Source of the DNA: Streptomyces sp. PCS3-D2
GTDB taxonomy: Bacteria; Actinomycetota; Actinomycetes; Streptomycetales; Streptomycetaceae
NCBI RefSeq assembly: GCF_000612545.2
Contig: NZ_CP097800.1
Coordinates: forward strand, 1,488,001-1,552,000
Length of the DNA stretch: 64,000 bases
Direction: 5' to 3'
Positions 1-64,000 of the stretch are shown piece after piece. Within the stretch, counting starts at the first letter, position 1. The number at the start of each line of letters is the position of its first letter. A program made the position numbers and the translations under genes. Under the pieces are notes generated by a model. That model was not told where the DNA came from and did not search any database. It saw only the letters and a program-made list of their open reading frames with translations.

Positions 1-393
1 CGAGCCGAGCACTACACCCAGCCCACCAGCGACCCCGACACCGACCCTCGCGGCCACCTGGAAGAGATGCTGCTCCTCGAACTCCAGGACACCCCCGCCG
101 TCGTCGAGAACAGCACCGCCTGGGGCGAACTTCGCTCCACCGCCGTCTTCCAGCCTGAACTGCGCGACCAGCTCCGCACCACCACCGACAGCTGGAACGA
201 CTACACCAGCGACCTGATCCACCGCGCCCAGCAGACCGGCCGCGCCACCCCCGACATCTCACCGGACGACGCCGCCCACCGGCTCACCGCCCTCGTCGAA
301 GGACTCAGCAAACGCTGGCTCAGCGGCACCCTCACCCTCGAACGCTCCCGGCAGCTCCTGCGCGGCGCCATCATCGCGGAACTCGGCCCCTGA
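1..393 (+). CDS. TetR-family transcriptional regulator, 3' end only
   Basis: The frame is open from base 1 to a TGA at 391-393, giving about 130 residues and no start, so the gene begins upstream of the window. What is visible is an all-helical segment (LEEMLLLELQDTP near the start; AAHRLTALVEGLSKRW near the end) that fits the ligand-binding C-terminal domain of BetI/TetR-type repressors. The DNA-binding helix-turn-helix would lie outside the window. The effector and target genes cannot be told. The gene ends about 300 bp before the transposon insertion and is not disrupted by it. Confidence 0.7.
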   Translation, partial: RAEHYTQPTSDPDTDPRGHLEEMLLLELQDTPAVVENSTAWGELRSTAVFQPELRDQLRTTTDSWNDYTSDLIHRAQQTGRATPDISPDDAAHRLTALVEGLSKRWLSGTLTLERSRQLLRGAIIAELGP

Positions 394-684
394 CCCGACC
401 AACACGGCCTCGCCCTCATCCGAAACAGGGCATCAACCTGCGTACCGCCCTCTCAGAGGTCGTAGCCTGCGGGCGCAGGCATCGACTCGTGCGGGGCGCA
501 CGGCCGAGATCCGTCCAGATCGTCAGCCTGGTCGGCCGCCTGCTCGTGCTGGGAACCGTCACCATGCTCGACCCGGCCAACGGGCCCCGAACAGCATCAC
601 TGCACCCACACATCAGGGCCACACCCCGCACCAGCCGGCAGGTATGGCGTCCGGTACGGGCCCGACCCCGGCGGTCTCACCTTC
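394..684. other. Non-coding or decayed stretch left of the transposon
   Basis: No convincing gene here. Near its right edge one forward frame reads GGLTFDT and continues, after removing the transposon and one target copy, into AWRSAGV. That may be a remnant of a gene the element entered, but there is no start, ribosome-binding site or long open frame to support it. Confidence 0.4.
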
Positions 685-689
685 GACAC
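685..689. repeat. Left target-site duplication (gacac)
   Basis: The five bases gacac immediately before the left terminal repeat recur immediately after the right terminal repeat (7114-7118). Tn3-family elements duplicate 5 bp of target, so this marks a simple transposition event. Confidence 0.9.
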
Positions 690-727
690 GGGGTCTGAGG
701 AACATCGATGTCAGATCGTGCGCTAAG
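690..727 (+). repeat. Left terminal inverted repeat of the Tn3-family element
   Basis: Begins with GGGG and ends GTGCGCTAAG. It matches the reverse complement of 7076-7113 at 37 of 38 positions; the only difference is base 19 (A here, G in the right copy). Length and GGGG start are typical of Tn3-family ends. Confidence 0.95.
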
Positions 728-816
728 GGTTCTCCGGACCGGTTGGGGCTTTGACCTGGGGTGATTGAGCGTCGGAGCCTTCGAGGGTCGTTGTTGTCGA
801 TCTTCGGAGAGCTGTT

Positions 817-3800
817 GTGGCGGTCGAGTTCCTGACGGACGAGCAGGCGGCCCGGTACGGGTCGTTTCACGAGGTGCCTTCGCGGGCGGAGCTGGAGCGG
901 TACTTCTTCCTGGACGACGCGGACCGGGAGGCGGTACAGGCCAAGCGCCGGGCTCACAACCGGCTCGGGTTCGCGGTCCAGCTCACGAGCGTGCGGTTCC
1001 TGGGCCGGTTCATGCCGGATCCGCGGCAGGTGCCGGCGGAGGTGGCCGAGTACCTGGCCGAGCAGCTGGAGATCGCGGACGTCTCGTGCCTGAAGCTGTA
1101 CGGCGAGCGGGACGGTACGGCCCGTACGCACGCCGGGGAGATCCAGGAGTCCGGAGGCTGGCGGGACTTCGCCGAGGTCCGAGACGATCTGGTGGTCTGG
1201 CTGGACGCGCGGGCTTGGACGACCGGGGACGGGCCGAAGGCGTTGTTCGACGCGGCGGCGGGCTGGCTGCGCGAGGGGCGGGTGCTGCTGCCGGGAGCGA
1301 GCCGTCTGGCCCGGCTGGTGGGCACAGTGCGGGAAGCGGCGAACCAGCGGCTGTGGGACACGCTGTACGGGCTGCTGAGCGTCGGTCAGCGGGCGGTGCT
1401 GGACTCACTGCTGACCGTGCCGCCCGGCGAGCGGGTCTCGGAGCTGGACCGGCTGCGACGCGGTCCGGTACGGGTGTCGGGTCCGCAAATGAAGTGGTCG
1501 CTCCAGCGGGCGGAAGAGATCGCCGCCCTCGGCATGGGGACCCTGGACACATCGGCGATCCCGCCTCGGCGGCTGGCGGAGCTGTCCCGGTACGGCGTGG
1601 ACGGCAAGGCATCGCTGCTGCGCCGCCACGGCGATTCCCGCCGACTGGCGACGCTGCTGGCCACAACGGTCTACCTGACGACTCGGGCCGTCGACGACGC
1701 GCTCGACCTCCTGGAGGTGCTGATCGCGACGAAGCTGCTGGCCAAGGCCGAGCGCGAGACCGTCAAAGAGAAGATGAAGACGCTGCCGCGCGTCGAACGG
1801 GCCTCAGCGAAGCTGGCGACCGCGTTCCAGGTCGTGTTCGACACCACGAGCGAGCTGGTCGACGCCGACACCGGGGAGGTCACCGGCCCGGCGGTGGAGT
1901 CGTTCGAGGCGATGTGGGAGCGGATAGAGGCGGTGGTGCCCCGGCACGAGCTGGCCGCCGCGATCGCCGCGCTGTTCGAGCTGACGCCGCCGCTGGACTC
2001 CGATGCGGACGAGGCGTGGCGGTCCATGCTGGTCAGCCGGTTCGGCACCGTCCGGCCGTTCCTCAAGCTCCTGGTCGAAATCGTCGACTTCGGCGCCACC
2101 CCCGAGGGCGAGGCCGTGCTGGACGCGCTCAAGTCGCTGCCGGACCTCATGGGTCGCAAGAAGGTCGGCCCGGCCGAGATCGACGCCGGCCTGCTGGTCG
2201 GCTCGTGGCGGCGCCTGGTGCTCTCGGCTCCGCACCTGGAGCCGGGCACGGTGGACTGGAAGGCGTACACCTTCTGCGTCCTGGAGCAGCTGCACCGGAT
2301 GCTGCGGAGCAAGCAGGTGTTCGCGAAGAATTCCTCGAAGTGGGGCGATCCGCGGGCGAAGCTGCTGGCCGGTGAGGCGTGGGAGCAGGCCAGGCCGACC
2401 GTGCTGGCCTCGCTCGGACTGCCCGGAGAGGCCGGCGAGCACCTGGCCGTTCGGGCGGCGCTGCTGGACGGCACGTACCGGGAGGTCGCCGGGCGCCTGC
2501 CGGACAACGCGCAGATCGTCTTCGACGACGACGGCAGGTTGCACTTTGCCGCGCTGGAGCCGGAGCCCGAACCGGCCTCCCTGTTGGATCTGCGGGCGGC
2601 GGTGAACGCGATGCTGCCGCGTGTGGATCTGCCGGAGGTGCTGCTGGAGGTCTTCTCGTGGACCGGCGCCGACCAGGCGTTCACGTCGGTCACCGGCGGC
2701 GAGGCCAGGCTGAGGGACCTGCACGTCACGATCGCCGCGCTGCTCGTCGCCCATGGCTGCAACGTCGGCTACACCCCCGTGATCGGCGGGGCCGACGCGC
2801 TGAAGTACGGGCGGCTGTCCCACGTCGACCAGACCTACCTGCGGCTCGCGACCTACCGGGCCGCGAACGCGACCCTGATCGAGCACCAGGCGTCCATCGG
2901 TCTCGCCCAGGCGTGGGGCGGCGGGCTCGTGGCCTCGGTGGACGGGATGCGATTCGTCGTCCCGGTGCCGAGCGTGTACGCGCGGCCGAACCCGAAGTAC
3001 TTCGGCCGCCGGGGCGGCGCCACCTGGCTCAACATGATCAATGACCAGGCCGCCGGGCTCGGAGGGAAGGTCGTGGCCGGCACCCCGCGCGACTCCCTGT
3101 ACGTGTTGGACGTTCTCTACGACCGCGACGGCGGCCGCCGTCCGGAGATGATCGTCACCGACACCGCCTCGTACTCCGACATCGTCTTCGGCCTGCTCAC
3201 CCTCGCCGGGTTCGCGTACGCGCCGCAGCTGGCGGACCTGCCCGATCAGAAGATGTGGCGCATCGACCGCACGGCCGACTACGGCGCCTTCCAGGGCGCG
3301 GCCCGTGGCCGGGTCGACCTCGCCCGCATCGAGCGGCACTGGGAGGACATCCTGCGGATTATCGGCTCCATCCACACCGGCGCCGTCCGCGCGTACGACG
3401 TGATCCGGATGCTGTCCCGCGACGGGCGTCCGACCCCGCTCGGCGACGCGATCGCGCACTACGGGCGGATCGCGAAGACCCTGCACATCCTGCGTCTGGC
3501 CGACGAGCCCGGTTACCGGCGCCAGATCAAGGTGCAGGCCAACCTCCAAGAAGGCCGGCACGCACTCGCACGGAAGATCTTCCACGGCCGGGCCGGGCAG
3601 CTCTACCAGCGCTACCAGGACGGCATGGAGGACCAGATCGGCGCCCTCGGCCTCGTCCTCAACGCCCTGGTCCTCTTCAACACCCGCTACACGGACGCCG
3701 CCGTCACCCAGCTCCGCGCCGACGGCTTCGACGTCCGGGACGAGGACGTCGCGCGCCTTTCCCCGTTCGTCCGGCATCACGTCAACATGCTTGGCCGGTA

Positions 3801-3876
3801 CTCCTTCCAGCTTCCCGACCTGCCCGGCGGGCTGCGGCCCCTGCGGGACAAGAACGCTTCCGCCGACGAGGAGTAG
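817..3876 (+). CDS. tnpA: Tn3-family transposase TnpA
   Basis: 1,019 residues, normal length for Tn3 transposases. The protein binds the 38-bp ends and catalyses replicative transposition to a cointegrate. The N-terminal part (opening AVEFLTDEQAARYG) fits the DUF4158 DNA-binding region of this family. The catalytic core is in the C-terminal third: Asp709 in SVDGMRF, Asp782 in VTDTASY and Glu912 in NLQEGRHALAR, with spacings of 73 and 130 residues, close to Tn3 itself. The start is the GTG at 817, where the family-typical N terminus begins; the ribosome-binding site is weak (GGAGAGCTGTT). The gene lies 90 bp inside the left repeat and reads inward. No frameshift or missing motif is visible, so it is probably active. 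Confidence 0.95.
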   Translation: MAVEFLTDEQAARYGSFHEVPSRAELERYFFLDDADREAVQAKRRAHNRLGFAVQLTSVRFLGRFMPDPRQVPAEVAEYLAEQLEIADVSCLKLYGERDGTARTHAGEIQESGGWRDFAEVRDDLVVWLDARAWTTGDGPKALFDAAAGWLREGRVLLPGASRLARLVGTVREAANQRLWDTLYGLLSVGQRAVLDSLLTVPPGERVSELDRLRRGPVRVSGPQMKWSLQRAEEIAALGMGTLDTSAIPPRRLAELSRYGVDGKASLLRRHGDSRRLATLLATTVYLTTRAVDDALDLLEVLIATKLLAKAERETVKEKMKTLPRVERASAKLATAFQVVFDTTSELVDADTGEVTGPAVESFEAMWERIEAVVPRHELAAAIAALFELTPPLDSDADEAWRSMLVSRFGTVRPFLKLLVEIVDFGATPEGEAVLDALKSLPDLMGRKKVGPAEIDAGLLVGSWRRLVLSAPHLEPGTVDWKAYTFCVLEQLHRMLRSKQVFAKNSSKWGDPRAKLLAGEAWEQARPTVLASLGLPGEAGEHLAVRAALLDGTYREVAGRLPDNAQIVFDDDGRLHFAALEPEPEPASLLDLRAAVNAMLPRVDLPEVLLEVFSWTGADQAFTSVTGGEARLRDLHVTIAALLVAHGCNVGYTPVIGGADALKYGRLSHVDQTYLRLATYRAANATLIEHQASIGLAQAWGGGLVASVDGMRFVVPVPSVYARPNPKYFGRRGGATWLNMINDQAAGLGGKVVAGTPRDSLYVLDVLYDRDGGRRPEMIVTDTASYSDIVFGLLTLAGFAYAPQLADLPDQKMWRIDRTADYGAFQGAARGRVDLARIERHWEDILRIIGSIHTGAVRAYDVIRMLSRDGRPTPLGDAIAHYGRIAKTLHILRLADEPGYRRQIKVQANLQEGRHALARKIFHGRAGQLYQRYQDGMEDQIGALGLVLNALVLFNTRYTDAAVTQLRADGFDVRDEDVARLSPFVRHHVNMLGRYSFQLPDLPGGLRPLRDKNASADEE

Positions 3877-3991
3877 TCGCCGGCGCGGGGCGATCGGGCG
3901 GAAAGTCTGACCGGGCCGTGTGCGGGCCTGGAGCGTTGATCCGTGCAGAGGGCGCCCGCCGTGGACGCCGGTAGGGATGAAGGAGACGGAG

Positions 3992-4117
3992 ATGACCGGG
4001 GAGGTCGCCCCGGAGGTACGGGCCGTGCAGCGGCGGATCGTCAGCACCACCAACGAGTCCGGCAGGCTGAACGGCGACGGGCTGGCCATGTGGCGGGAGG
4101 TCGACTGCGGCGGGTAG
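3992..4117 (+). CDS. Small ORF, possibly cut short by an amber codon
   Basis: A 41-codon ORF starting at ATG 3992 after a good ribosome-binding site (AAGGAG at 3980-3985), ending TAG at 4115-4117. The product is MTGEVAPEVRAV... and I do not recognise it. Directly after the TAG the same frame reads KATAAEIGDLTCTPN, which looks like ordinary helical protein sequence, so a TGG-to-TAG change may have truncated a longer gene. It lies inside the transposon between tnpA and the next passenger gene. It may be a real small protein, a pseudogene or chance. Confidence 0.35.
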   Translation: MTGEVAPEVRAVQRRIVSTTNESGRLNGDGLAMWREVDCGG

Positions 4118-4268
4118 AAGGCCACCGCCGCCGAGATCGGGGATCTCACCTGCACCCCTAACCGAAGACCTTGCATCCAAGGGGTTGCAGGTATCCGGAC
4201 GGTTCTGCCAGGATGCCGATAGATGCCAGGGTAAGAGGCCCCGGGTATCCACCTATTGGGGGCGGATC

Positions 4269-4787
4269 ATGATCCACATCACTCTCGGCGACATGCGGCC
4301 CGTCGAGCCGCAGGAGGACCAGCTGGGGCGTAGCTATGTCGGTTGGCACGAGAACATGAGCGACGAAGCGCTCTTCCAGGCCAACCGGGGCTGCTGGGTC
4401 CTGGGTGAGCGGGCGGAGAAGGAGCAGTACGCGCTGCTCTCCGCCCGCGGCACCGTACGCATGGCCATCGAGATCGACAAGCTGGTTCCGGTTGCCGGCG
4501 GGCGCAAGGCGATCGAGGGCAGGTTTCTCAAGGCGGGCCACGCGGTCTACGACGCCTACGTGGACAAGAAGACTCCTGTGGACTCGGCCCGGAACCCGAT
4601 CACCTACTTCGACTCCCCGCACGACACCCGCCTGTGCGGGTGCGGGTGCGGCGAACCGGTCGCCGGCGGCTGGTTCCTGGCCGGGCACGACCAGAAGGCG
4701 CTGCACGCCCGGGTCGCCAAGATCGGCACCGTCCGCGAGTTTCTCGACTGGTTCGACAACACCTACATCGAGCCGACGGCCGAATAG
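4269..4787 (+). CDS. Transposon passenger protein with C-terminal Cys cluster
   Basis: 172 residues, function unknown. The start is ATG 4269 because GGGGGCGG lies just upstream and the sequence before it (MQVSGRFCQ...) has no such site. The first 110 residues are a mixed alpha/beta sequence with no family I can name. The C-terminal part holds CGCGCGEPVAGGWFLAGHDQ, a Cys-rich knuckle followed by a Gly-His-Asp turn; this kind of segment occurs in small actinobacterial and phage proteins and may bind zinc. The gene is in the middle of the Tn3 element, transcribed with tnpA, and is neither a transposition nor a known resistance gene. Confidence 0.7.
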   Translation: MIHITLGDMRPVEPQEDQLGRSYVGWHENMSDEALFQANRGCWVLGERAEKEQYALLSARGTVRMAIEIDKLVPVAGGRKAIEGRFLKAGHAVYDAYVDKKTPVDSARNPITYFDSPHDTRLCGCGCGEPVAGGWFLAGHDQKALHARVAKIGTVREFLDWFDNTYIEPTAE

Positions 4788-4959
4788 CCGCTCAGCTCGT
4801 TCGTCGCCGTACCGCCTCAGTCCGTCCCTCGCCTGGTGAACAGAATGCTGGACAACACGAGTGGTCGCCGACCTGGGTGGAGGTGGCCCGAGCATCTTCG
4901 GCCGATCTGTCTGACGGACCATCGTCGAGTGAGGCAGCCGGGCTGGAAGAATGAGGAAG

Positions 4960-4990
4960 GGGCCGGACCCACTACCTTTGGGTCCGGCCC
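4960..4990 (-). terminator. Hairpin terminator after the DUF4352 gene
   Basis: A perfect 12-bp stem (4960-4971 with 4979-4990) and a 7-nt loop, starting 16 bp past the stop of the leftward DUF4352 gene. There is no long T run, as is usual in streptomycetes. It may also stop rightward transcription from the 172-codon gene. Confidence 0.75.
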
Positions 4991-5006
4991 TGTCCGTGCG
5001 GCAGCA

Positions 5007-5702
5007 CTACTTGACGGGCGCGCTGTAGGTGGTGCCGAATCCGCTCTTGCGGAAGTACACCTTCGCGGGGGTGATCTTGCCCTTGAGGGTGATCGTGCCG
5101 GTGACCTTCTCGCCCTTGTAGAGCTTGACTGCCTGAAGGTTGTCGTCGGCGCCGAAGATCTCGGCGGAGTGCTTAACGCCGTCGGAGTCCGTGACCTCGA
5201 AGTAGAGCGGGTTGACAGAAACCGTGTCATCGGAGTTGTTGACGACCGTGACCTGGACCGCGGTGTAGTCACTGCCGTCGTGCAGTGCCGTCGGCTTGAA
5301 TACGGCCTTCTCCGCTGTCAGCGTGACCGGCGGAGTCTCATTCTTCTCTTTCGTTGGCGCTGGCTTGGCCTCAGTGGACGCGGACGAGGCCCCGGACGGC
5401 GCGGTGGCACGGGTCTGCCTCTCGCCGCCTGTGGCGTTGCCGCTCCCGGCGCCGAGGATCGCCGCGCACCCGGACATGAGGACGAGCGCGCCGACGATGG
5501 CGCCGCAGCCTATGCCGACCTTCGCTCCGGTACTCATGCCAGGCTTGACCGGCTGCGGTGGCGGCCAAGGCCAAGCACCCGGTGCCTGCGGCATCCCGGG
5601 CTGCGGCGGGTAGGGCGGCTGATGCCCGTAGGGCTGTGCCGGGTAGGGCGGCTGGTGGGGATTGTGCGGGGGCTGTCCCTGCGGCGGGGTTGGGGTGGCC
5701 AT
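5007..5702 (-). CDS. Membrane-anchored DUF4352-type protein (transposon passenger)
   Basis: 231 residues. The first 55 are rich in Pro, Gln and Tyr (repeats such as QPPYP) and should be cytoplasmic. One transmembrane segment follows at about 58-84 (VGIGCGAIVGALVLMSG...). After a Ser/Thr/Ala/Lys linker comes an extracellular beta-sandwich at about 120-231 (AVQVTVVNNSDDTVSVNP...), which fits the DUF4352/immunoglobulin-like fold common in actinobacterial surface proteins. The role is unknown. It is encoded inside the Tn3 element, opposite to tnpA, and followed by a hairpin terminator. A cell-surface protein is an unusual cargo for a Tn3 transposon. Confidence 0.8.
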   Translation of the reverse strand: MATPTPPQGQPPHNPHQPPYPAQPYGHQPPYPPQPGMPQAPGAWPWPPPQPVKPGMSTGAKVGIGCGAIVGALVLMSGCAAILGAGSGNATGGERQTRATAPSGASSASTEAKPAPTKEKNETPPVTLTAEKAVFKPTALHDGSDYTAVQVTVVNNSDDTVSVNPLYFEVTDSDGVKHSAEIFGADDNLQAVKLYKGEKVTGTITLKGKITPAKVYFRKSGFGTTYSAPVK

Positions 5703-5861
5703 GGAGATGCTCCTGTCCGTGTGGTGTTGCCCGATGATGCCTGGTGGCCGAGCGTTCCCGGCCGTCGAGGCCGGGCGGCCAGGTCGTCCGTATCGAAGTC
5801 CGGGGCAGCCGGCCGTTCGGGAAGCGCGCTCAGGCGGACGGCACCGTTCTTCGCAGCCGGT

Positions 5862-5904
5862 GACACAGTTCTTACCGGTACCCGCTCCTTCAAGTCACTG
5901 TGTC
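5862..5904. repeat. Spaced inverted repeat upstream of the DUF4352 gene
   Basis: GACACAGT (5862-5869) and ACTGTGTC (5897-5904) are perfect inverted copies with a 27-bp spacer. They lie in the 230-bp gap between the recombinase and DUF4352 genes, about 160 bp upstream of the DUF4352 start. It could be an operator or a chance match. Confidence 0.3.
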
Positions 5905-5932
5905 TGGGATGCGTGGGGCCATCCGGCCCGGC

Positions 5933-6907
5933 TCAGCGTCTCGCGTCCCCTGGGGCAAGCAGGCTGGTGAGCTCGGCGATCGTTTCCGGGGACGGCTTGA
6001 AGTAGCGGCGGACGTTCTCCGGCTTCTTGTGCCGGGACTTCGCCATCAGCATCAGCAGCGACGCGCCCCGCTCGCCGAGGTGGGTCAGGGAAGAGTGGCG
6101 GTACTCGTGCAGGTCCCAGCCAGTGCCCGGCCCCTGTACGGCCGTGTGCTCGTCCAACAGGGCTCGTGACTGCCCGTACGACAGCCGGGCGAACCCGGTG
6201 TCCGGGCAGACGTCACGCGGGCTGACGACCTTGCCGGGGCCGGGCTTGCGGTGGGTGACGAACACCGGCCCGCGGGTGCGGCCCTTCAGCAGCCGGGGCA
6301 GAAGCCGGGCCGTGCCGGCGTCCCAATACACGGTCTCCAGCACATAGTCCTCACGGACCTGGCCGCGGCGACGGGCCTTGGCCCGGGCACCCTTCGACTT
6401 CACCGGGCAGCGACGCCCCGCGAAGTCCAGGTCCTCAATGTTCACGCCCAGGATCTCTTCCGCCCGCCCTGAGGTCTCGTAGAGCATCCGCCACAGCGTC
6501 TTCTCCCGCAGATGCACCTCGCGCCGGGCGATCAGCCGGTCGATCGCCATCTTCGAGCGGGCCGGGGTGTCGGAGTCCGGCACCGCCAGCCTCTTCGCCC
6601 AGGCCGGGACCGCCGGTCCGTCGTAGCCGCGCTCCCGGCACCAGCTGAGCCAGGACAGCACCCCGGCCCGGCGCGAGTTCCAGGTGTTGACCGCCGCGGT
6701 GCCCCAGAGCAGTTCGAGGGCCTCGCCGATCTCGTCGTCCGCGACCGACGCCAGCGGCCGGCCCTCCCCGATCCGCTCGGCGGTCTTGCCGACCCCGATC
6801 CCGTAGTTCCGGACCGTGTTCGGGTTGCCGAGCGAGTCGAGGAACACGTCGACCGCCGCCCGGACGGTCAACGCCTTCCCGATCGGCAGCTGCACGACAG
6901 TGGACAC
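5933..6907 (-). CDS. Tyrosine recombinase of the Tn3-family element (TnpI-like)
   Basis: 324 residues, integrase/XerC-D fold. The N-terminal core-binding SAM-like domain covers about 10-110. The catalytic domain carries the full set: Arg148 in ETSGRAEE, a candidate Lys172 in the KSKGARAK hairpin, His267-x-x-Arg270 in [10 protein letters not shown], His293 in [12 protein letters not shown] and the nucleophile Tyr302. It starts at GTG 6907 behind AAGGGGGA. In most Tn3 elements a serine resolvase resolves cointegrates; in Tn4430 and Tn5401 a tyrosine recombinase (TnpI) does. Its position within the element, next to an array of short repeats just inside the right end, supports that role here. The gene symbol is left empty because I infer the role from context. 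Confidence 0.9.
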
Positions 6908-6920
6908 CGCTTCCCCCTTG

Positions 6921-7013
6921 CCGCAGATAACAGGGCCGCTCCACGCAGCGGCCGTAGAACGTCACCGCAGGTGACGGATCAAGATACCGCAGATATTAGG
7001 GCGATATCCGTGG
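6921..7013. other. Putative cointegrate resolution site (IRS/res-like)
   Basis: CCGCAGATAT (6987-6996) and the inverted CCACGGATAT (7013-7004) match at 8 of 10 positions around a 7-bp spacer (TAGGGCG), the layout of a tyrosine-recombinase crossover core. Two further direct copies of the CCGCAG half-site lie at 6921 (CCGCAGATAA) and 6965 (CCGCAGGTGA), 66 and 22 bp from the core arm, i.e. in multiples of 22 bp. In Tn4430 the TnpI resolution site likewise has an inverted-repeat core plus two direct accessory motifs upstream of tnpI. The function is inferred from this layout. Confidence 0.6.
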
Positions 7014-7075
7014 GACGACTTCAGATCGACCTCGCCGTTGATGACCCGTCGGCCGCCCACCAGGGCCGATGCGGG

Positions 7076-7113
7076 CTTAGCGCACGATCTGACACCGATG
7101 TTCCTCAGACCCC
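7076..7113 (-). repeat. Right terminal inverted repeat of the Tn3-family element
   Basis: The reverse complement starts GGGGTCTGAGGAAC and matches the left end at 37 of 38 bases. It is followed directly by the target duplication. Confidence 0.95.
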
Positions 7114-7118
7114 GACAC
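7114..7118. repeat. Right target-site duplication (gacac)
   Basis: An identical copy of the five bases at 685-689. Confidence 0.9.
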
Positions 7119-7236
7119 GGCCTGGCGCTCCGCCGGTGTGCGGCCCCGCCCCGAGCGAAGCACTCTGCCGTCAGGCAGGTCATCGTGCCGGCGTCAGCGG
7201 GGCCGTGCACGCCGACTGCCCCTGCTGACGCCGGGC

Positions 7237-7354
7237 CTACGCCTCGCAGCTGTACTTCTCGGCAAGTTTGGTGGCGGCTTCCCGCACCACGGCCGCGTTG
7301 TTGCGGGTCTCGGGGGCGTCCGGGTCGACGAGGTCCTTCTCCTCCTCTGTACTG
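7237..7354 (-). pseudogene. C-terminal gene fragment, leftward
   Basis: The reverse strand reads EEEKDLVDPDAPETRNN, then AAVVREAATKLAEKYSCEA, then a stop (TAG, 7239-7237). Composition and codon use look like a real protein end. Upstream the frame meets a stop with no start codon, so only the tail of a gene remains. The family is not recognised. It abuts an oppositely oriented fragment at about 7350, suggesting a rearrangement junction. Confidence 0.45.
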
Positions 7355-7460
7355 GGTCACCTGTGACGCGCCGCAGTACGACAGTGACGGGGACGGTCCC
7401 TATCGCAAGGCCCAGGTCTGGGGCCGGTACCTGCGGACGGAGCCCGAGCCCACGGTGTAG
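7350..7460 (+). pseudogene. C-terminal gene fragment, rightward
   Basis: The forward strand reads YWVTCDAPQYDSDGDG, PYRKAQVWGRYL, RTEPEPTV and a TAG stop. It looks like a genuine protein C-terminus, but no start or ribosome-binding site precedes it. The family is not recognised. It begins where the leftward fragment ends. Confidence 0.45.
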
Positions 7461-7504
7461 GGATGCGACACGTCATGTTGCCGCGCTCGAACCGTCCCCA
7501 TGCG

Positions 7505-7656
7505 GTGGAGCGCTGGACCTGGCTCCTGGTCGTCGCCCACACCCGGCTCCGCCCCACCCGACCCTCTCCGCCGACCTCCGCCGCGCCTGGCAGAAGCCGG
7601 CCAAGCCCGAACGCCTCATCCCGGCCCGTGTCCACCGCGGGTTCAGGAACAGCCGT
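7505..7656 (+). pseudogene. Frameshifted transposase remnant
   Basis: One frame reads VERWTWLLVVAHTRLRPTRP and then, after a one-base shift near 7560, the next frame reads LSADLRRAWQKPAKPERL followed by IPARVHRGFRNSR. The two pieces resemble the C-terminal part of a transposase family common in Streptomyces (WTWL...AHTQLRLARPLAADLRRPW type). No start is present and the rest of the gene is missing. Its end overlaps the 3' end of the glycosyltransferase gene on the other strand. The family assignment is from memory of the motif. Confidence 0.5.
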
Positions 7657-8440
7657 CCCACGCGGTGTAGAAGCTGCCGGGGTTGACCAGGTAGCGGACG
7701 GTGGGGCGGGGCAGGTGGCGCACCTCGTGGCGGCGGGCGTAGCGGCGGATGAGCTCCCAGTCCTCGCGGGGCAGCACCTCGGGGGTGCGGCGCAGCCGGC
7801 TGAAGTGCAGCGCCCGGCTGCGCCGGGCCACGAAGGCGTTGGTGTCCAGGAAGGCCTCGCGAGCGGCGCGCCGGCGGTCGAAGGGCACCGACAGGACGTC
7901 GCGCTCGGTGCCGTCGGGCAGCACCCTGCGCAGTGCGGTGTAGACGGCGTCCGGCCCGCCGGGGGCGTCCAGTGCTGCCAGGGCCTGCTCCAGGTGGTCG
8001 GGCTCCCACAGGTTGTCGTCGTCGAGGAAGGCCACGTACCGGGAGCGGGTGAGCCGGATGCCGACGTTGCGCACGACTCCGGCGGTCGCCGTGTTCCGGG
8101 CCAGGGAGACCGCGAACAGGCGTGGGTCCACCGGCAGTTCGGGAAGCCCCGCTCCGTCGTCGACGACGATGACCACCTGGTCGGTGACGGTCTGCGCGAG
8201 GGCCGAGCGGACCGCCGCGCGCAGTGCGTCGGGGCGGCGGTGGGTGGCGATCACGGTGGCGACCCGGGCGGCCGGGGGCCGTCCCAGAAGGGCGGCGAGG
8301 CGGGTGGTCTCGGCGTCCTCGAAGCGGCGCAGCCGTGCGGCGGAGGGCAGCAGCAGGACCTTGTTGCGGGCCTCGAAGAGCACCAGCCAGCCGAAGGCCC
8401 GCTTGAGCAGTTCCCAGGGGGCCCGGGCGATACGGCGCAT
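7643..8440 (-). CDS. GT2-family glycosyltransferase
   Basis: 265 residues. A GT-A fold glycosyltransferase that would transfer a nucleotide-activated sugar to the growing polysaccharide at the cytoplasmic side. Visible motifs: VATVIATHRRPDALR at about 60-75, VIVVDDGAG at about 95, the metal-binding FLDDDNLWEPDHL, and the late acidic PREDWELIRRYA that would hold the catalytic base. The start is ATG 8440 behind GGAGAG. It is the last gene of the leftward polysaccharide operon, 32 bp after the beta-helix gene; the transposase debris begins at its 3' end. The sugar donor cannot be told. Confidence 0.85.
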   Translation of the reverse strand: MRRIARAPWELLKRAFGWLVLFEARNKVLLLPSAARLRRFEDAETTRLAALLGRPPAARVATVIATHRRPDALRAAVRSALAQTVTDQVVIVVDDGAGLPELPVDPRLFAVSLARNTATAGVVRNVGIRLTRSRYVAFLDDDNLWEPDHLEQALAALDAPGGPDAVYTALRRVLPDGTERDVLSVPFDRRRAAREAFLDTNAFVARRSRALHFSRLRRTPEVLPREDWELIRRYARRHEVRHLPRPTVRYLVNPGSFYTAWDGCS

Positions 8441-8472
8441 GTCGCACTCTCCGTCGTGACGTGGTGTGGGGG

Positions 8473-9549
8473 TCAGGAGGCGGGTTCCACCGGGCGGCCG
8501 TCGGACATGCGGTTGTCCTTCCACACGTTCCCGGCGCCGCCGGCGTTCCAGGCGGTGACCGGGCCGTAGGCGCCACTGGCCGGGTGGTACTGGGTGGAGA
8601 AGACGTTGCCGGTGACCCGGATGCCGGTGGCGCCCGGGCCGCCGCCGTAGAGCGCGTACGCGCCGCCGGCCAGCCAGTTGTCCTCGACGACGACGGAGGA
8701 AACGGTCCCGGTGTCGGCGAAGAGGCCGATGGCGGCGGTGGCGCCCTTGTCCACGGGGGTGGAGTTGAGCAGGGTGTTGTGGCGGACGGTCAGCCGGCCC
8801 TTGTTGCCGCCGCCACTGATGACGGCGTCGATGTGCTGCCATTCACCGCCCTGGTTGCGGAAGGCGACGAGGTCGTGCACGTAGTTGTCGTGCAGGTTGC
8901 CCTGGCCCATGGACAGGGCGTTGCCGAAGACCGAGATGTCGCACCAGCCGACCTCGACGGAGCTGCCACCCATGTTGGAGACGGCGTAGTTGACCCCTCC
9001 GTTGTCGGGGCCCTTGCCCGGTACGGCGGTGATGGTGGTGTGCAGGACCTTCAGGCCGCTGTAGCCGGGACGGAGGTTGACCCCCCACCAGTTCGTAGAG
9101 GTGATCTTGCTGTCGATGATCGTGACGTCGTTGGCGTAGATGTCGAGGGAGCCGCGGATGTCCCAGCCCTTGATGACCGTGCCGTCCTTCTTGACCGACA
9201 TGTTGCCGGTGTCGTGCCGCTCCAGTGCGATGCGCGGGCCGGTGCTGTCCGCGTCGGGGTATCCGCAGGCCCCGGGTGAGGTGCAGGCGGAGGCGGAGGG
9301 CGACGGTTCGCCGGTGCCCGGCGGGGCCGACGGGGAGGGCGTGGCCGAGGTTCCGGGTGTGGCCGACGGGCCGGGTGTGGCGGTGGGTGCGGGCGCCGCC
9401 GTCCCGGGGAGGGTCGCCGACGGCGTCGCGGAGGGCCCGGCCTTCGGATCGCTCACCCCGGTGCGGTCGGCGTCGTAGAGGGTGAGGGCGACGGCCAGCA
9501 CCACACCGGCGAGCAGCCACGCCGCCAGGCGCCTTCGGTTCCGTGACAT
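8473..9549 (-). CDS. Secreted or anchored right-handed beta-helix protein
   Basis: 358 residues. An N-terminal hydrophobic segment at about 9-24 (AWLLAGVVLAVALTLY) is a signal peptide or anchor. About 60 residues of Pro/Ser/Thr/Ala repeats (PSATPGTSATPSPS) follow. From about 110 the chain has the regular short beta rungs of pectate-lyase-like proteins (SLDIYANDVTIIDSKI, VTGNVF). Family members bind or cleave polysaccharides, so it may process or anchor the polymer made by this operon, but no catalytic residues can be assigned. ATG 9549 is preferred; the GTG just before it (9552) is also possible. The gene starts 10 bp after the flippase stop. Confidence 0.75.
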   Translation of the reverse strand: MSRNRRRLAAWLLAGVVLAVALTLYDADRTGVSDPKAGPSATPSATLPGTAAPAPTATPGPSATPGTSATPSPSAPPGTGEPSPSASACTSPGACGYPDADSTGPRIALERHDTGNMSVKKDGTVIKGWDIRGSLDIYANDVTIIDSKITSTNWWGVNLRPGYSGLKVLHTTITAVPGKGPDNGGVNYAVSNMGGSSVEVGWCDISVFGNALSMGQGNLHDNYVHDLVAFRNQGGEWQHIDAVISGGGNKGRLTVRHNTLLNSTPVDKGATAAIGLFADTGTVSSVVVEDNWLAGGAYALYGGGPGATGIRVTGNVFSTQYHPASGAYGPVTAWNAGGAGNVWKDNRMSDGRPVEPAS

Positions 9550-9559
9550 CACCGGCAGC

Positions 9560-11008
9560 CTATCCTCGGAGCGTCGTGCGGGCGGGTAGGAGGCACAGGG
9601 CGTACGCCAGGGTGCCGGCGGCCGCGGTTGCCAGGAGCGCGGGCACGGAGTCGCCGAGGTACCGCTCCAGCACGAGGAGTGCCGCGGCCATCACGACGGC
9701 GCCGAGCAGCGGCCAGGCACAGGCCCGGGCGACCGCGCCCAGGCGGATGCCGCCGCGGTGCAGGGCGAGGAGGAAGACCGGGACCACGACGGCGCCCGCG
9801 ACCACGACGTGGGCCTGGGACACTCCGACGATGCCGCCGCCGCGGGCGCCGATCACGAGCGCCGGGAGGAGGAGGACGAGCCACAGGCCCTGCACCCCGA
9901 TGAGGGAGCGGCGCCGGCCGATGGCCACCAGGCAGTCGTAGGCCAGTTCGCAGCCGATGCGGACCAGGCCGAGGGCCATCAGCCAGGGCAGGGCGCCGGC
10001 CGCGGGCAGCCAGCGTTCGCCGTAGACGAGTTCGATGACAGGGGCGGCGAGGGCGGCCAGCAGGACGCAGAGCGGGACGGTGGCCGCCGTCACCACGCCG
10101 AGGGCGCGGGCGAATCCGGACGCCAGGGCCTGCGGTGAGTCGGCCAGCCGGGAGAAGCCCGCGAAGGAGACCCGGCGGGCGGCCTCGGAGATGATGCGCA
10201 CGGGCCAGCCGGAGATGTTGAAGGCCAGCACGTAGAAACCGAGGGCGAGGGGGTCCAGGGTGGAGCCCACGACCATGGTGTCCACGTTGACCACGCCGAG
10301 GGCGAGCATGCTGGCCCCGGCGAGAGGGAGGCCGAACCTCAGCAGGGCGCGGGCCTGTTCACGGTCCCAGCCGAACCTCAGGGTGCCGGGCGCGGCGAGG
10401 CAGCAGCCGATCAGGGCGGCCACGTTGCCGACGACCGATCCCCAGGCGAAGCTCATCGCGCCCCAGCCCTGGACGGCCAGGAGCAGGGTCACCGCGGTGC
10501 TCAGGACGAAGTTGAGCGCGTCGACGGCCATCCGCCGGCCCTGGGCGAACTCCCGGGTGAGGAAGCCGGCCGGCACCTGGGCGAGTCCGTCGAGGACCAC
10601 GCACAGACACATGACCCGCAGGACGCCGCTGGCCTCGGGCGAGCCGAGGACGTCGGCGACGGCCGGGGCGGTCGCGAAGAGCACGGCGTACAGCAGGCAG
10701 CTGGAGGCCGCGCTCAGGGTGACGACGGTGGGGGCGAAGCGCCGCGGATCGCCTTCCCAGCGGATGACGGCGAGGGAGACACCGAGCTCGTTCGCGGAGA
10801 GCAGGACGAGCAGGACCGTCTGGGCGATGCCGTAGACGCCCCAGGCCTCGGGCCCGAGGAAGTAGCGGGCGAGGATGATGCCGGTCGCGAAGTTGCCGAG
10901 GCGCATCACGACCGTGTTGATCAGGCTCCACTTGGCCGCGGAGCCGACCTTGCGCCCCAGGGAGGGCGCCTCGGGGGTGTTCTGCGTGCTCGCTGCGGTG
11001 TCGGTCAC
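9560..11008 (-). CDS. Polysaccharide flippase (Wzx/MOP superfamily)
   Basis: 482 residues with 12 to 14 hydrophobic helices, e.g. WSLINTVVMRLGNFATGIIL near the N terminus and GVVNVDTMVVGSTLDPLALG in the middle, the pattern of polysaccharide_synt exporters. It would flip lipid-linked repeat units across the membrane. The start is GTG 11008, which overlaps the stop of the chain-length gene (GTGA, 11008-11005), so the two are translationally coupled. The next gene follows after 10 bp. No Wzy-like polymerase is evident in the operon. Confidence 0.85.
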   Translation of the reverse strand: MTDTAASTQNTPEAPSLGRKVGSAAKWSLINTVVMRLGNFATGIILARYFLGPEAWGVYGIAQTVLLVLLSANELGVSLAVIRWEGDPRRFAPTVVTLSAASSCLLYAVLFATAPAVADVLGSPEASGVLRVMCLCVVLDGLAQVPAGFLTREFAQGRRMAVDALNFVLSTAVTLLLAVQGWGAMSFAWGSVVGNVAALIGCCLAAPGTLRFGWDREQARALLRFGLPLAGASMLALGVVNVDTMVVGSTLDPLALGFYVLAFNISGWPVRIISEAARRVSFAGFSRLADSPQALASGFARALGVVTAATVPLCVLLAALAAPVIELVYGERWLPAAGALPWLMALGLVRIGCELAYDCLVAIGRRRSLIGVQGLWLVLLLPALVIGARGGGIVGVSQAHVVVAGAVVVPVFLLALHRGGIRLGAVARACAWPLLGAVVMAAALLVLERYLGDSVPALLATAAAGTLAYALCLLPARTTLRG

Positions 11009-11739
11009 GCCGGTCCCGCCCCGCCCGGACCGACCGTGCGCAGGGCCATCGTCTCGTCGGTCGCGGCGGGCGCCGCACCGACGGGTACGGGTGCCGCCGC
11101 GTCGGGAGTCCCGGTGGCCGCCGAACGGTTCTTCCCGTGCGGAGTACGCCTGCGGGCCTCCACGAAGAAGACGGCCACCAGGCTCAGGACGAAGCCCAGC
11201 GCGGCCACCATCACGATGTACTGGAGACGGGTCTTGGTCTGTGCCTCGGGCTTCTGCGGGGGCACGATCGTCGCCATCCGGATCATGGCCTCGGGGGCCA
11301 CGGACTGCTGGGTCTGGAACTCCTTGAGCCGCTTGTCGGCGTAGCCGGCGAGGAGCTCGTCGGACGTGCGGACGGCCGCCGGGTCGGTACCGGTGACGGT
11401 CAGCCACATGAAGGGGCCCTGGGCGTTGTCGGCGATCTTCACCTCGTGCTTGCCGGTGACGCCGAGGGCCTTGAGGTCGGCCTTGGCCCCGTCCGAGTTG
11501 AGGTTGCGGGCGAGGCCGTCGGCCATGCCGGTCAGGGAGGCCTGCGTGCTGAGGAAGGGGTTTCCGTCGAAGGCCTCGGTGGCCTTCGACGAGTTGAGCA
11601 GTGTGACGGTGCTCTGCGACTGGTACTCCACCGGGATCAGCAGGTGCACGGCGGTGGTGAGTGCAGCCGTCAGCAGCAGTCCGGGCAGCAGCACGTACCA
11701 GCGCCTGCGCATGACCCGCCCTATCTCGGCGAGATCCAT
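11005..11739 (-). CDS. Chain-length determinant (Wzz-type) membrane protein
   Basis: 244 residues. Two transmembrane helices flank an extracytoplasmic domain: TM1 at about 14-34 (RWYVLLPGLLLTAALTTAVH) and TM2 at about 180-200 (YIVMVAALGFVLSLVAVFFV), preceded by the Pro-rich IVPPQKPEAQTK typical of this family. It is expected to set polymer length together with the flippase. There is no fused tyrosine kinase domain, unlike many Gram-positive homologues; the C-terminal tail is Ala/Pro rich. The start is ATG 11739, 20 bp after the epimerase stop. Confidence 0.85.
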   Translation of the reverse strand: MDLAEIGRVMRRRWYVLLPGLLLTAALTTAVHLLIPVEYQSQSTVTLLNSSKATEAFDGNPFLSTQASLTGMADGLARNLNSDGAKADLKALGVTGKHEVKIADNAQGPFMWLTVTGTDPAAVRTSDELLAGYADKRLKEFQTQQSVAPEAMIRMATIVPPQKPEAQTKTRLQYIVMVAALGFVLSLVAVFFVEARRRTPHGKNRSAATGTPDAAAPVPVGAAPAATDETMALRTVGPGGAGPA

Positions 11740-11759
11740 GGTCTTCCCCCTTGTTGCGG

Positions 11760-12899
11760 TTACTTCGGTTGCTGCGGTCCGTGCCCGCCGGGAGGCACGA
11801 GGTCGGTGGGTCTGGGCCGGGTGCGGGCGGTTCCGCCGTCGAGGAGGACGGCGGCGATGCGCTCGCTGGCGCGGCCGTCCCACAGGTCGGGGCAGCGCGG
11901 CGCGGGCGGCTCGTCGAGCACCTTGTCGACGGTGGCGACGATCCGGTCCGGATCCGTGCCGGCGAGGACGTTGGTGCCCTCTTCCACGGTGATGGGGCGC
12001 TCGGTGTTCTCCCGCAGGGTCACACAGGGCACGCCCAGCGCGGTGGTCTCCTCCTGGACGCCGCCGGAGTCGGTCAGGACCAGGCGGGCGGAGTCCTGCA
12101 GGGCGATGAAGTCGAGGTACCCGGCGGCCGGGACGGTCCGGATGCCGTCGGGGACGCCCACGTCGGCCAGCCGCTGCGCGGCCCGCGGGTGCACGGGCAG
12201 CAGCAGCGGGCAGCGGCCGGCGATCTCGCCGAGCGCCTTGAGCAGGCCGCGCAGCGCGCCGGGGTCGTCCACGTTGGCGGGCCGGTGCAGGGTGACCAGG
12301 CCGTAGCCGCCGCGGGTGAGCCCGTAGCGGTCGAGCACATCGGACCGCCTGGCCCGCTCCAGGTTGGCGAGGAGGGTGTCGATCATGACATTGCCGACGA
12401 CGTGGATCTGGTCCTCGCGGTAGCCCTCCGCGCGCAGGTTCGCGGCGGCGTCGGGCGAGGGCGCCAGCAGGTGGTCGCTGACCCGGTCGGTGGCGACCCG
12501 GTTGATCTCCTCGGGCATGCTCCAGTCGCGGCTGCGCAGGCCGGCTTCCACGTGGGCCAGCAGGGGGCCGGCCTTCGCGGTCACCAGGGCGCAGGCGAGT
12601 GTGGAGTTGATGTCCCCGACGACCACCACCGCGTCCGGGGCCAGCTCGTCGAGCAGTGGTTCGAAGGCGGCCATCACCCGCCCGGTCTGCTGGGCGTGGG
12701 TGCCCGATCCCGTGCCCAGGTACCGGTCGGGCGCCCGGATGCCGAGGTCGCGGAAGAACACGTCGTTCATGGACTCGTCGTAGTGCTGTCCGGTGTGGAC
12801 GAGGACCACCTCGGCGCCGCGGCGCTCCAGTGCGTCCATCACCGGTTTGATCTTCATGTAGTTGGGGCGCGCCCCGGCGACGCAGACGATCCTGGTCAT
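11760..12899 (-). CDS. wecB: UDP-N-acetylglucosamine 2-epimerase (non-hydrolysing)
   Basis: 379 residues. Interconverts UDP-GlcNAc and UDP-ManNAc in the cytoplasm. Family motifs are intact and in order: GARPNYMKIKP, HTGQHYD, VVVGDINST, HVEAGLRS, MPEEINR, TLHRPANVD, LTDSGGVQEET and LRENTERPIT. Starts at ATG 12899, 4 bp after the dehydrogenase stop. Together with the next enzyme it makes UDP-ManNAcA, the usual precursor of enterobacterial-common-antigen-like or teichuronic-type polymers. The last 25 residues are a Pro/Gly tail outside the conserved fold. Confidence 0.93.
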   Translation of the reverse strand: MTRIVCVAGARPNYMKIKPVMDALERRGAEVVLVHTGQHYDESMNDVFFRDLGIRAPDRYLGTGSGTHAQQTGRVMAAFEPLLDELAPDAVVVVGDINSTLACALVTAKAGPLLAHVEAGLRSRDWSMPEEINRVATDRVSDHLLAPSPDAAANLRAEGYREDQIHVVGNVMIDTLLANLERARRSDVLDRYGLTRGGYGLVTLHRPANVDDPGALRGLLKALGEIAGRCPLLLPVHPRAAQRLADVGVPDGIRTVPAAGYLDFIALQDSARLVLTDSGGVQEETTALGVPCVTLRENTERPITVEEGTNVLAGTDPDRIVATVDKVLDEPPAPRCPDLWDGRASERIAAVLLDGGTARTRPRPTDLVPPGGHGPQQPK

Positions 12900-12903
12900 G
12901 GGT

Positions 12904-14160
12904 TCAGAGCACCTCCACCTTCGGGCCGGTCATGCGGTTGCGGGTGTCGAGCACGAAGGAGGCGTGCTCGGCGATCATCTGGTAGTCGAAGGAGTCGTGG
13001 TCGGTGAGCAGGACGACGACGTCGGCGGCGGCCAGCTCCTTGCGGGTCGCCTCGACCCGGGCGAGGCGGGCGTCGACCTTCACGCCCTCCACCACGTGCG
13101 GGTCGACCGCGCGGACCTTGGCCCCCATGTCGAGGAGCAGCTGGGCGATGCGTACGGCGGGCGACTCGCGCGCGTCACCGGTGTTCTTCTTGTACGCGAG
13201 CCCGAGCAGCAGGATCCGGGAGCCGTTGACGGAGCGGCGTTTGGCGTTGAGGGCGTCCATGACGCGACGCGTGACGTATTCGGGCATGTGGTTGTTGATG
13301 TCGTTGGCGAGTTCGACGAAGCGGAAGTTCTGGCCGAGCTCCCGCTGGACGCGCCAGTTCAGGTACGAGGGGTCGATGGGCAGGCAGTGCCCGCCGACGC
13401 CCGGGCCCGGGGTGAACTTCATGAAGCCGAAGGGCTTGCTGGAGGCGGCCTCGATGGACTGCCAGACGTCGATGTCGAGGTGGCGGGCGAACATGGCGAT
13501 CTCGTTGACGAGGGCGATGTTCACGTGCCGGAAGGTGTTCTCCAGCAGTTTGGCCAGCTCGGCCTCCTTGGGGGAGCGCACGGGGACGGTGGTGTCGACG
13601 AGCTGCCCGTAGAAGGCCTCGACGGCCTTCAGGGAGGCGGCGTCGACACCGGAGACGACCTTGGGCGTCTGCTGGAAGCCCCAGACGGTGTTGCCCGGGT
13701 CGATGCGCTCGGGGCTGTATCCCAGATGGAAGTCGGCGCCGGCGGTGAGCCCGGATCCGTCCTCCAGGATCGGGGCGAACAGTTCCTCGGTGGTGCCCGG
13801 GTAGGTGGTGGACTCCAGGATCACCGTCGCTCCCGGGCGCAGGAACCGGGCCAGGGTGTGGGCCGACTCCTCGATGTAGCGCAGGTCGGGCGCCCCGTCC
13901 TGTAAGGGGGTGGGGACGGTGACGACGGCGACGTCGAAACCGCCGCAGTCCCGGGCGAGTTCGCTCGGACGGTAGGTGCCGCGCTCCAGGGCGCGGGCGA
14001 GGCGTTCGCTGGAGACGTCCTCCACGTACGACTCTCCGGTGGCGAGGCTCTTGACCCGCCGTTCGTCCACGTCGTACCCGACCACCTGGTGGCCGACCTC
14101 GGCGGCCCGGATGGCCAGCGGGAGGCCGACGTATCCCTGTCCCACGACGACGACGCGCAT
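12904..14160 (-). CDS. wecC: UDP-N-acetyl-D-mannosamine dehydrogenase
   Basis: 418 residues. An NAD-dependent four-electron oxidation, UDP-ManNAc to UDP-ManNAcA. Rossmann motif VVGQGYVGLPLA at 5-16; VILESTTYPGTTE in the centre; Lys204 in EAELAKLLENTFR; catalytic Cys259 in PGVGGHCLPIDP; second Rossmann-like domain from about 315 (ILLLGLAYKKNTGDARESPA). ATG 14160 shares one base with the stop of the preceding glycosyltransferase. Other UDP-sugar 6-dehydrogenases (glucose, GlcNAc) look similar; pairing with WecB makes ManNAc the likely substrate. Confidence 0.9.
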   Translation of the reverse strand: MRVVVVGQGYVGLPLAIRAAEVGHQVVGYDVDERRVKSLATGESYVEDVSSERLARALERGTYRPSELARDCGGFDVAVVTVPTPLQDGAPDLRYIEESAHTLARFLRPGATVILESTTYPGTTEELFAPILEDGSGLTAGADFHLGYSPERIDPGNTVWGFQQTPKVVSGVDAASLKAVEAFYGQLVDTTVPVRSPKEAELAKLLENTFRHVNIALVNEIAMFARHLDIDVWQSIEAASSKPFGFMKFTPGPGVGGHCLPIDPSYLNWRVQRELGQNFRFVELANDINNHMPEYVTRRVMDALNAKRRSVNGSRILLLGLAYKKNTGDARESPAVRIAQLLLDMGAKVRAVDPHVVEGVKVDARLARVEATRKELAAADVVVLLTDHDSFDYQMIAEHASFVLDTRNRMTGPKVEVL

Positions 14161-14930
14161 CAGCAGTGACTCCTGTTCGCGGAACCGGCAGACGGAGTGC
14201 GGCTGATGAGCTCGCGGACCGTCATGGCGAGGAAGGCGGCATTGGTGGTGAGGTAGCGCTTGCCGAGGCGGCGCGGTTCCTGGAGGGTCCGGTAGAACCA
14301 TTCGAGGCCCATTCGCTGCCAGACGAGGGGGGCCCGCTTGGTGATGCCGGCGAGGATGTCGAAGGACCCCCCGACACCGTGTACGACGTGAGCGCCGGTG
14401 CGCTTGCCGTAGCCGGCGGTGAAGATCTCCTTCTTGGGCGAGGTCATGCCGAGGAACAGCAGGCGCGCGCCGCTGTCGCAGACGGCGTCGGCGATCCCCT
14501 CCTGCTCCGAGTCGCCGAAGTAGCCGTTGCGGCTGCCCGCCACCCGCAGCCGCGGGAAGCGTTCGGAGATCTGCCCGAGCATCATCTCCAGCACCTCCTG
14601 CTGGGCACCGAGCAGGTAGACGGGGATGTCCGCCACCTCAGCCGCGGCGAGCAGGCGCATGAACAGGTCGATTCCGGCGACCCGTTCGGGCAGGCGGACG
14701 CCCAGGACGCGGCCGGCCCAGACCACGGCCTGGCCGTCGGCGAGGACGAGGTCGCAGCCGGCGACGGCCTCGGCGAGGGCCGGGTCGCGCCGCATGTTGA
14801 CGAGCTTGGCGGCGTTGACCATGCCGATCTCGATCTGCTCGCCGCGCCGTACGGCGTCGAGGCAGCGCTGGACCGTCTCGTCCATGGTCAGGGGGTCGAG
14901 TGCGACCCCGAAGAGGGTGTGACGGCTCAT
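14160..14930 (-). CDS. WecG/TagA/CpsF-family glycosyltransferase
   Basis: 256 residues, usual for GT26. Members transfer ManNAc or ManNAcA from UDP to a lipid-linked GlcNAc, the second sugar of the unit. Motifs: MVNAAKLVNMRRDPAL at about 38-53, LVLADGQAVVWA at about 62-73, VYLLGAQQEV, GYFGDSEQEG, LFLGMTSPKKEIF and GVGGSFDILAG. The start ATG 14930 overlaps the upstream gene's stop (ATGA). The match between this enzyme and the UDP-ManNAcA genes beside it makes the polymer chemistry fairly clear. Confidence 0.9.
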   Translation of the reverse strand: MSRHTLFGVALDPLTMDETVQRCLDAVRRGEQIEIGMVNAAKLVNMRRDPALAEAVAGCDLVLADGQAVVWAGRVLGVRLPERVAGIDLFMRLLAAAEVADIPVYLLGAQQEVLEMMLGQISERFPRLRVAGSRNGYFGDSEQEGIADAVCDSGARLLFLGMTSPKKEIFTAGYGKRTGAHVVHGVGGSFDILAGITKRAPLVWQRMGLEWFYRTLQEPRRLGKRYLTTNAAFLAMTVRELISRTPSAGSANRSHC

Positions 14931-16096
14931 CTCTGCTGCCCCCCGAGCCACGCGAACAGGAGCCAGCCGAACTCGTACGGGCGACACTCCCGGTCCACCG
15001 CACGGGGGCGGAAGAGCACGTCCAGGGGCGCGAGCCGGGCGTGCGGGACGACCCGGGTGGTGAGTCCGCGAGCGGCCCGGACGGCCTTCTTCGGGTCGCC
15101 GCGGTAGACCTTGCGCCAGGTGACGCCGAGGTCCTCGCGGATCATCGGCTCGCGTGGGGTGCCGGTGCGCCCGGCGAGTTCGGGCACCTCCGTCATCCAG
15201 CGCAGTCCGCGGCGGATCGCCGCGCCGAAGTCGGTGCCGCCGGCCTCCGCGAGGTCGAACAGCGCGGTCGGGGCCATCGCGTGCTGGTGCACGCTGTAGA
15301 CGGGGTAGCCCTCGATCACTCCGCCTTCGCGGGCGTCGTAGTGCCACCACCACTGTCCGCCGTCGCCCTGCAGGGCCACGATGCGGGCGGCGCAGGCGTC
15401 GGCGGCCGCGAGGGCTTCCGGGTCGTCGCCGCTCGCGTGCAGCCGGGCCAGCGCCTGCAGCGGATAGGTCTGGTCGGCGAAACAGGCCACGTGCGAGCGG
15501 TAGCCGGGCACCAGGCCCGGGCCGGTCGCGTGCGGGAACAGCGGGCCGCCCCCGATCCTGGCGGCCAGCAGGCGGTCACGGGCGGCCGCGAGGTGGTCTT
15601 CCACGTCCACCGCGGCGCGCGCGGCCGCGAGGGCCGAGAGCACCCAGGCCGCCTCTACCGTGTACTGCGCCCGCCCGGGCGGGTCCAGGGCGGCGACGCG
15701 GTCGAGTGCGTCGGAGAGTTTCGGATGTCCGGTCTCGGCGGCGGCCCAGGCGATGAGCGCCGCGTCCCCGAGGTTGACCACCCCGGGCAGCCGTTCCACG
15801 AGCAGTGCCGTGAACTCCTCGGCGGAGCGTCCGCCGAACAGCGCGCGCTGGCGGTCCTCGGGCAGGAACCGCGCGCCCAGCGCGGTGATGGCCGCGTAGC
15901 GGGTGCTGGTCCCCCGCAGTTCCAGCCGGCGGGTGCCCTCGGGGGAGACCGCTCCGGCCCTGGTGAAGACGAAGGTCTCGGCCTCCGGCAGGTACATGGC
16001 GGGCAGGCCTGCCTCGGCCAGCCCCAGCAGCCGCTGCGCCAGCCCGTGCAGCTGCGGGTCCGCCGCCTCCAGTGCTCCTAATCGTGTGACGGTCAT
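14927..16096 (-). CDS. Predicted alpha/alpha-barrel protein of the polysaccharide operon
   Basis: 389 residues, first gene of the leftward operon. The sequence is a series of amphipathic helix pairs (PQLHGLAQRLLGLAEAG; ALARLHASGDDPEALAAADA) with aromatic, glycine-rich turns (GDGGQWWWHYDAREGGVIEGYP). That pattern resembles six-hairpin glycosidase or terpenoid-cyclase-like toroids. There is no signal peptide, so it should be cytoplasmic. Its role in the pathway is unknown. ATG 16096 is the first start in the conserved-looking frame, and the ribosome-binding site is weak. Its stop overlaps the next gene by four bases. Confidence 0.7.
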   Translation of the reverse strand: MTVTRLGALEAADPQLHGLAQRLLGLAEAGLPAMYLPEAETFVFTRAGAVSPEGTRRLELRGTSTRYAAITALGARFLPEDRQRALFGGRSAEEFTALLVERLPGVVNLGDAALIAWAAAETGHPKLSDALDRVAALDPPGRAQYTVEAAWVLSALAAARAAVDVEDHLAAARDRLLAARIGGGPLFPHATGPGLVPGYRSHVACFADQTYPLQALARLHASGDDPEALAAADACAARIVALQGDGGQWWWHYDAREGGVIEGYPVYSVHQHAMAPTALFDLAEAGGTDFGAAIRRGLRWMTEVPELAGRTGTPREPMIREDLGVTWRKVYRGDPKKAVRAARGLTTRVVPHARLAPLDVLFRPRAVDRECRPYEFGWLLFAWLGGQQR

Positions 16097-16529
16097 CGGG
16101 TCCCCACCCCGACTCCCCGGGTGCCGCTCGCACCCCGCATGTCCGAGCTCTTCGGCTCCAACACTGCTACCCCCTCTGATCGCTCCTCGGACGGACCTGG
16201 CGGTCGTCCTTCCGCGGAGGGGGACTGCGCGTGACGGCACCCGTGCCCGTGGCGCCCGGCGCCCGGGGCACGAGCCGCTCCGGAGGCTGCCGTCTGGATC
16301 CCCCCAGCGATGCCCCGGACCCGGGCACGCGCGCACGGCAGTGTCGGCGGACGCGGTGGATCCGCGCTCCGCCGGGCCGCTGCCCGCGATGCCCTCGTCG
16401 TACACAACCCCCCACCGAGCAAGGCCTGTTGCCAGCCCGGATCCCGTGTGCAGGAACACGCTATGCCCACGGATGTTCATTGATTGTGGTTTTGAGGAAA
16501 TGCTTGTGGCCTAAATTGCCGACATTCCG
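16097..16529. other. Intergenic region upstream of the polysaccharide operon
   Basis: 433 bp without a supported gene, between the operon start and the stop of the acyltransferase gene. The part at about 16470-16535 is distinctly AT-richer than its surroundings (GATTGTGGTTTTGAGG, CCTAAATTG) and is the most likely place for the operon's promoter. I could not assign -35/-10 boxes. Confidence 0.4.
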
Positions 16530-17129
16530 TCAGCTTTGTTCGAAGAGCAGGCCGTTCTTCTCCTCGTACAGCGCCCCGGTGCGCGGACACTCCCACGCGC
16601 CCGGCTCACCCCCGCGCTCCACCAGCCGGACCCCCGCCCGGCCCACCCAGCCGATCCGGCGGGCCGGCACCCCGGCCACGAGCGCGAAGTCCGGTACGTC
16701 CCTGGAGACCACCGCGCCGGCCGCGACGAGGGCCCAGCGCCCCACGCGCACCCCGGCCACGCACACCGAACGGGCGCCCAGCGAAGCGCCCTCGGCGACG
16801 ACGACCCCGGCGGCCTCCCAGTCCCCGTCGCGCTTGAGACGGCCGTCGGGGTCCACGGCACGCGGGTAGAAGTCGTTGGTCAGGACGGCGGCCGGGCCGA
16901 TGAACACCCCGTCGCCGAGTTCCGCCGGCTCGTAGACCAGCGCGTAGTTCTGGAGTTTGACGTGGTCGCCGATCCGGACGCCCGGCCCGACGTACGCGCC
17001 GCGCCCCACGATGCACCCGCGCCCGAGCCGGGCCTCCTCGCGTATCTGCGCCAGATCCCAGATCGTGGTCCCCTCGCCGAGCTCGGCGCTCTCGTCGACC
17101 TGCGAGGTGGGTTGAATGCGGACACTCAC
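16530..17129 (-). CDS. Left-handed beta-helix (hexapeptide) N/O-acyltransferase
   Basis: 199 residues with repeated hexapeptides ([LIV]GxGxxI-type: LGEGTTIWDLAQI, LGRGCIVGRGAYVGPGVRIG, VRVGRWALVAAGAVV) that fold into a left-handed beta-helix trimer. Similar to WlbB/WbbJ-type enzymes that acetylate amino-sugars during surface polysaccharide synthesis. GTG 17129 lies behind GGGGA and gives the family-typical N terminus SVRIQPTSQVDE. The last 30 residues include C-P-R-T-G. Same strand as the polysaccharide operon but separated by 433 bp, so probably its own transcript with a role in decorating the same polymer. Confidence 0.85.
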   Translation of the reverse strand: MSVRIQPTSQVDESAELGEGTTIWDLAQIREEARLGRGCIVGRGAYVGPGVRIGDHVKLQNYALVYEPAELGDGVFIGPAAVLTNDFYPRAVDPDGRLKRDGDWEAAGVVVAEGASLGARSVCVAGVRVGRWALVAAGAVVSRDVPDFALVAGVPARRIGWVGRAGVRLVERGGEPGAWECPRTGALYEEKNGLLFEQS

Positions 17130-17310
17130 GGCACGGTCCCCTAACGGTTCGCGAGGCGTACGGAGGCGCACGGACGTGCGCACGCACAGGAGTCCGGACG
17201 TTCAGACGTTCCGGTGCTCAGACGTACGGAAGTACGCGCCGAGCATATGTGCCCGCGGGCCGCTCCACCCGTGGAACCGCCGACTGTTCATCCGACGCAC
17301 CGGGGACCGG

Positions 17311-17550
17311 TCACAGGAGGCGTTCGGGCGGAGGGGCGACGGCGACCCCGCGCGTGCGCGGCCGCCCGTCGGCGGAGAGGAACTCCACATCGCGCACGGG
17401 ATCGGCCGTGACGTGGCCGACCGCGGCGGCCATCCGGCCGCGGGGGTGGGCGTGCAGCGCCGCCAGGACCCGGCCGGTGTGCTCGGCCGGGACGAACAGG
17501 CACAGGCACCCGGCGCACGCGGCGTCCAGCGGGGCGCAGTCGCTGGGCAC
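17311..17550 (-). CDS. Small hypothetical protein or gene remnant
   Basis: 79 codons with strong G/C third-position bias, starting at GTG 17550 without a clear ribosome-binding site. The centre (GCLCLFVPAEHTGRVLAALH ... MAAAVGHVTADPV) resembles the C-terminal half of AIR-synthase-related enzymes (HypE/PurM/ThiL type), in which a 'value; alpha-helix; IG-x-V' pattern occurs. It may be a decayed fragment or a short actinobacterial protein. The four cysteines near the N terminus are a curious feature. Confidence 0.4.
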   Translation of the reverse strand: MPSDCAPLDAACAGCLCLFVPAEHTGRVLAALHAHPRGRMAAAVGHVTADPVRDVEFLSADGRPRTRGVAVAPPPERLL

Positions 17551-17685
17551 TCGGGATCGTGCCGGGCCCGGGTCCGGGCCGGCGCCCGGGCCTGCGGACG
17601 CGGGTGAAACCCGAGCGGCTGTGGGGCGTTAGGGAATGGGGCCGCCCCTCGGCCCCGACGCACGCGCAGAAGCACGAGGAGCACG

Positions 17686-18594
17686 ATGACACACCCCAGG
17701 CCGGCCGGACGCCGCCGGATGAAACTGGCAGCCCGGTGCCGGGTGGCCACTGAGGCCTCCGCCTTCGGGATGGTCGTCTTCTGCGTGATCCTGCTCAACG
17801 CCGCGCTGATGGGCGTCGAGACGTACAGCGGGCTGGCCGCGGAGTACCAGGGCGTGCTGCGGATCGCCGAGCGGTGCTGCCTGGCCCTGTTCACGCTGGA
17901 GATGCTGCTGCGCGTCGGCGCCTTCGCGGACCGGCCGAGCGCGTTCTTGCGCGACCCGTGGAACGTCTTCGACCTCGCGGTGGTCGCCTCCGCCTTCGTC
18001 CCGTTCGTCCGCGAGAACACCACCCTGCTGCGGCTGCTGCGGCTGGCCCGGGTACTGCGCACGGCCCGTTTCCTGCCGCACCTGCGCATCCTGCTGATCG
18101 CGGTCGGCCGCAGCCTGCCCGGCACCGCCAGCTTCCTGTTCGTCGGCGGACTGGTCCTGTACGTGTACGCCATGGTCGGCTGGGTCTGCTTCGCCGAGTC
18201 CGACCCCGGACACTACGGCTCCGTGGGCCGCGCGATGCTCACGCTGTTCCTGCTGACCACCCTCGACGGCCTGACGGACGCCGTCCGCGCGGGACTGGAG
18301 ATCTCCCGCCTGAGCATCGTCTACTACGCCTCCTACGCGCTGCTCGCCTCCTTCGTCCTGGTCAACGTCCTGATCGGGGTGGTCCTCAACTCCCTCGACG
18401 AGGCACGTGAGATCGAGGACGCCGCCGGCCGCGAACGCCGGCAGCCGGACCCGCAGCCGAGCGCGGGAACCGCCCCGGACGTCCGGGACCGCATCGCGGC
18501 GGCGCGCCGCGCCCTGGACGAGATCGAGGCGGGCCTCCCCGCCCGGGACGGGCTTCCCCCACGCGTCCTGGAGACCTCCCGCAGCGGCTCCTGA
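17686..18594 (+). CDS. Voltage-sensor-type ion channel, six transmembrane segments
   Basis: 302 residues, one-domain ion_trans family like bacterial sodium channels. S1 at about 25-45, S2-S3 at about 60-105, and S4 with arginines at every third position (116, 119, 122, 125, 128). After S5 comes a pore loop with filter TLDGLTD at about 192-198, then S6 at about 210-235. The tail (240-285) is charged and helical, fitting a tetramerising coiled coil. Classic NaChBac channels have TLESWAS, so here Glu is replaced by Asp and Trp by Leu; ion selectivity cannot be inferred. ATG 17686 follows GGAGCACG. It is convergent with the vWA gene, 19 bp from its stop. Confidence 0.85.
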   Translation: MTHPRPAGRRRMKLAARCRVATEASAFGMVVFCVILLNAALMGVETYSGLAAEYQGVLRIAERCCLALFTLEMLLRVGAFADRPSAFLRDPWNVFDLAVVASAFVPFVRENTTLLRLLRLARVLRTARFLPHLRILLIAVGRSLPGTASFLFVGGLVLYVYAMVGWVCFAESDPGHYGSVGRAMLTLFLLTTLDGLTDAVRAGLEISRLSIVYYASYALLASFVLVNVLIGVVLNSLDEAREIEDAAGRERRQPDPQPSAGTAPDVRDRIAAARRALDEIEAGLPARDGLPPRVLETSRSGS

Positions 18595-18613
18595 CCGGTC
18601 GGACGCCGCCCGT

Positions 18614-21600
18614 TCACTGTTCCCCGCCGCCGAGCAGGTGGATGTCCCAGGTGTCGTCCGGACGCCGGCGGACCGCCCAGCGGCCTGGCCGGTCCTCGAA
18701 GGCGGACCCGGGCGGCTCCCGGAGGCTCAGCTGTTCCAGCCTGACCCTGCCCCGGAAGGTGGCTCCGCCGAAGTCCACCGGTCCTCGGAACACCGCACCG
18801 GTGGACACCAGTCCCAGTTCCCAGGTCGTGGAGGCGAAGGAGACCGGTCCGGTGAAGGAGGCCCCGCTCAGCCCGGTCAGGCCGCAGAACACCGCGCGCG
18901 AGAAGTCCGCGGCCGCGACCGCCCGCAGCCCGTTCAGGTCCGCCGAGGCCTCCAGCACCGCACGGGCGAAGGACACCTCGTCCAGGAAGACGCTGTCCGA
19001 GAAGCCCGCCAGTCCGCGGAACTGCGCGCGGCGGAAGTCGGCTCCCGCCCGGAACCGGCTGCGGTCGAAGTCGCCGACGCCCAGGAACACGGCGCGGTCG
19101 AAGGAGGCCCGTCCGGCGAAGGTGGAGTTCCCGAGCCTGGCCCGCCCGGCGAAAACGGCCCGGGTGAAGGATGCGCGGGCCAGGAACTCGATGCCGCCCT
19201 CGTTCCAGTCGTCCACGAAGGTGGCGCGGTCGAAGGCCGCCCCGCCCAGCGTGACGGGCTGCGAGCGGGACTCCCGCAAGACGTTCAGGAGCCGCTGGAG
19301 CAGCCCTCCCTCGAAGGTGGTTCCCCGGAAGTCCACCGCGGCCCCGGGCCCGAGGGTCTCCAGGTACGCGTGCTCCTCGTCGGGATCGAGATGGGCGAGG
19401 CACGCGTCGTGGCCGGGCAGCCGGATTCCCGTGCACGGGGCGCGGAGATCCTCCGCCCCACGGCGACCGCACACCGGCCACGCGACGCCGGCCTCCTGTG
19501 ACCCGTCGGCCTCGGTCAGGGCCGCGCCGAGTCCCTGGGGGTCGGTGCACAACCAGCCGTCCCCCGTGCCGCCGAGCGGCACGAGGGCACGCGTCGCCGT
19601 GGGGCCGACCTCCTCGCCGAGCGCCTCGTACAGGGGGTGGGACAGGGCGACGTTCAGGGACCAGGGAAACCGCCGGCGCCGCTCCGTCATCCCGGGATGC
19701 CGGACGATCCGGACGGCCTCGGACGCGGGCGGCCCGGTGGGGTCGCCGCCCAGCGGGACGGTCGCGGCAGGCCCCACGGCCACGGCCACGTCGAGCGGGA
19801 GGGGACCGCTGCCCAGACCTGCGAACCGGCCCGTCTCGTCGTGGAGTTCGGTCAGCAGTCGGCCGGCCTTGCCGAGGGCTCCCGGCCCCGCCAGCAGCAG
19901 GACCACGGGTGCACCGGGCTCACCGCCGTCCGGCCGCTCGGTGACGCCCGCCTCCGCGACGCACCGCGTCAGCAGTTCCACCGTCTCCGCGTGGAGCGAG
20001 CTGCCGGCCCGATGCACACCATCGCCGGCGGGCCGCACGGCCAGGCACACGGAGGCGGTCGCCACCGGACGTACCGGCCCGTGCTCCGCCATCACGGCAC
20101 GGAAGCCGGGCTGTTCCAGGAGGGCGCGGCCCGACAGGAACACCATGCGGTCGGGCCAGACGCCGTGGACGACGCCGATCAGCGTGCCGTCGCGGGAGAC
20201 CGGGCCGCCGCGGTAGTGGGTCCAGGCCTCCGGTTCCCCGGACAGCCGGACCAGCTCCCCGTTGCGGGCGCCCTCGTACGGAACCACCTCCCCCGTCAGG
20301 GCGACGGGCTCCCCCTGGTCGGTGCGGCCGTCGACCCGCACCCGCGCGACCTGGTCGTCCGCGGTCAGCCAGGGCAGGGGCAGCGCGCAGACCGTCGGGT
20401 CCGCGAGGTCCTCGTCGGCCAGCAGCAGAAACACCCTGGGCAGCGCGTCGTCCCACCACAGCGGTCGGCACGGGACCTCGCGACCGCCGGCCCGGACCCA
20501 GGCGACGGTGCTCCGGGCCGGCGGGGCGTCCCCGACCGTGAGGACCAGCCGCGCCGTGAGCAGGACGCCGACCTCCTGCGGCTCCGGCACCGGCTCGTGG
20601 CGGACCCGTACGACCCGGTCCGCCAGACCGGGTTCTCCCGGCGGCCGGGTGGCGAACGCCAGGGTGGCGTCGGCCACCCGGCGGCGGCCCTCGCGGCCGT
20701 CGGCGACACGGGTCGCGGAGAAGTCCGGCCCGGTGCCGCGGCTGCGGGTCATGTACTCCCACACACGGCGGCGGACCAGTTCCCGTACGGCGGCCACGTC
20801 CCCGCGCAGCTGCGAGCCGAGCAGCACCTCGCGGACACCGGGCAGGAACTCGAACTCCAGCTCCTCGGCGTCCCGTTCGTGGTCCCAGGGGGCGAACAGT
20901 CCGCCGAGGGCGACCTCGGCGAGGTGGCCGTGCTCGGAGCCTCCCAGCAGGGAGCGCCGGACCAGGTTCATGACCGGCAGGGTCAGCGGTACGGCGGCCA
21001 GGTGCGCGGCCAGCTGCTGAGCGGTCGGGGAGGCACTTGCGCGGAAGCGTTCCACCACGTCCAGGGGGTTGTGGGGAGCGGCCGCGGTGCTTTCGCCCAC
21101 GCGCGGCGCTCCCGGCCCGCGCTCCGGATCCGCGTCCAGCCGCAGACAGCCCAGGCGTCGCCAGCGGCCGTCTCCGGCGACCACCCGCACCAGCCGGGCC
21201 AGACCGCCCGGGGCGACGCCGACCACGGGGACGATGTCGGGCGCGCGGCCGCGCGCGGTCCGCGATCGCCGGGCGGTCGCCACCCGTTGCCAGGAGCGGG
21301 TGGCCGCCGCGGGCCGGTCAGCCCGGACGGCGAAGGGGACCGGCCGGACGGCGCCGCGCGTCCAGAGCCGTTCGGGCAGCACGTTCAGCACGGCCACCGC
21401 GTTGTGCGTGCACCAGTGCCGGAGCACGCCCTGCACGGAGGCCTCGCGCCAGCCGCCCGCCACGGTGTCGGAGAGGACCAGGATCAGCCTGCGGCCCGCG
21501 GGGTCGGCCAGCTCCAGCGGGTTGCGGGGCGCGTCGGACCGGCCGCGGGTGAGCATCACGGGGGCGCCGTAGCCGGTGCCCGTCAGCCGCCAGACCCGTA

Positions 21601-22204
21601 CGTCGCGGAAGACGCCGCTGCGGGTCAGTACGCGGCGCAGTTCGTCCACGAGGTCCGCCCACAGCAGCATCGAATGGTGCGTGTCGACCACGAGCGCCAG
21701 GTCCAGCCAGCGGCTCTCGGCCGGGCGCAGGACGGGGGTCGGCACCATCCGCTCGATGCTGCGCTCCACGGTGAGCTGCTCGTCGAGCTCTTCACCCGGA
21801 CCTCCGATGGAGCGCCGGCCGACCGGCCGCAGGGCGCGCATCAGGGCGAGCGGGTCGTCGAGGGAGGCGGCGCGGGGCAGTCGTACGGGTGAGCCCCGGC
21901 GGCCGGCGCCGTCGTCGCCGGGTTTCCCGGCCGGGTCGGCGACGGATGCGGGGAAGAGCCTGACGGCCGGGTGGCCGTCGGCCGGGCCGCCGGCAGGCGT
22001 CGCGGCCTCGGGTGCCGTGGTGTCAGCGGCCGGCGGCCGCTCGTCCGCGGCGTCGCCGAGCGGCAGCGCGGGCGGGCGGGACCAGGCGGGGTCCACCCGG
22101 GCGGCCAACCACAGGATGTCGGCGATCTCCTCGGTGCCGATGCCGGGGCGCGGGCCCGCGTCCTCGGCACCGTCGGCGAGGGCGGCGAGCAGCTCCCCGA
22201 TCAC
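18614..22204 (-). CDS. vWA-like SAV_2336-type protein with degenerate trypsin-like domain and pentapeptide repeats
   Basis: 1,196 residues, last gene of the predicted conflict operon. About 1-160 is an N-terminal region like SAV_2336 proteins; about 165-490 is vWA-like (DLALVVDTHHSMLLW in place of the DxSxS MIDAS; ILVLSDTVAGGW). About 535-700 has a chymotrypsin-like layout (VGVLLTARLVLTVGD ... YRGGPVSRDGTLIGVVHG), but the usual LTCAH histidine and GxSGGP serine are missing, so it should not be catalytic. A second alpha/beta segment lies at 710-880. A Cys/His knuckle (PVCGRRGAEDL ... CLAHL, 911-939) leads into pentapeptide repeats at about 955-1150 (ADFRRAQFRG, ASFDRAVF). GTG 22204 overlaps the ATPase stop (GTGA), so the two should be co-translated. 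Confidence 0.8.
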   Translation of the reverse strand: MIGELLAALADGAEDAGPRPGIGTEEIADILWLAARVDPAWSRPPALPLGDAADERPPAADTTAPEAATPAGGPADGHPAVRLFPASVADPAGKPGDDGAGRRGSPVRLPRAASLDDPLALMRALRPVGRRSIGGPGEELDEQLTVERSIERMVPTPVLRPAESRWLDLALVVDTHHSMLLWADLVDELRRVLTRSGVFRDVRVWRLTGTGYGAPVMLTRGRSDAPRNPLELADPAGRRLILVLSDTVAGGWREASVQGVLRHWCTHNAVAVLNVLPERLWTRGAVRPVPFAVRADRPAAATRSWQRVATARRSRTARGRAPDIVPVVGVAPGGLARLVRVVAGDGRWRRLGCLRLDADPERGPGAPRVGESTAAAPHNPLDVVERFRASASPTAQQLAAHLAAVPLTLPVMNLVRRSLLGGSEHGHLAEVALGGLFAPWDHERDAEELEFEFLPGVREVLLGSQLRGDVAAVRELVRRRVWEYMTRSRGTGPDFSATRVADGREGRRRVADATLAFATRPPGEPGLADRVVRVRHEPVPEPQEVGVLLTARLVLTVGDAPPARSTVAWVRAGGREVPCRPLWWDDALPRVFLLLADEDLADPTVCALPLPWLTADDQVARVRVDGRTDQGEPVALTGEVVPYEGARNGELVRLSGEPEAWTHYRGGPVSRDGTLIGVVHGVWPDRMVFLSGRALLEQPGFRAVMAEHGPVRPVATASVCLAVRPAGDGVHRAGSSLHAETVELLTRCVAEAGVTERPDGGEPGAPVVLLLAGPGALGKAGRLLTELHDETGRFAGLGSGPLPLDVAVAVGPAATVPLGGDPTGPPASEAVRIVRHPGMTERRRRFPWSLNVALSHPLYEALGEEVGPTATRALVPLGGTGDGWLCTDPQGLGAALTEADGSQEAGVAWPVCGRRGAEDLRAPCTGIRLPGHDACLAHLDPDEEHAYLETLGPGAAVDFRGTTFEGGLLQRLLNVLRESRSQPVTLGGAAFDRATFVDDWNEGGIEFLARASFTRAVFAGRARLGNSTFAGRASFDRAVFLGVGDFDRSRFRAGADFRRAQFRGLAGFSDSVFLDEVSFARAVLEASADLNGLRAVAAADFSRAVFCGLTGLSGASFTGPVSFASTTWELGLVSTGAVFRGPVDFGGATFRGRVRLEQLSLREPPGSAFEDRPGRWAVRRRPDDTWDIHLLGGGEQ

Positions 22205-23271
22205 GCCGTGGGCCCGGTCAGGTGCTGCATGACGGTCTTGAGGAAGCGGTCGCGGTCGCCGGGCGCGGACCAGGCTCCGGCCAGGCGCAGCTGGATGGCG
22301 TTCAGGAGCTGGTCGGTGGCGAGGTCCCCGTCCCCGGACCGGTCGATGAAGTCCCGGACGAGTTCCCGGTACTCCCCGCCGGCCTCGACGTCGATGCCGA
22401 GGCGGCGGCGCACGATGAGGGCGAGCTTCTCCTCGCCGGGGGGCTCCAGGTGCAGGCGGACGCAGCGGCGCAGGAAGGCGGGCGGGAAGTCGCGTTCGCC
22501 GTTGCTGGTGAGGATGACGATGGGGAAGTAGCGGCACTGCACGCGGCCTTGCGGGATGCGTACGGCGGCGTCCGGGTCGTCGTCGGTACCGATGGCGACG
22601 GCGGGGTCCTCCTGGGCGAGGCGGGCCAGTTCGGGGATGACGAAGCCGCCGTCCTCGAAGACGGTCAGGAGGTCGCCGGGGAGGTCGATGTCGCTCTTGT
22701 CGATCTCGTCGACGAGCAGGACGCGGGGCCGGTCCTGCGGCAGCAGGGCGGTGCCGAGCGGCCCGAGCCGCAGGTAGCGGGAGATCGAGGGTGCGTGGGC
22801 GGGCTCGGGTCCGGCTTCGGGCGTGGGGGCGCCGCCGGGCGGACCGGCCGGCCTGCGCAGTTGGTCCAGCCCGGCCTCCTGGAGGCGGCCGATGGCGTCG
22901 TACAGGTACAGCCCGTCGCGGAGCACGGTCCGGCTGGTGATCGGCCAGTGCAGTACGGGACCCAGGGCGAGGTCCGAAGCGATGCTGTAGGCGAGGGTGG
23001 ACTTCCCGACACCCGGCTTCCCGGTGATCAGCAGCGGCCTGCGCAGGTGCAGGGCGGTGTTGACGACGTCCTTCTCCTGCTCGTCGGGGACGTAGCCCTC
23101 GCCGCGGCTGCGGGTGCGCTCCCAGGCCGGGCCCTCGCACCCGGGCGGCGCGTACCCGGGGTCGGGGGTTCCGGTGAAGTGCCGCCAGGGCGGCGGGGGC
23201 CCGGCTTCCAGGCGGGCGCGGCGGTCCGCGCCCTCACCGGTCCCGTGGTACAGCCACCAGTCCTTCACCAC
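22201..23271 (-). CDS. MoxR-like AAA ATPase of the VMAP-type system
   Basis: 356 residues. A AAA+ ATPase expected to use ATP to remodel or gate its partners. Walker A GKPGVGKST at 84-92; Walker B VLLVDEIDK at 184-192; sensor-1 IVILTSNGERDFP at 251-263; arginine finger candidates Arg268/Arg269 in AFLRRCVRL. Long insert with Pro/Gly between 140 and 160. GTG 23271 is chosen because GGAGG lies 8 bp upstream. It sits 47 bp after the caspase-like gene and overlaps the vWA gene. A MoxR-type ATPase next to a vWA protein and a VMAP protein is the defining core of the predicted ternary conflict systems. Confidence 0.88.
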   Translation of the reverse strand: MVKDWWLYHGTGEGADRRARLEAGPPPPWRHFTGTPDPGYAPPGCEGPAWERTRSRGEGYVPDEQEKDVVNTALHLRRPLLITGKPGVGKSTLAYSIASDLALGPVLHWPITSRTVLRDGLYLYDAIGRLQEAGLDQLRRPAGPPGGAPTPEAGPEPAHAPSISRYLRLGPLGTALLPQDRPRVLLVDEIDKSDIDLPGDLLTVFEDGGFVIPELARLAQEDPAVAIGTDDDPDAAVRIPQGRVQCRYFPIVILTSNGERDFPPAFLRRCVRLHLEPPGEEKLALIVRRRLGIDVEAGGEYRELVRDFIDRSGDGDLATDQLLNAIQLRLAGAWSAPGDRDRFLKTVMQHLTGPTA

Positions 23272-23318
23272 TGCCTCTGCCTCCGTCGTCGTGTCGCCGT
23301 CTGTCGGTGGGGTCGGGG

Positions 23319-25382
23319 TCAGGCCAGGGACCGGAAGCCCGGTATGTCGTCGGGATCGTCCCACAGGAGCACCAACTGGTCTGCTCCTGAGTCGCGTTGG
23401 GCGGCGCTTCGGTCGCTCGCGGCGGCGCCGGCGGCCGCCCGGCGCACTTCGCGCACCCGCGCGGGCAGGGACAGCACGTCCAGTGCGCCGGGATCCGGCC
23501 GTCCGTCGGGCCCGTGCGGCGCGAGCAGGTCGAGGAGCGGGGGCGCCGGCGCGCCGCCGCCGCGCCGCCACACGGCGACCGGCACGCCGCCTTCGAGTAC
23601 GGCTTCGAGCAGGCCCGCGTGCGGGGCGGCGACGGTGTGCGCGAGGACGCACGCGGGCGCCGGCCGGTCGGCCAACTCCATCCCCAGCACGTCCGTGACG
23701 TCGGTCTCCTTCACCACCCGTACGGCCTCGGGGTGCCGGCCGCCCCGGGTGCACAGCCAGCGCCAGCTGGCGTGCCATTCGGCGCGGGTGTCCACGCGTT
23801 CTTGGGGGCAGCGCACCACGACCTGGTGGAGCAGGCCGAGGGCCCGGGGCCGCCCGGCCGGGCCGCGGGGCACCGACCACTGGTCGAAGTCGGCGTCGAG
23901 GAGTTCGTACGGCACGTGGAACTCGATGCGGTCGACGCCGCCCCGGGTCCGCGGCCCGGCCTCGCCGCCCTCGGGCGGCGAGGCACCGACGAGGGCGAGC
24001 CGCCGCAGCAGTTCCCCCCGTACGGCGTCCAGGCGCACGGGCTCGCCCCCCGACTCCCAGATCTGCTCGGTGCGTTCGCCGCTCAGCCAGATCCGGGCCC
24101 GGAGGCCGGGCCCGCCGTCCGGCGGCGGCTCCAGCCCGACGTGCACCACGGTCGTACGCGCCGGGGGCGGCGGCGGGGGCAGCACCGGCAGGACGAGCCG
24201 CTCGCGGGTGGCGTCCACCCAGCCTTTCAGCCGCCCCGCCCAGGCCGCGTCGCCGGCCGTCCCGGCCCGGTCGGCGAGGAAGCGCACGAAGGGTACGGCC
24301 AGCGGCATCCCGCCGTGCCCGCCCTGGCGTTCGTCCAGGTCCTGGACCACCTCCAGCAGGGCGTCGCCGGGCAGGCCCCCGCCGACGGGGGTGGTGCAGC
24401 CGGCCGCCCTGAAGGCCCATGCGTAGGCCTCGTAGGCGCAGCGCGGCAGTTCGCGGCCTTCGAAGACCTCGGCGAGCCCGTCCCAGGCCTGCTGGTCGAG
24501 CCGGGCCGCCCGGGGCGGCGCGGGGGCGGTCAGGCCGTCGTCGAGGAAGGAGCAGGCGTCCCAGTCGCGGTCCACGAGGAACTGCGGGAGTTGCCAGCCC
24601 TCGCCGCGTTCGCGCAGTTCCTGGAAGGTGCGGTGGATGCTGCGGGCGGCGACCGGAAGCCCGCTGACGCTCTCCCGCAGGGAGCGTGCGCCGAGTTCGG
24701 AGAGGAGGGCCTCGGTGAAGCGGCCGGCGCCGCGCTCGGCGTCGTTCTGCGCGGCCTCGCCCTCGCGGGAGGCGTAGAGCCGGAACTGGCGGCGTCCGGG
24801 CACCGCGCTGCCGCCGCCGTAGTCGGTGCTGCCGAAGTTCCACCGGGCGTCGCGGGGCGCGTCCACCCGGCAGGAGTCGACGAGCGCGGCCTGGAGCGGG
24901 AAGCTGCGGTGCTTGACCAGGTCGGTGCGCCACCAGCGCAGTGCCGAGTCGAGGTTGAGGTGCCGGATCTGGCTGGGGCGGGCGTCCGCGCAGGGCAGCA
25001 TCAGCTCCTGGCGCGGCCCGAGGTAACCGTGTCCGGCCCAGAAGATCCACAGCAGGTCGCCGTCGCACTGCGGGAGTTCGTCGAGCAGCGCCGCCTTGAC
25101 GTTCTCCTCGGTCGCGGGCCGGTACGCGGTCCGCAGGGCGTCCATGGCCGGGGAGTCCGGCCAGTGGAGGGCGTCGGGTTCGTCGAGCGGGGACAGCAGC
25201 AGCCTGAGGTTGCCGGGCGGCACCTGGGCGGGGCCGGTCAGCCACTGGGCGAAGCGCAGGGCGTCGCGGGCCGGGCCGCGCAGGTTCCAGCGGTGGCTGA
25301 TGTCGTAGCGCTCGACGCCGGCGACGAGCGCGAAGGTGCGCTGCGGGCCGAGGGCCGGGGGCAGGAAGTCGGAGGGGATCAC
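23319..25382 (-). CDS. Caspase-like peptidase fused to VMAP-type domains
   Basis: 687 residues. N-terminal caspase/metacaspase fold at about 12-260: TFALVAGVERYD opens the p20-like sheet, His118 lies in FWAGHGYLG and the nucleophile Cys171 in ALVDSCRVD, so the His/Cys dyad is intact. About 295-375 is a helical middle domain (VPFVRFLADRA); about 410-687 fits the VMAP C-terminal domain (IEFHVPYELLDADFDQW; end VLLWDDPDDIPGF). It is the predicted executioner of the system. GTG 25382 overlaps the hydrolase stop (GTGA); the 47-bp gap to the ATPase gene carries that gene's own ribosome-binding site. No signal peptide, so it acts in the cytoplasm. Confidence 0.83.
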   Translation of the reverse strand: MIPSDFLPPALGPQRTFALVAGVERYDISHRWNLRGPARDALRFAQWLTGPAQVPPGNLRLLLSPLDEPDALHWPDSPAMDALRTAYRPATEENVKAALLDELPQCDGDLLWIFWAGHGYLGPRQELMLPCADARPSQIRHLNLDSALRWWRTDLVKHRSFPLQAALVDSCRVDAPRDARWNFGSTDYGGGSAVPGRRQFRLYASREGEAAQNDAERGAGRFTEALLSELGARSLRESVSGLPVAARSIHRTFQELRERGEGWQLPQFLVDRDWDACSFLDDGLTAPAPPRAARLDQQAWDGLAEVFEGRELPRCAYEAYAWAFRAAGCTTPVGGGLPGDALLEVVQDLDERQGGHGGMPLAVPFVRFLADRAGTAGDAAWAGRLKGWVDATRERLVLPVLPPPPPPARTTVVHVGLEPPPDGGPGLRARIWLSGERTEQIWESGGEPVRLDAVRGELLRRLALVGASPPEGGEAGPRTRGGVDRIEFHVPYELLDADFDQWSVPRGPAGRPRALGLLHQVVVRCPQERVDTRAEWHASWRWLCTRGGRHPEAVRVVKETDVTDVLGMELADRPAPACVLAHTVAAPHAGLLEAVLEGGVPVAVWRRGGGAPAPPLLDLLAPHGPDGRPDPGALDVLSLPARVREVRRAAAGAAASDRSAAQRDSGADQLVLLWDDPDDIPGFRSLA

Positions 25383-26638
25383 CCGATCTCCGCTTCGGCC
25401 ACCGCCTGTTCGATCCGGCCGTAGAGGGCGTCCTGTTTCCAGTAGGCGCTGTGGCAGGCGGGGAAGGGCTGGCGGCTGCCGATCTCGTGGTCGGTGATCC
25501 GCGGGTCGCCGGGGAAGACGGGGGCGGCCAGGTAGGACAGCACGTCCTGGCGGTCGTAGACGTTGAGCCAGCGCGGGAAGCCGTGGGGAAGTTTCGCGCC
25601 CGGTTCGAGCGCGGTCAGGGCGCCGAGCTCGTAGAGGAAGGGGGCCTGGGAGCCGACGGTGACGAGGAGAGCCGCGCCGGGGACGGCCTCGCCGCGGGCG
25701 GCGGCGAGGGCGAGGAGGTCCACGAGGGCGATCCCGCCGAGGCTGTGGCCGATGAGCACGGTCGGTCCGGGGGCGGCGGCGATCCGGGTGTGCAGGTACT
25801 GCCTCAACTCGTGGCCGCGGGCCTGGTAGCGCAGGATGTCGCCGAGCGCGGGGGTTGCCGCGGCGGTGAGGGAGCCGCGCCGGGCGTTGAGCAGGGGCTG
25901 GGTGGTGACCCGCAGGGCGAGCCGGCCGAGGAAGGCGGCCGCGCGGGCGCCGGGCACCCGGGCGTCGCCACCGAGGCGGGTGGTGAGCAGTTCGACGAGG
26001 CGGTCGCGTTCGGCGCCGGTGCAGTCGGCCTCGGCTCCGGCGTCGGCGAGCGCCCCGGCTGCGACGGCCCTGGAGAGGGCGGTCGCCAGCTCCCGCGCCT
26101 GCGGTTCGCCGGTGGCGCGTTCCGCGGCGCGGGCCGCCTCCGCGGAGCGGACGACGGCGTCGAGGGCGGCGGGGAAGTCCGCCGCGAGTGCGGTGCCATG
26201 CAGGAGCGCGCCGAGCTCGTCCCCGGGGTGCGGGGGCGCGGGCGGTAGGCCGGACAGCTGCGCGAGTACCCGGATCCCGGCGGGCTGGACGCCGGGCATG
26301 GCGAAGGGGTCTCCGTCGGCGACGTCGTCCGCGCCCCCGGGTCCGGAGGGCCAGCCGGCCTCGGCGAGGACCCGGAGTTCGCACAGCGGGTCGGCGAGCA
26401 GCAAGGCCCATTCGGCCGTCTCGGCGTCGGTGGGGTCGGGTGAGGCTCCCGTCGCGGACTTCGATCCGGGCACGGAGCGGCCGCCGGCGCCGAGGGTCGC
26501 GCCGAAGCGGTCGCCCCAGTAGCAGGAGTCGACGGCGGCGCCGGGGAATCTGGCCGTCAGCCGCTCGCGGACCAGGGCGAAGAGCCGGTCGTGCCGGTCG
26601 CGCCGTACGCCCGTGCCGTGGACAAAGAGAAAACGCAT
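25379..26638 (-). CDS. Alpha/beta-hydrolase, first gene of the VMAP-type operon
   Basis: 419 residues. N-terminal strand MRFLFVHGTGVRRDRHD gives the oxyanion-hole HGTG motif. The nucleophile elbow is GHSLGG at 297-302 (Ser299), with candidate acid Asp362 or Asp365 (NVYDRQDVLSYL) and His396 (PACHSAYW). Residues 50-260 form a large Ala-rich insertion (cap). Lipase, esterase or other serine hydrolase activity is possible; the substrate is unknown. ATG 26638 begins the conserved strand. The four-base overlap with the caspase-like gene says they are made together, so this may be a second effector or a regulator of the system. Confidence 0.8.
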   Translation of the reverse strand: MRFLFVHGTGVRRDRHDRLFALVRERLTARFPGAAVDSCYWGDRFGATLGAGGRSVPGSKSATGASPDPTDAETAEWALLLADPLCELRVLAEAGWPSGPGGADDVADGDPFAMPGVQPAGIRVLAQLSGLPPAPPHPGDELGALLHGTALAADFPAALDAVVRSAEAARAAERATGEPQARELATALSRAVAAGALADAGAEADCTGAERDRLVELLTTRLGGDARVPGARAAAFLGRLALRVTTQPLLNARRGSLTAAATPALGDILRYQARGHELRQYLHTRIAAAPGPTVLIGHSLGGIALVDLLALAAARGEAVPGAALLVTVGSQAPFLYELGALTALEPGAKLPHGFPRWLNVYDRQDVLSYLAAPVFPGDPRITDHEIGSRQPFPACHSAYWKQDALYGRIEQAVAEAEIG

Positions 26639-27008
26639 CGCCGCCCAGCCCCCTCGTGCCGTCGCCCCTCCGCCCCGGCACGATAGCGCCGGGCGCTCGG
26701 CGGGGGGCGGGAAACGGCGGGTCCGGCGCCACCAGAACCGAACGAAGTCGAACACACATGCGGCGACGCGGCGGCGTCGTGACGCGACGCGGGCCCGGGT
26801 CGTCCTCACGGCCGGGCGGCGGAGCGGGCGGGGACGGGAGCGGGTGGTAGGGGTGAGAGCTGTGGTGCGGATCCCGGACCGCCCGCTCATGGCATGTGCA
26901 CGACGATAGGATGGGCTGTGAGAACGGACACGTACCGACCTCGGAACCCGGACCGCGCTCCCCCCATCGAACCGAGAGTCGGACGCGTTCGGGAGCGGGA
27001 GGGGCCAC
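26639..27008. other. Divergent intergenic region between hydrolase and protease genes
   Basis: 370 bp with no supported gene. It must hold the promoter of the leftward VMAP-type operon and probably that of the rightward serine protease. GGGAGCGGGAGGGG at about 26993-27006 serves as ribosome-binding site for the protease. No clear operator or promoter boxes were identified. Confidence 0.4.
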
Positions 27009-27968
27009 ATGTCCAGCAGGGTCGAGGGGCGGCAGCCGGGGCGGGCCGCGGCGCGGGGCGGCGTGGCCGTCGGCCTCGTGTGCACCCTGGTCCTCGTGGG
27101 GGCCGGGTACGTCGCCTGGGAGCTGCGCGGCATCGCCGCCCACCGCGCCGACGGCGACCCGGCGCGGGGCGTCTACCAGCAGGACCCCGAGAAGGCCGAC
27201 CGGACGGCTTCGGCCGTACTCGACGGGATCGCCCGTGAACCGACCGAACCGCCCGCGGACGGCGGGGCGTTCGCCGCGGCGGACGCGGTGGACTGGCGCT
27301 CCGGCGGCTGGGAGCCCTCCGATCCGTTGGAGGCCCGGCCCGCCCCGGCCGAACCGGCGGTCGGCGCCCTCTTCTCCCCCGGCAACGACGGCGACCCCGA
27401 CCACCACTGCTCCGGCGTCGTGGTCCACTCGCCGCTCGGAGACCTCGTCGCCACGGCCGCCCACTGCGTGTACGGCGGCGGCTTCCGCACCAACCTCGCC
27501 TTCGCCCCCGGCTACCGGGACGGGATCGCACCGTACGGCGTGTGGGTGCCCACCCGCATCGACGTGGACCCGCGCTGGACGGCGGACGAGGACCCCGACG
27601 TCGACATCGCGTTCCTCCGGCTGCGCCGGCCCGGACACCCCGGCCAGCGGCTGGAGGACGTCACCGGCGCCACGACGATCGCCTTCGGAACCGAACTGCC
27701 CGCGCCCACACGGCTCGTCGGCTACCCGAACGCCTCCGAGCAGCCCCTGGACTGCCGGACCACCGCCCGCCCGGCGGGCCCGACGCAGGTACGGCTGGAC
27801 TGTGCGGACGTGCCCAACGGGACCAGCGGCGGTCCGGTGCTGACCGATGGGCACACCCTCGTCGGGGTGATCGGCGGCCTCGACGGCGGCGGCGACGACG
27901 AGACCTCCTACAGCATCCGCTTCGGCGACCGCGTACGCGCCCTCCACGAACGCGCCACCCGGCCCTGA
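27009..27968 (+). CDS. Membrane-anchored trypsin-like serine protease
   Basis: 319 residues. One N-terminal transmembrane segment at about 17-36 (GVAVGLVCTLVLVGAGYVAW) places the rest outside the membrane. A linker rich in Pro/Ala/Glu follows, then a chymotrypsin-fold domain at about 118-315. The catalytic triad is complete: His152 (TAAHCVY), Asp199 (DPDVDIAF) and Ser273 (NGTSGGPV). Cys134/Cys153 and Cys249/Cys265 could form disulfides. ATG 27009 lies behind GGAGGGG. It is divergent from the caspase/MoxR operon; a functional link is possible but not shown by the sequence. Confidence 0.88.
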   Translation: MSSRVEGRQPGRAAARGGVAVGLVCTLVLVGAGYVAWELRGIAAHRADGDPARGVYQQDPEKADRTASAVLDGIAREPTEPPADGGAFAAADAVDWRSGGWEPSDPLEARPAPAEPAVGALFSPGNDGDPDHHCSGVVVHSPLGDLVATAAHCVYGGGFRTNLAFAPGYRDGIAPYGVWVPTRIDVDPRWTADEDPDVDIAFLRLRRPGHPGQRLEDVTGATTIAFGTELPAPTRLVGYPNASEQPLDCRTTARPAGPTQVRLDCADVPNGTSGGPVLTDGHTLVGVIGGLDGGGDDETSYSIRFGDRVRALHERATRP

Positions 27969-27997
27969 CCCGCTCCTTCCCGAAGGGACCGCGGCAA

Positions 27998-28023
27998 GCC
28001 CCGCCGGCGAACGCCGGCGGGGC
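27998..28023 (+). terminator. Hairpin terminator after the serine protease gene
   Basis: A perfect 12-bp stem (27998-28009 with 28012-28023) around two bases, 29 bp past the stop. No T run. It separates the protease from the cobL operon. Confidence 0.7.
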
Positions 28024-28114
28024 ACCTGCCGGGGCGGGCGCGAGTGGCGCAGCCGCAGGCCAGTAGGCTGCGGGTCCGCCCTCCTGCCCCTTCCCGCCCC
28101 CGAGGTACAGCGCC

Positions 28115-29392
28115 GTGAGCACCGCACCGCCCCCCATACCCGTGACGGTCGTCGGCCTCGGCGCCGACGGGTGGGCCGGGCTGACCGCCGCCGCGCGGTC
28201 GTCGCTGGCCCGCGCCGAGGTACTGATCGGCGGGCCGCGCCAGCTGGACCTGCTGCCCGCCGCCGAGTGCGCCGGGCAGCGGGTGGCGTGGCCGAGCCCG
28301 CTCCGGCCGGCCGTACCGCAGCTCATGGCCGAGCACGCCGGGCGCCGGATCGCGGTGCTGGCCAGCGGCGATCCCATGTTCTACGGAATCGGCCGCGCCC
28401 TCTCCGAGGAGCTCGGCCCGGACCGCCTGCTGGTCCACCCGCACCCCTCGTCCGTCTCCTACGCCTGCGCCCGCCTGGGATGGCCGCTGGAGGACACCGA
28501 GGTCGTCACCGTGGTGGGCCGTCCGGTGGACCGGCTCGCGGCCGCGCTGTACGACGGCCGCCGGGTGCTCGTGCTCAGCGCCGGTGCCGCGTCCCCGGGC
28601 GAGATCGCCGCCCTGCTGCGCGGGCGGGGCTTCGGCCCGAGCCGGATGCGCGTCCTGGAACAACTCGGCTCGGAACGCGAGCACGTGTACGGGGGCACCG
28701 CCGAGGGCTGGGACCACGCGCCGGGCGACCCGCTGAACGTGGTCGCCGTCGAATGCCTCCGCGATCCGGCCCACGGCGGGCCGCGCCTCGGCTCCACCCC
28801 CGGCCTACCCGACACCGCGTACGAGCACGACGGACAGCTCACCAAGCGCCACGTGCGCGCCGCCACCCTGTGCGCGCTCGCCCCGGCCCCCGGCGAACTG
28901 CTGTGGGACATCGGCGGCGGCTCCGGCTCCATCGGCATCGAGTGGATGCGCACACACCCGTCGTGCCGTGCGGTGGCGGTGGAGCGCGTCCCGGAGCGGG
29001 CCGCGCGGATCACCCGCAACGCGGCGGCGCTCGGCGTCCCCGGCCTGCGCGTGGTCGTCGGCGCCGCTCCCGAGGCGCTGACCGGGCTGCCGGCCCCCGA
29101 CGCGGTGTTCATCGGCGGCGGGCTGACCGCGCCGGGCCTGCTCGACGCGGTGTGGGCCGCGCTGGCTCCCGGCGGCCGGCTGGTGGTGAACACGGTCACC
29201 CTGGAGTCCGAGGCGGTCCTCGCCGAGCGCTACCGGCGCCACGGGGGCGACCTGGTGAAACTGGCCGTCGCGCACGCCGTGCCGGTGGGCGCTTTCACGG
29301 GCTGGCGGCAGGCGATGGCGGTCACCCAGTGGTCGGTGACCAAGCCGGCGACGGCAACCCAGACGGTAACGAAGGAGAAGGATCAGACATGA
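28115..29392 (+). CDS. cobL: Precorrin-6B C5,C15-methyltransferase (decarboxylating), CbiE-CbiT fusion
   Basis: 425 residues. Methylates C5 and C15 of the corrin ring and decarboxylates the C12 acetate in aerobic cobalamin synthesis. The CbiE part is at about 5-215 (VVGLGADGWAGLT; LASGDPMFYGIG). The CbiT part is at about 235-410 with an S-adenosylmethionine site (LLWDIGGGSGSIGIEWMR; VFIGGGLT). The start is GTG 28115. The stop overlaps the cobM start (ATGA, 29389-29392). No riboswitch is visible upstream, unlike cobN. Confidence 0.92.
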   Translation: MSTAPPPIPVTVVGLGADGWAGLTAAARSSLARAEVLIGGPRQLDLLPAAECAGQRVAWPSPLRPAVPQLMAEHAGRRIAVLASGDPMFYGIGRALSEELGPDRLLVHPHPSSVSYACARLGWPLEDTEVVTVVGRPVDRLAAALYDGRRVLVLSAGAASPGEIAALLRGRGFGPSRMRVLEQLGSEREHVYGGTAEGWDHAPGDPLNVVAVECLRDPAHGGPRLGSTPGLPDTAYEHDGQLTKRHVRAATLCALAPAPGELLWDIGGGSGSIGIEWMRTHPSCRAVAVERVPERAARITRNAAALGVPGLRVVVGAAPEALTGLPAPDAVFIGGGLTAPGLLDAVWAALAPGGRLVVNTVTLESEAVLAERYRRHGGDLVKLAVAHAVPVGAFTGWRQAMAVTQWSVTKPATATQTVTKEKDQT

Positions 29393-30138
29393 CCGTGTAC
29401 TTCATCGGTGCGGGCCCCGGCGCCGCCGACCTGATCACGGTGCGCGGTGCCCGGACCCTCGCCGCCGCCCCGGTCTGCCTGTACGCGGGCAGCCTCGTGC
29501 CGCGCGAGCTGCTCGCCGAGTGCCCGGCGGACGCCCGCCTCGTCGACACCTCGCAGCTGAACCTGGACGAGATCGTCGCCGAGTGCGTACGGGCCCACGG
29601 GGCGGGCCAGGACGTGGCGCGGCTGCACTCCGGCGACCCGTCCCTCTTCAGCGCGGTCGCCGAGCAGATGCGCCGGCTGGACGCGGCCGGTATCCCCTAC
29701 GAGGTCGTCCCGGGCGTGCCGGCCTTCGCCGCCGCGGCCGCCGCCCTCAAGCGGGAGCTGACGGTCCCCACCGTCGGGCAGACCGTGATCCTCACCCGGA
29801 TCGCCCAGCAGGCGACCCCCATGCCGCCCGGCGAGGACCTGGCCACCCTGGGCCGCAGCAGGGCGCTGCTCGTGCTGCATCTGGCCACCCGCTACGTGGA
29901 CCGGGTGGTCGACGAGTTGCTGCCGCACTACGGGGCGGAGTGCCCGGTCGCGGTGGTGGCGATGGCGAGCCGCCCCGACGAGCTGGTCCTGCGCGGCACC
30001 CTGGCCGACATCGCGGGTCAGGTGAAGGAGGCGGGTCTGGTCCGCACCGCCGTCATCGTGGTGGGCCGTACGCTCGGCGCGGAGCAGTTCCGCGACAGCC
30101 ACCTGTACTCCCCCGAGCGCGACCGGCATGTCTGCTGA
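29389..30138 (+). CDS. cobM: Precorrin-4 C11-methyltransferase
   Basis: 249 residues of the tetrapyrrole methylase family. Motifs: VYFIGAGPGAADLITVRG at 3-20, CLYAGSLVPRE, RLHSGDPSLFSA, VVPGVPAFAAAAAAL and ILTRIAQQATPMP, all typical of CobM/CbiF. Adds the C11 methyl group after the ring contraction step. ATG 29389 sits 9 bp after GAAGGAGAAGG and overlaps the cobL stop. Its own stop overlaps cobK by 11 bp. Confidence 0.93.
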   Translation: MTVYFIGAGPGAADLITVRGARTLAAAPVCLYAGSLVPRELLAECPADARLVDTSQLNLDEIVAECVRAHGAGQDVARLHSGDPSLFSAVAEQMRRLDAAGIPYEVVPGVPAFAAAAAALKRELTVPTVGQTVILTRIAQQATPMPPGEDLATLGRSRALLVLHLATRYVDRVVDELLPHYGAECPVAVVAMASRPDELVLRGTLADIAGQVKEAGLVRTAVIVVGRTLGAEQFRDSHLYSPERDRHVC

Positions 30139-30886
30139 CACCGCCCCGGCGCACGTCCTGATCCTGGGCGGCACCACGGAGGCCCGCCACCTCGCGGAGG
30201 CGCTGGCGCGGGAGCCCTCCTACCGGGTGACGACCTCGCTGGCCGGGCGGGTCGCCTCGCCGGTGCTCCCGCCGGGCGGGACCCGGATCGGCGGCTTCGG
30301 CGGGCCCGGAGGTCTGGCGGCCTGGATCGGCGCGCACGGGGTCACCCATCTGGTCGACGCCACCCATCCCTTCGCGGAGCGCATGAGCTTCAACGCGGCC
30401 GCGGCGGCAGCCCTCTCGGGCGTCCCGCTGCTCGCGCTGCGCCGCCCCAGCTGGCAGCCCGGCCCCGGCGACACGTGGACGTTCGCCGACTCCCTGGCCG
30501 AAGCCGCCGGCCTACTGCCGGGCCTGGGCGGCCGGGTGTTCCTGACCACCGGCCGGATGGGCCTGCACACCTTCGCGGGCCTCGGCGGCCTGTGGTTCCT
30601 GGTGCGTTCGGTGGACCCACCGGCCGGGCCGGTCCCGCCGCGCCTGGAAGTCCTGCTGGCGCGTGGCCCGTTCACGCTGGACGACGAGCGGGAACTGCTG
30701 GCCCGGCACCGCATCGACGTCCTGGTGACGAAGGACAGCGGCGGCTCGGCCACCGCGCCGAAGCTGACGGCCGCCCGCGAGGCGGGCATCCCGGTCCTCG
30801 TCGTCCGCCGTCCGCCGGTCCCCGACGGCGTCGCGGAGGCGGACTCCGCCGCCGCGGCCCTCGGCTGGCTACGGCGCCGGGCGTGA
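30128..30886 (+). CDS. cobK: Precorrin-6A reductase
   Basis: 252 residues. NADPH-dependent reduction of precorrin-6A to 6B. Motifs: HVLILGGTTEARHLAEAL at the N terminus, LVDATHPFAERMS at about 77-89, VFLTTGRMGL, and VTKDSGGSATAPKL near 200 as in CobK/CbiJ. ATG 30128 lies inside the end of cobM (11-bp overlap), so cobL, cobM and cobK form one tight operon. It is convergent with cobIJ across a bidirectional terminator. Confidence 0.92.
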   Translation: MSADTAPAHVLILGGTTEARHLAEALAREPSYRVTTSLAGRVASPVLPPGGTRIGGFGGPGGLAAWIGAHGVTHLVDATHPFAERMSFNAAAAAALSGVPLLALRRPSWQPGPGDTWTFADSLAEAAGLLPGLGGRVFLTTGRMGLHTFAGLGGLWFLVRSVDPPAGPVPPRLEVLLARGPFTLDDERELLARHRIDVLVTKDSGGSATAPKLTAAREAGIPVLVVRRPPVPDGVAEADSAAAALGWLRRRA

Positions 30887-30894
30887 GGACGGCG

Positions 30895-30923
30895 GGCCCG
30901 GGGTGCGGCAGGCACCCCGGGCC
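30895..30923. terminator. Bidirectional hairpin terminator between cobK and cobIJ
   Basis: A perfect 12-bp stem (30895-30906 with 30912-30923) with a 5-nt loop, 8 bp after the cobK stop and 39 bp from the cobIJ stop. It serves both convergent units. Confidence 0.8.
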
Positions 30924-30938
30924 GGCGACGGCCGGACT

Positions 30939-30972
30939 GGCGCGTCACGGGTAGCGGCGCGTCACGGGTAGC
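30939..30972. repeat. 17-bp tandem duplication at the cobIJ stop codon
   Basis: GGCGCGTCACGGGTAGC occurs twice head to tail (30939-30955 and 30956-30972). The right copy encodes the last codons and stop of cobIJ; the left copy lies just beyond the stop, so the protein is unaffected. It looks like a small replication-slippage duplication. Confidence 0.85.
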
Positions 30973-32461
30973 GGCGCGGCGTCCACGTGATCCGCGACCC
31001 GTCGGGCCGCTCGGTGATCTGCGTCTGCGAGGAGCCGATCAGCAGGATCGTGCGCATGTCGACCTCGGACGGCTCCAGTTCGGCGAGCGTGACGACCCGC
31101 ACCGCCTGCTCGGGGCCGCCCACGTCACGGGCCACGACCACCGGGGTCAACGGCGAGCGCAGTTCCAGCAGCAGCTCGCGGGCCTGGGCCACCTGCCAGG
31201 TCCGGCTCCGCGAGCCGGGGTTGTAGAGGGCGAGGACCAGGTCGGCCGCGGCGGCGGCGCGCAGCCGCTCCGCGATGACCTCCCAGGGCTTGAGCCGGTC
31301 CGACAGCGAAATCGTCGCGTAGTCGTGGCCGAGCGGGGCGCCGGCCGCGGCGGCCGCCGCGTTGGCCGCGGTCACGCCCGGCAGGACCCGTACGGGCACG
31401 TCCTTGTACGCGGGCTGCCCGGCGACCTCCAGGACCGCCGTGGCCATGGCGAAGACGCCCGGATCACCGCCGGAGACCACGGCCACCCGCCTGCCGCGCC
31501 GGGCGAGGTCGAGGGCGAACTCGGCCCGCTCCGACTCCACCTTGTTGTCCGAGCCGTGCCGTGCCTGACCCGGCTTGACGGGCACCCGGTCCAGGTACGT
31601 GGTGTACCCGACCAGTACCTCGGCGTCCGCGAGGGCCCGCCGGGTCTGCGGGGTCAGCCACAGCGGGCCGGCCGGGCCGGTGCCGACGACGACGACCTCG
31701 CCGGGGCCGGACGGCACGCTGCCGGGGTTGCCGATGCGGCTGGGCACCACGGCGACGGCGAAGTACGGCACGCTGTCGGGGTCGGTGTCGGCGAGGACGC
31801 CGGTGCGCTCACCCTCCATCGTGGCGCGTTCGACGTAGCGTGCCTCGGCGAGCCGGCCGCTGGCCTCCATCGCGCCGCGTACGGCGGGGAAGGTCCGGCC
31901 GAGCTTCATCACGACCGCCGAGTCGGTGGCGGCGAGGCGGGCGGTCAGCTCCTCCTCCGGCAGCGTGCCGGGGAGGATGGTCAGGACCTCCTCACCCTCC
32001 ACGAGCGGGGTGCCGAGCCGGGCGGCGGCGGCGCTGACGGAGGTGACACCGGGGACGACCTCGGTGGCGTACCGGTCGGCGAGCCGCTTGTGCATGTGCA
32101 TGTACGAGCTGTAGAAGAGCGGGTCGCCCTCCGCGAGCACGGCCACGGTACGGCCGGCGTCCAGGTGGGCGGCCAGCCGGGCGGCGGCGGCCTCGTAGAA
32201 CTCCTCCATCGCGCCCTGGTAGCCGCCGGGGTGGTCGGTGGTCTCGGTGGTGACCGGATAGACCAGCGGCTCCTCGATGTGGTTCTCGCGCAGGTGCTTG
32301 GCGGCGATCGCGCGTGCGATGGACCGGCCGTGGCGGGCGCTGTGGTAGGCGACGACGTCCGCCTCCCCGATCACCTCGACGGCCCGCAGGGTCATCAGGT
32401 TCGGGTCGCCGGGGCCGAGCCCGACCCCGTAGAGGCGGCCCGTCGGCTGTGCGTCGCTCAT
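30962..32461 (-). CDS. cobIJ: Precorrin-2 C20-methyltransferase / precorrin-3B C17-methyltransferase fusion
   Basis: 499 residues, two tetrapyrrole methylase domains in one chain. CobI part at about 9-245 ([32 protein letters not shown]). CobJ part at about 254-490 ([45 protein letters not shown]). It catalyses C20 methylation and then C17 methylation with ring contraction, on either side of the CobG step. ATG 32461 overlaps the cobH stop (ATGA). The fusion is common in actinobacteria. Confidence 0.93.
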
Positions 32462-33105
32462 TCGGCCACGCTCGCGATGGCGTTGAGGGCGGCCGCGGCG
32501 ATGGCGCTGCCGCCGCGGCGACCGCGCACGACGAGGTGGTCGAGACCGGCCGGGTGCGCGGCGAGGGCGTCCTTGGACTCGGCGGCGCCGATGAACCCGA
32601 CGGGCACCCCGATGACGGCGGCCGGGCGCGGGGCGCCCTCCTCGATCATCTCCAGCAGCCGGAACAGCGCGGTCGGCGCGTTCCCCACGGCGACCACGGA
32701 ACCCTCCAACAGGCCGCGGTCGCGCCACACTTCGAGGGCGGCGGCGCTACGCGTGGTGCCCATCCTCGCGGCGAGCTCCGGGACCGCCGGGTCGGAGAGG
32801 GTGCAGATGACGTCGTTGTCGGCGGGCAGCCGCTTGCGGGTGACGCCACTGGCGACCATCTGGACGTCGCACAGGATCGGCGCACCCGCCTCCAGCGCGG
32901 CGCGGGCGCGCAGCACCACCTCGGGGGTGTACCCCAAGTCCTGCGGGAGGTCGGTCATCCCGCAGGCGTGAATCATGCGCACCGCGACCTGGGCGACCGA
33001 GGCGGGCAGCCCGGAGAGATCCGCCTCGGCGCGGATCGTGGCAAAGGACTGGCGGTAGATCGCGGCGCCGTCCTTCTCGTACTCAAACACGGTGTACTCG
33101 CTCAT
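32458..33105 (-). CDS. cobH: Precorrin-8X methylmutase
   Basis: 215 residues. Moves the C11 methyl to C12, giving hydrogenobyrinate. Motifs: [32 protein letters not shown] (with the conserved acid/base His), [21 protein letters not shown] and [16 protein letters not shown]. Located between cobG and cobIJ on the leftward strand, 4-bp gap from cobG and a 4-bp overlap with cobIJ, so a single operon. Confidence 0.94.
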
Positions 33106-33109
33106 TTCT

Positions 33110-34405
33110 TCACTGCGTCTTCGGACTCTGGGGTGATGAGGTGGTCTCGCGTGCGGCCATCAGGGCGACCGCCAGGTCCGGCCGGTGCGGCAGGGTGTGC
33201 CCGTCCACGGAGAGCCGGTACCCGTCGGAGGTGGCGAGCGCGTCCACCCACTGCGTTCCGCGCGGGTGGCCGCACCGGCGTTCGCAGCCGGACCAGTGCA
33301 CGGGCAGCGGCCCCCGCGCCCGCTCCACGAGGGCGTGCGCGTCGGCGCGTACGTCCGCGCGGGCCTTGGCGCAACCGGGGCGTCCGGTACAGGCGGTGAC
33401 GGACTGCCAGGGACTTCCCGCGGACACGACCAGGCCGGCTTCTTCCAGCAGTGCGGGGCCGTCGACCGGGCCGCGAAGGGGGGCGCCCGGGAGCACGACG
33501 GTGCGCCAGGGGGTGACCCGCAGCCCGTCGCCGTGGCCGGCGACCTCGGCCAGGACCCGCCACTGGCCGGTGCTCATCCGGCCCAGCGGGGGCAGGACGC
33601 ACAGGTCGCCGCGCGGGCCGGGCCCCCGGCCCCACGGCCGGGGCGGGGCGGCGTACGGCCAGTCCACCTCGGGGACGCGGGCCGCGTCGATGCCCGCGGC
33701 AGCCAGCCGGGCCGTGAACTCCCCTTCGTCCAGGGCGTGTCCGGCGGGCAGTTCGGCCACGCGCCAGGCCCGGGTGCCGGCCGCGTCCACGGCGTCGAGG
33801 AAGTACTCGGCGGCGAGCAGCGCGGCGCGCGGCGCGTCCTGCTCGGCGACGGACACGGCTCCGGCCGCTGCTCCGAGGCGTACCAGCGCCCGGTCGCCGG
33901 GCCGCCCGAGCACGGTGACGTCGGGGTCGAGAGCGGCCACGTCCCCGCGCCCGTCGTCGAGGGCGAACAGGAAGCGGCCGGACAGCGCGGTCACCCGGGT
34001 GTTCGCGCACAGCAGCCGGTCCAGCTCGCGCACCCGGGGCAGTACGTCCTGCGAAGTCGGGGTGGCCACGATGTTGCGCACCCGTTCGTGGCCGGGTGCG
34101 GGCAGCAGCCCCGCGCCGTCCAGCAGCCGGGCGAGTCCGGCGCCGCAGCCGTCGGCGAGGCCGCGCAGTTGCACGTTGCCGCGGGAGGTGAGTTCCAGGT
34201 GCCCGTCGCCGAAGCGGTCGGCGGCCGAGGCGAGGAGCACGGCCTGCTGCGCGGTCAGCTCCCCGCCGGGGATCCGGACGCGCGCGAGGTGTCCGTCGTC
34301 CGCCGCGTGGAGCCGGAGCGCGCCGGGACAGGCGTCACCGCGGTCCCGTATGACCGGTTCGTCCCGCGACACGGCGGAGGGGGGCTGGGGCATGGCGGCG
34401 AGCAT
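33110..34405 (-). CDS. cobG: Precorrin-3B synthase (CobG-like, nitrite/sulfite reductase family)
   Basis: About 431 residues. An oxygen-dependent monooxygenase with an Fe4S4 cluster that prepares the ring for contraction, marking the aerobic pathway. Two ferredoxin-like half-domains are visible ([27 protein letters not shown]). Cluster cysteines occur as [10 protein letters not shown] and [10 protein letters not shown] at about 335-390. Start uncertain: ATG 34405 has GAGGGG upstream, but ATG 34393 (MPQPPSAV) and an upstream GTG are possible. It is divergent from cobN and heads the cobG-cobH-cobIJ operon. Confidence 0.85.
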
Positions 34406-34711
34406 ACCCACGTTTCCCCTCACCGGAACTGTGTCCGCCGCCACCCTCCGTCACCCGGCGCGCCCGTCCGGCCCCCGCCGGCGCGCGAGGCGCGCGGACC
34501 GGGAAAGCCGGAATCCCCGCGCTTCTCCCCTCCGGCGCGCCGGCGTTTGAGGCGCGGGGGCCCGGGGGCAGAGCCCCCGCAGCGGCGCCGCACCGGTACG
34601 CCGCGGCCGCCCCACCCGGCGGAGCCCACCGCACCCGACACGACCACCCCCGCCGCGGCCGGCGGTGCCACCGGCCACCCCCACTCCCGACCACCGCAAA
34701 CGCCACCTAGG
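34406..34711. other. Intergenic region between cobG and the cobN riboswitch
   Basis: No gene supported. It holds GC-rich hairpin sequences of the kind scattered between Streptomyces genes, notably CGGGGGC-AGA-GCCCCCG at 34563-34579, and should contain the cobG and cobN promoters. Confidence 0.5.
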
Positions 34712-34885
34712 ATGACCTTCCGGCGGCCCATACGGTCCGCCGTCGCCGAGGACGGCGACATGGGAGGAAGCCCGGTGCGAATCCGGCGCGGTCCCGCCAC
34801 TGTGAACCCGGCAGCGCCACTGGGCCGGGTGAGTCAGGAACTCCCGCTGTCCTCACTGCCCGGGGCGCGGAAACCCCGAGGAAGG
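34712..34885 (+). promoter_or_regulatory. Cobalamin riboswitch controlling cobN
   Basis: Contains the B12-riboswitch core GGAAGCCCGGTGCGAATCC (34766-34784) followed by GCGCGGTCCCGCCACTGTGA (34785-34804), which includes the conserved GCCACTG of the B12 box, and further paired elements down to the cobN ribosome-binding site (GAGGAAGG at 34878-34885). When adenosylcobalamin is abundant, such leaders close and block expression of the downstream gene. The end points are approximate. Confidence 0.93.
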
Positions 34886-34896
34886 CCTGCCGCCGC

Positions 34897-37800
34897 ATGA
34901 TCCTGCTGCTGTCGACGTCCGACACCGATCTGCTCAGCGCTCGCGCGGCGAACACGGCGGACGCCCCCGTCCCGTTCCGGTTCGCCAACCCCTCCCGCCT
35001 CCCCCTCGACGACCTCCCCGGCCTCCTCGACGGGGCCGACCTGGTCGTCGTACGCCTCCTCGGCGGCCTCCGGGCCTGGCAGGACGGACTGGACCTGCTG
35101 CTGGCCCCGGGGCAGACCCGCCCGGTCGTGGTCCTGACCGGCGAACAGGCTCCGGACGCGCAGCTGATGGAGGCCTCCACGGTTCCGATCGGCATTGCGG
35201 CCGAGGCACACGCCTACCTCGCGCACGGCGGCCCGGCCAACCTCGAACAGCTGGCCCGGTTCCTCTCCGACACCGTCCTGCTCACCGGGCACGGCTTCGA
35301 GCCGCCCGCCGCCGCCCCCACCTGGGGCCCTCTGGAGCGCACCGCGCGGCGGACGGACGGCCCCGAGATCGCCGTGCTCTACTACCGCGCCCACCAGATG
35401 AGCGGCAACACCGGTTTCGTGCACGCGCTGTGCGAGGCCATCGAGGCGCACGGCGCCCGGCCGGTCCCCCTCTACGTCTCCTCCCTGCGCAGCCCCGAGC
35501 CGGAGCTCGTCGCGGCCCTGGGTTCCGCGGACGCGGTCGTCACGACCGTCCTCGCGGCGGGCGGCACCAAGCCCGCCACCGCCTCGGCGGGCGGCGACGA
35601 CGAGTCGTGGGACGCGGGCGCGCTCGCCGGTCTCGGCGTGCCGATCCTCCAAGCCCTGTGCCTGACCGGCTCCCGTGCCGCCTGGGAGGACAACGACGAG
35701 GGTCTCTCCCCGCTGGACGCCGCGACGCAGGTCGCCGTGCCCGAGTTCGACGGCCGTCTGATCACCGTCCCGTTCTCCTTCAAGGAGCTCGACGAGGACG
35801 GCCTGCCCGCCTACGTGGCCGACCCCGAGCGCGCCGCCCGGGTCGCCGGCATCGCCGTGCGCCACGCGCGGCTGCGCCACATCGAGCGCCGCGACAAGAA
35901 GGTCGCCCTCGTCCTCTCCGCCTACCCGACCAAGCACTCCCGCATCGGCAACGCGGTCGGCCTGGACACCCCCGCCAGCGCGGTGGAGCTGCTGCGCACC
36001 CTCGTCGCCGAGGGCTACGACTTCGGCCCGGTCGACGAGATCCCCGGGCTGGTCTCGGGCGACGGCGACGAGCTGATCCGCGCGCTCATCGAGGCCGGCG
36101 GCCACGACCAGGACTGGCTCACCGAGGAGCAGCTGGCCCGCAACCCGGTCCGCATCCCGGCCGCCGACTACAAGCGCTGGTTCGCCGAGCTCCCGGAGGA
36201 GCTCCGCGAGAGCGTCGAGGAGCACTGGGGCGAGGCCCCGGGCAGCATGTTCGTGGACCGCTCGGCGAACCCCGAGGGCGACATCGTCCTGGCCGCCCTG
36301 CGGCGCGGGAACCTCCTCGTCCTCATCCAGCCGCCGCGCGGGTTCGGCGAGAACCCGATCGCGATCTACCACGACCCCGACCTGCCGCCCTCGCACCACT
36401 ACCTCGCCGCGTACCGCTGGATCCAGGCGCGCGCCGAGGACGGCGGCTTCGGCGCCGACGCGATGATCCACCTGGGCAAACACGGCAACCTGGAGTGGCT
36501 GCCGGGCAAGAACGCCGGCCTGTCCGCGGCCTGCGCGCCGGACGCCGCGCTCGGCGACCTCCCGCTGATCTACCCGTTCCTGGTCAACGACCCGGGCGAG
36601 GGCACCCAGGCCAAGCGCCGCGTGCACGCCACCCTGGTCGACCACCTGGTGCCGCCGATGGCGCGCGCGGAGTCGTACGGCGACATCGCACGCCTGGAGC
36701 AGCACCTGGACGAGTACGCCCAGATCTCCGCGATGGACCCGGCGAAGCTGCCCGCCATCCGTGCGCAGATCTGGACGCTGATCCAGGCGGCGAAGCTCGA
36801 CCACGACCTGGGTCTGGAGGAGCGCCCGGACGACGACGGCTTCGACGACTTCCTGCTGCACGTCGACGGCTGGCTGTGCGAGGTCAAGGACGCCCAGATC
36901 CGCGACGGCCTGCACGTCCTGGGCGGTGCCCCGACGGGCGAGGCCCGGGTCAACCTGGTCCTCGCCATCCTGCGGGCCCGGCAGATCTGGGGCGGCACCA
37001 CGGCCCTCCCGGGCCTGCGCGAGGCGCTGGGCCTGGACGAGTCGAAGGCCACCCGTACGTCCGCGGACGACGTCGAGGCGCAGGCCCGCGCCCTGGTCCA
37101 GGCGATGGAGGACGCCGGCTGGGCCCCGGGCGCCGTGGCCTCGGTCGCGGCGGACCACCCGGCGGACGTCGCGGAGGTGCTGTCCTTCGCGGCCCGCGAG
37201 GTGGTCCCCCGCCTGGCCGGTACGACGGACGAGATCGCCCACGTGGTCGCGGCCCTGGACGGCGGTTTCGTCCCGGCCGGCCCCTCGGGCTCCCCGCTGC
37301 GCGGCCTGGTCAACGTCCTGCCGACGGGCCGCAACTTCTACTCGGTCGACCCCAAGGCCGTCCCGTCGCGGCTCGCCTGGGAGACGGGCCAGGCCCTGGC
37401 CGACTCCCTGCTCACGCGGTACCGCGCCGACAACGGCGAGTGGCCCGCCTCGGTCGGCCTGTCCCTGTGGGGCACGAGCGCGATGCGCACGGCCGGCGAC
37501 GACGTCGCCGAGGTCCTCGCGCTGCTCGGCATCCGCCCGGTCTGGGACGAGGCCTCGCGCCGTGTGACGGGGCTGGAGGCGATCCCGCTCGCGGAGCTGG
37601 GCCGGCCCCGCATCGATGTGACACTGCGCATCTCGGGCTTCTTCCGTGACGCGTTCCCGCACGTGATCGGCCTGCTGGACGACGCGGTGCGGCTCGCGGC
37701 CTCGCTGGAGGAGCCGGATTCCGAGAACTACGTGCGCGCGCATGCCCGGGCTGACCTGGCCCTGCACGGTGACGAGCGCCGCGCGACGACCCGCATCTTC

Positions 37801-38514
37801 GGTTCGCGCCCGGGCACGTACGGGGCGGGCATCCTCCAGCTGATCGACTCCCGCGACTGGCGTACGGACGCCGACCTGGCCGAGGTGTACACGGTGTGGG
37901 GCGGCTACGCCTACGGCCGCGGCCTGGAAGGGCGCCCCGCCCGGGACGAGATGGAGACGGCCTACAAGCGGATCACGGTCGCGGCGAAGAACACGGACAC
38001 CCGCGAGCACGACATCGCGGACTCCGACGACTACTTCCAGTACCACGGCGGCATGGTGGCCACGGTCCGTGCCCTGCGGGGCACGGCTCCGGAGGCGTAC
38101 ATCGGCGACTCCACCCGCCCGGAGACGGTCAGGACCCGCACCCTGGTCGAGGAGACCTCGCGCGTCTTCCGGGCCCGCGTGGTGAACCCGAAGTGGATCG
38201 AGGCGATGCGGCGCCACGGCTACAAGGGCGCCTTCGAGCTGGCGGCCACGGTGGACTACCTGTTCGGCTACGACGCCACCACGGGCGTGGTCGCGGACTG
38301 GATGTACGACAAGCTCACCGAGACGTACGTCCTGGACCCGGTCAACCGCGCCTTCCTGGAGGAGGCCAACCCGTGGGCCCTGCACGGCATCGCGGAGCGC
38401 CTCCTGGAAGCGGAGTCCCGCGGCATGTGGGAGAAGCCGGACCCGCAGATCCTGGAGTCCCTGCGCCAGGTGTACCTGGACACCGAGGGCAATCTGGAGG
38501 GTGAGGCGGAGTAG
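34897..38514 (+). CDS. cobN: Cobaltochelatase subunit CobN
   Basis: 1,205 residues, normal for CobN. The large subunit of the ATP-dependent enzyme that inserts cobalt into hydrogenobyrinate a,c-diamide; partners CobS/CobT (or ChlI/ChlD-like) are not in this window. Family signatures: IAVLYYRAHQMSGNTGFVHA at about 155-175, KKVALVLSAYPTKHSRIGNAV, MIHLGKHGNLEWLPGKNAG, and the C-terminal VWGGYAYGRGLEGRPARDEM. ATG 34897 directly follows the riboswitch and GAGGAAGG, so expression should fall when B12 is plentiful. A long perfect hairpin follows the stop. Confidence 0.95.
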   Translation: MILLLSTSDTDLLSARAANTADAPVPFRFANPSRLPLDDLPGLLDGADLVVVRLLGGLRAWQDGLDLLLAPGQTRPVVVLTGEQAPDAQLMEASTVPIGIAAEAHAYLAHGGPANLEQLARFLSDTVLLTGHGFEPPAAAPTWGPLERTARRTDGPEIAVLYYRAHQMSGNTGFVHALCEAIEAHGARPVPLYVSSLRSPEPELVAALGSADAVVTTVLAAGGTKPATASAGGDDESWDAGALAGLGVPILQALCLTGSRAAWEDNDEGLSPLDAATQVAVPEFDGRLITVPFSFKELDEDGLPAYVADPERAARVAGIAVRHARLRHIERRDKKVALVLSAYPTKHSRIGNAVGLDTPASAVELLRTLVAEGYDFGPVDEIPGLVSGDGDELIRALIEAGGHDQDWLTEEQLARNPVRIPAADYKRWFAELPEELRESVEEHWGEAPGSMFVDRSANPEGDIVLAALRRGNLLVLIQPPRGFGENPIAIYHDPDLPPSHHYLAAYRWIQARAEDGGFGADAMIHLGKHGNLEWLPGKNAGLSAACAPDAALGDLPLIYPFLVNDPGEGTQAKRRVHATLVDHLVPPMARAESYGDIARLEQHLDEYAQISAMDPAKLPAIRAQIWTLIQAAKLDHDLGLEERPDDDGFDDFLLHVDGWLCEVKDAQIRDGLHVLGGAPTGEARVNLVLAILRARQIWGGTTALPGLREALGLDESKATRTSADDVEAQARALVQAMEDAGWAPGAVASVAADHPADVAEVLSFAAREVVPRLAGTTDEIAHVVAALDGGFVPAGPSGSPLRGLVNVLPTGRNFYSVDPKAVPSRLAWETGQALADSLLTRYRADNGEWPASVGLSLWGTSAMRTAGDDVAEVLALLGIRPVWDEASRRVTGLEAIPLAELGRPRIDVTLRISGFFRDAFPHVIGLLDDAVRLAASLEEPDSENYVRAHARADLALHGDERRATTRIFGSRPGTYGAGILQLIDSRDWRTDADLAEVYTVWGGYAYGRGLEGRPARDEMETAYKRITVAAKNTDTREHDIADSDDYFQYHGGMVATVRALRGTAPEAYIGDSTRPETVRTRTLVEETSRVFRARVVNPKWIEAMRRHGYKGAFELAATVDYLFGYDATTGVVADWMYDKLTETYVLDPVNRAFLEEANPWALHGIAERLLEAESRGMWEKPDPQILESLRQVYLDTEGNLEGEAE

Positions 38515-38522
38515 TCCGCCGG

Positions 38523-38603
38523 CCGCCCCCGGACACGGCGAAGGCCGTCTCCCGGCCCGCTTCGGTGGGCGGAGGGGACGGCCTTCGCCGTGTCCGGGGG
38601 CGG
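38523..38603 (+). terminator. Long perfect inverted repeat after cobN
   Basis: 38523-38549 and 38577-38603 are perfect 27-bp inverted copies with a 27-nt loop, 8 bp past the cobN stop. It is an unusually long terminator-like stem for an intergenic hairpin. Confidence 0.8.
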
Positions 38604-38689
38604 GCGCGCAGCACCGCGGTGATCGCCGCCCGGTACCGCGTCCAGGGGCTCGCCGGGCCGCATGACGCCTCCGTCACCTGATGCGGTGA

Positions 38690-41008
<2,319 letters not shown>

Positions 41009-41051
41009 GTCCCGCGGCGGGGGCGGTCCGCGTCTGCCGCCGCCTCCCTGC

Positions 41052-42284
41052 TCAGAACTCGTCCGCCGTGTGCGGCAGTACGGGCGTGCGCAGGGCGTCG
41101 TCCAGGGCCGCGGCCGTTCCGGGGGTGCGCTCCTGGACCAGACCGGCGGCGACCAGCTCGGCGACCCGGGTCCCGCCCAGGTAGCAGGCGGCCAGCTCGC
41201 GCACGTCGAGGGCCAGGTCGGCGGGGCCGTCCGTGGGACCGTACGCCGCCCCGTGCGGCCCGGCCTTGAGGCGGAAGCGCCCGGCGTTGTCGGGCAGCCG
41301 TGCGTCGCGGACCTCCAGCACCAGTTCGACCGGTGCGGCCCAGGACCGCGCGGTCAGCGCCGCGCGTACGTCGACCAGGCGCAGCCAGAGCGCCGGGAAC
41401 TGGGCGGTGACCCGTACCTGGTCCCGGTCGGCGGCGAAGTGCAGCAGCGGGTCGTCGACCGGGCGGCCCCATGCGCGGACCTTGCCCGTGAGGTCGAGGG
41501 AGGACAGGCACTCCCAGAGGGCGGCGGCCACCGCCGGCGTGTCCGCCTCCAGTTCGTCGACCCGGACCAGGCCCGGGGTGCGGGTGGCGGGGGCGTCGCC
41601 CTCCGGCTTGGTGCGGTAGACGACGTAGCCGGCGATGGGCTCGCCCGGATCGCCCAGGACGATGATCCTGGGCGGGCTCAGCTCCTCGTCCTCCTCGTCC
41701 TGTTCGGTGAGCCACTCTTCGCGCCAGCGTTCGGGGCTGCGGCGGGGGCGGCCGGGCCGGCCGGCGCGGGTGGCCTCGTGGAAGGGGGCGATGACGTCGA
41801 GCGCGTCCGCCGGGTCGACGAGCCGCAACGGGCGCCGGTCCGGGTCGATGCGCAGGGCCAGCGGCCGGGTGGAGTCGATCTCCACGGTGGCGCCGGTGGT
41901 GGCGCCGCCGTAGCCGAAGCGGCCGTAGATCGCGGCCTCCGAGGCCCACAGCGCGGCGATCGGGCGGCCGGAGTGGCGGGCGCGCCGCATCATCCGCGCC
42001 ATCATGCCGGTGAGCACACCGCGGCGCCGATGGGTGGGCGCGACGCAGACGAAGGTGAGCCCGGGGCAGGGCAGGTCCGCGCCGGGCACCGAGAGCCGGA
42101 AGTCGTGCGCGGCCATGAAGCCGACCAGGGCGTCCCCGTCGTAGGCACCGATCCGGTCGCAGCGCGCGAGCAGCGCGTGGTGCCGCTCCCTGACCTGCCT
42201 CTCGGGCCGGTCGTGGAAGACCAGGTAGGCGAGCTCCAGGGCACGGTCGATGTCGGCCTCGGGTACCTCACGGATGTCCACCAT
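41052..42284 (-). CDS. Eis-like GNAT N-acetyltransferase
   Basis: 410 residues. N-terminal GNAT domain with the acetyl-CoA loop VAPTHRRRGVLTGMMARMM at about 80-98; a second, degenerate GNAT domain in the middle; a sterol-carrier-like C-terminal domain; and a C-terminal ...TADEF, whose free carboxylate acts as base in Eis enzymes. Mycobacterial Eis acetylates aminoglycosides and peptides; the substrate here is unknown. ATG 42284 begins a conserved VDIREVPEADIDRAL. Convergent with geoA, 43 bp apart. Confidence 0.85.
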   Translation of the reverse strand: MVDIREVPEADIDRALELAYLVFHDRPERQVRERHHALLARCDRIGAYDGDALVGFMAAHDFRLSVPGADLPCPGLTFVCVAPTHRRRGVLTGMMARMMRRARHSGRPIAALWASEAAIYGRFGYGGATTGATVEIDSTRPLALRIDPDRRPLRLVDPADALDVIAPFHEATRAGRPGRPRRSPERWREEWLTEQDEEDEELSPPRIIVLGDPGEPIAGYVVYRTKPEGDAPATRTPGLVRVDELEADTPAVAAALWECLSSLDLTGKVRAWGRPVDDPLLHFAADRDQVRVTAQFPALWLRLVDVRAALTARSWAAPVELVLEVRDARLPDNAGRFRLKAGPHGAAYGPTDGPADLALDVRELAACYLGGTRVAELVAAGLVQERTPGTAAALDDALRTPVLPHTADEF

Positions 42285-42387
42285 GATCGCGAGACTAATC
42301 GGTCATCGTGGACCAGTCACACCATAATGGCTTGATCTGCGCGTTCGGCCGGTTCCAGCCGTGCTTCCGTCGGTCCGGACGGCCCGC

Positions 42388-43632
42388 TCAGCGGCCGGCC
42401 GGACCGGTCCAGGCGGCCGGCACGTGGCCGAGCCGGATGCGCTGGGGGTGGTCGCCTACAGGGACGGACACCCGCTTGGCGCCGGTGGCGAAGTCGATGG
42501 CCGTGACCCGGTCGGTGCCGCTCTCGGAGATCACACAGGCCGTCCCGTCGCCGGAGACCGTGGCCCAGTAGGGCTTCGCGGCGGGCACGAGCGGCCCTTC
42601 GGTGAGGGTGGCACGGTCCACGACGGTCGCGTAGTCGTCCATGGTTCCCGCGATGCAGAGTTTGGCCCCGTCGGGACTCATCGACATGCCGTGGTGGCGG
42701 GAGTCGTTGACCCAGGTGGTGCGGTCGGTACTGGTGGCCGGGTTGGCGGGGAGCTCCTTGAGGCGGGTGATGCGGTCGGTGGCCACGTCGTACTCCAGGA
42801 AGCCGCCGAAGAAGGAGACCTGGAAGTAGAGCTTCGACTCGTCGGGGCTGAAGGACACAGGGCGTACGGAGTCGGACAGGTCCCGGCGGCCGAAGGCGTC
42901 CAGCCGCTCCCGCATGTCGATCACCCGGACGGTGCGGAAGGTCTGGGCGTCGACCACGGTGATCTTCCGGTCGCCCTTCGTCCAGTCCAGCCAGGGCGCG
43001 TCGAGGGCCGTGTTCACCTCACCGATGGAGCTGTTCCACAGGTGGCGGCCGTCGCGGGTGAAGGTGTTCTCGTGCGGCTTGTCGCCGGTACGGAAGGAAC
43101 CGATCTGCCGCCCGGTGGCGATGTCCAGGACGTGCACCGTGTTGGAGGTGGAGGCCGAGACGGCGATGCGGGTCCCGTCCGGGGAGACCGCCATGTGGTC
43201 GGAGCGGTAACCGGACACCGGAAAGCGCCAGTTGATCCGCCCGGAGGTCAGGTCGATGGAGACGACGTCGGCGAAGCTGGGGCGGGACGCGACGACCGCG
43301 GAACCGTCCGGGGTGGTGAACATGTCGTCGACGAACTGGTCGTGGCCCTCACCGGCGCTTTCCCGGATGCCGAGGAAGAAGGCGAGCTTCACGGGGTTGA
43401 GGTAGATCTCGCGGAGCCGCTCCGCCCGGTCGGGGATCACGTCGATCCGGCCGACCTTGGCGAGGTCACCGGTGGAGGCGAGGACATCGGCCGTCCCCTC
43501 CCAGTTGTTCCCCACGAAGAGCACCTCGCGCAGGCCGCCCGCCGGGACGGCCGGGACCTCAGGGGAGGGCGCGAAGGCGGTCAGCAGGGCGGCCGCGGCC
43601 AGCACGCCCAGGATTCGCACGGTACGCAACAT
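42388..43632 (-). CDS. Secreted YncE-like beta-propeller protein
   Basis: 414 residues. Signal peptide at 1-20 (MLRTVRILGVLAAAALLTAF) without a lipobox. Then repeated blades with the pattern 'SPDGTRIAVS ... VHVLDIATGR', i.e. HMAVSPDGTRIAVSAST, NTFTRDGRHLWNSS, MSMSPDGAKLCIAG and ATVSGDGTACVIS, giving a seven-bladed propeller of the YncE/quinoprotein-amine-dehydrogenase-like type. Likely extracellular; ligand unknown. Same strand as the purine locus but separated from xdhC by a hairpin terminator, so probably independent. Confidence 0.8.
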   Translation of the reverse strand: MLRTVRILGVLAAAALLTAFAPSPEVPAVPAGGLREVLFVGNNWEGTADVLASTGDLAKVGRIDVIPDRAERLREIYLNPVKLAFFLGIRESAGEGHDQFVDDMFTTPDGSAVVASRPSFADVVSIDLTSGRINWRFPVSGYRSDHMAVSPDGTRIAVSASTSNTVHVLDIATGRQIGSFRTGDKPHENTFTRDGRHLWNSSIGEVNTALDAPWLDWTKGDRKITVVDAQTFRTVRVIDMRERLDAFGRRDLSDSVRPVSFSPDESKLYFQVSFFGGFLEYDVATDRITRLKELPANPATSTDRTTWVNDSRHHGMSMSPDGAKLCIAGTMDDYATVVDRATLTEGPLVPAAKPYWATVSGDGTACVISESGTDRVTAIDFATGAKRVSVPVGDHPQRIRLGHVPAAWTGPAGR

Positions 43633-43705
43633 CCGCTCAACTCCGTTGTGAGGAAGGGATGGAGAGGCCTCCGATTACCGGCGGGTAAAATAGGGGGAAC
43701 GCCGG

Positions 43706-43735
43706 AAGGGCGCAACCCCCACGGGGTGCGCCCTT
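43706..43735 (-). terminator. Hairpin terminator after the xdhC-like gene
   Basis: AAGGGCGCA (43706-43714) pairs with TGCGCCCTT (43727-43735), with four more G-C pairs inside after one bulged base. It lies 25 bp past the leftward stop at 43760, upstream of the beta-propeller gene. Confidence 0.7.
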
Positions 43736-43759
43736 TTCTCACCTTCCGCCCTCACTCCT

Positions 43760-44911
43760 TCAAGCGACGGAGCCGATCCTGTCGACCACCGTGTTCGCGG
43801 CGTCCGGGTGGATGGGGATGTGCGCGCCGGTCAGGGCCGCGCCGCTGCCGCCGCGGCGGTTGGCGACGATCTCCGCGGCGATGGACAGCGCGGTCTCCTC
43901 CGGGGAGCGGGCGCCGAGGTCGAGGCCGATCGGGGAGCGCAGCCGGGCCAGTTCGAGCTCGGTGACGCCGACGGCGCGCAGCCGCTGATTGCGGTCCTCG
44001 TGTGTGCGGCGGGAGCCCATGGCCCCGACGTAGGCGACGGGCAGCCTCAGGGCCAGCTCCAGGAGCGGGACGTCGAACTTGGCGTCGTGGGTGAGCACGC
44101 ACAACACCGTCCGGCCGTCGACCTCGGTCCTCTCCAGGTAGCGGTGCGGCCAGTCCACGACGATCTCGTCGGCCTCGGGGAAGCGGTTCTTCGTCGCGAA
44201 GACGGGCCGCGCATCGCAGACGGTCACCCGGTAGCCGAGGAAGGCGCCGATCCGCACGAGCGCGGAGGCGAAGTCGATGGCGCCGAAGACGATCATCCGC
44301 GGCGGCGGCACGCTGGCCTCGACGAGGACCTTCAGCGGCTCTCCGCAGAGCCCGCCGTCGGCGCCGATCTCCAGCACACCGGTCCGGCCGGCGTCCAGCA
44401 TGGCCCGGGCCTCCTCGGCGACGGTGCGGTCCAGCTCCGGGTGTCCGCCGAGGCCACCCTCGAAGGGCCCCTCGGTACGGACGAGCACGGCGCGGCCCTT
44501 CAGCTCGGCCGGCCCCTCGGCCACCCGGGCCAGCGCGGCGGCCTCGCCGCGGGAGGCGGCGGCCAGCGCGGCCTCGAACACCGCGCGCGCGGGCGAGCCC
44601 GCAGGAACCGGGGTGACCAGGATGTCGATGATCCCACCGCAGGTCAGCCCCACCGCGAAGGCATCGTCGTCGCTGTAGCCGAAGCGCTCCTGAACGGTCT
44701 CGCCGTCCTCCAGCGCCTGCCGGCACAGCTCGTACACCGCACCCTCCACACACCCGCCGGAGACCGAGCCGATGGCCGTGCCCTCGCTGTCGACGGCGAG
44801 GGCGGCACCGGGCTGCCGGGGCGCGCTGCCGCCGACCGCCACGACCGTCGCGACGGCGAAGTCACGTCCCTGCCGTACCCACCGGTTCAGCTCGTCGGCG
44901 ATGTCCAGCAT
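43760..44911 (-). CDS. XdhC-family molybdenum cofactor insertion factor
   Basis: 383 residues. XdhC proteins bind and sulfurate molybdenum cofactor and hand it to xanthine dehydrogenase. XdhC/CoxI domain at about 1-120 (VATVVAVGGSAPRQPGAALA; GSVSGGCVEGAVYE). Rossmann-like XdhC-C domain at about 205-350 (MIVFGAIDFASALVRIGAFL; YVGAMGSRRTHEDR). ATG 44911. It belongs with the xanthine dehydrogenase genes encoded to the right on the same strand, with the NCS2 permease between. Confidence 0.9.
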   Translation of the reverse strand: MLDIADELNRWVRQGRDFAVATVVAVGGSAPRQPGAALAVDSEGTAIGSVSGGCVEGAVYELCRQALEDGETVQERFGYSDDDAFAVGLTCGGIIDILVTPVPAGSPARAVFEAALAAASRGEAAALARVAEGPAELKGRAVLVRTEGPFEGGLGGHPELDRTVAEEARAMLDAGRTGVLEIGADGGLCGEPLKVLVEASVPPPRMIVFGAIDFASALVRIGAFLGYRVTVCDARPVFATKNRFPEADEIVVDWPHRYLERTEVDGRTVLCVLTHDAKFDVPLLELALRLPVAYVGAMGSRRTHEDRNQRLRAVGVTELELARLRSPIGLDLGARSPEETALSIAAEIVANRRGGSGAALTGAHIPIHPDAANTVVDRIGSVA

Positions 44912-45022
44912 GTGCGGCCTCCTCGGAGGATTCGGTTCCAGTATCGGGTACGCGCAGGTGCGGTTTCACTGCGGAGCGGACGGTCCGGGTCGGCGGGCGA
45001 CCCGGACCGTCCGTGCCCGGGA

Positions 45023-46486
45023 TCAGCCGACCCCGAGCCAGCCCTCGATCGGGTGCAGGGCGAAGAAGACGACGAAGATGCCGGTCAGCGCCCACATGAA
45101 GCCGCCGATCTCCCGGGCCTTGCCCTGAGCGACCTTGATGGCGACGTAGGAGAGCACACCGGCGGCGACGCCGGCCGTGATCGAGTAGGTGAACGGCATG
45201 ATCACGACGGTCAGGAAGACCGGGATCGCCGTCGCGCTGTCGGCCCAGTCCACGTGGCGGGCGTTCTGCATCATCATCGCGCCGATGACCACCAGGGCCG
45301 CCGAGGCGACCTCACCCGGGACGATCTGCGTGATCGGGGTGAAGAAGAGGCAGGCCGCGAAGAACAGGCCGGTCACGACCGAGGCGAGACCCGTGCGGGC
45401 ACCCTCGCCGACACCGGTCGCGGACTCGACGAACACCGTCTGGCCGGAGCCGCCCGAGACGCCGCCGATGGCGCCGCCGGCGCCGTCGATGAAGAGTGCC
45501 TTGGACAGGCCCGGCATGCGGCCCTTGTCGTCGGCCAGCTTGGCCTCGGTGCCGACACCGATGATGGTGGCCATCGCGTCGAAGAAGCCCGCCAGCACCA
45601 GGGTGAAGACGATCATGCCGACCGTCATGTAGCCGACGTCGCCCCAGCCGCCGAACGAGACGTCGCCGAAGAGCGAGAAGTCGGGCATCGAGACCGCGGA
45701 GCCGGACAGCTCCGGCGGGCCGCTGCGCCAGGCCTTGGGGTCGATGTTCGCGACGGCGTTCACGATGGCCGCGACGACGGTGCCGCCGACGATGCCGATC
45801 AGGATCGCGCCGGGGATCTTGCGGGCCTGCAGCATGAAGATCGCGAGCAGGGTGAGGCAGAAGATCAGGACGGGCCAGCCGGCGAGCTCACCGACCGAGC
45901 CGAGCTGCAGCGGGGGGCCCTGCTCGGGCCCGCGGCCGACGAAGCCGGCCTTCACCAGGCCGATCAGGGCGACGAACATGCCGATGCCCATGGTGATCGC
46001 GTGCTTGAGCGCGAGGGGGATCGCATTCATGATCATCTCTCGGAGGCCGGTGACGACCAGGAGACAGATCACGACACCGTAGACCACGCACATGCCCATG
46101 GCCTGCGGCCAGGTCATCTGGGGGGCCACCTGCGAGGCGAGCACGCCGGAGACGGAGAGTCCGGCGGCGAGGGCCAGCGGGACCTTGCCGACGAAGCCCA
46201 TGAGGAGCGTCGTGACGGCCGCCGCGAACGCCGTGGCGGTGATGATGGCCGAGGCCTGCATCGACGTGCCGGCGACGTCCTTGCCCGACAGGAGCAGCGG
46301 GTTGAGCAGGAGGATGTACGCCATGGCCATGAAGGTCGTGATACCGCCACGAACCTCGTTGCCGACGTTGGATCCTCTGTGGGTTATGTGAAAGTAGCGG
46401 TCGAGCCAAGAGCTGCCCGCCGGAGTGGGGGAGCCGTCTCCGGCTTCCTCCGCGGTGGTCTTGGACTCCACTGACGACTGGGTCAT
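45023..46486 (-). CDS. NCS2-family purine permease (AzgA-like)
   Basis: 487 residues, about 12 to 14 transmembrane helices. Motifs of the adenine/guanine/hypoxanthine branch: RGGITTFMAMAYILLLNP near residue 47, GKVPLALAAGLSVSGVLA, LVLAGFFDAMATIIGVG and a GSGQTVFVESATGVGEGART stretch. It should import purines for the xanthine dehydrogenase encoded next door. ATG 46486 follows GGGAG. A 324-bp gap to the dehydrogenase genes, with a terminator, suggests its own promoter. Confidence 0.9.
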   Translation of the reverse strand: MTQSSVESKTTAEEAGDGSPTPAGSSWLDRYFHITHRGSNVGNEVRGGITTFMAMAYILLLNPLLLSGKDVAGTSMQASAIITATAFAAAVTTLLMGFVGKVPLALAAGLSVSGVLASQVAPQMTWPQAMGMCVVYGVVICLLVVTGLREMIMNAIPLALKHAITMGIGMFVALIGLVKAGFVGRGPEQGPPLQLGSVGELAGWPVLIFCLTLLAIFMLQARKIPGAILIGIVGGTVVAAIVNAVANIDPKAWRSGPPELSGSAVSMPDFSLFGDVSFGGWGDVGYMTVGMIVFTLVLAGFFDAMATIIGVGTEAKLADDKGRMPGLSKALFIDGAGGAIGGVSGGSGQTVFVESATGVGEGARTGLASVVTGLFFAACLFFTPITQIVPGEVASAALVVIGAMMMQNARHVDWADSATAIPVFLTVVIMPFTYSITAGVAAGVLSYVAIKVAQGKAREIGGFMWALTGIFVVFFALHPIEGWLGVG

Positions 46487-46773
46487 GGTGCCTAACTCCC
46501 AAGGTTCAAAGGGGCACCCGCTTGGGGATTGGAGATTGCGGGATTTGGGATGGTGCGTTTGGCTGCACGACCCGGGGTGACGGCCCGAGGCGACGCGAAT
46601 GTTCACTGCGTGTACTGCGGGTAGTGCGGGGTGACCGCTGGTACTACGGGGGGTTTCGCAGGGGTACTGCCGGCTGAAGGGACCGCGAGCGGTGCGGTGC
46701 TTCGTAGGTGCTCCGGGCGGTGCGGCGGTGAAGTGTGACGTTCCCGAGTCACACCGCCCGGAGAGTCCGAGGG
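46487..46773. other. Intergenic region upstream of the NCS2 permease gene
   Basis: No gene. It should hold the permease promoter. It carries loosely repeated GTACTGCGGGTAGTGCGGGG-type sequence (about 46610-46672) that could be regulatory; nothing more definite can be said. Confidence 0.4.
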
Positions 46774-46801
46774 GGTCCGGGGGCCTCGCGGCCCCCGGAC
46801 C
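46774..46801 (-). terminator. Hairpin terminator after the xanthine dehydrogenase operon
   Basis: GGTCCGGGGGCC and GGCCCCCGGACC form a perfect 12-bp stem with a 4-nt loop (TCGC), 9 bp past the stop at 46811. Confidence 0.8.
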
Positions 46802-46810
46802 GGGTCCGTC

Positions 46811-49207
46811 CTAGAGGGTCCCGGTGAGGGCTTCCGGACGGATCGGGGTCTTGTTGAGCTCCAGCCCCGTCGCCTGCCGGATCGCCGCGAGGACGGCCGG
46901 GGTGGACGACAGGGTCGGGGCCTCGCCCAGACCGCGAAGGCCGTACGGCGCGTTCGGGTCGGCGAGCTCCAGGACGTCGACCGGGATGGTCGGGGTGTCG
47001 AGGATGGTCGGGATCAGGTAGTCCGTGAAGGAGGGGTTGCGCACCTTCGCGGTCTTCGGGTCCACGATGATCTCCTCCATGACCGCCACGCCGAGGCCCT
47101 GGGTGGTACCACCCTGGATCTGGCCGACCACGGAGAGCATGTTGAGGGCCTTGCCCACGTCCTGGGCGGTCGCGAGCTCGACGACCTTGACCAGGCCGAG
47201 CTCGGTGTCCACCTCGACGACCGCACGGTGGGCGGCGAAGGTGTACTGGACGTGGCCGTCGCCCTGGCCGGTCTTCAGGTCGAAGGCCACCGTCGGACGG
47301 TGGCGGAACTCCAGCTCGAGGTCGATCGCCTCGTCCTCCAGGATGTCGGCGATGTCCGCGAGGACCTCGCCGCCGTCGGTGACGACCTTGCCGCCCTCCA
47401 GGAGGAGCTCGGCGTGGGCCCAGGCCGGGTGGTAGGAGCCGTTCTTGCGGCGGCCCATCTCCAGCAGCGCCTCGCGGACGTGCTCGCAGGTGTTCTTCAC
47501 GGCGCCACCGGTCATGTACGTCTGCCGCGAGGCGGACGTGGAACCGGCGGAGCCGACCTGCGTGTCGGCCGGGTGGATGGTCACCTGGGTGACGCCGAGC
47601 TCGGTGCGGGCGATCTGTGCGTGGACGGTGACACCGCCCTGGCCGACCTCCGCCATCGCCGTGTGGACCATCGCGACGGGCTCGCCGTTGATGACTTCCA
47701 GGCGGACGCGCGCGGTGGAGTAGTCGTCGAAGCCCTCGGAGAAGCCGACGTTCTTGATGCCGACCGCGTAGCCGACGCCGCGGACGACGCCCTCGCCGTG
47801 GGTGGTGTTCGACAGGCCGCCCGGCAGCGCGCGGACGTCCGCGCCCTCGCCTGCGGTCTCCCACTGGCGCTCCGGCGGCAGCGGGCGGGCCTTGACCCGG
47901 CGCAGCAGCTCGGCGACCGGCGCCGGGGAGTCCACGACCTGGCCGGTGGGCATGATCGTGCCCATCTCCATGGCGTTCAGCTGGCGGAACTCGACCGGGT
48001 CCATGCCCAGCTTCGCCGCGAGCTTGTCCATCTGGGCCTCATAGGCGAAGCAGGCCTGGACGGCGCCGAAGCCGCGCATCGCGCCGCAGGGCGGGTTGTT
48101 CGTGTAGAGGGCGACCGCCTCGATGTCGACGTCGTCGATGACGTACGGGCCGACGGAGAGGGAGGACGCGTTGCCGACGACGGCCGGGGAGGCCGAGGCG
48201 TACGCACCGCCGTCGAGCACGATCCTGCACTTCATGTGCGTGATCTTGCCGTCCTTGGTGGCACCGTGCTCGTACCAGAGCTTCGCCGGGTGGCGGTGCA
48301 CGTGGCCGAAGAAGGACTCGAAGCGGTTGTAGACGATCTTGACCGGCTTGTTGGTCGCGAGGGCCAGCAGGCAGGCGTGGATCTGCATGGAGATGTCCTC
48401 GCGGCCGCCGAAGGCACCGCCGACGCCGGAGAGCGTCATGCGTACCTTCTCCTCGGGCAGGCCGAGGACGGGGGCGATCTGCTTGAGGTCCGAGTGCAGC
48501 CACTGGGTGGCGACGTAGAGGTCGACACCGCCGTCCTCGGAGGGCACGGCGAGACCGGACTCCGGGCCGAGGAAGGCCTGGTCCTGCATGCCGAAGGTGT
48601 ACTCGCCCTCGACGATGACGTCGGCGCGCTTGCGGGCCTCCGCCACGTCGCCGCGGATGATCGGCTGGCGGTGCACGATGTTCGGGTGCGGGACGTGACC
48701 GGCGTGGTGGTCGTCGCGGCCCGGGTGGATCAGCGGCGCGTCGGCGGCGAGGGCGGAGGCCTCGTCCGTGACGAGCGGCAGCTCCTTGTAGTCGATCTTG
48801 ATCTTGGCGGCCGCGCGGCGGGCGGTCTCCGGGTGGTCGGCGGCGACGAGGGCGACCGGCTCACCGTGGTGGCGTACCCGGCCGTTGGCGAGGACCGGGG
48901 TGTCCTGGATCTCCAGGCCGTAGTTCTTCATCGCGGCCGGCAGGTCGTCGTACGTCAGCACCGAGTAGACGCCCGGCATGGCCAGCGCCTCGGAGATGTC
49001 GATGGAGACGATCTCGGCGTGGGCGACGGTGCTGCGCAGGGTCTGGCCCCACAGCATGTCCTCGTGCCACATGTCCGAGGAGTACGCGAACTCGCCGGTG
49101 ACCTTCAGGGTGCCGTCCGGGCGCAGCGTGGACTCGCCGATGCCGCCCTTGTTGTGCTTCTGGGTGACGTTCGTCGGCGTACCCACGGTGCGGGTGTTCT
49201 GAGCCAT
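46811..49207 (-). CDS. Xanthine dehydrogenase, molybdopterin-binding subunit
   Basis: 798 residues. Hydroxylates hypoxanthine to xanthine and urate at the Mo centre. Signatures: GVGGAFGGREDISMQIHACL at about 265-285 (cofactor contact), NPPCGAMRGFGAVQACFAYE at about 368-388, GQGGVTVHAQIARTELGV, and the catalytic Glu in LRGLGEAPTLSS near the C terminus. ATG 49207 is 2 bp after the iron-sulfur subunit stop. Part of a three-gene operon (FAD, 2Fe-2S, Mo subunits) divergent from PucR. The purine substrate is inferred from the XdhC, permease and PucR neighbours. Confidence 0.92.
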   Translation of the reverse strand: MAQNTRTVGTPTNVTQKHNKGGIGESTLRPDGTLKVTGEFAYSSDMWHEDMLWGQTLRSTVAHAEIVSIDISEALAMPGVYSVLTYDDLPAAMKNYGLEIQDTPVLANGRVRHHGEPVALVAADHPETARRAAAKIKIDYKELPLVTDEASALAADAPLIHPGRDDHHAGHVPHPNIVHRQPIIRGDVAEARKRADVIVEGEYTFGMQDQAFLGPESGLAVPSEDGGVDLYVATQWLHSDLKQIAPVLGLPEEKVRMTLSGVGGAFGGREDISMQIHACLLALATNKPVKIVYNRFESFFGHVHRHPAKLWYEHGATKDGKITHMKCRIVLDGGAYASASPAVVGNASSLSVGPYVIDDVDIEAVALYTNNPPCGAMRGFGAVQACFAYEAQMDKLAAKLGMDPVEFRQLNAMEMGTIMPTGQVVDSPAPVAELLRRVKARPLPPERQWETAGEGADVRALPGGLSNTTHGEGVVRGVGYAVGIKNVGFSEGFDDYSTARVRLEVINGEPVAMVHTAMAEVGQGGVTVHAQIARTELGVTQVTIHPADTQVGSAGSTSASRQTYMTGGAVKNTCEHVREALLEMGRRKNGSYHPAWAHAELLLEGGKVVTDGGEVLADIADILEDEAIDLELEFRHRPTVAFDLKTGQGDGHVQYTFAAHRAVVEVDTELGLVKVVELATAQDVGKALNMLSVVGQIQGGTTQGLGVAVMEEIIVDPKTAKVRNPSFTDYLIPTILDTPTIPVDVLELADPNAPYGLRGLGEAPTLSSTPAVLAAIRQATGLELNKTPIRPEALTGTL

Positions 49208-49209
49208 GA

Positions 49210-49809
49210 TCAGACCGCCTCTCCCTGACGGGCGGCCGCGAGGCGGACCGCGTCGAGGATCTTCTCGTAGCCCGTGCAGCGGCAGAGGTTGCCGGACAGG
49301 GCCTCACGGATGTCCTGGTCGGACGGGTCGGCGTTCTGCTCCAGGAGGGCGTCGGCCTGGACCAGCAGACCCGGGGTGCAGAAGCCGCACTGGACGGCGC
49401 CGGCGTCGATGAACGCCTGCTGGATGCTGGAGAGCTCGACGCCCTCACCGGTCTGCGAGTCGGTGCCCTTGGCGGACCACTGCTTGGCCTCGTCCGTGGA
49501 CACGCCCTTGCCGCCGCCGCACGCGCCGGTGCCGCAGCCGTGGCCGTGCTCCTCGCGCTGCTTGGCGAAATCGGCCAGACCCTCGACGGTCACGACCTCG
49601 CGGCCCTCGACCTGGCCGGCGGCCACCAGACAGGAACAGACCGGCACGCCGTCGAGGCGCACCGTGCACGAACCGCACTCGCCCTGCTCGCAGGCGTTCT
49701 TGGAGCCGGGAAGACCCAGGCGCTCACGCAGCACGTAGAGAAGGGACTCGCCCTCCCAGACGTCGTCGGCTTCCTGCGGACGACCGTTGACGGTGAAATT
49801 GACGCGCAT
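49210..49809 (-). CDS. Xanthine dehydrogenase, [2Fe-2S] subunit with extra Cys-containing insert
   Basis: 199 residues. Carries electrons from Mo to FAD. Plant-ferredoxin-type cluster at about 40-60 (KNACEQGECGSCTVRLDG ... CSC); second cluster in the helical domain (VQCGFCTPG ... GNLCRCTGYEKI, about 140-180). Between them (about 88-125) lies an insert, HGHGCGTGACGGGKG followed by a polar segment, which adds two cysteines not found in the usual 160-residue subunits. ATG 49809 is 2 bp from the FAD gene stop. Confidence 0.92.
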   Translation of the reverse strand: MRVNFTVNGRPQEADDVWEGESLLYVLRERLGLPGSKNACEQGECGSCTVRLDGVPVCSCLVAAGQVEGREVVTVEGLADFAKQREEHGHGCGTGACGGGKGVSTDEAKQWSAKGTDSQTGEGVELSSIQQAFIDAGAVQCGFCTPGLLVQADALLEQNADPSDQDIREALSGNLCRCTGYEKILDAVRLAAARQGEAV

Positions 49810-49811
49810 GA

Positions 49812-50705
49812 TTACGCAGCCCCTTCAAGCGAGCGGCCGTTCGTGCCGCGGTACTGCTCCCAGGTCCAGACGAGCTGGCGGCGAGCGAGGATGCCGACCG
49901 CGTGACGGCGGTACTTCGCCGTGCCACGGACGTCGTCGATCGGGTTGCACGCCGCGGAGGCGAGCTCACCGAACTGCTTGGCGATCGACGGGGTGATGAC
50001 CTTGCCGTTGTCCCAGAAACCGCCCTCTTCGAGCGCGGCGTCGAGGAACTCCTCGGCGGCCTTGGCCCGGACCGGGGTCGGGGCGGCCGAACCGATGCCC
50101 GTACGCACGGTGCGGGTGTCGGCGTGCAGGGCGAGGCCGAAACCGCACACCGCGATGACCATCGCGTTGCGGGTGCCGACCTTCGAGTACTGCTGGGGGC
50201 CCGTGGCGTTCTTGATGTGGACCGTCTTGATGAGCTCGTCGGCGGCCAGCGCATTGCGCTTGACGCCGGTGTAGAACTCGTCGATCGGGATCATGCGCGA
50301 GCCGCGTACGGACTCGACCTCGACCTCGCAGCCGGCGGCCAGCAGGGCGGGGTGGGAGTCACCGGCGGGCGAGGCGCAGCCGAGGTTGCCGCCGACACCA
50401 CCGCGGTTGCGGATCTGCGGGGACGCGACCGTGTGCGAGGCGAGCGCGAGACCCGGCAGGGTGGGCCGCAGGTTCTCCATGATCTGGGTGTACGGGACGG
50501 AGGCGCCGAGCGTGGTGACCTCCTCGCCTACCTCCCACTCCCGCAGCAGCTCGATGCGGTTGAGGTCGAGGAGGTACTCCGGACGGCGGTGGTCGAAGTT
50601 GATCTCGACCATGATGTCGGTGCCACCCGCAATCGGCACAGCTGTGGGGTACTCGGCCTTAGCGGCGAGCGCCTCCTCCCAGCTGGCGGGGCGAAGGAAG
50701 TCCAT
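49812..50705 (-). CDS. Xanthine dehydrogenase, FAD-binding subunit
   Basis: 297 residues. FAD_binding_5 fold: MDFLRPASWEEALAAKAEYP, PIAGGTDIMVEINFDHRRPE (FAD loop), ASPQIRNRGGVGGNLGCASP at about 108-127, CO-dehydrogenase flavoprotein C-terminal domain from about 170. It passes electrons to NAD+. ATG 50705 is preferred over one 33 bp upstream because GAGAG lies 6 bp before it and the conserved sequence starts there. First gene of the operon; 253 bp to the divergent PucR gene hold the control region. Confidence 0.9.
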   Translation of the reverse strand: MDFLRPASWEEALAAKAEYPTAVPIAGGTDIMVEINFDHRRPEYLLDLNRIELLREWEVGEEVTTLGASVPYTQIMENLRPTLPGLALASHTVASPQIRNRGGVGGNLGCASPAGDSHPALLAAGCEVEVESVRGSRMIPIDEFYTGVKRNALAADELIKTVHIKNATGPQQYSKVGTRNAMVIAVCGFGLALHADTRTVRTGIGSAAPTPVRAKAAEEFLDAALEEGGFWDNGKVITPSIAKQFGELASAACNPIDDVRGTAKYRRHAVGILARRQLVWTWEQYRGTNGRSLEGAA

Positions 50706-50958
50706 GTCGGCTCTCTTCTTCTTAATCGGGTCGTTCACTTCAAGCCAGGAGGCCCAATGGCCCTCGACTGGTCGTTCACGTGCTGTTAACGCGGTGTGGA
50801 CTCAGTACACAAGCCGCCCGTCCCCCGGGTGCAGTCACCGAAACCATGAAGGAGTTGGCTGACGGCCTCCCTCGTCTTGTAGATTCGTATGAAAGGCAGG
50901 ATGCGACGACCTGCCCGATTTCCAACGGCAACATTCGAGACAGATCGGCGGCGACATC

Positions 50959-52638
50959 ATGCGGCTGCGCGCACTGCTGGAGACCGAGGCGCTGGGGCTG
51001 CGGCTGCTCGGCGGCGAGGACGAACTCGACCGTACGGTCCGCGGGGTCATGACGACCGACCTGCGTGATCCCAGCCGGTACCTGTCCGGGGGCGAACTGG
51101 TCCTCACCGGCCTGGCGTGGCGGCGAAATTCGGCCGACTCCGAGCCGTTCGTACGAATCCTCGCGGGCGCCGGCGTCGCGGGGCTGGCGGCGGGCGAGGC
51201 GGAGCTGGGCGACATCCCGGACGATCTCGTTTCGGCCTGTGTGCGCAACCGGCTGCCGCTGTTCGCAGTGAACGAGGACGTTGCATTCGCCACGATCACG
51301 GAATACGTCGTGCGGCAGGTCTCGGGCGAGCGTGCCGGGGACCTGGCGGCCGTCGTGGACCGCCACCGCCGCCTGATGACATCGGGTCCGGCAGGAGGCG
51401 GACCCGATGTGGTGCTGGATCTCCTCACCACCGACCTCGACCTCCGGGCCTGGGTCCTGTCCCCCACCGGCCGGCAGATCGCCGGAGCGGGAGAGCCGCT
51501 GGCGCCGGGCATCTGCGCAGCGCTGGCGGGCGAGCACCTCGCGGCGGTCCGGACGGGCCGCAGGGGACCGCACCGGATCTCCATCCAGGGTATTACCTAC
51601 TCGCTCTTCCCGATCAGGGGACACGGCCGCGGCGCGGCCGGCCCGGCCGCCCGCGACGTGCGCGAGACCGTGCTGTCCGACTGGCTGCTGGCCGTCGAGG
51701 CGGACGCCGGCGACTGGCCGGCCGAGCGCCTGGACCTGCTGCAGGGCGTCACCCAGCTGATCGCCGTGGAACGCGACCGGCGCGACGCCGCCCGGACCGT
51801 GCGCCGCCGCCTCGCGCAGGAGGTCCTGGAGCTGGTCCAGACGGGTGCCGCGCCCGCCGAGATCGCCGCCCGTCTGCGGGTCGCGGCCCCGGTGCTGCTG
51901 CCCGGGCTGGGTGCCGCACCGCACTGGCAGGTCGTGGTGGCCCGGGTGGACTGGGACAGTGGGGACATCCCCGGCGGCCCGGTCGCCCAGTCGCTCCTGG
52001 AGGAGATCCTCGTCGACCCCTCGGTCTCGGGCCCGGAGCCTTCCGACCGGATCGCGGTGGCCCACGCGGGTGACGAGGCCATCGCGCTGGTGCCGCTCCC
52101 GTCGCTGTCCGGGGACGCCGGTGAGGACAAGGGACCGGATTCGGCCCTGCACGCCGACGAGCTGCTGGCGACCGTACGGGACCCCCTGGCGGCCGGCCTG
52201 GCCGACGACGGCCGGCTCACGCTGGGCGTCAGCGCGGCCGTGCACTCCGCCGAAGGGCTGCGCGGGGCGCTGGAGGAGGCCCGGCACGCCCGCCGGGTCG
52301 CGGCGGCCCGGCCGGGCCGGGTCTGCGCGGCGGGCCACCACGAGCTCGCCTCGCACGTGCTGCTGCTGCCGTTCGTGCCGGACGACGTGCGCCGCGCCTT
52401 CACCGCCCGACTGCTGGACCCGCTGCGCGACTACGACCGGCGCCACCGGGCGGAGCTCATCCCGACCCTGGAGGCCTTCCTCGACTGCGACGGCTCCTGG
52501 ACCCGCTGCGCGACCCGCCTGCACCTGCACGTCAACACGCTGCGCTACCGGGTCGGGCGAATCGAGCAGTTGACGGGGCGGGACCTCTCCCGGCTGGAGG
52601 ACAAGCTCGATTTCTTCCTGGCACTGCGCATGAGCTGA
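50959..52638 (+). CDS. PucR-family transcriptional regulator
   Basis: 559 residues. N-terminal PucR domain at about 1-110 (LLGGEDELDRTVRGVMTTDL; YLSGGELVLTGLAW), middle GGDEF-like segment, and C-terminal PucR helix-turn-helix (LHLHVNTLRYRVGRIEQLTG, about 523-542). Members sense purine metabolites and control purine breakdown. Divergent from the xanthine dehydrogenase operon, so it almost certainly regulates it through the 253-bp gap. ATG 50959; no other start fits the domain better. Confidence 0.92.
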   Translation: MRLRALLETEALGLRLLGGEDELDRTVRGVMTTDLRDPSRYLSGGELVLTGLAWRRNSADSEPFVRILAGAGVAGLAAGEAELGDIPDDLVSACVRNRLPLFAVNEDVAFATITEYVVRQVSGERAGDLAAVVDRHRRLMTSGPAGGGPDVVLDLLTTDLDLRAWVLSPTGRQIAGAGEPLAPGICAALAGEHLAAVRTGRRGPHRISIQGITYSLFPIRGHGRGAAGPAARDVRETVLSDWLLAVEADAGDWPAERLDLLQGVTQLIAVERDRRDAARTVRRRLAQEVLELVQTGAAPAEIAARLRVAAPVLLPGLGAAPHWQVVVARVDWDSGDIPGGPVAQSLLEEILVDPSVSGPEPSDRIAVAHAGDEAIALVPLPSLSGDAGEDKGPDSALHADELLATVRDPLAAGLADDGRLTLGVSAAVHSAEGLRGALEEARHARRVAAARPGRVCAAGHHELASHVLLLPFVPDDVRRAFTARLLDPLRDYDRRHRAELIPTLEAFLDCDGSWTRCATRLHLHVNTLRYRVGRIEQLTGRDLSRLEDKLDFFLALRMS

Positions 52639-52803
52639 GGAGATCCGCTCCGCCGCCCGCCGCGGCGCGGCGGGCGGCGCTGATGATCCGTCCGGACTTT
52701 GTGAAAGAGTTCACCCGACCCCTTGGCCGGAGCCCGCGATCCGTGCTCTCATTTCGCCCCAGGGCTCAACCATGTGCTGCTTGATTGCTTTGGGGAGGGC
52801 AAT

Positions 52804-53589
52804 GTGGCGGACACCGCCATGTCGGGTGCCGGTTCCACCGGGGGGGACGACCCCCTCCAGCGGGCGATATGGCGGCTGCGTTCGCGCGGCTGTTGGACCG
52901 ACGCGGCGGCGCTGCTGACGCCCCGCGTCGGCGGGGCGGGCCAGGCTGCCGCCGCCGTGCAGCGCACCGCGCTGCTGGTGGAGCGCTGTCTGTTCACGGG
53001 CCAGGGCTGGGCGGAGGCCGAGGACGCGCTCCGGGTCGCCGAGGCGGTCGCCCAGGACGACGACGACCGGGGCGCGGCGGCGTGCGAGCGGGGCCAGCTG
53101 GCCTACGCCGCGACCGTACTGGGCGTGCGCGACCGGGCCGACGAGGCCCGCTCCGCGCTGGGCCGGGCGGCCGCCCTGCTGTCACCGGGCTCCCGGACCC
53201 GTCCGCTGCTGGATTTCCGCCGCGGCCTGGTGGCCGAGCACCTCGCGGACGCCCCGCAGTCGGCGCGGCCGGCCTACCGGCGCGCCCACGCGGGGGCCGA
53301 GGCACACGGGGACACCCTGCTGCTGTCGTTCACCTTCCGACACCTGGCCGCGCTGGCCCTGCGGGACGGCGAGGTGGCCGAGGCCCGCGAGGGGTTCGCG
53401 GAGTCGCTGCGGATCCGGGAGGACCTGGGGTTCCTGATCGGCACGGCTCCGGCGCTGGCGGCGCTGGCCGAGGCCGAGCCGGAGCCGGAGGCCACCCGGC
53501 TGCGCGCGGAGGCCCGCCGGCTGTTCCACCTGCTGGGCGGCATCCCCACCTGGCTCGCGGACCAGCTGCACCCGGCGCCCGCGGTGTAG
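52804..53589 (+). CDS. TPR-like helical protein
   Basis: 261 residues. GTG 52804 is chosen because GGGGAGGG precedes it; ATG 52819 (MSGAGSTGG) is possible. From about 20 on, the chain is pairs of Ala/Leu/Arg-rich helices (EAEDALRVAEAVAQD; FRHLAALALRDGEVAEAREGFAESLRIRED), a tetratricopeptide-like solenoid as in many Streptomyces regulators but without a DNA-binding domain or NTPase. Likely a protein-protein adaptor. Monocistronic, no clear link to its neighbours. Confidence 0.75.
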   Translation: MADTAMSGAGSTGGDDPLQRAIWRLRSRGCWTDAAALLTPRVGGAGQAAAAVQRTALLVERCLFTGQGWAEAEDALRVAEAVAQDDDDRGAAACERGQLAYAATVLGVRDRADEARSALGRAAALLSPGSRTRPLLDFRRGLVAEHLADAPQSARPAYRRAHAGAEAHGDTLLLSFTFRHLAALALRDGEVAEAREGFAESLRIREDLGFLIGTAPALAALAEAEPEPEATRLRAEARRLFHLLGGIPTWLADQLHPAPAV

Positions 53590-53657
53590 CCCGTCCGACC
53601 GCGCAGGCCGCCGGCCGGCCCGCGGTGCGGGGCGTCCGTACCGCGCCGGCCCAGGGG

Positions 53658-54317
53658 TCAGGCTCCGGCGAAGTGCTCCCGTACGAGGGATTCCACCACC
53701 GGGAGGTCACGGGCGATCAGGGCCTCCAGCAGGGCCGCGTGCTCGGCCGCGTCCGCGACGAGGTCGGCCTGCCGGACCCTCGGGGCGCCCGGTAGGGGCC
53801 ACTGGGCCCGGCGGTGGAGTTCCTCCGCCACCTGCACCAGCTGGTCGTTGCCGGCCAGCCGGAGCACCGCCCGGTGGAAGGCCCGGTCCGCCTCCGCGTA
53901 ACCCGGCACGTCGCCCCCGGCCGCCGCCTCGGCCGTGGCGGCGACGGCCGGGCGCAGGGCCTGCCAGGTGGCTTCGGGCACGGTACGGGCCAGTCGCAGC
54001 ATGACCGGGACTTCGAGCAGTGCCCGAACCTCGGCCAGTTCGGCGCGTTCCCGCGGGGTGCGCGACAGGACGCGGAAGCCCCGGTTCGGGAGGCATTCCA
54101 CCGCTCCCTCGACGGCCAGCTGCTGCATCGCCTCGCGCACGGGGGTCGCGGAGACGCCGAAGCGCTCCCCCAGCGCCGGGCCGGAGTAGATCTCCCCCGG
54201 TACGAGCTCCCCGTCGACCAGGGCCGCGCGCAGGGCGTCGAGGACCTGCCCGCGCACCGAATGGCGCAATACCTTCCGCTGTTGTGCCGGTACCCGGGGG
54301 TGGGCCGTTTCGCGCAC
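53658..54317 (-). CDS. GntR-family regulator, FadR/FCD type
   Basis: 219 residues. N-terminal winged helix at about 18-85 (LRAALVDGELVPGEIYSGPA; FGVSATPVREAMQQLAVEGA), then an all-helical FCD ligand-binding domain with a metal-site-like pattern (ADRAFHRAVLRLAGN; DAAEHAALLEALIARD). Represses or activates metabolic genes in response to a carboxylate or amino acid; the target is unknown. ATG 54317. It is divergent from the iron-box gene, and the 131-bp gap holds both promoters. Confidence 0.88.
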   Translation of the reverse strand: MRETAHPRVPAQQRKVLRHSVRGQVLDALRAALVDGELVPGEIYSGPALGERFGVSATPVREAMQQLAVEGAVECLPNRGFRVLSRTPRERAELAEVRALLEVPVMLRLARTVPEATWQALRPAVAATAEAAAGGDVPGYAEADRAFHRAVLRLAGNDQLVQVAEELHRRAQWPLPGAPRVRQADLVADAAEHAALLEALIARDLPVVESLVREHFAGA

Positions 54318-54402
54318 GCGGTCCTCCTCATCCGGGTCTCGACCTGTCCCGAGAATAGGTGACGCACCGCGCGAGGGGCCGTTCGCACCCCCTCCAGTCA
54401 GG

Positions 54403-54421
54403 TAAGGTAAGGCTTACCTGT
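54403..54421 (+). promoter_or_regulatory. Iron box (DmdR1/IdeR-type operator)
   Basis: TAAGGTAAGGCTTACCTGT matches 14 of 19 positions of the actinobacterial iron-box consensus and includes the palindrome AGGTAAGGCTTACCT. It is 28 bp upstream of the FhuF-like gene, where a bound Fe(II)-repressor would block transcription. Confidence 0.8.
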
Positions 54422-54448
54422 TAACGATCGTGTGATCGGTGGCCCGCC

Positions 54449-55309
54449 ATGACCGTCCCGGCCCTCCCGGCGCCGACCCCCGCCCCGCCCGGCTCCGCGG
54501 TGGCGGACGCCTACGCCCGACTGGCCGACGTGTACGGCGGGCTGCGCGTCATCGAGCGGGCCGCGCACGAACCCTCCCCACGCGGTGCGGGGTGGGTCGG
54601 CGCGGACGAGCTCGCGGCCGGCGGGCCCGCCCTGGACGCCTTCCTCGCCTGGGACGACACCCAGGTCCTGCGGGACTACGGGACCAGGGCGCGGCCCGAT
54701 GTGATCGCGGGCTTCGGGCTGCACCGGTACGCGTGGCCGGCCTGCCTGCTGATCACCCTCCCGTGGCTCCTCCACCGGCGGGTCCCCCGACTCCCGGTGG
54801 CCGAGGTCTCCTTCCACCGGACCCTCGGCCGGATGAGCGTGCACGTCGGGAGCTTCGCCTGCCTGCCGGACGACCCGGCCGCCGACCTCCCCGGGGCCCG
54901 GGTCGTGCCCGACGAGGAGGCGCTGCGCGCGGAGGTGCGGGCCGCGGTCGCCTTGCACCTCGAACCGCTGCTGGAGGGTTTCGGCCCGCGCCTGCGGCGC
55001 GGCCGGCGCGCCCTGTGGGGCATGGTGACCGACGAGGTCGTCGAAGGCCTCTGGTACGCCGGCCGCGTGCTCGGCGAGGAGAGCCGCGCGACGGCCGAAC
55101 TGGAGGCACTCCTGCCGGGCTCGACGGCCCCGTACACCGGGGGCGCCGGATTCCGCACGCTCCCGGGCCCCGACGGCGTCGAACTGCCCACCCGGGACCG
55201 GGCCAGTTGCTGCCTCTTCTACACGATCCGGCCGGAGGACACCTGCGTCACCTGCCCGCGCACCTGCGACGCCGACCGCATCACCCGCCTCACGGCCGAG
55301 GCCGCCTGA
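54449..55309 (+). CDS. FhuF-like ferric-siderophore reductase / [2Fe-2S] protein
   Basis: 286 residues. FhuF proteins reduce ferric iron in siderophores in the cytoplasm. The C-terminal CCLFYTIRPEDTCVTCPRTC (about 252-271) gives the Cys-Cys-x10-Cys-x2-Cys pattern of the FhuF [2Fe-2S] site, in which the cluster is held by an unusual paired-cysteine motif. The rest is mixed alpha/beta. ATG 54449 has only a weak ribosome-binding site. An iron box lies just upstream, so it should be induced under iron starvation. No siderophore genes are nearby. Confidence 0.85.
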   Translation: MTVPALPAPTPAPPGSAVADAYARLADVYGGLRVIERAAHEPSPRGAGWVGADELAAGGPALDAFLAWDDTQVLRDYGTRARPDVIAGFGLHRYAWPACLLITLPWLLHRRVPRLPVAEVSFHRTLGRMSVHVGSFACLPDDPAADLPGARVVPDEEALRAEVRAAVALHLEPLLEGFGPRLRRGRRALWGMVTDEVVEGLWYAGRVLGEESRATAELEALLPGSTAPYTGGAGFRTLPGPDGVELPTRDRASCCLFYTIRPEDTCVTCPRTCDADRITRLTAEAA

Positions 55310-55597
55310 CGCTCCGGACGCCGGGACGGCGGCCCACCGGGTCGCGCCCGGCGACAGGAGTGCGACGGTCGGCCCGACGAGCGGCGGCGACGAGGCCGAC
55401 CCACCCGTAGAGAGGGCCACAATCGAACTCAACTCCACTGCTGCGGACGTCAGTTCGAGACACAACACCCTATCCGGCGGGCCCCGCCCCCCGATGGCGT
55501 CCACTTGCCCCGAAACCCGCGTGCACGGCGCACCGGCTGCGCCACTATGGCGCCCGGAAAGCCGCACGACCGCATACGCGAGGCAAGGGACATCCGC

Positions 55598-56656
55598 ATG
55601 AGACTGACCGACATATCGCTGGACTGGCTGCTGCCCGGCAGTCTGCTGATCCTGGGCGTGCTTGCGGCGGTTGCGGTCTTGGCGCGGGGAAAGCGCGAGA
55701 GCGAGAAGGCTGCGGCCGAGGACAGCTGGGAACGCAGCGAGGAGCGGCGGCGGCGCAAGGAAGCCGTCTACGGAACCGCCTCGTACGTGCTGCTCTTCTG
55801 CTGCGCGGCCGTGGCCGCCGCACTCTCCTTCCACGGGCTGGTCGGCTTCGGCCGGCAGAACCTCAACCTCTCCGGGGGCTGGGAGTACCTCGTGCCCTTC
55901 GGCCTCGACGGCGCCGCCATGTTCTGCTCGGTGCTCGCCGTCCGCGAAGCCAGCCACGGTGACGCGGCCCTCGGTTCACGCATGCTGGTCTGGCTGTTCG
56001 CGGGGGCGGCCGCCTGGTTCAACTGGGTGCACGCTCCGCGCGGGCTGGGCCACGACGGCGCTCCGCAGTTCTTCGCGGGGATGTCGCTCTCGGCTGCCGT
56101 CCTCTTCGACCGCGCCCTCAAGCAGACCCGCCGGGCGGCGTTGCGCGAACAGGGCCTGATCCCGCGGCCGTTGCCGCAGATCCGGATGGTCCGCTGGCTG
56201 CGGGCCCCCCGGGAGACCTTCGGCGCATGGTCCCTCATGCTGCTGGAGGGGGTGCGCACCCTGGACGAGGCCGTGGACGAGGTGCGCGAGGACAAGAAGG
56301 AGCGGGAGCAGGACCGGCACCGCAGGCGCGACCAGAACCGGCTCGACCGGGCGCGCATCAAGGCGCTGGGACGGCAGCACCGGGCGTTCGGGCGGTCCCG
56401 CGGCCGCCAGGTGGAGCTCCCGGAACTGACGCAGGGAGCGGGCTCCGCGCCGGTCGGCGCGGAGCCGGCCATACCGGAATCGGGACAGCTGCCGCTACGC
56501 CGCCGGCCCTCCCTGCAGGCCGTCAACCCCACCGAATCCCTTGATGGGACCGGGACCCGGATGGTGGACCTCACCGCCGAGGACGACACCCAGACCATCC
56601 CCCGGCTGGACTCGCTGGAGCGCAAACTGAAGGACCTGGAGCAGCAGTTCGGCTGA
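55598..56656 (+). CDS. DUF2637 membrane protein
   Basis: 352 residues. TM segments at about 10-28 (LLPGSLLILGVLAAVAVLA), 58-80 (YVLLFCCAAVAAALSFHGLV), and two or three more up to about 165, including WEYLVPFGLDGAAMFCSVLA, the family's signature region. The C-terminal half (195-352) is charged and cytoplasmic (DKKEREQDRHRRRDQNR) and ends in a coiled coil (RLDSLERKLKDLEQQFG). DUF2637 proteins occur in Streptomyces chromosomes and plasmids near transfer genes; function unknown. ATG 55598 follows AAGGGA at 8 bp. Confidence 0.82.
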   Translation: MRLTDISLDWLLPGSLLILGVLAAVAVLARGKRESEKAAAEDSWERSEERRRRKEAVYGTASYVLLFCCAAVAAALSFHGLVGFGRQNLNLSGGWEYLVPFGLDGAAMFCSVLAVREASHGDAALGSRMLVWLFAGAAAWFNWVHAPRGLGHDGAPQFFAGMSLSAAVLFDRALKQTRRAALREQGLIPRPLPQIRMVRWLRAPRETFGAWSLMLLEGVRTLDEAVDEVREDKKEREQDRHRRRDQNRLDRARIKALGRQHRAFGRSRGRQVELPELTQGAGSAPVGAEPAIPESGQLPLRRRPSLQAVNPTESLDGTGTRMVDLTAEDDTQTIPRLDSLERKLKDLEQQFG

Positions 56657-56703
56657 ACCGGGCCCGGGCTCGGCCCCGGGGACAGCCCGCAGGACCCGCC
56701 CGT

Positions 56704-57261
56704 TCAGGCGGGTCCTGCGGCGTACGGGAGCTCGCGACGCAGGTCGAGCTCGAACCACACCACCTTGCCGCCGCCGAGGGCGAGCGGGTCCACGCCCCAG
56801 TCGTCGGCCAGCGCCTCCACCAGTACCAGTCCCCGGCCGTGCGTACCGTCGTCGGCGGTCGGTACGTACGGCCGGGGCCGGCGCACGGCGTGGTCGCGGA
56901 CCTCCACCCGTAACCGCGTGGCCGTGAGGCTCGCGGACACCTCCGCACCACGGTCGGTGTGGACGAGGGCGTTGGTGACCAGCTCCGTGATCAGCAGTTC
57001 GGCCACGGCCATCGCCTCGTTCCCGCACCGGTGGCGCATCAGCTCCCTGAGGGACCGGCGGACCTCGCCCACCGCCTTCAGGTCCGCGCGGCGCACGCTC
57101 CGGCTGATGCGCAGCATGTCCCCCGCCGCCCCGCCCTCGGCGGTGGACGGCTCGCGCGGCCCCGGCGCCCCTCTGCTCCACAGCTTCCCCGTCTTCGCCC
57201 CCACCCGCACGGCGGTGTCCCTCCCGTGTCCACTGCTCTCGAACAGGTCTACGGGATGCAT
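56704..57261 (-). CDS. Anti-sigma-factor-like ATP-binding protein (RsbW/GHKL)
   Basis: 185 residues. HATPase_c domain at about 55-180: N box ELLITELVTNALVHT (about 87-101), G1 region VEVRDHAVRRPRP, G2 region THGRGLVLVEALADDWGV. These single-domain kinases phosphorylate anti-anti-sigma factors; dozens occur per Streptomyces genome. The G1 box reads D-H-A where D-x-G is usual. Start uncertain: ATG 57261, or GTG 57282 adding seven residues; the former has GGGGGG at a workable distance. Partner proteins are not adjacent. Confidence 0.85.
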   Translation of the reverse strand: MHPVDLFESSGHGRDTAVRVGAKTGKLWSRGAPGPREPSTAEGGAAGDMLRISRSVRRADLKAVGEVRRSLRELMRHRCGNEAMAVAELLITELVTNALVHTDRGAEVSASLTATRLRVEVRDHAVRRPRPYVPTADDGTHGRGLVLVEALADDWGVDPLALGGGKVVWFELDLRRELPYAAGPA

Positions 57262-57292
57262 GCCCCCCGGGGGGATCCGCACTCCTTCGGGC

Positions 57293-59035
57293 TTACGGGC
57301 GGGGCATGTTGCGCAGGTTGGATCGAGCCATCTGGATCATTCGCCCCACCCCGCCGTCGAGCACGATCTTGCTGGCGGAGAGTGCGAATCCGGTCACCAT
57401 CTCGGCGCTGATCTTCGGAGGAATCGACAGGGCCGCGGGGTCGGTCACCACGTCGACCAGAGCGGGTCCCGGATGCCGGAACGCGTCCTTCAAAGCACCG
57501 CTGAGCTGCTTGGGCTTCACCACGCGCACCCCGTAGGCGCCCGCCGCGCGGGCGATCGCGGCGAAGTCCGGGTTCTTGTTCCGCGTCCCGTAGGAGGGCA
57601 GGCCGGAAACCAGCATCTCCAACTCGACCATCCCGAGGGATGAGTTGTTGAAGAGCACCACTTTGACGGGGAGTTCGTACTGCACCAGGGTGAGGAAATC
57701 TCCCATCAGCATGGAGAAACCGCCGTCGCCGGACATCGACACCACTTGACGACTGCGGTCGGTGAACTGTGCGCCGATGGCCTGCGGGAGCGCGTTGGCC
57801 ATCGAGCCGTGGCTGAAGGAGCCGATGATGCGCCGCTTGCCGTTCGGGGAAAGATAGCGCGCCGCCCACACATTGCACATGCCCGTGTCGACCGTGAACA
57901 CCGCGTCCTCGTCGGCCAGTTCGTCGAGCACCGAGGCCACGTACTCCGGGTGGATCGGCGTGTGCTTCTCGACCTTTCGGGTGTAGGCCTTCACCACCCC
58001 CTCCAGGGCGTCCGCATGCTTCGTCAGCATCCGGTCCAGGAAGCGGCGGTCCGTCTTCGCCTTCACCCGCGCGTTCACGACGCGCAGGGTCTCGCGCACG
58101 TCTCCCCACACGGCGAGATCCAGCTGGGAACGCCGTCCGAGGTGCTCGGGGCGGATGTCGACCTGGACGATCTTCACGTCGTCGGGCAGGAAGGAGTTGT
58201 ACGGGAAGTCCGTGCCGAGCAGGATCAGCAGGTCGCACTCGTGGGTGGCCTCGTAGGCCGCGCCGTAGCCGAGCAGCCCGCTCATCCCGACGTCGTAGGG
58301 GTTGTCGTACTGGATCCATTCCTTGCCGCGCAGCGCGTGCCCGACGGGGGCCTTGACCCGGCCGGCGAACTCCATCACCTCGGCGTGCGCCCCGGCCGTG
58401 CCGCTGCCGCAGAACAGCGTGACCCGCTGGGCCTCGTCGACGAGCCGGACCAACTTCTCGATCTCGTCGTCGCCGGGCCGTACGGTGGGCCGGGCGGTGA
58501 CGAGGGCGTGCTCCACCGCCTTGTCCGGGGCGGGTCGGGCGGCGATGTCCCCGGGAAGCGCGACCACGCTGACCCCGCTGCGGCCGATGGCGTGCTGCAC
58601 GGCGCTCTGCAGCAGCCGGGGCATCTGCTGCGGGTTGGAGATCAGCTCGCTGTAGTGGCTGCACTCGCGGAAGAGCTGGTCGGGGTGGGTCTCCTGGAAA
58701 TAGCCCAGGCCGATCTCGCCGGAGGGGATGTGCGAGGCCAGCGCGAGGACCGGTGCCATCGAGCGCTGGGCGTCGTACAGCCCGTTGATCAGGTGCAGGT
58801 TTCCCGGGCCGCAGGAGCCGGCGCAGGCGGCGAGGCGGCCGGTGATCTGGGCCTCGGCACCTGCCGCGAAGGCTGCGGTCTCCTCGTGGCGGACCTGGAT
58901 CCACTCGATGCCGTCCGTCCGGCGGATCGCGTCCACCACGGGATTGAGGCTGTCGCCGACGACTCCGTACATCCGCCGCACCCCGGCGCGCACCAGGATG
59001 CCGACGAACTGCTCCGCCACGTTCTGCTTGGCCAT
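57293..59035 (-). CDS. Thiamine-diphosphate-dependent enzyme, pyruvate dehydrogenase (quinone)-like
   Basis: 580 residues. PoxB-like: oxidative decarboxylation of pyruvate to acetate and CO2 with electrons to quinone. The three TPP-enzyme domains are present. The activating Glu is in QVRHEETAAFAAGA (Glu51 by alignment); the FAD-type middle domain follows at about 190-330 (VTLFCGSGTAGAHAEVMEFA); the TPP-Mg motif is GDGGFSMLMGDFL ... NN at about 425-455. Two ATGs (59035, and one three codons upstream) are close to GGGAGG; 59035 gives the conserved AKQNVAEQFV start. Acetolactate or other TPP enzymes are the alternative, but the length and order favour PoxB. Confidence 0.85.
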   Translation of the reverse strand: MAKQNVAEQFVGILVRAGVRRMYGVVGDSLNPVVDAIRRTDGIEWIQVRHEETAAFAAGAEAQITGRLAACAGSCGPGNLHLINGLYDAQRSMAPVLALASHIPSGEIGLGYFQETHPDQLFRECSHYSELISNPQQMPRLLQSAVQHAIGRSGVSVVALPGDIAARPAPDKAVEHALVTARPTVRPGDDEIEKLVRLVDEAQRVTLFCGSGTAGAHAEVMEFAGRVKAPVGHALRGKEWIQYDNPYDVGMSGLLGYGAAYEATHECDLLILLGTDFPYNSFLPDDVKIVQVDIRPEHLGRRSQLDLAVWGDVRETLRVVNARVKAKTDRRFLDRMLTKHADALEGVVKAYTRKVEKHTPIHPEYVASVLDELADEDAVFTVDTGMCNVWAARYLSPNGKRRIIGSFSHGSMANALPQAIGAQFTDRSRQVVSMSGDGGFSMLMGDFLTLVQYELPVKVVLFNNSSLGMVELEMLVSGLPSYGTRNKNPDFAAIARAAGAYGVRVVKPKQLSGALKDAFRHPGPALVDVVTDPAALSIPPKISAEMVTGFALSASKIVLDGGVGRMIQMARSNLRNMPRP

Positions 59036-59063
59036 GCCTCCCATCCAGCCATGCCCGCGCCGG

Positions 59064-60917
59064 TTACGCCTCCCAGACGGCGGCAGCCGTGCGGTCGTCG
59101 GCGTACCCCTTGAGGCGAAGCTGGGTGTCGGCGAGGAAGGCAGCCAGGCCGGGAGGCTCCGGCTCGGCCCAGCGGGCGGCGAGCTCCGCCCGGAGGGCGG
59201 CCTCCTCCCGCATCGGCTCCGCCAGCCCGCCCGAGCACAGCAGCAGGGTGTCCCCCGGCCGGGCCACAGAAGCCCGGAACCGGAAGGCGCTGCCGGGCTC
59301 GTCCGCCGCGTCCGCCGGCTCGGTGGCGTCGGCCGCGGGGGCAGGCACGGGTGCGGCAGGCCCGATGGGCTCCAGGTCCTCCCATTGGCCCGAACGGAGG
59401 CGGAACAGTCCGCCCGCGCCGGCGCCGAAGCACACCCGGGTGCGGCATTCGGGATCCACCGGGAGCAGCAGCCCGCGCAGTCCCGCCGTGTACTGCTCCT
59501 CCGCGAGCCCCAGCTCGGCGGCGCGGACCCGCAGGCGTCCGTAGCCACGGTCGGTGAGCCGCTGCAGGCCCGAGCGCAGCGCGTCGCGGCGACCGGCCCG
59601 GATGTCGTCGGCCAGCCGGCCCTGGCTGCGGCCGACGGCCGCGGCGACCGTGCGGCACAGTTCGGCGGCGGCCTCCGCGGCGCCCGGAGCGGCCCGGTCG
59701 CCGCCGGCCAGAGCCACCAGCACCAGGGCGTCGTCGCCGCTTCCGAAGCGGGCGGTGAGCAGGAAGTCCCGACGGGTCTCGCCCCGGTAGCGGGCGGAAT
59801 CGCCGCGCAGGGAGGCGGCCCGGAGGGTGTGGGCGCCGTAACGGGCGCCCTCCAGAACGGTGTCCGGGACCAGCGCGTCGAGTGCGGCCGGATCCGCAGG
59901 CGGGAGCGGGCCCGGCTCGGCGGCGTAGGTGGGGGCGCGGTCGCCGAGGTGGCGCACTTCGGGCCGCTGCCGCGGCGCGGCCGCCTCCGGGACGGGCGGG
60001 GCGGCGGGTTCGGGCGGGGCCCCGGGCTGCGGCACCTCCCTGGTGCGGTCCTCCCGGCGCGGTGTCCCGGCCGGCCGGGTGGGCAGCTCCGGGCCGGGCG
60101 CCGGCGGGACCTCGACGCCCCCGAGGGCGTAGCCGGTGGCTCCGCCGGTACGCGGATCGCGCGGCTGGGCCCCGTGCCAGGGCGGGGCCGGGGGCGGCGG
60201 CGCGGCGTACCGCTCTCCGGGCGGGGCAGCGGCGTCCGCGGCGGGCGGCTGCGCGGCGGGCGCCCCGGCCGGAGCGTCGGGAGTCGCGGCCGGTGCGTCG
60301 GGAGTCTCGGCCGGTGCGTCGGGAGTCGCGGCCGGTGCGTCGGGAGTCTCGGCCGGCGGCCGGCCGTACGTCCGGCCGGGCAGCGGCACCTGCACCGCCG
60401 GCTGGTCGAGTGCGGGGCCGACGGGCCGCGGCGGGACCTGCCGCTCGCCGGGCGGGGCGGCTTCCGGGGCGGGTGGCACGGCTGGTCGCGCCGGCGGCCC
60501 GGCCGGTGCGTCACCGGCCGCCGGCGCGGCGGGCGTCGGAGGCGGTACGGACCGCTCGCCGGGCGGGGCGGCCACGGGCGCGGGCCGGGCGTCGGGGGCC
60601 GGACGCGGCGGCGGGACCGGCCCTGCCGTCGGGGGCCGGGCGGGTTCCCGACGGAGGCCGTCCGGCAGTGGCGGCTGCACGGGTGGGCCGGTGTCCGGTT
60701 CGGTCCGCGGGGACGGCAGGGACCCGCGCCCCTGCCCGAGCCCGGCATCACGTACCGGCTCCGGCGGCGCGGGAGGCGATGCCCCGACCGGGTCGCCCGT
60801 GACACCGGCCGCCGACCGGAACCGGTGGTCGAGGGTGTCCCCCGGGTCGGGTGCCGGGCCCGTGTCCGGGTCCTCGTAGAGCTTCTGCCACCAGTCGTCC
60901 GCGCCCTGCTGACTCAT
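59064..60917 (-). CDS. PPM/PP2C-type protein with long Pro-Ala-rich N-terminus, probably a pseudophosphatase
   Basis: 617 residues. About 1-350 is low-complexity Pro/Ala/Glu/Arg sequence with recurring APPGER and a block of four seven-residue repeats (TPDAPA-type, residues 189-216). About 365-617 fits a PP2C fold (ASLRGDSARYRGETRRDFLL; GDTLLLCSGGLAEPM; YADDRTAAAVW). Two metal-binding aspartates appear lost: ALAGGD in place of VADGxGG, and CSGGL where CSDGL is usual. DDRTA is kept. It may be a regulatory pseudoenzyme. ATG 60917 is the only start before the conserved QQGADDWWQKLY. Confidence 0.75.
   Translation of the reverse strand: MSQQGADDWWQKLYEDPDTGPAPDPGDTLDHRFRSAAGVTGDPVGASPPAPPEPVRDAGLGQGRGSLPSPRTEPDTGPPVQPPLPDGLRREPARPPTAGPVPPPRPAPDARPAPVAAPPGERSVPPPTPAAPAAGDAPAGPPARPAVPPAPEAAPPGERQVPPRPVGPALDQPAVQVPLPGRTYGRPPAETPDAPAATPDAPAETPDAPAATPDAPAGAPAAQPPAADAAAPPGERYAAPPPPAPPWHGAQPRDPRTGGATGYALGGVEVPPAPGPELPTRPAGTPRREDRTREVPQPGAPPEPAAPPVPEAAAPRQRPEVRHLGDRAPTYAAEPGPLPPADPAALDALVPDTVLEGARYGAHTLRAASLRGDSARYRGETRRDFLLTARFGSGDDALVLVALAGGDRAAPGAAEAAAELCRTVAAAVGRSQGRLADDIRAGRRDALRSGLQRLTDRGYGRLRVRAAELGLAEEQYTAGLRGLLLPVDPECRTRVCFGAGAGGLFRLRSGQWEDLEPIGPAAPVPAPAADATEPADAADEPGSAFRFRASVARPGDTLLLCSGGLAEPMREEAALRAELAARWAEPEPPGLAAFLADTQLRLKGYADDRTAAAVWEA
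60270..60353. repeat. Four 21-bp tandem repeats inside the PP2C-like gene
   Basis: Four near-identical 21-bp units alternate GTCGCG and GTCTCG, encoding ATPDAPA and ETPDAPA in turn. Such in-frame repeats vary in number between strains. Confidence 0.85.
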
Positions 60918-61289
60918 GCCCTCATTCTCGGCCCGCGGTGGGGGCCGAAAACGCCGAATGCACGAAAAGGGCCGCCCGGCCCGCGGCCCGGTGGTCCCCT
61001 CCCGTCCCACCCGTACGGATCAGCGCATCTCGCACATCCGCGCGACCTTCCGAGTGGCCACCCAGGCGGCCAGGGCGTGGACGCCCGCCCGGTCCGGGCA
61101 CATCGCTCCCCTCCGGCGAATTCCGGCCAACCACTGCATTGCACGGCAAGCTGCCGCGTAAATGGCGTCTGATCGAAGGATGTTGGTGCTGTGGTGGCAC
61201 AACCTTGGCAGAGGGGAGGGGGATGCGGCGATGATGTCGGCGGCGGGTTCGCGCCGTGGCCGCTTCCCAACAGGCGCGGTGTCGAAAGG
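60918..61289. other. Intergenic region between the PP2C-like and TrmB-LuxR genes
   Basis: 372 bp holding both divergent promoters. The stretch at about 61130-61200 is AT-richer (GCATTGCACGG, GTAAATGGCG). Apart from the possible 27-codon ORF listed separately, nothing is recognised. Confidence 0.4.
61020..61103 (-). CDS. Possible 27-residue small protein
   Basis: ATG 61103 lies behind a strong ribosome-binding site (GGAGGGGAGCG) and encodes MCPDRAGVHALAAWVATRKV plus seven residues ending CEMR. No family is recognised. It is supported only by the ribosome-binding site and codon bias. Confidence 0.3.
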   Translation of the reverse strand: MCPDRAGVHALAAWVATRKVARMCEMR

Positions 61290-62279
61290 GTGGTGGACGG
61301 GTTGCTGGGTGCCATAGGCCTGGACGAGGGCCAGGAGTCCGCGTACCGCGTGCTGGTGGCGCTGGGCGCGGCCGAGGTCCCCGACCTCGCGCACCGGCTG
61401 ACCCTGCCGGTGCCGCAGACCGAACGGGCCCTGCGCCATCTGGAGCGGCACGGGCTGGCCGCCCGGTCCTCGGCCCGGCCGGGGCGCTGGGTCGCGGCCC
61501 CGCCGGGGGTCGCGCTCGGGGCCCTGCTGACCCGGCAGCGGCACGAGCTGGAGCAGGCCGAGACGGCGGCGGCGCGGCTGGCGGAGGAGTACCGGGCGGA
61601 GGCGTCCGAACCGTCCGTGCACGACCTCGTGGAACTGGTGCAGGGCGCGAGCGCGGTGGCGCACCGCTTCCACCAGCTCCGGCTCGGCGCGGAGAAGGAG
61701 GTGTGCGCCCTGGTCGGCGGAGGCTCCCCGGTGCCGACCGGACCGGACGGCGAGGCCGAGGGCCGGGGCTCGGCGGGCGGTGTCGGCCACCGGGTGGTGA
61801 TCGAGCGGGAGGTGCTGGCCCTGCCGGGCGGAATCCGGGAGGTCTCCTCGGCACTGGCCCGGGGCGAGCAAGTCCGGGTGACGGCGGAGGTCCCGACGAA
61901 GCTGCTGATCGCGGACCGGACCCGCGCCATCGTCCCGCTGACGGGGCGCGGCGCGGAGCCGGCGGCGCTGGTGGTGCACCCGTCCGGGCTCCTGGAGTCG
62001 CTGACGGGCCTGTTCGAGGCGGTGTGGCGGGAGTCGCTGCCGCTGCGGCTGGGCACGGCCGGTTCGCCGGAGGAGTTCGGGACGGTACCGGACGCCACGG
62101 ATCTGGAGATCCTCTCGCTGCTGCTGGCGGGTATGACGGACGCGAGCGCGGCCAAGCACCTGGAGCTCGGCCTGCGGACGGTACAGCGGCGGGTCAAGGG
62201 GCTCATGGAGGCGGCCGGGGTGACGACCCGGCTGCAGCTCGGCTGGCACGCGTACGAGCGTGGCTGGGTGGCCCGGTAG
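61290..62279 (+). CDS. TrmB-type / LuxR-type hybrid transcriptional regulator
   Basis: About 329 residues. An N-terminal winged helix like TrmB (LDEGQESAYRVLVALGAAEV; LPVPQTERALRHLERHGL, about 12-60), a coiled-coil-like stretch, a PLD-like or effector region, and a C-terminal LuxR helix-turn-helix (LEILSLLLAGMTDASAAKHL; LRTVQRRVKGLMEAAGVTTR). Two DNA-binding domains in one protein are typical of a family expanded in Streptomyces. Start uncertain: GTG 61290 or 61293, or TTG 61302; upstream sequence is not conserved-looking. Targets unknown. Confidence 0.8.
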   Translation: MVDGLLGAIGLDEGQESAYRVLVALGAAEVPDLAHRLTLPVPQTERALRHLERHGLAARSSARPGRWVAAPPGVALGALLTRQRHELEQAETAAARLAEEYRAEASEPSVHDLVELVQGASAVAHRFHQLRLGAEKEVCALVGGGSPVPTGPDGEAEGRGSAGGVGHRVVIEREVLALPGGIREVSSALARGEQVRVTAEVPTKLLIADRTRAIVPLTGRGAEPAALVVHPSGLLESLTGLFEAVWRESLPLRLGTAGSPEEFGTVPDATDLEILSLLLAGMTDASAAKHLELGLRTVQRRVKGLMEAAGVTTRLQLGWHAYERGWVAR

Positions 62280-62303
62280 CCTGCGGTCGGGCACGCTGGG
62301 CGG

Positions 62304-62786
62304 GTGGACGTGCCGCAGCTGCTCCTGGTGGGTCTGGTGTTGCTGCTCGGGCTCGTCGGGGTGCTGGTGCCCGGGGTGCCCGGGACCTGGTTGGTGTGGG
62401 CGGGGCTGATGTGGTGGGCCCTGCACGAGCGGTCGGTGCTGGCGTGGTCCCTACTGGTCGCGGCGACGGCACTGCTGCTGGTGGTCCAGGTGGTGAAGTG
62501 GCAGCTGCCGCCCCGGCGGACGCACGGGCTGCCGGCCACCCCCCGGACGGCGGCCTTCGCCGGTGCCGGCGCGCTGCTGGGCTTCGTACTGGTTCCCGTG
62601 GTGGGGGCCGTCCCGGGATTCATGGGCGGCATCTACCTCTGCGAGCGGTTGCGCCTGGGCGGGCACGGCGAGGCCTGGGCGTCGACGCGGGCGGTGATGC
62701 GGGCGGTGGGCACGAGCGTGCTGGTGGAACTGTTCGGGTGCCTGTTGGTGGTGGGGGCATGGGTCGGCGCGGTGGCCGCGGAGTAG
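62304..62786 (+). CDS. DUF456 small membrane protein
   Basis: 160 residues, GTG start at 62304, 24 bp after the regulator stop. Four hydrophobic segments (LLLVGLVLLLGLVGVLVPGV; SLLVAATALLLVVQVV; FAGAGALLGFVLVPVVGAV; LVELFGCLLVVGAWVGAV) and the family's VPGVPGTWLVW and PGFMGGIYL motifs. The glycine-rich helices resemble glycine-zipper-like pores; function unknown. It may be co-transcribed with the regulator. Confidence 0.85.
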   Translation: MDVPQLLLVGLVLLLGLVGVLVPGVPGTWLVWAGLMWWALHERSVLAWSLLVAATALLLVVQVVKWQLPPRRTHGLPATPRTAAFAGAGALLGFVLVPVVGAVPGFMGGIYLCERLRLGGHGEAWASTRAVMRAVGTSVLVELFGCLLVVGAWVGAVAAE

Positions 62787-62856
62787 GACGCGGCCGGACC
62801 GCCCGGCCGGGAAGACGGGAGCCCCGGGCCGGTCGACCCGGGGCGGGGTGGGCGGG

Positions 62857-64000
62857 TCAGGCGCGGCCGCCACGCTTGGCGGCGTAATTCGCCCGGCCCT
62901 CTGCCGACTTCAGCCGCCAGTCGCGGCGGATCTCCGACCGGAGCCGGGCGTCCGTCTTGGCCACGATCCGCTGGTTCTCGCGCAGGAGCTTGCGGTAACT
63001 CTCCAGACGCCGTTCCGGCAGGACCCCCGACTCCAGCGCGGCGAGCACCGCGCACCCCGGCTCCGCCTCGTGGGCGCAGTCGTGGAAGCGGCATTCGGCG
63101 GCGTAGTCCTCGATCTCGGAGAAGACCTGCCCCACGCCCGCCTCCGCGTCGAAGAGCCCGACGCCGCGCAGGCCCGGGGTGTCGATGAGGACCCCTCCGC
63201 CGGGCAGGAGGAGGAGGTTGCGGGTGGTCGTGGTGTGGCGGCCCTTGCCGTCGGCGTCGCGGGTGGCCTGGACCTCCATGGCGTCCGCGCCGAGCAGCGC
63301 GTTCGCCAGGGTGGACTTGCCCGCGCCGGAGACGCCCAGCAGGACGCTCGTACCGTCGGCGACGATCGCACCGAGGACGTCGGTGCCCTCCCCGGTGCGG
63401 GAGGAGACCGTGAGGACCGGGACGCCCGGGGCGGTGGTCTCCACGTCCTGAACCAGGTGGCCGAGGGTGACCGGGTCCGGGACCAGGTCCGCCTTGGTGA
63501 GGACGACCAGCGGCTGCGCCCCCGACTCCGAGGAGTCGGCCGGTGTACGCAGCAGTGCCGCACCGCTCGAACTGGCCATCGCGAGCGCAAGGAACCGTTC
63601 GATCCGCCCGAGGTCGAGTTCGACCGCGAGCGACACACAGATGACGATGTGATCGATGTTGGTGGCCAGCACCTGACCTTCGGAACGCTTGGACGACGTC
63701 GACCGGACGAACGCGGTCCGCCGAGGCAGGACGGTCCGCGCGTACCGCGGATCACTGCCCTCGGGATCGACGGCGACCCAGTCCCCCGTGCACACGACCT
63801 TCATCGGGTCATGGGGAACGACGAAAGCGGTGTCGGCACGGACGACGCCGTCAGGGGTGGCCACATCACACTGACCGCGATCGACCCGGACGACCCGGCC
63901 CGGGACCAGGCCCTGGGATGCGTACGGGGCGAACTCGGCCTCCCAGCCACCGTCCCAGCCGTAGGCGGCGAGCGGGTGCTGGAGCGCGGAAGAGGAAAAC
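62857..64000 (-). CDS. rsgA: Ribosome small-subunit-dependent GTPase A, N-terminus outside the window
   Basis: 381 residues visible, reading from base 64000. A circularly permuted GTPase that checks 30S subunit maturation. The N-terminal OB-fold part is seen (WEAEFAPYASQGLVPGRVVR), then G4 VVLTKADLVPDP, G5 VSSRTGEGT, G1 LLGVSGAGKSTLANALLG and G3 LIDTPGLRGVG, in the permuted order G4-G5-G1-G2-G3. The zinc knuckle is CRFHDCAHEAEPGCAV. The start codon is not in the window. Confidence 0.93.
   Translation of the reverse strand, partial: FSSSALQHPLAAYGWDGGWEAEFAPYASQGLVPGRVVRVDRGQCDVATPDGVVRADTAFVVPHDPMKVVCTGDWVAVDPEGSDPRYARTVLPRRTAFVRSTSSKRSEGQVLATNIDHIVICVSLAVELDLGRIERFLALAMASSSGAALLRTPADSSESGAQPLVVLTKADLVPDPVTLGHLVQDVETTAPGVPVLTVSSRTGEGTDVLGAIVADGTSVLLGVSGAGKSTLANALLGADAMEVQATRDADGKGRHTTTTRNLLLLPGGGVLIDTPGLRGVGLFDAEAGVGQVFSEIEDYAAECRFHDCAHEAEPGCAVLAALESGVLPERRLESYRKLLRENQRIVAKTDARLRSEIRRDWRLKSAEGRANYAAKRGGRA

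What the first reader, a model, noticed from the sequence alone, without database searches (positions are those of the whole stretch)
18614..26638. Four-gene vWA-MoxR-VMAP-like conflict operon with a caspase and a hydrolase
Seen: four leftward genes, two junctions with GTGA stop/start overlaps, encode an alpha/beta hydrolase (GHSLGG), a caspase-like protease with intact His118/Cys171 fused to domains whose ends fit VMAP-C (EFHVPYELLDADFDQW, LLWDDPDDIPGF), a MoxR-like ATPase, and a vWA-like protein. Known: Aravind's group predicted ternary vWA-MoxR-VMAP systems as NTP-dependent conflict modules in multicellular bacteria. Inference: this is such a system, with ATPase-gated activation of a suicide protease, and the coupled hydrolase as an extra effector or sensor. 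I do not know of an experimentally tested version with this gene set.
Basis: partly seen in the sequence, partly recalled or inferred. Interest (0 to 1): 0.85.

Follow-up and report, generated by a model that had tools for sequence, protein, structure and literature searches.

The report
Streptomyces caspase-type VMAP conflict operon
This four-gene Streptomyces operon belongs to a predicted but apparently untested family of bacterial immune or cell-suicide switches (VMAP ternary systems), and its relatives suggest that its hydrolase enzyme travels with the system's caspase-like protease.

Summary
Four minus-strand genes at 18614-26638 encode an alpha/beta-hydrolase, a caspase fused to VMAP-C, a MoxR-like ATPase and a vWA protein, with two GTGA overlaps. 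VMAP-C is clear (Pfam 107 bits, cut-off 27) and the MoxR motifs peculiar to VMAP systems are present. This is a VMAP ternary conflict system. Kaur et al. 2020 already described this gene set, including the rule that caspase-VMAPs have a hydrolase neighbour: a new member of a known kind; my searches found no experimental test.

The comparison adds: (1) the hydrolase tracks the caspase. It lies directly upstream in 36 of 37 fused caspase-VMAP loci; of 31 separate hydrolase-caspase pairs extended, 29 lie in the order VMAP-MoxR-vWA-hydrolase-caspase; one relative has lost both. (2) Hydrolase Ser/Asp/His and caspase His/Cys are invariant in 70 of 70 pairs. (3) The caspase models as MALT1-like. (4) The vWA protein carries a degenerate trypsin fold and pentapeptide repeats; relatives swap this part for TPR, TIR, CRP, cold-shock or kinase domains.

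The boldest reading not excluded: the caspase switches on a latent hydrolase, as proteases switch on nucleases in Hachiman, AVAST and canu.

The parts
25379..26638 (-). alpha/beta-hydrolase (419 aa), first gene; triad Ser299 (25742-25744), Asp362 (25553-25555), His396 (25451-25453); about 290 residues between HGTG and GHSLGG
   Evidence: the three residues are invariant in 70 of 70 hydrolase-caspase pairs; Abhydrolase_6 matches 10 of 33 aligned members. Which Asp is catalytic (362 or 365, both invariant) is not settled
25379..25382 (-). GTGA stop/start overlap hydrolase-VMAP
   Evidence: the same -4 spacing in 29 of 33 measured loci
24558..25382 (-). caspase domain of the VMAP, residues 1-275; His118 (25029-25031), Cys171 (24870-24872), acidic Asp169
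24123..24530 (-). VMAP middle region, residues 285-420, predicted mainly helical, matching no Pfam VMAP-M model
   Evidence: AF2 secondary structure; no VMAP-M hit at E<=1
23352..24101 (-). VMAP-C domain, residues 428-677
   Evidence: Pfam PF20028 E 1.7e-30
23319..25382 (-). whole caspase-VMAP gene (687 aa)
22201..23364 (-). MoxR-type AAA+ ATPase (start uncertain: 23364, 23271 or 23268); Walker A GKPGVGKS at 22999-23022; VMAP-specific motifs WWLYHG and PPWRHF near the N-terminus
   Evidence: AAA_5 25.9 bits, cut-off 22; motif residues W36, G41, P58, P59, W60, R61, F63 and Walker B D219, E220 invariant in A4, 31 sequences
22201..22204 (-). GTGA stop/start overlap MoxR-vWA
   Evidence: -4 spacing in 24 of 31 measured loci
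18614..22204 (-). vWA component (1196 aa)
20759..22135 (-). vWA core with flanking extensions (SAV_2336_NTERM), residues 24-482; Asp174 and Asp246 invariant in 33 of 33
20627..20755 (-). low-confidence hinge with F-x-A-x-R499 ... PFA, between constant core and variable effector region; candidate but unproven protease site
   Evidence: AF2 pLDDT under 50 at 477-523; R 29 and K 1 of 33; against:
20081..20665 (-). degenerate trypsin/HtrA-fold domain, residues 514-708; the usual catalytic His and Ser positions, judged by motif, are Asp and Arg
19499..20053 (-). unassigned alpha/beta domain, residues 718-902
   Evidence: AF2 secondary structure; no Pfam match
18710..19327 (-). pentapeptide-repeat domain, about residues 960-1165
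   Evidence: Pentapeptide_3 69.3 bits, cut-off 27, best stretch 1046-1092; regular short strands in the model

Best explanation
This is a fused caspase-type VMAP ternary conflict system of Streptomyces. Shown by sequence: hydrolase, caspase-VMAP, MoxR and vWA-effector genes in a tightly packed operon with intact catalytic residues in hydrolase, caspase and ATPase, a swappable vWA-effector tail, and the hydrolase following the caspase across two operon layouts. Inferred: VMAP-C, MoxR and vWA form an ATP-dependent latch; when a trigger (probably a phage component) is sensed, the latch remodels and frees or clusters the caspase, which cuts after Arg or Lys. The caspase then acts with the hydrolase as its dedicated partner, and may also cut the vWA hinge to release the effector tail; the infected hyphal compartment is sacrificed or shut down. 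The confidence below is for identity plus a functional hydrolase-caspase pairing. The order of events after sensing is much less certain (about 0.4).
For: VMAP-C, SAV_2336 and caspase matches; MoxR diagnostic motifs as published; order VMAP-MoxR-vWA and -4 overlaps kept; hydrolase directly upstream in 36 of 37 fused caspase-VMAP loci and attached to no VMAP in the 36 control loci without a caspase-VMAP, within the stretches held; of 31 separate pairs extended, 29 have the order VMAP-MoxR-vWA-hydrolase-caspase; reciprocal: 28 of 30 hydrolase loci held have a caspase next to them; co-loss in L130; catalytic residues 70 of 70; distance correlation 0.97; effector tail swapped; caspase fold MALT1-like.
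Against: No expression, phage or toxicity data. The hydrolase substrate is unknown and its fold was not modelled. Four of 38 caspases without a VMAP-C nearby lack the hydrolase (L146, L150, L158, L167). One fused system (L089) lacks both hydrolase and MoxR. One hydrolase sits beside a VMAP with no caspase (L204), although a separate caspase-EAD2 lies about 9.5 kb from the hydrolase on the other strand. Sampling was seeded by similarity to the window proteins, so the counts describe this group, not all VMAPs. Of 54 hydrolase places only 30 were held as loci; most of the rest are weak or partial. Vertical descent inflates the correlation.
Confidence: 0.72

Rival explanations
1. The caspase's main substrate is the vWA hinge (Kaur model): the activated caspase cuts after R499 and releases the effector tail, and the hydrolase is an accessory enzyme.
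For: Peptidase release of effectors is the published proposal. The hinge is low-confidence in the model and keeps F-x-A-x-R/K in 30 of 33 sequences despite tail swapping; the other three read F-x-A-R-L. In the 15 of 36 non-caspase controls (L130 left out) where I could see an F-x-A-like motif by eye, that position is not Arg or Lys; two pattern hits ending in Arg (L104, L106) lie elsewhere in the sequence.
Against: The 29 split-layout vWA proteins and L203 lack the motif by eye, and L130 keeps it without a caspase. The pattern could therefore be ancestry only. The tail here looks catalytically dead, so it is unclear what release would achieve.
Confidence: 0.35
2. The vWA tail is the sensor and the VMAP N-terminal caspase is the executioner (the reverse direction, as Dore et al. 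propose for DGR-diversified ternary systems).
For: The tail is the fastest-changing part: residues 691-970 keep 39-68% identity against 79-90% for the vWA core in the nine relatives L033-L040 and L042. It is built of binding-type or dead-enzyme domains here. Alternative model in PMC10907252 (passages).
Against: Some relatives' tails carry domains that are effectors elsewhere, such as TIR; no ligand is known.
Confidence: 0.35
3. The operon is a developmental or stress cell-death regulator of Streptomyces hyphae, not an antiviral system.
For: In the close clade the operon sits at a fixed chromosomal place: the ion-channel neighbour was found in 9 of 35 loci examined (stretches differ in length). 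Streptomyces has developmental cell death (recalled).
Against: The neighbour was not found in the other 26 loci, most of them more distant relatives; presence is patchy (24 of 393 genomes with a match spanning most of the protein, two candidates scored per genome, so a lower bound); tails are swapped.
Confidence: 0.15
4. The hydrolase is a negative regulator or maturation factor of the caspase rather than a downstream enzyme.
For: It is the gene translated just before the caspase in nearly all pairs, with a 4-base overlap in 29 of 33 fused loci measured, which suits equimolar assembly.
Against: A full catalytic triad in 70 of 70 suggests that catalysis matters.
Confidence: 0.2

Closest known systems
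VMAP ternary systems with caspase-VMAP (Kaur, Burroughs, Iyer, Aravind, eLife 2020, PMC7159879)
   Same: VMAP-C, MoxR, vWA in that order; caspase at the VMAP N-terminus; neighbouring alpha/beta-hydrolase; inactive trypsin in the vWA tail; the paper also says that such peptidases may be stand-alone genes next to the VMAP gene
   Different: The middle region matches no Pfam VMAP-M model; this particular tail combination was not found named in the parts read
canu and the nuclease-protease pairs of Hachiman, AVAST, Lamassu (Tuck et al., Science 2025, PMC12799240)
   Same: A latent enzyme encoded beside a protease; MALT1-like caspase in canu; in Hachiman, AVAST and Lamassu the enzyme gene lies upstream and the protease is fused N-terminally to an immune module
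   Different: The partner here is an alpha/beta-hydrolase, not an MBL-fold nuclease; activation by cleavage is not shown
Caspase-EACC1 two-gene systems (PMC7159879, passages)
   Same: A caspase as constant component with variable tails
   Different: No EACC1 in this operon; caspase_w_EACC1 scores 34.8 bits against a cut-off of 140. One relative, L130, carries EACC1 on its vWA tail

Membership tests
VMAP ternary conflict system | VMAP-C domain | tested here: met
   PF20028 107.1 bits, cut-off 27
VMAP ternary conflict system | gene order VMAP, MoxR, vWA | tested here: met
VMAP ternary conflict system | MoxR N-terminal motifs WxhapG and PsWRxa | tested here: met
   WWLYHG at 36-41 and PPWRHF at 58-63 of P0003; W36, G41, P58, P59, W60, R61, F63 invariant in 31 MoxR sequences; motif text
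VMAP ternary conflict system | MoxR-clade AAA+ (helix-2 insert, arginine finger) | tested here: inconclusive
   AAA_5 just over cut-off; the insert and finger were not modelled
VMAP ternary conflict system | vWA with two metal-site aspartates | tested here: met
   Asp174 and Asp246 in 33 of 33, taken from their place in the sequence; no Pfam VWA match, but SAV_2336_NTERM over cut-off
VMAP ternary conflict system | vWA N-terminal motif [D/E]xxx[D/E]xxxa | tested here: inconclusive
   E25/E26, D29, W32 are near; the aromatic is one residue early
VMAP ternary conflict system | helical VMAP-M middle region | tested here: inconclusive
   mainly helical in AF2; no VMAP-M Pfam match
VMAP ternary conflict system | caspase-VMAP accompanied by alpha/beta-hydrolase gene | tested here: met
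   window, and 36 of 37 fused loci including it
VMAP ternary conflict system | variable domains C-terminal to vWA | tested here: met
VMAP ternary conflict system | antiviral or cell-death function | not testable with these tools
   predicted in PMC7159879; no test seen in the listings (open-access library only)
caspase superfamily (paracaspase/metacaspase-like) | fold and His/Cys dyad | tested here: met
alpha/beta-hydrolase | nucleophile elbow and catalytic triad | tested here: met
   Ser299, Asp362 (and Asp365), His396 in 70 of 70; fold not modelled
canu caspase-nuclease system | MBL-fold nuclease partner | tested here: not met
   no MBL domain listed for the four proteins at E<=1
caspase-EACC1 system | EACC1 component | tested here: not met
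   no EACC1 in the four proteins; caspase model below cut-off

The most novel reading that the evidence does not exclude
The hydrolase is a latent enzyme, perhaps a lipase, that the Arg/Lys-specific caspase switches on by cutting in the long insert (about 290 residues lie between oxyanion motif and nucleophile; Arg190, Arg211, Arg227 and Arg254 are invariant or nearly so in an otherwise variable stretch). Caspase-type VMAP systems would then be caspase-activated hydrolase switches: another class of protease-armed enzyme beside the nucleases of Hachiman/AVAST and canu, deployed either fused to the VMAP or as a separate, mostly EAD2-tethered pair.
Probability: 0.25. Interest if true: 0.75.

Novelty: new member of a known kind. 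Interest (0 to 1): 0.42.

Why it matters
My searches of the open-access library listed no tested caspase-VMAP system. This one is compact and has intact catalytic residues to mutate. The survey turns a one-line published remark (caspase-VMAPs always have a hydrolase) into a sharp, testable claim that the hydrolase is the caspase's own partner, and it links these systems to a proven mechanism of protease-armed immune enzymes.

Tried and rejected
Portable pair outside VMAP systems: I first read the 38 caspase matches without a VMAP-C within about 4 kb (34 with hydrolase) as independent of VMAP. The EAD2 survey and longer stretches refuted this: 29 of the 31 extended are the 3' part of a VMAP operon. 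Only L237 (own genome, caspase-NACHT) and L217 have no VMAP in the stretch; the genome of L217 has an EAD2-VMAP on the other strand, about 8 kb away. Three of the 34 (L136, L154, L156) were not extended.

R499 as a general caspase site: weakened (see the first rival).

PDB sequence searches with three alignments gave no convincing hit (the best was metacaspase-4 at E 0.033). A phylum-wide draw of 296 genomes gave 7 with a match, only the own genome spanning the model; four candidates were scored per genome, so this is a lower bound. VIA-align lists were filled by the caspase and by the trypsin-like domain, so VMAP-C, the middle region and residues 718-902 remain untested for fold. Four control VMAP reading frames (L098, L099, L120, L124) were mis-called; they count as controls only through the profile search. 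The hydrolase-VMAP gap is out of 33 of 35 loci: L089 has no hydrolase and L116 no located VMAP start. In the trypsin-like domain one relative, L083, keeps a His and a Ser near the usual places, so inactivity is not shown for all relatives; Trypsin_2 matches in relatives are below cut-off.
Full report
Observation. The genome holds a second VMAP system, of trypsin type and with no hydrolase in the stretch held. VMAP-C itself is common in the genus: 167 of 199 genomes.

Already published. Kaur et al. 2020 (PMC7159879; abstract and outline, section 8 and section 19 whole, first parts of sections 9 and 10, and passages) describe the VMAP-MoxR-vWA order, caspase at the VMAP N-terminus, the statement that an alpha/beta-hydrolase gene always neighbours such caspases, occasional stand-alone peptidase genes next to the VMAP gene, related hydrolases in GAP1-N1 systems, and nearly always inactive trypsins in the vWA tail. 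The gene set is therefore known, and the split layout below is foreshadowed. No experimental test of a caspase-VMAP system appeared in the listings of searches, which cover an open-access library only. Dore et al. 2024 (PMC10907252, passages) say that their sensor proposal remains to be experimentally tested.

Fused layout. I collected 37 fused caspase-VMAP loci: the window, L033-L042, L073-L092, L113-L116, L152/L205 and L168/L203. The hydrolase is directly upstream in 36; L089 lacks it. Among the first 35, MoxR was found in 33 and vWA in 32; L041 and L115 are cut by contig ends, L082 lacks both and L089 lacks MoxR. The hydrolase-VMAP gap is -4 in 29 of 33 measured. Among 36 VMAP loci without a caspase-VMAP, none has a hydrolase gene belonging to the VMAP operon within the stretch held; L131 has a separate hydrolase-caspase pair on the other strand. 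L204 is an exception found later (below).

Split layout. Of 40 further caspase matches, two were fused VMAPs with hydrolase. Of the other 38, 34 have the hydrolase directly upstream and four do not. I extended 31 of these 34: 29 show VMAP, MoxR, vWA, hydrolase, caspase in that order on one strand. Seven of the eight non-VMAP caspases scanned carry EAD2; four of the five VMAPs scanned from these split operons carry EAD2, and five of five VMAP-M0. So where the caspase is a separate downstream gene rather than the VMAP's N-terminus, the hydrolase stands with it. Reciprocally, 28 of the 30 hydrolase loci held have a caspase adjacent (54 places in all, mostly one locus held per genome). Of the two others, L202 is a partial match cut short, and L186/L204 has the hydrolase beside an EAD2-VMAP with a caspase-EAD2 about 9.5 kb away on the other strand. 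L130, a close relative by MoxR and vWA (65% and 54% identity), has lost caspase and hydrolase together. The own genome has one hydrolase-caspase pair fused to NACHT, with no VMAP in the stretch held.

Co-evolution and catalysis. In 70 pairs (36 fused, 34 separate), hydrolase Ser299, Asp362 and His396 and caspase His and Cys are invariant. Hydrolase and caspase distances correlate at r = 0.97, with no shuffle of 2000 as high; shared descent explains part of this. The two trees place fused and separate pairs in largely the same groups but differ on L172 and L168, both long branches; the caspase tree is the quick one, the careful search not having finished.

Tail swapping. Against the window, the vWA core keeps 79-90% identity in nine relatives (L033-L040, L042), while residues 691-970 keep 39-68%. 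Across the 33 aligned sequences, window included, 21 have pentapeptide repeats; of 10 divergent ones scanned, tails are TPR, CRP-like, TIR with caspase and EAD2, TIR with a weak trypsin match, cold-shock, kinase, or pentapeptide with or without EACC1.

Mechanism. Published logic plus this anatomy suggest an ATP-dependent latch that releases the caspase. The hydrolase's close tie to the caspase makes it the likeliest partner or substrate. Tuck et al. 2025 (PMC12799240; abstract, outline and passages) show that a protease encoded next to a latent nuclease activates it by cleavage, and that canu uses a MALT1-like caspase. The hydrolase has a long stretch between HGxG and GHSLGG (267-332 residues, median 282, in the 46 of 70 that matched both patterns), longer than usual (recalled), and Arg190, Arg211, Arg227 and Arg254 in this stretch are kept in 68, 69, 68 and 70 of 70. 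This permits, but does not show, a gated enzyme; the arginines may be structural. The vWA hinge motif is a second candidate substrate with mixed evidence.

Verdict. The finding is real and correctly identified, and it belongs to a published, predicted class. Its value lies in the refined hydrolase-caspase hypothesis and a clean construct for an experimental test.

Noticed in passing
L206 (G159:C1:9028000-9046000); L089: A second caspase-VMAP beside a short vWA protein (697 aa), with no MoxR or hydrolase found, about 34 kb from a complete system (L088) in the same genome; it might borrow that system's MoxR.
   Followed up: partly
L082: Hydrolase and caspase-VMAP present, VMAP-C altered after about residue 590, MoxR and vWA not found: perhaps a decaying system.
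   Followed up: partly
L130: Close relative with caspase and hydrolase both lost and an EACC1 domain on the vWA tail.
   Followed up: partly
L237 (G000:C1:6910754-6930753): The window's own genome has another hydrolase-caspase pair, the caspase fused to a NACHT NTPase, with no VMAP in the stretch held.
   Followed up: partly
L086:3159-7853: vWA tail carrying TIR, a second caspase domain and EAD2 in one protein, beside a caspase-VMAP.
   Followed up: no
window 27009-27968 (+): Divergent trypsin-like protease gene next to the operon, found near it in 9 of 35 loci examined; probably synteny of one clade only.
   Followed up: partly
window 19391-19471 (-): Cys/His-rich stretch (vWA protein residues 912-938) just before the pentapeptide repeats, possibly a small zinc site.
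   Followed up: no
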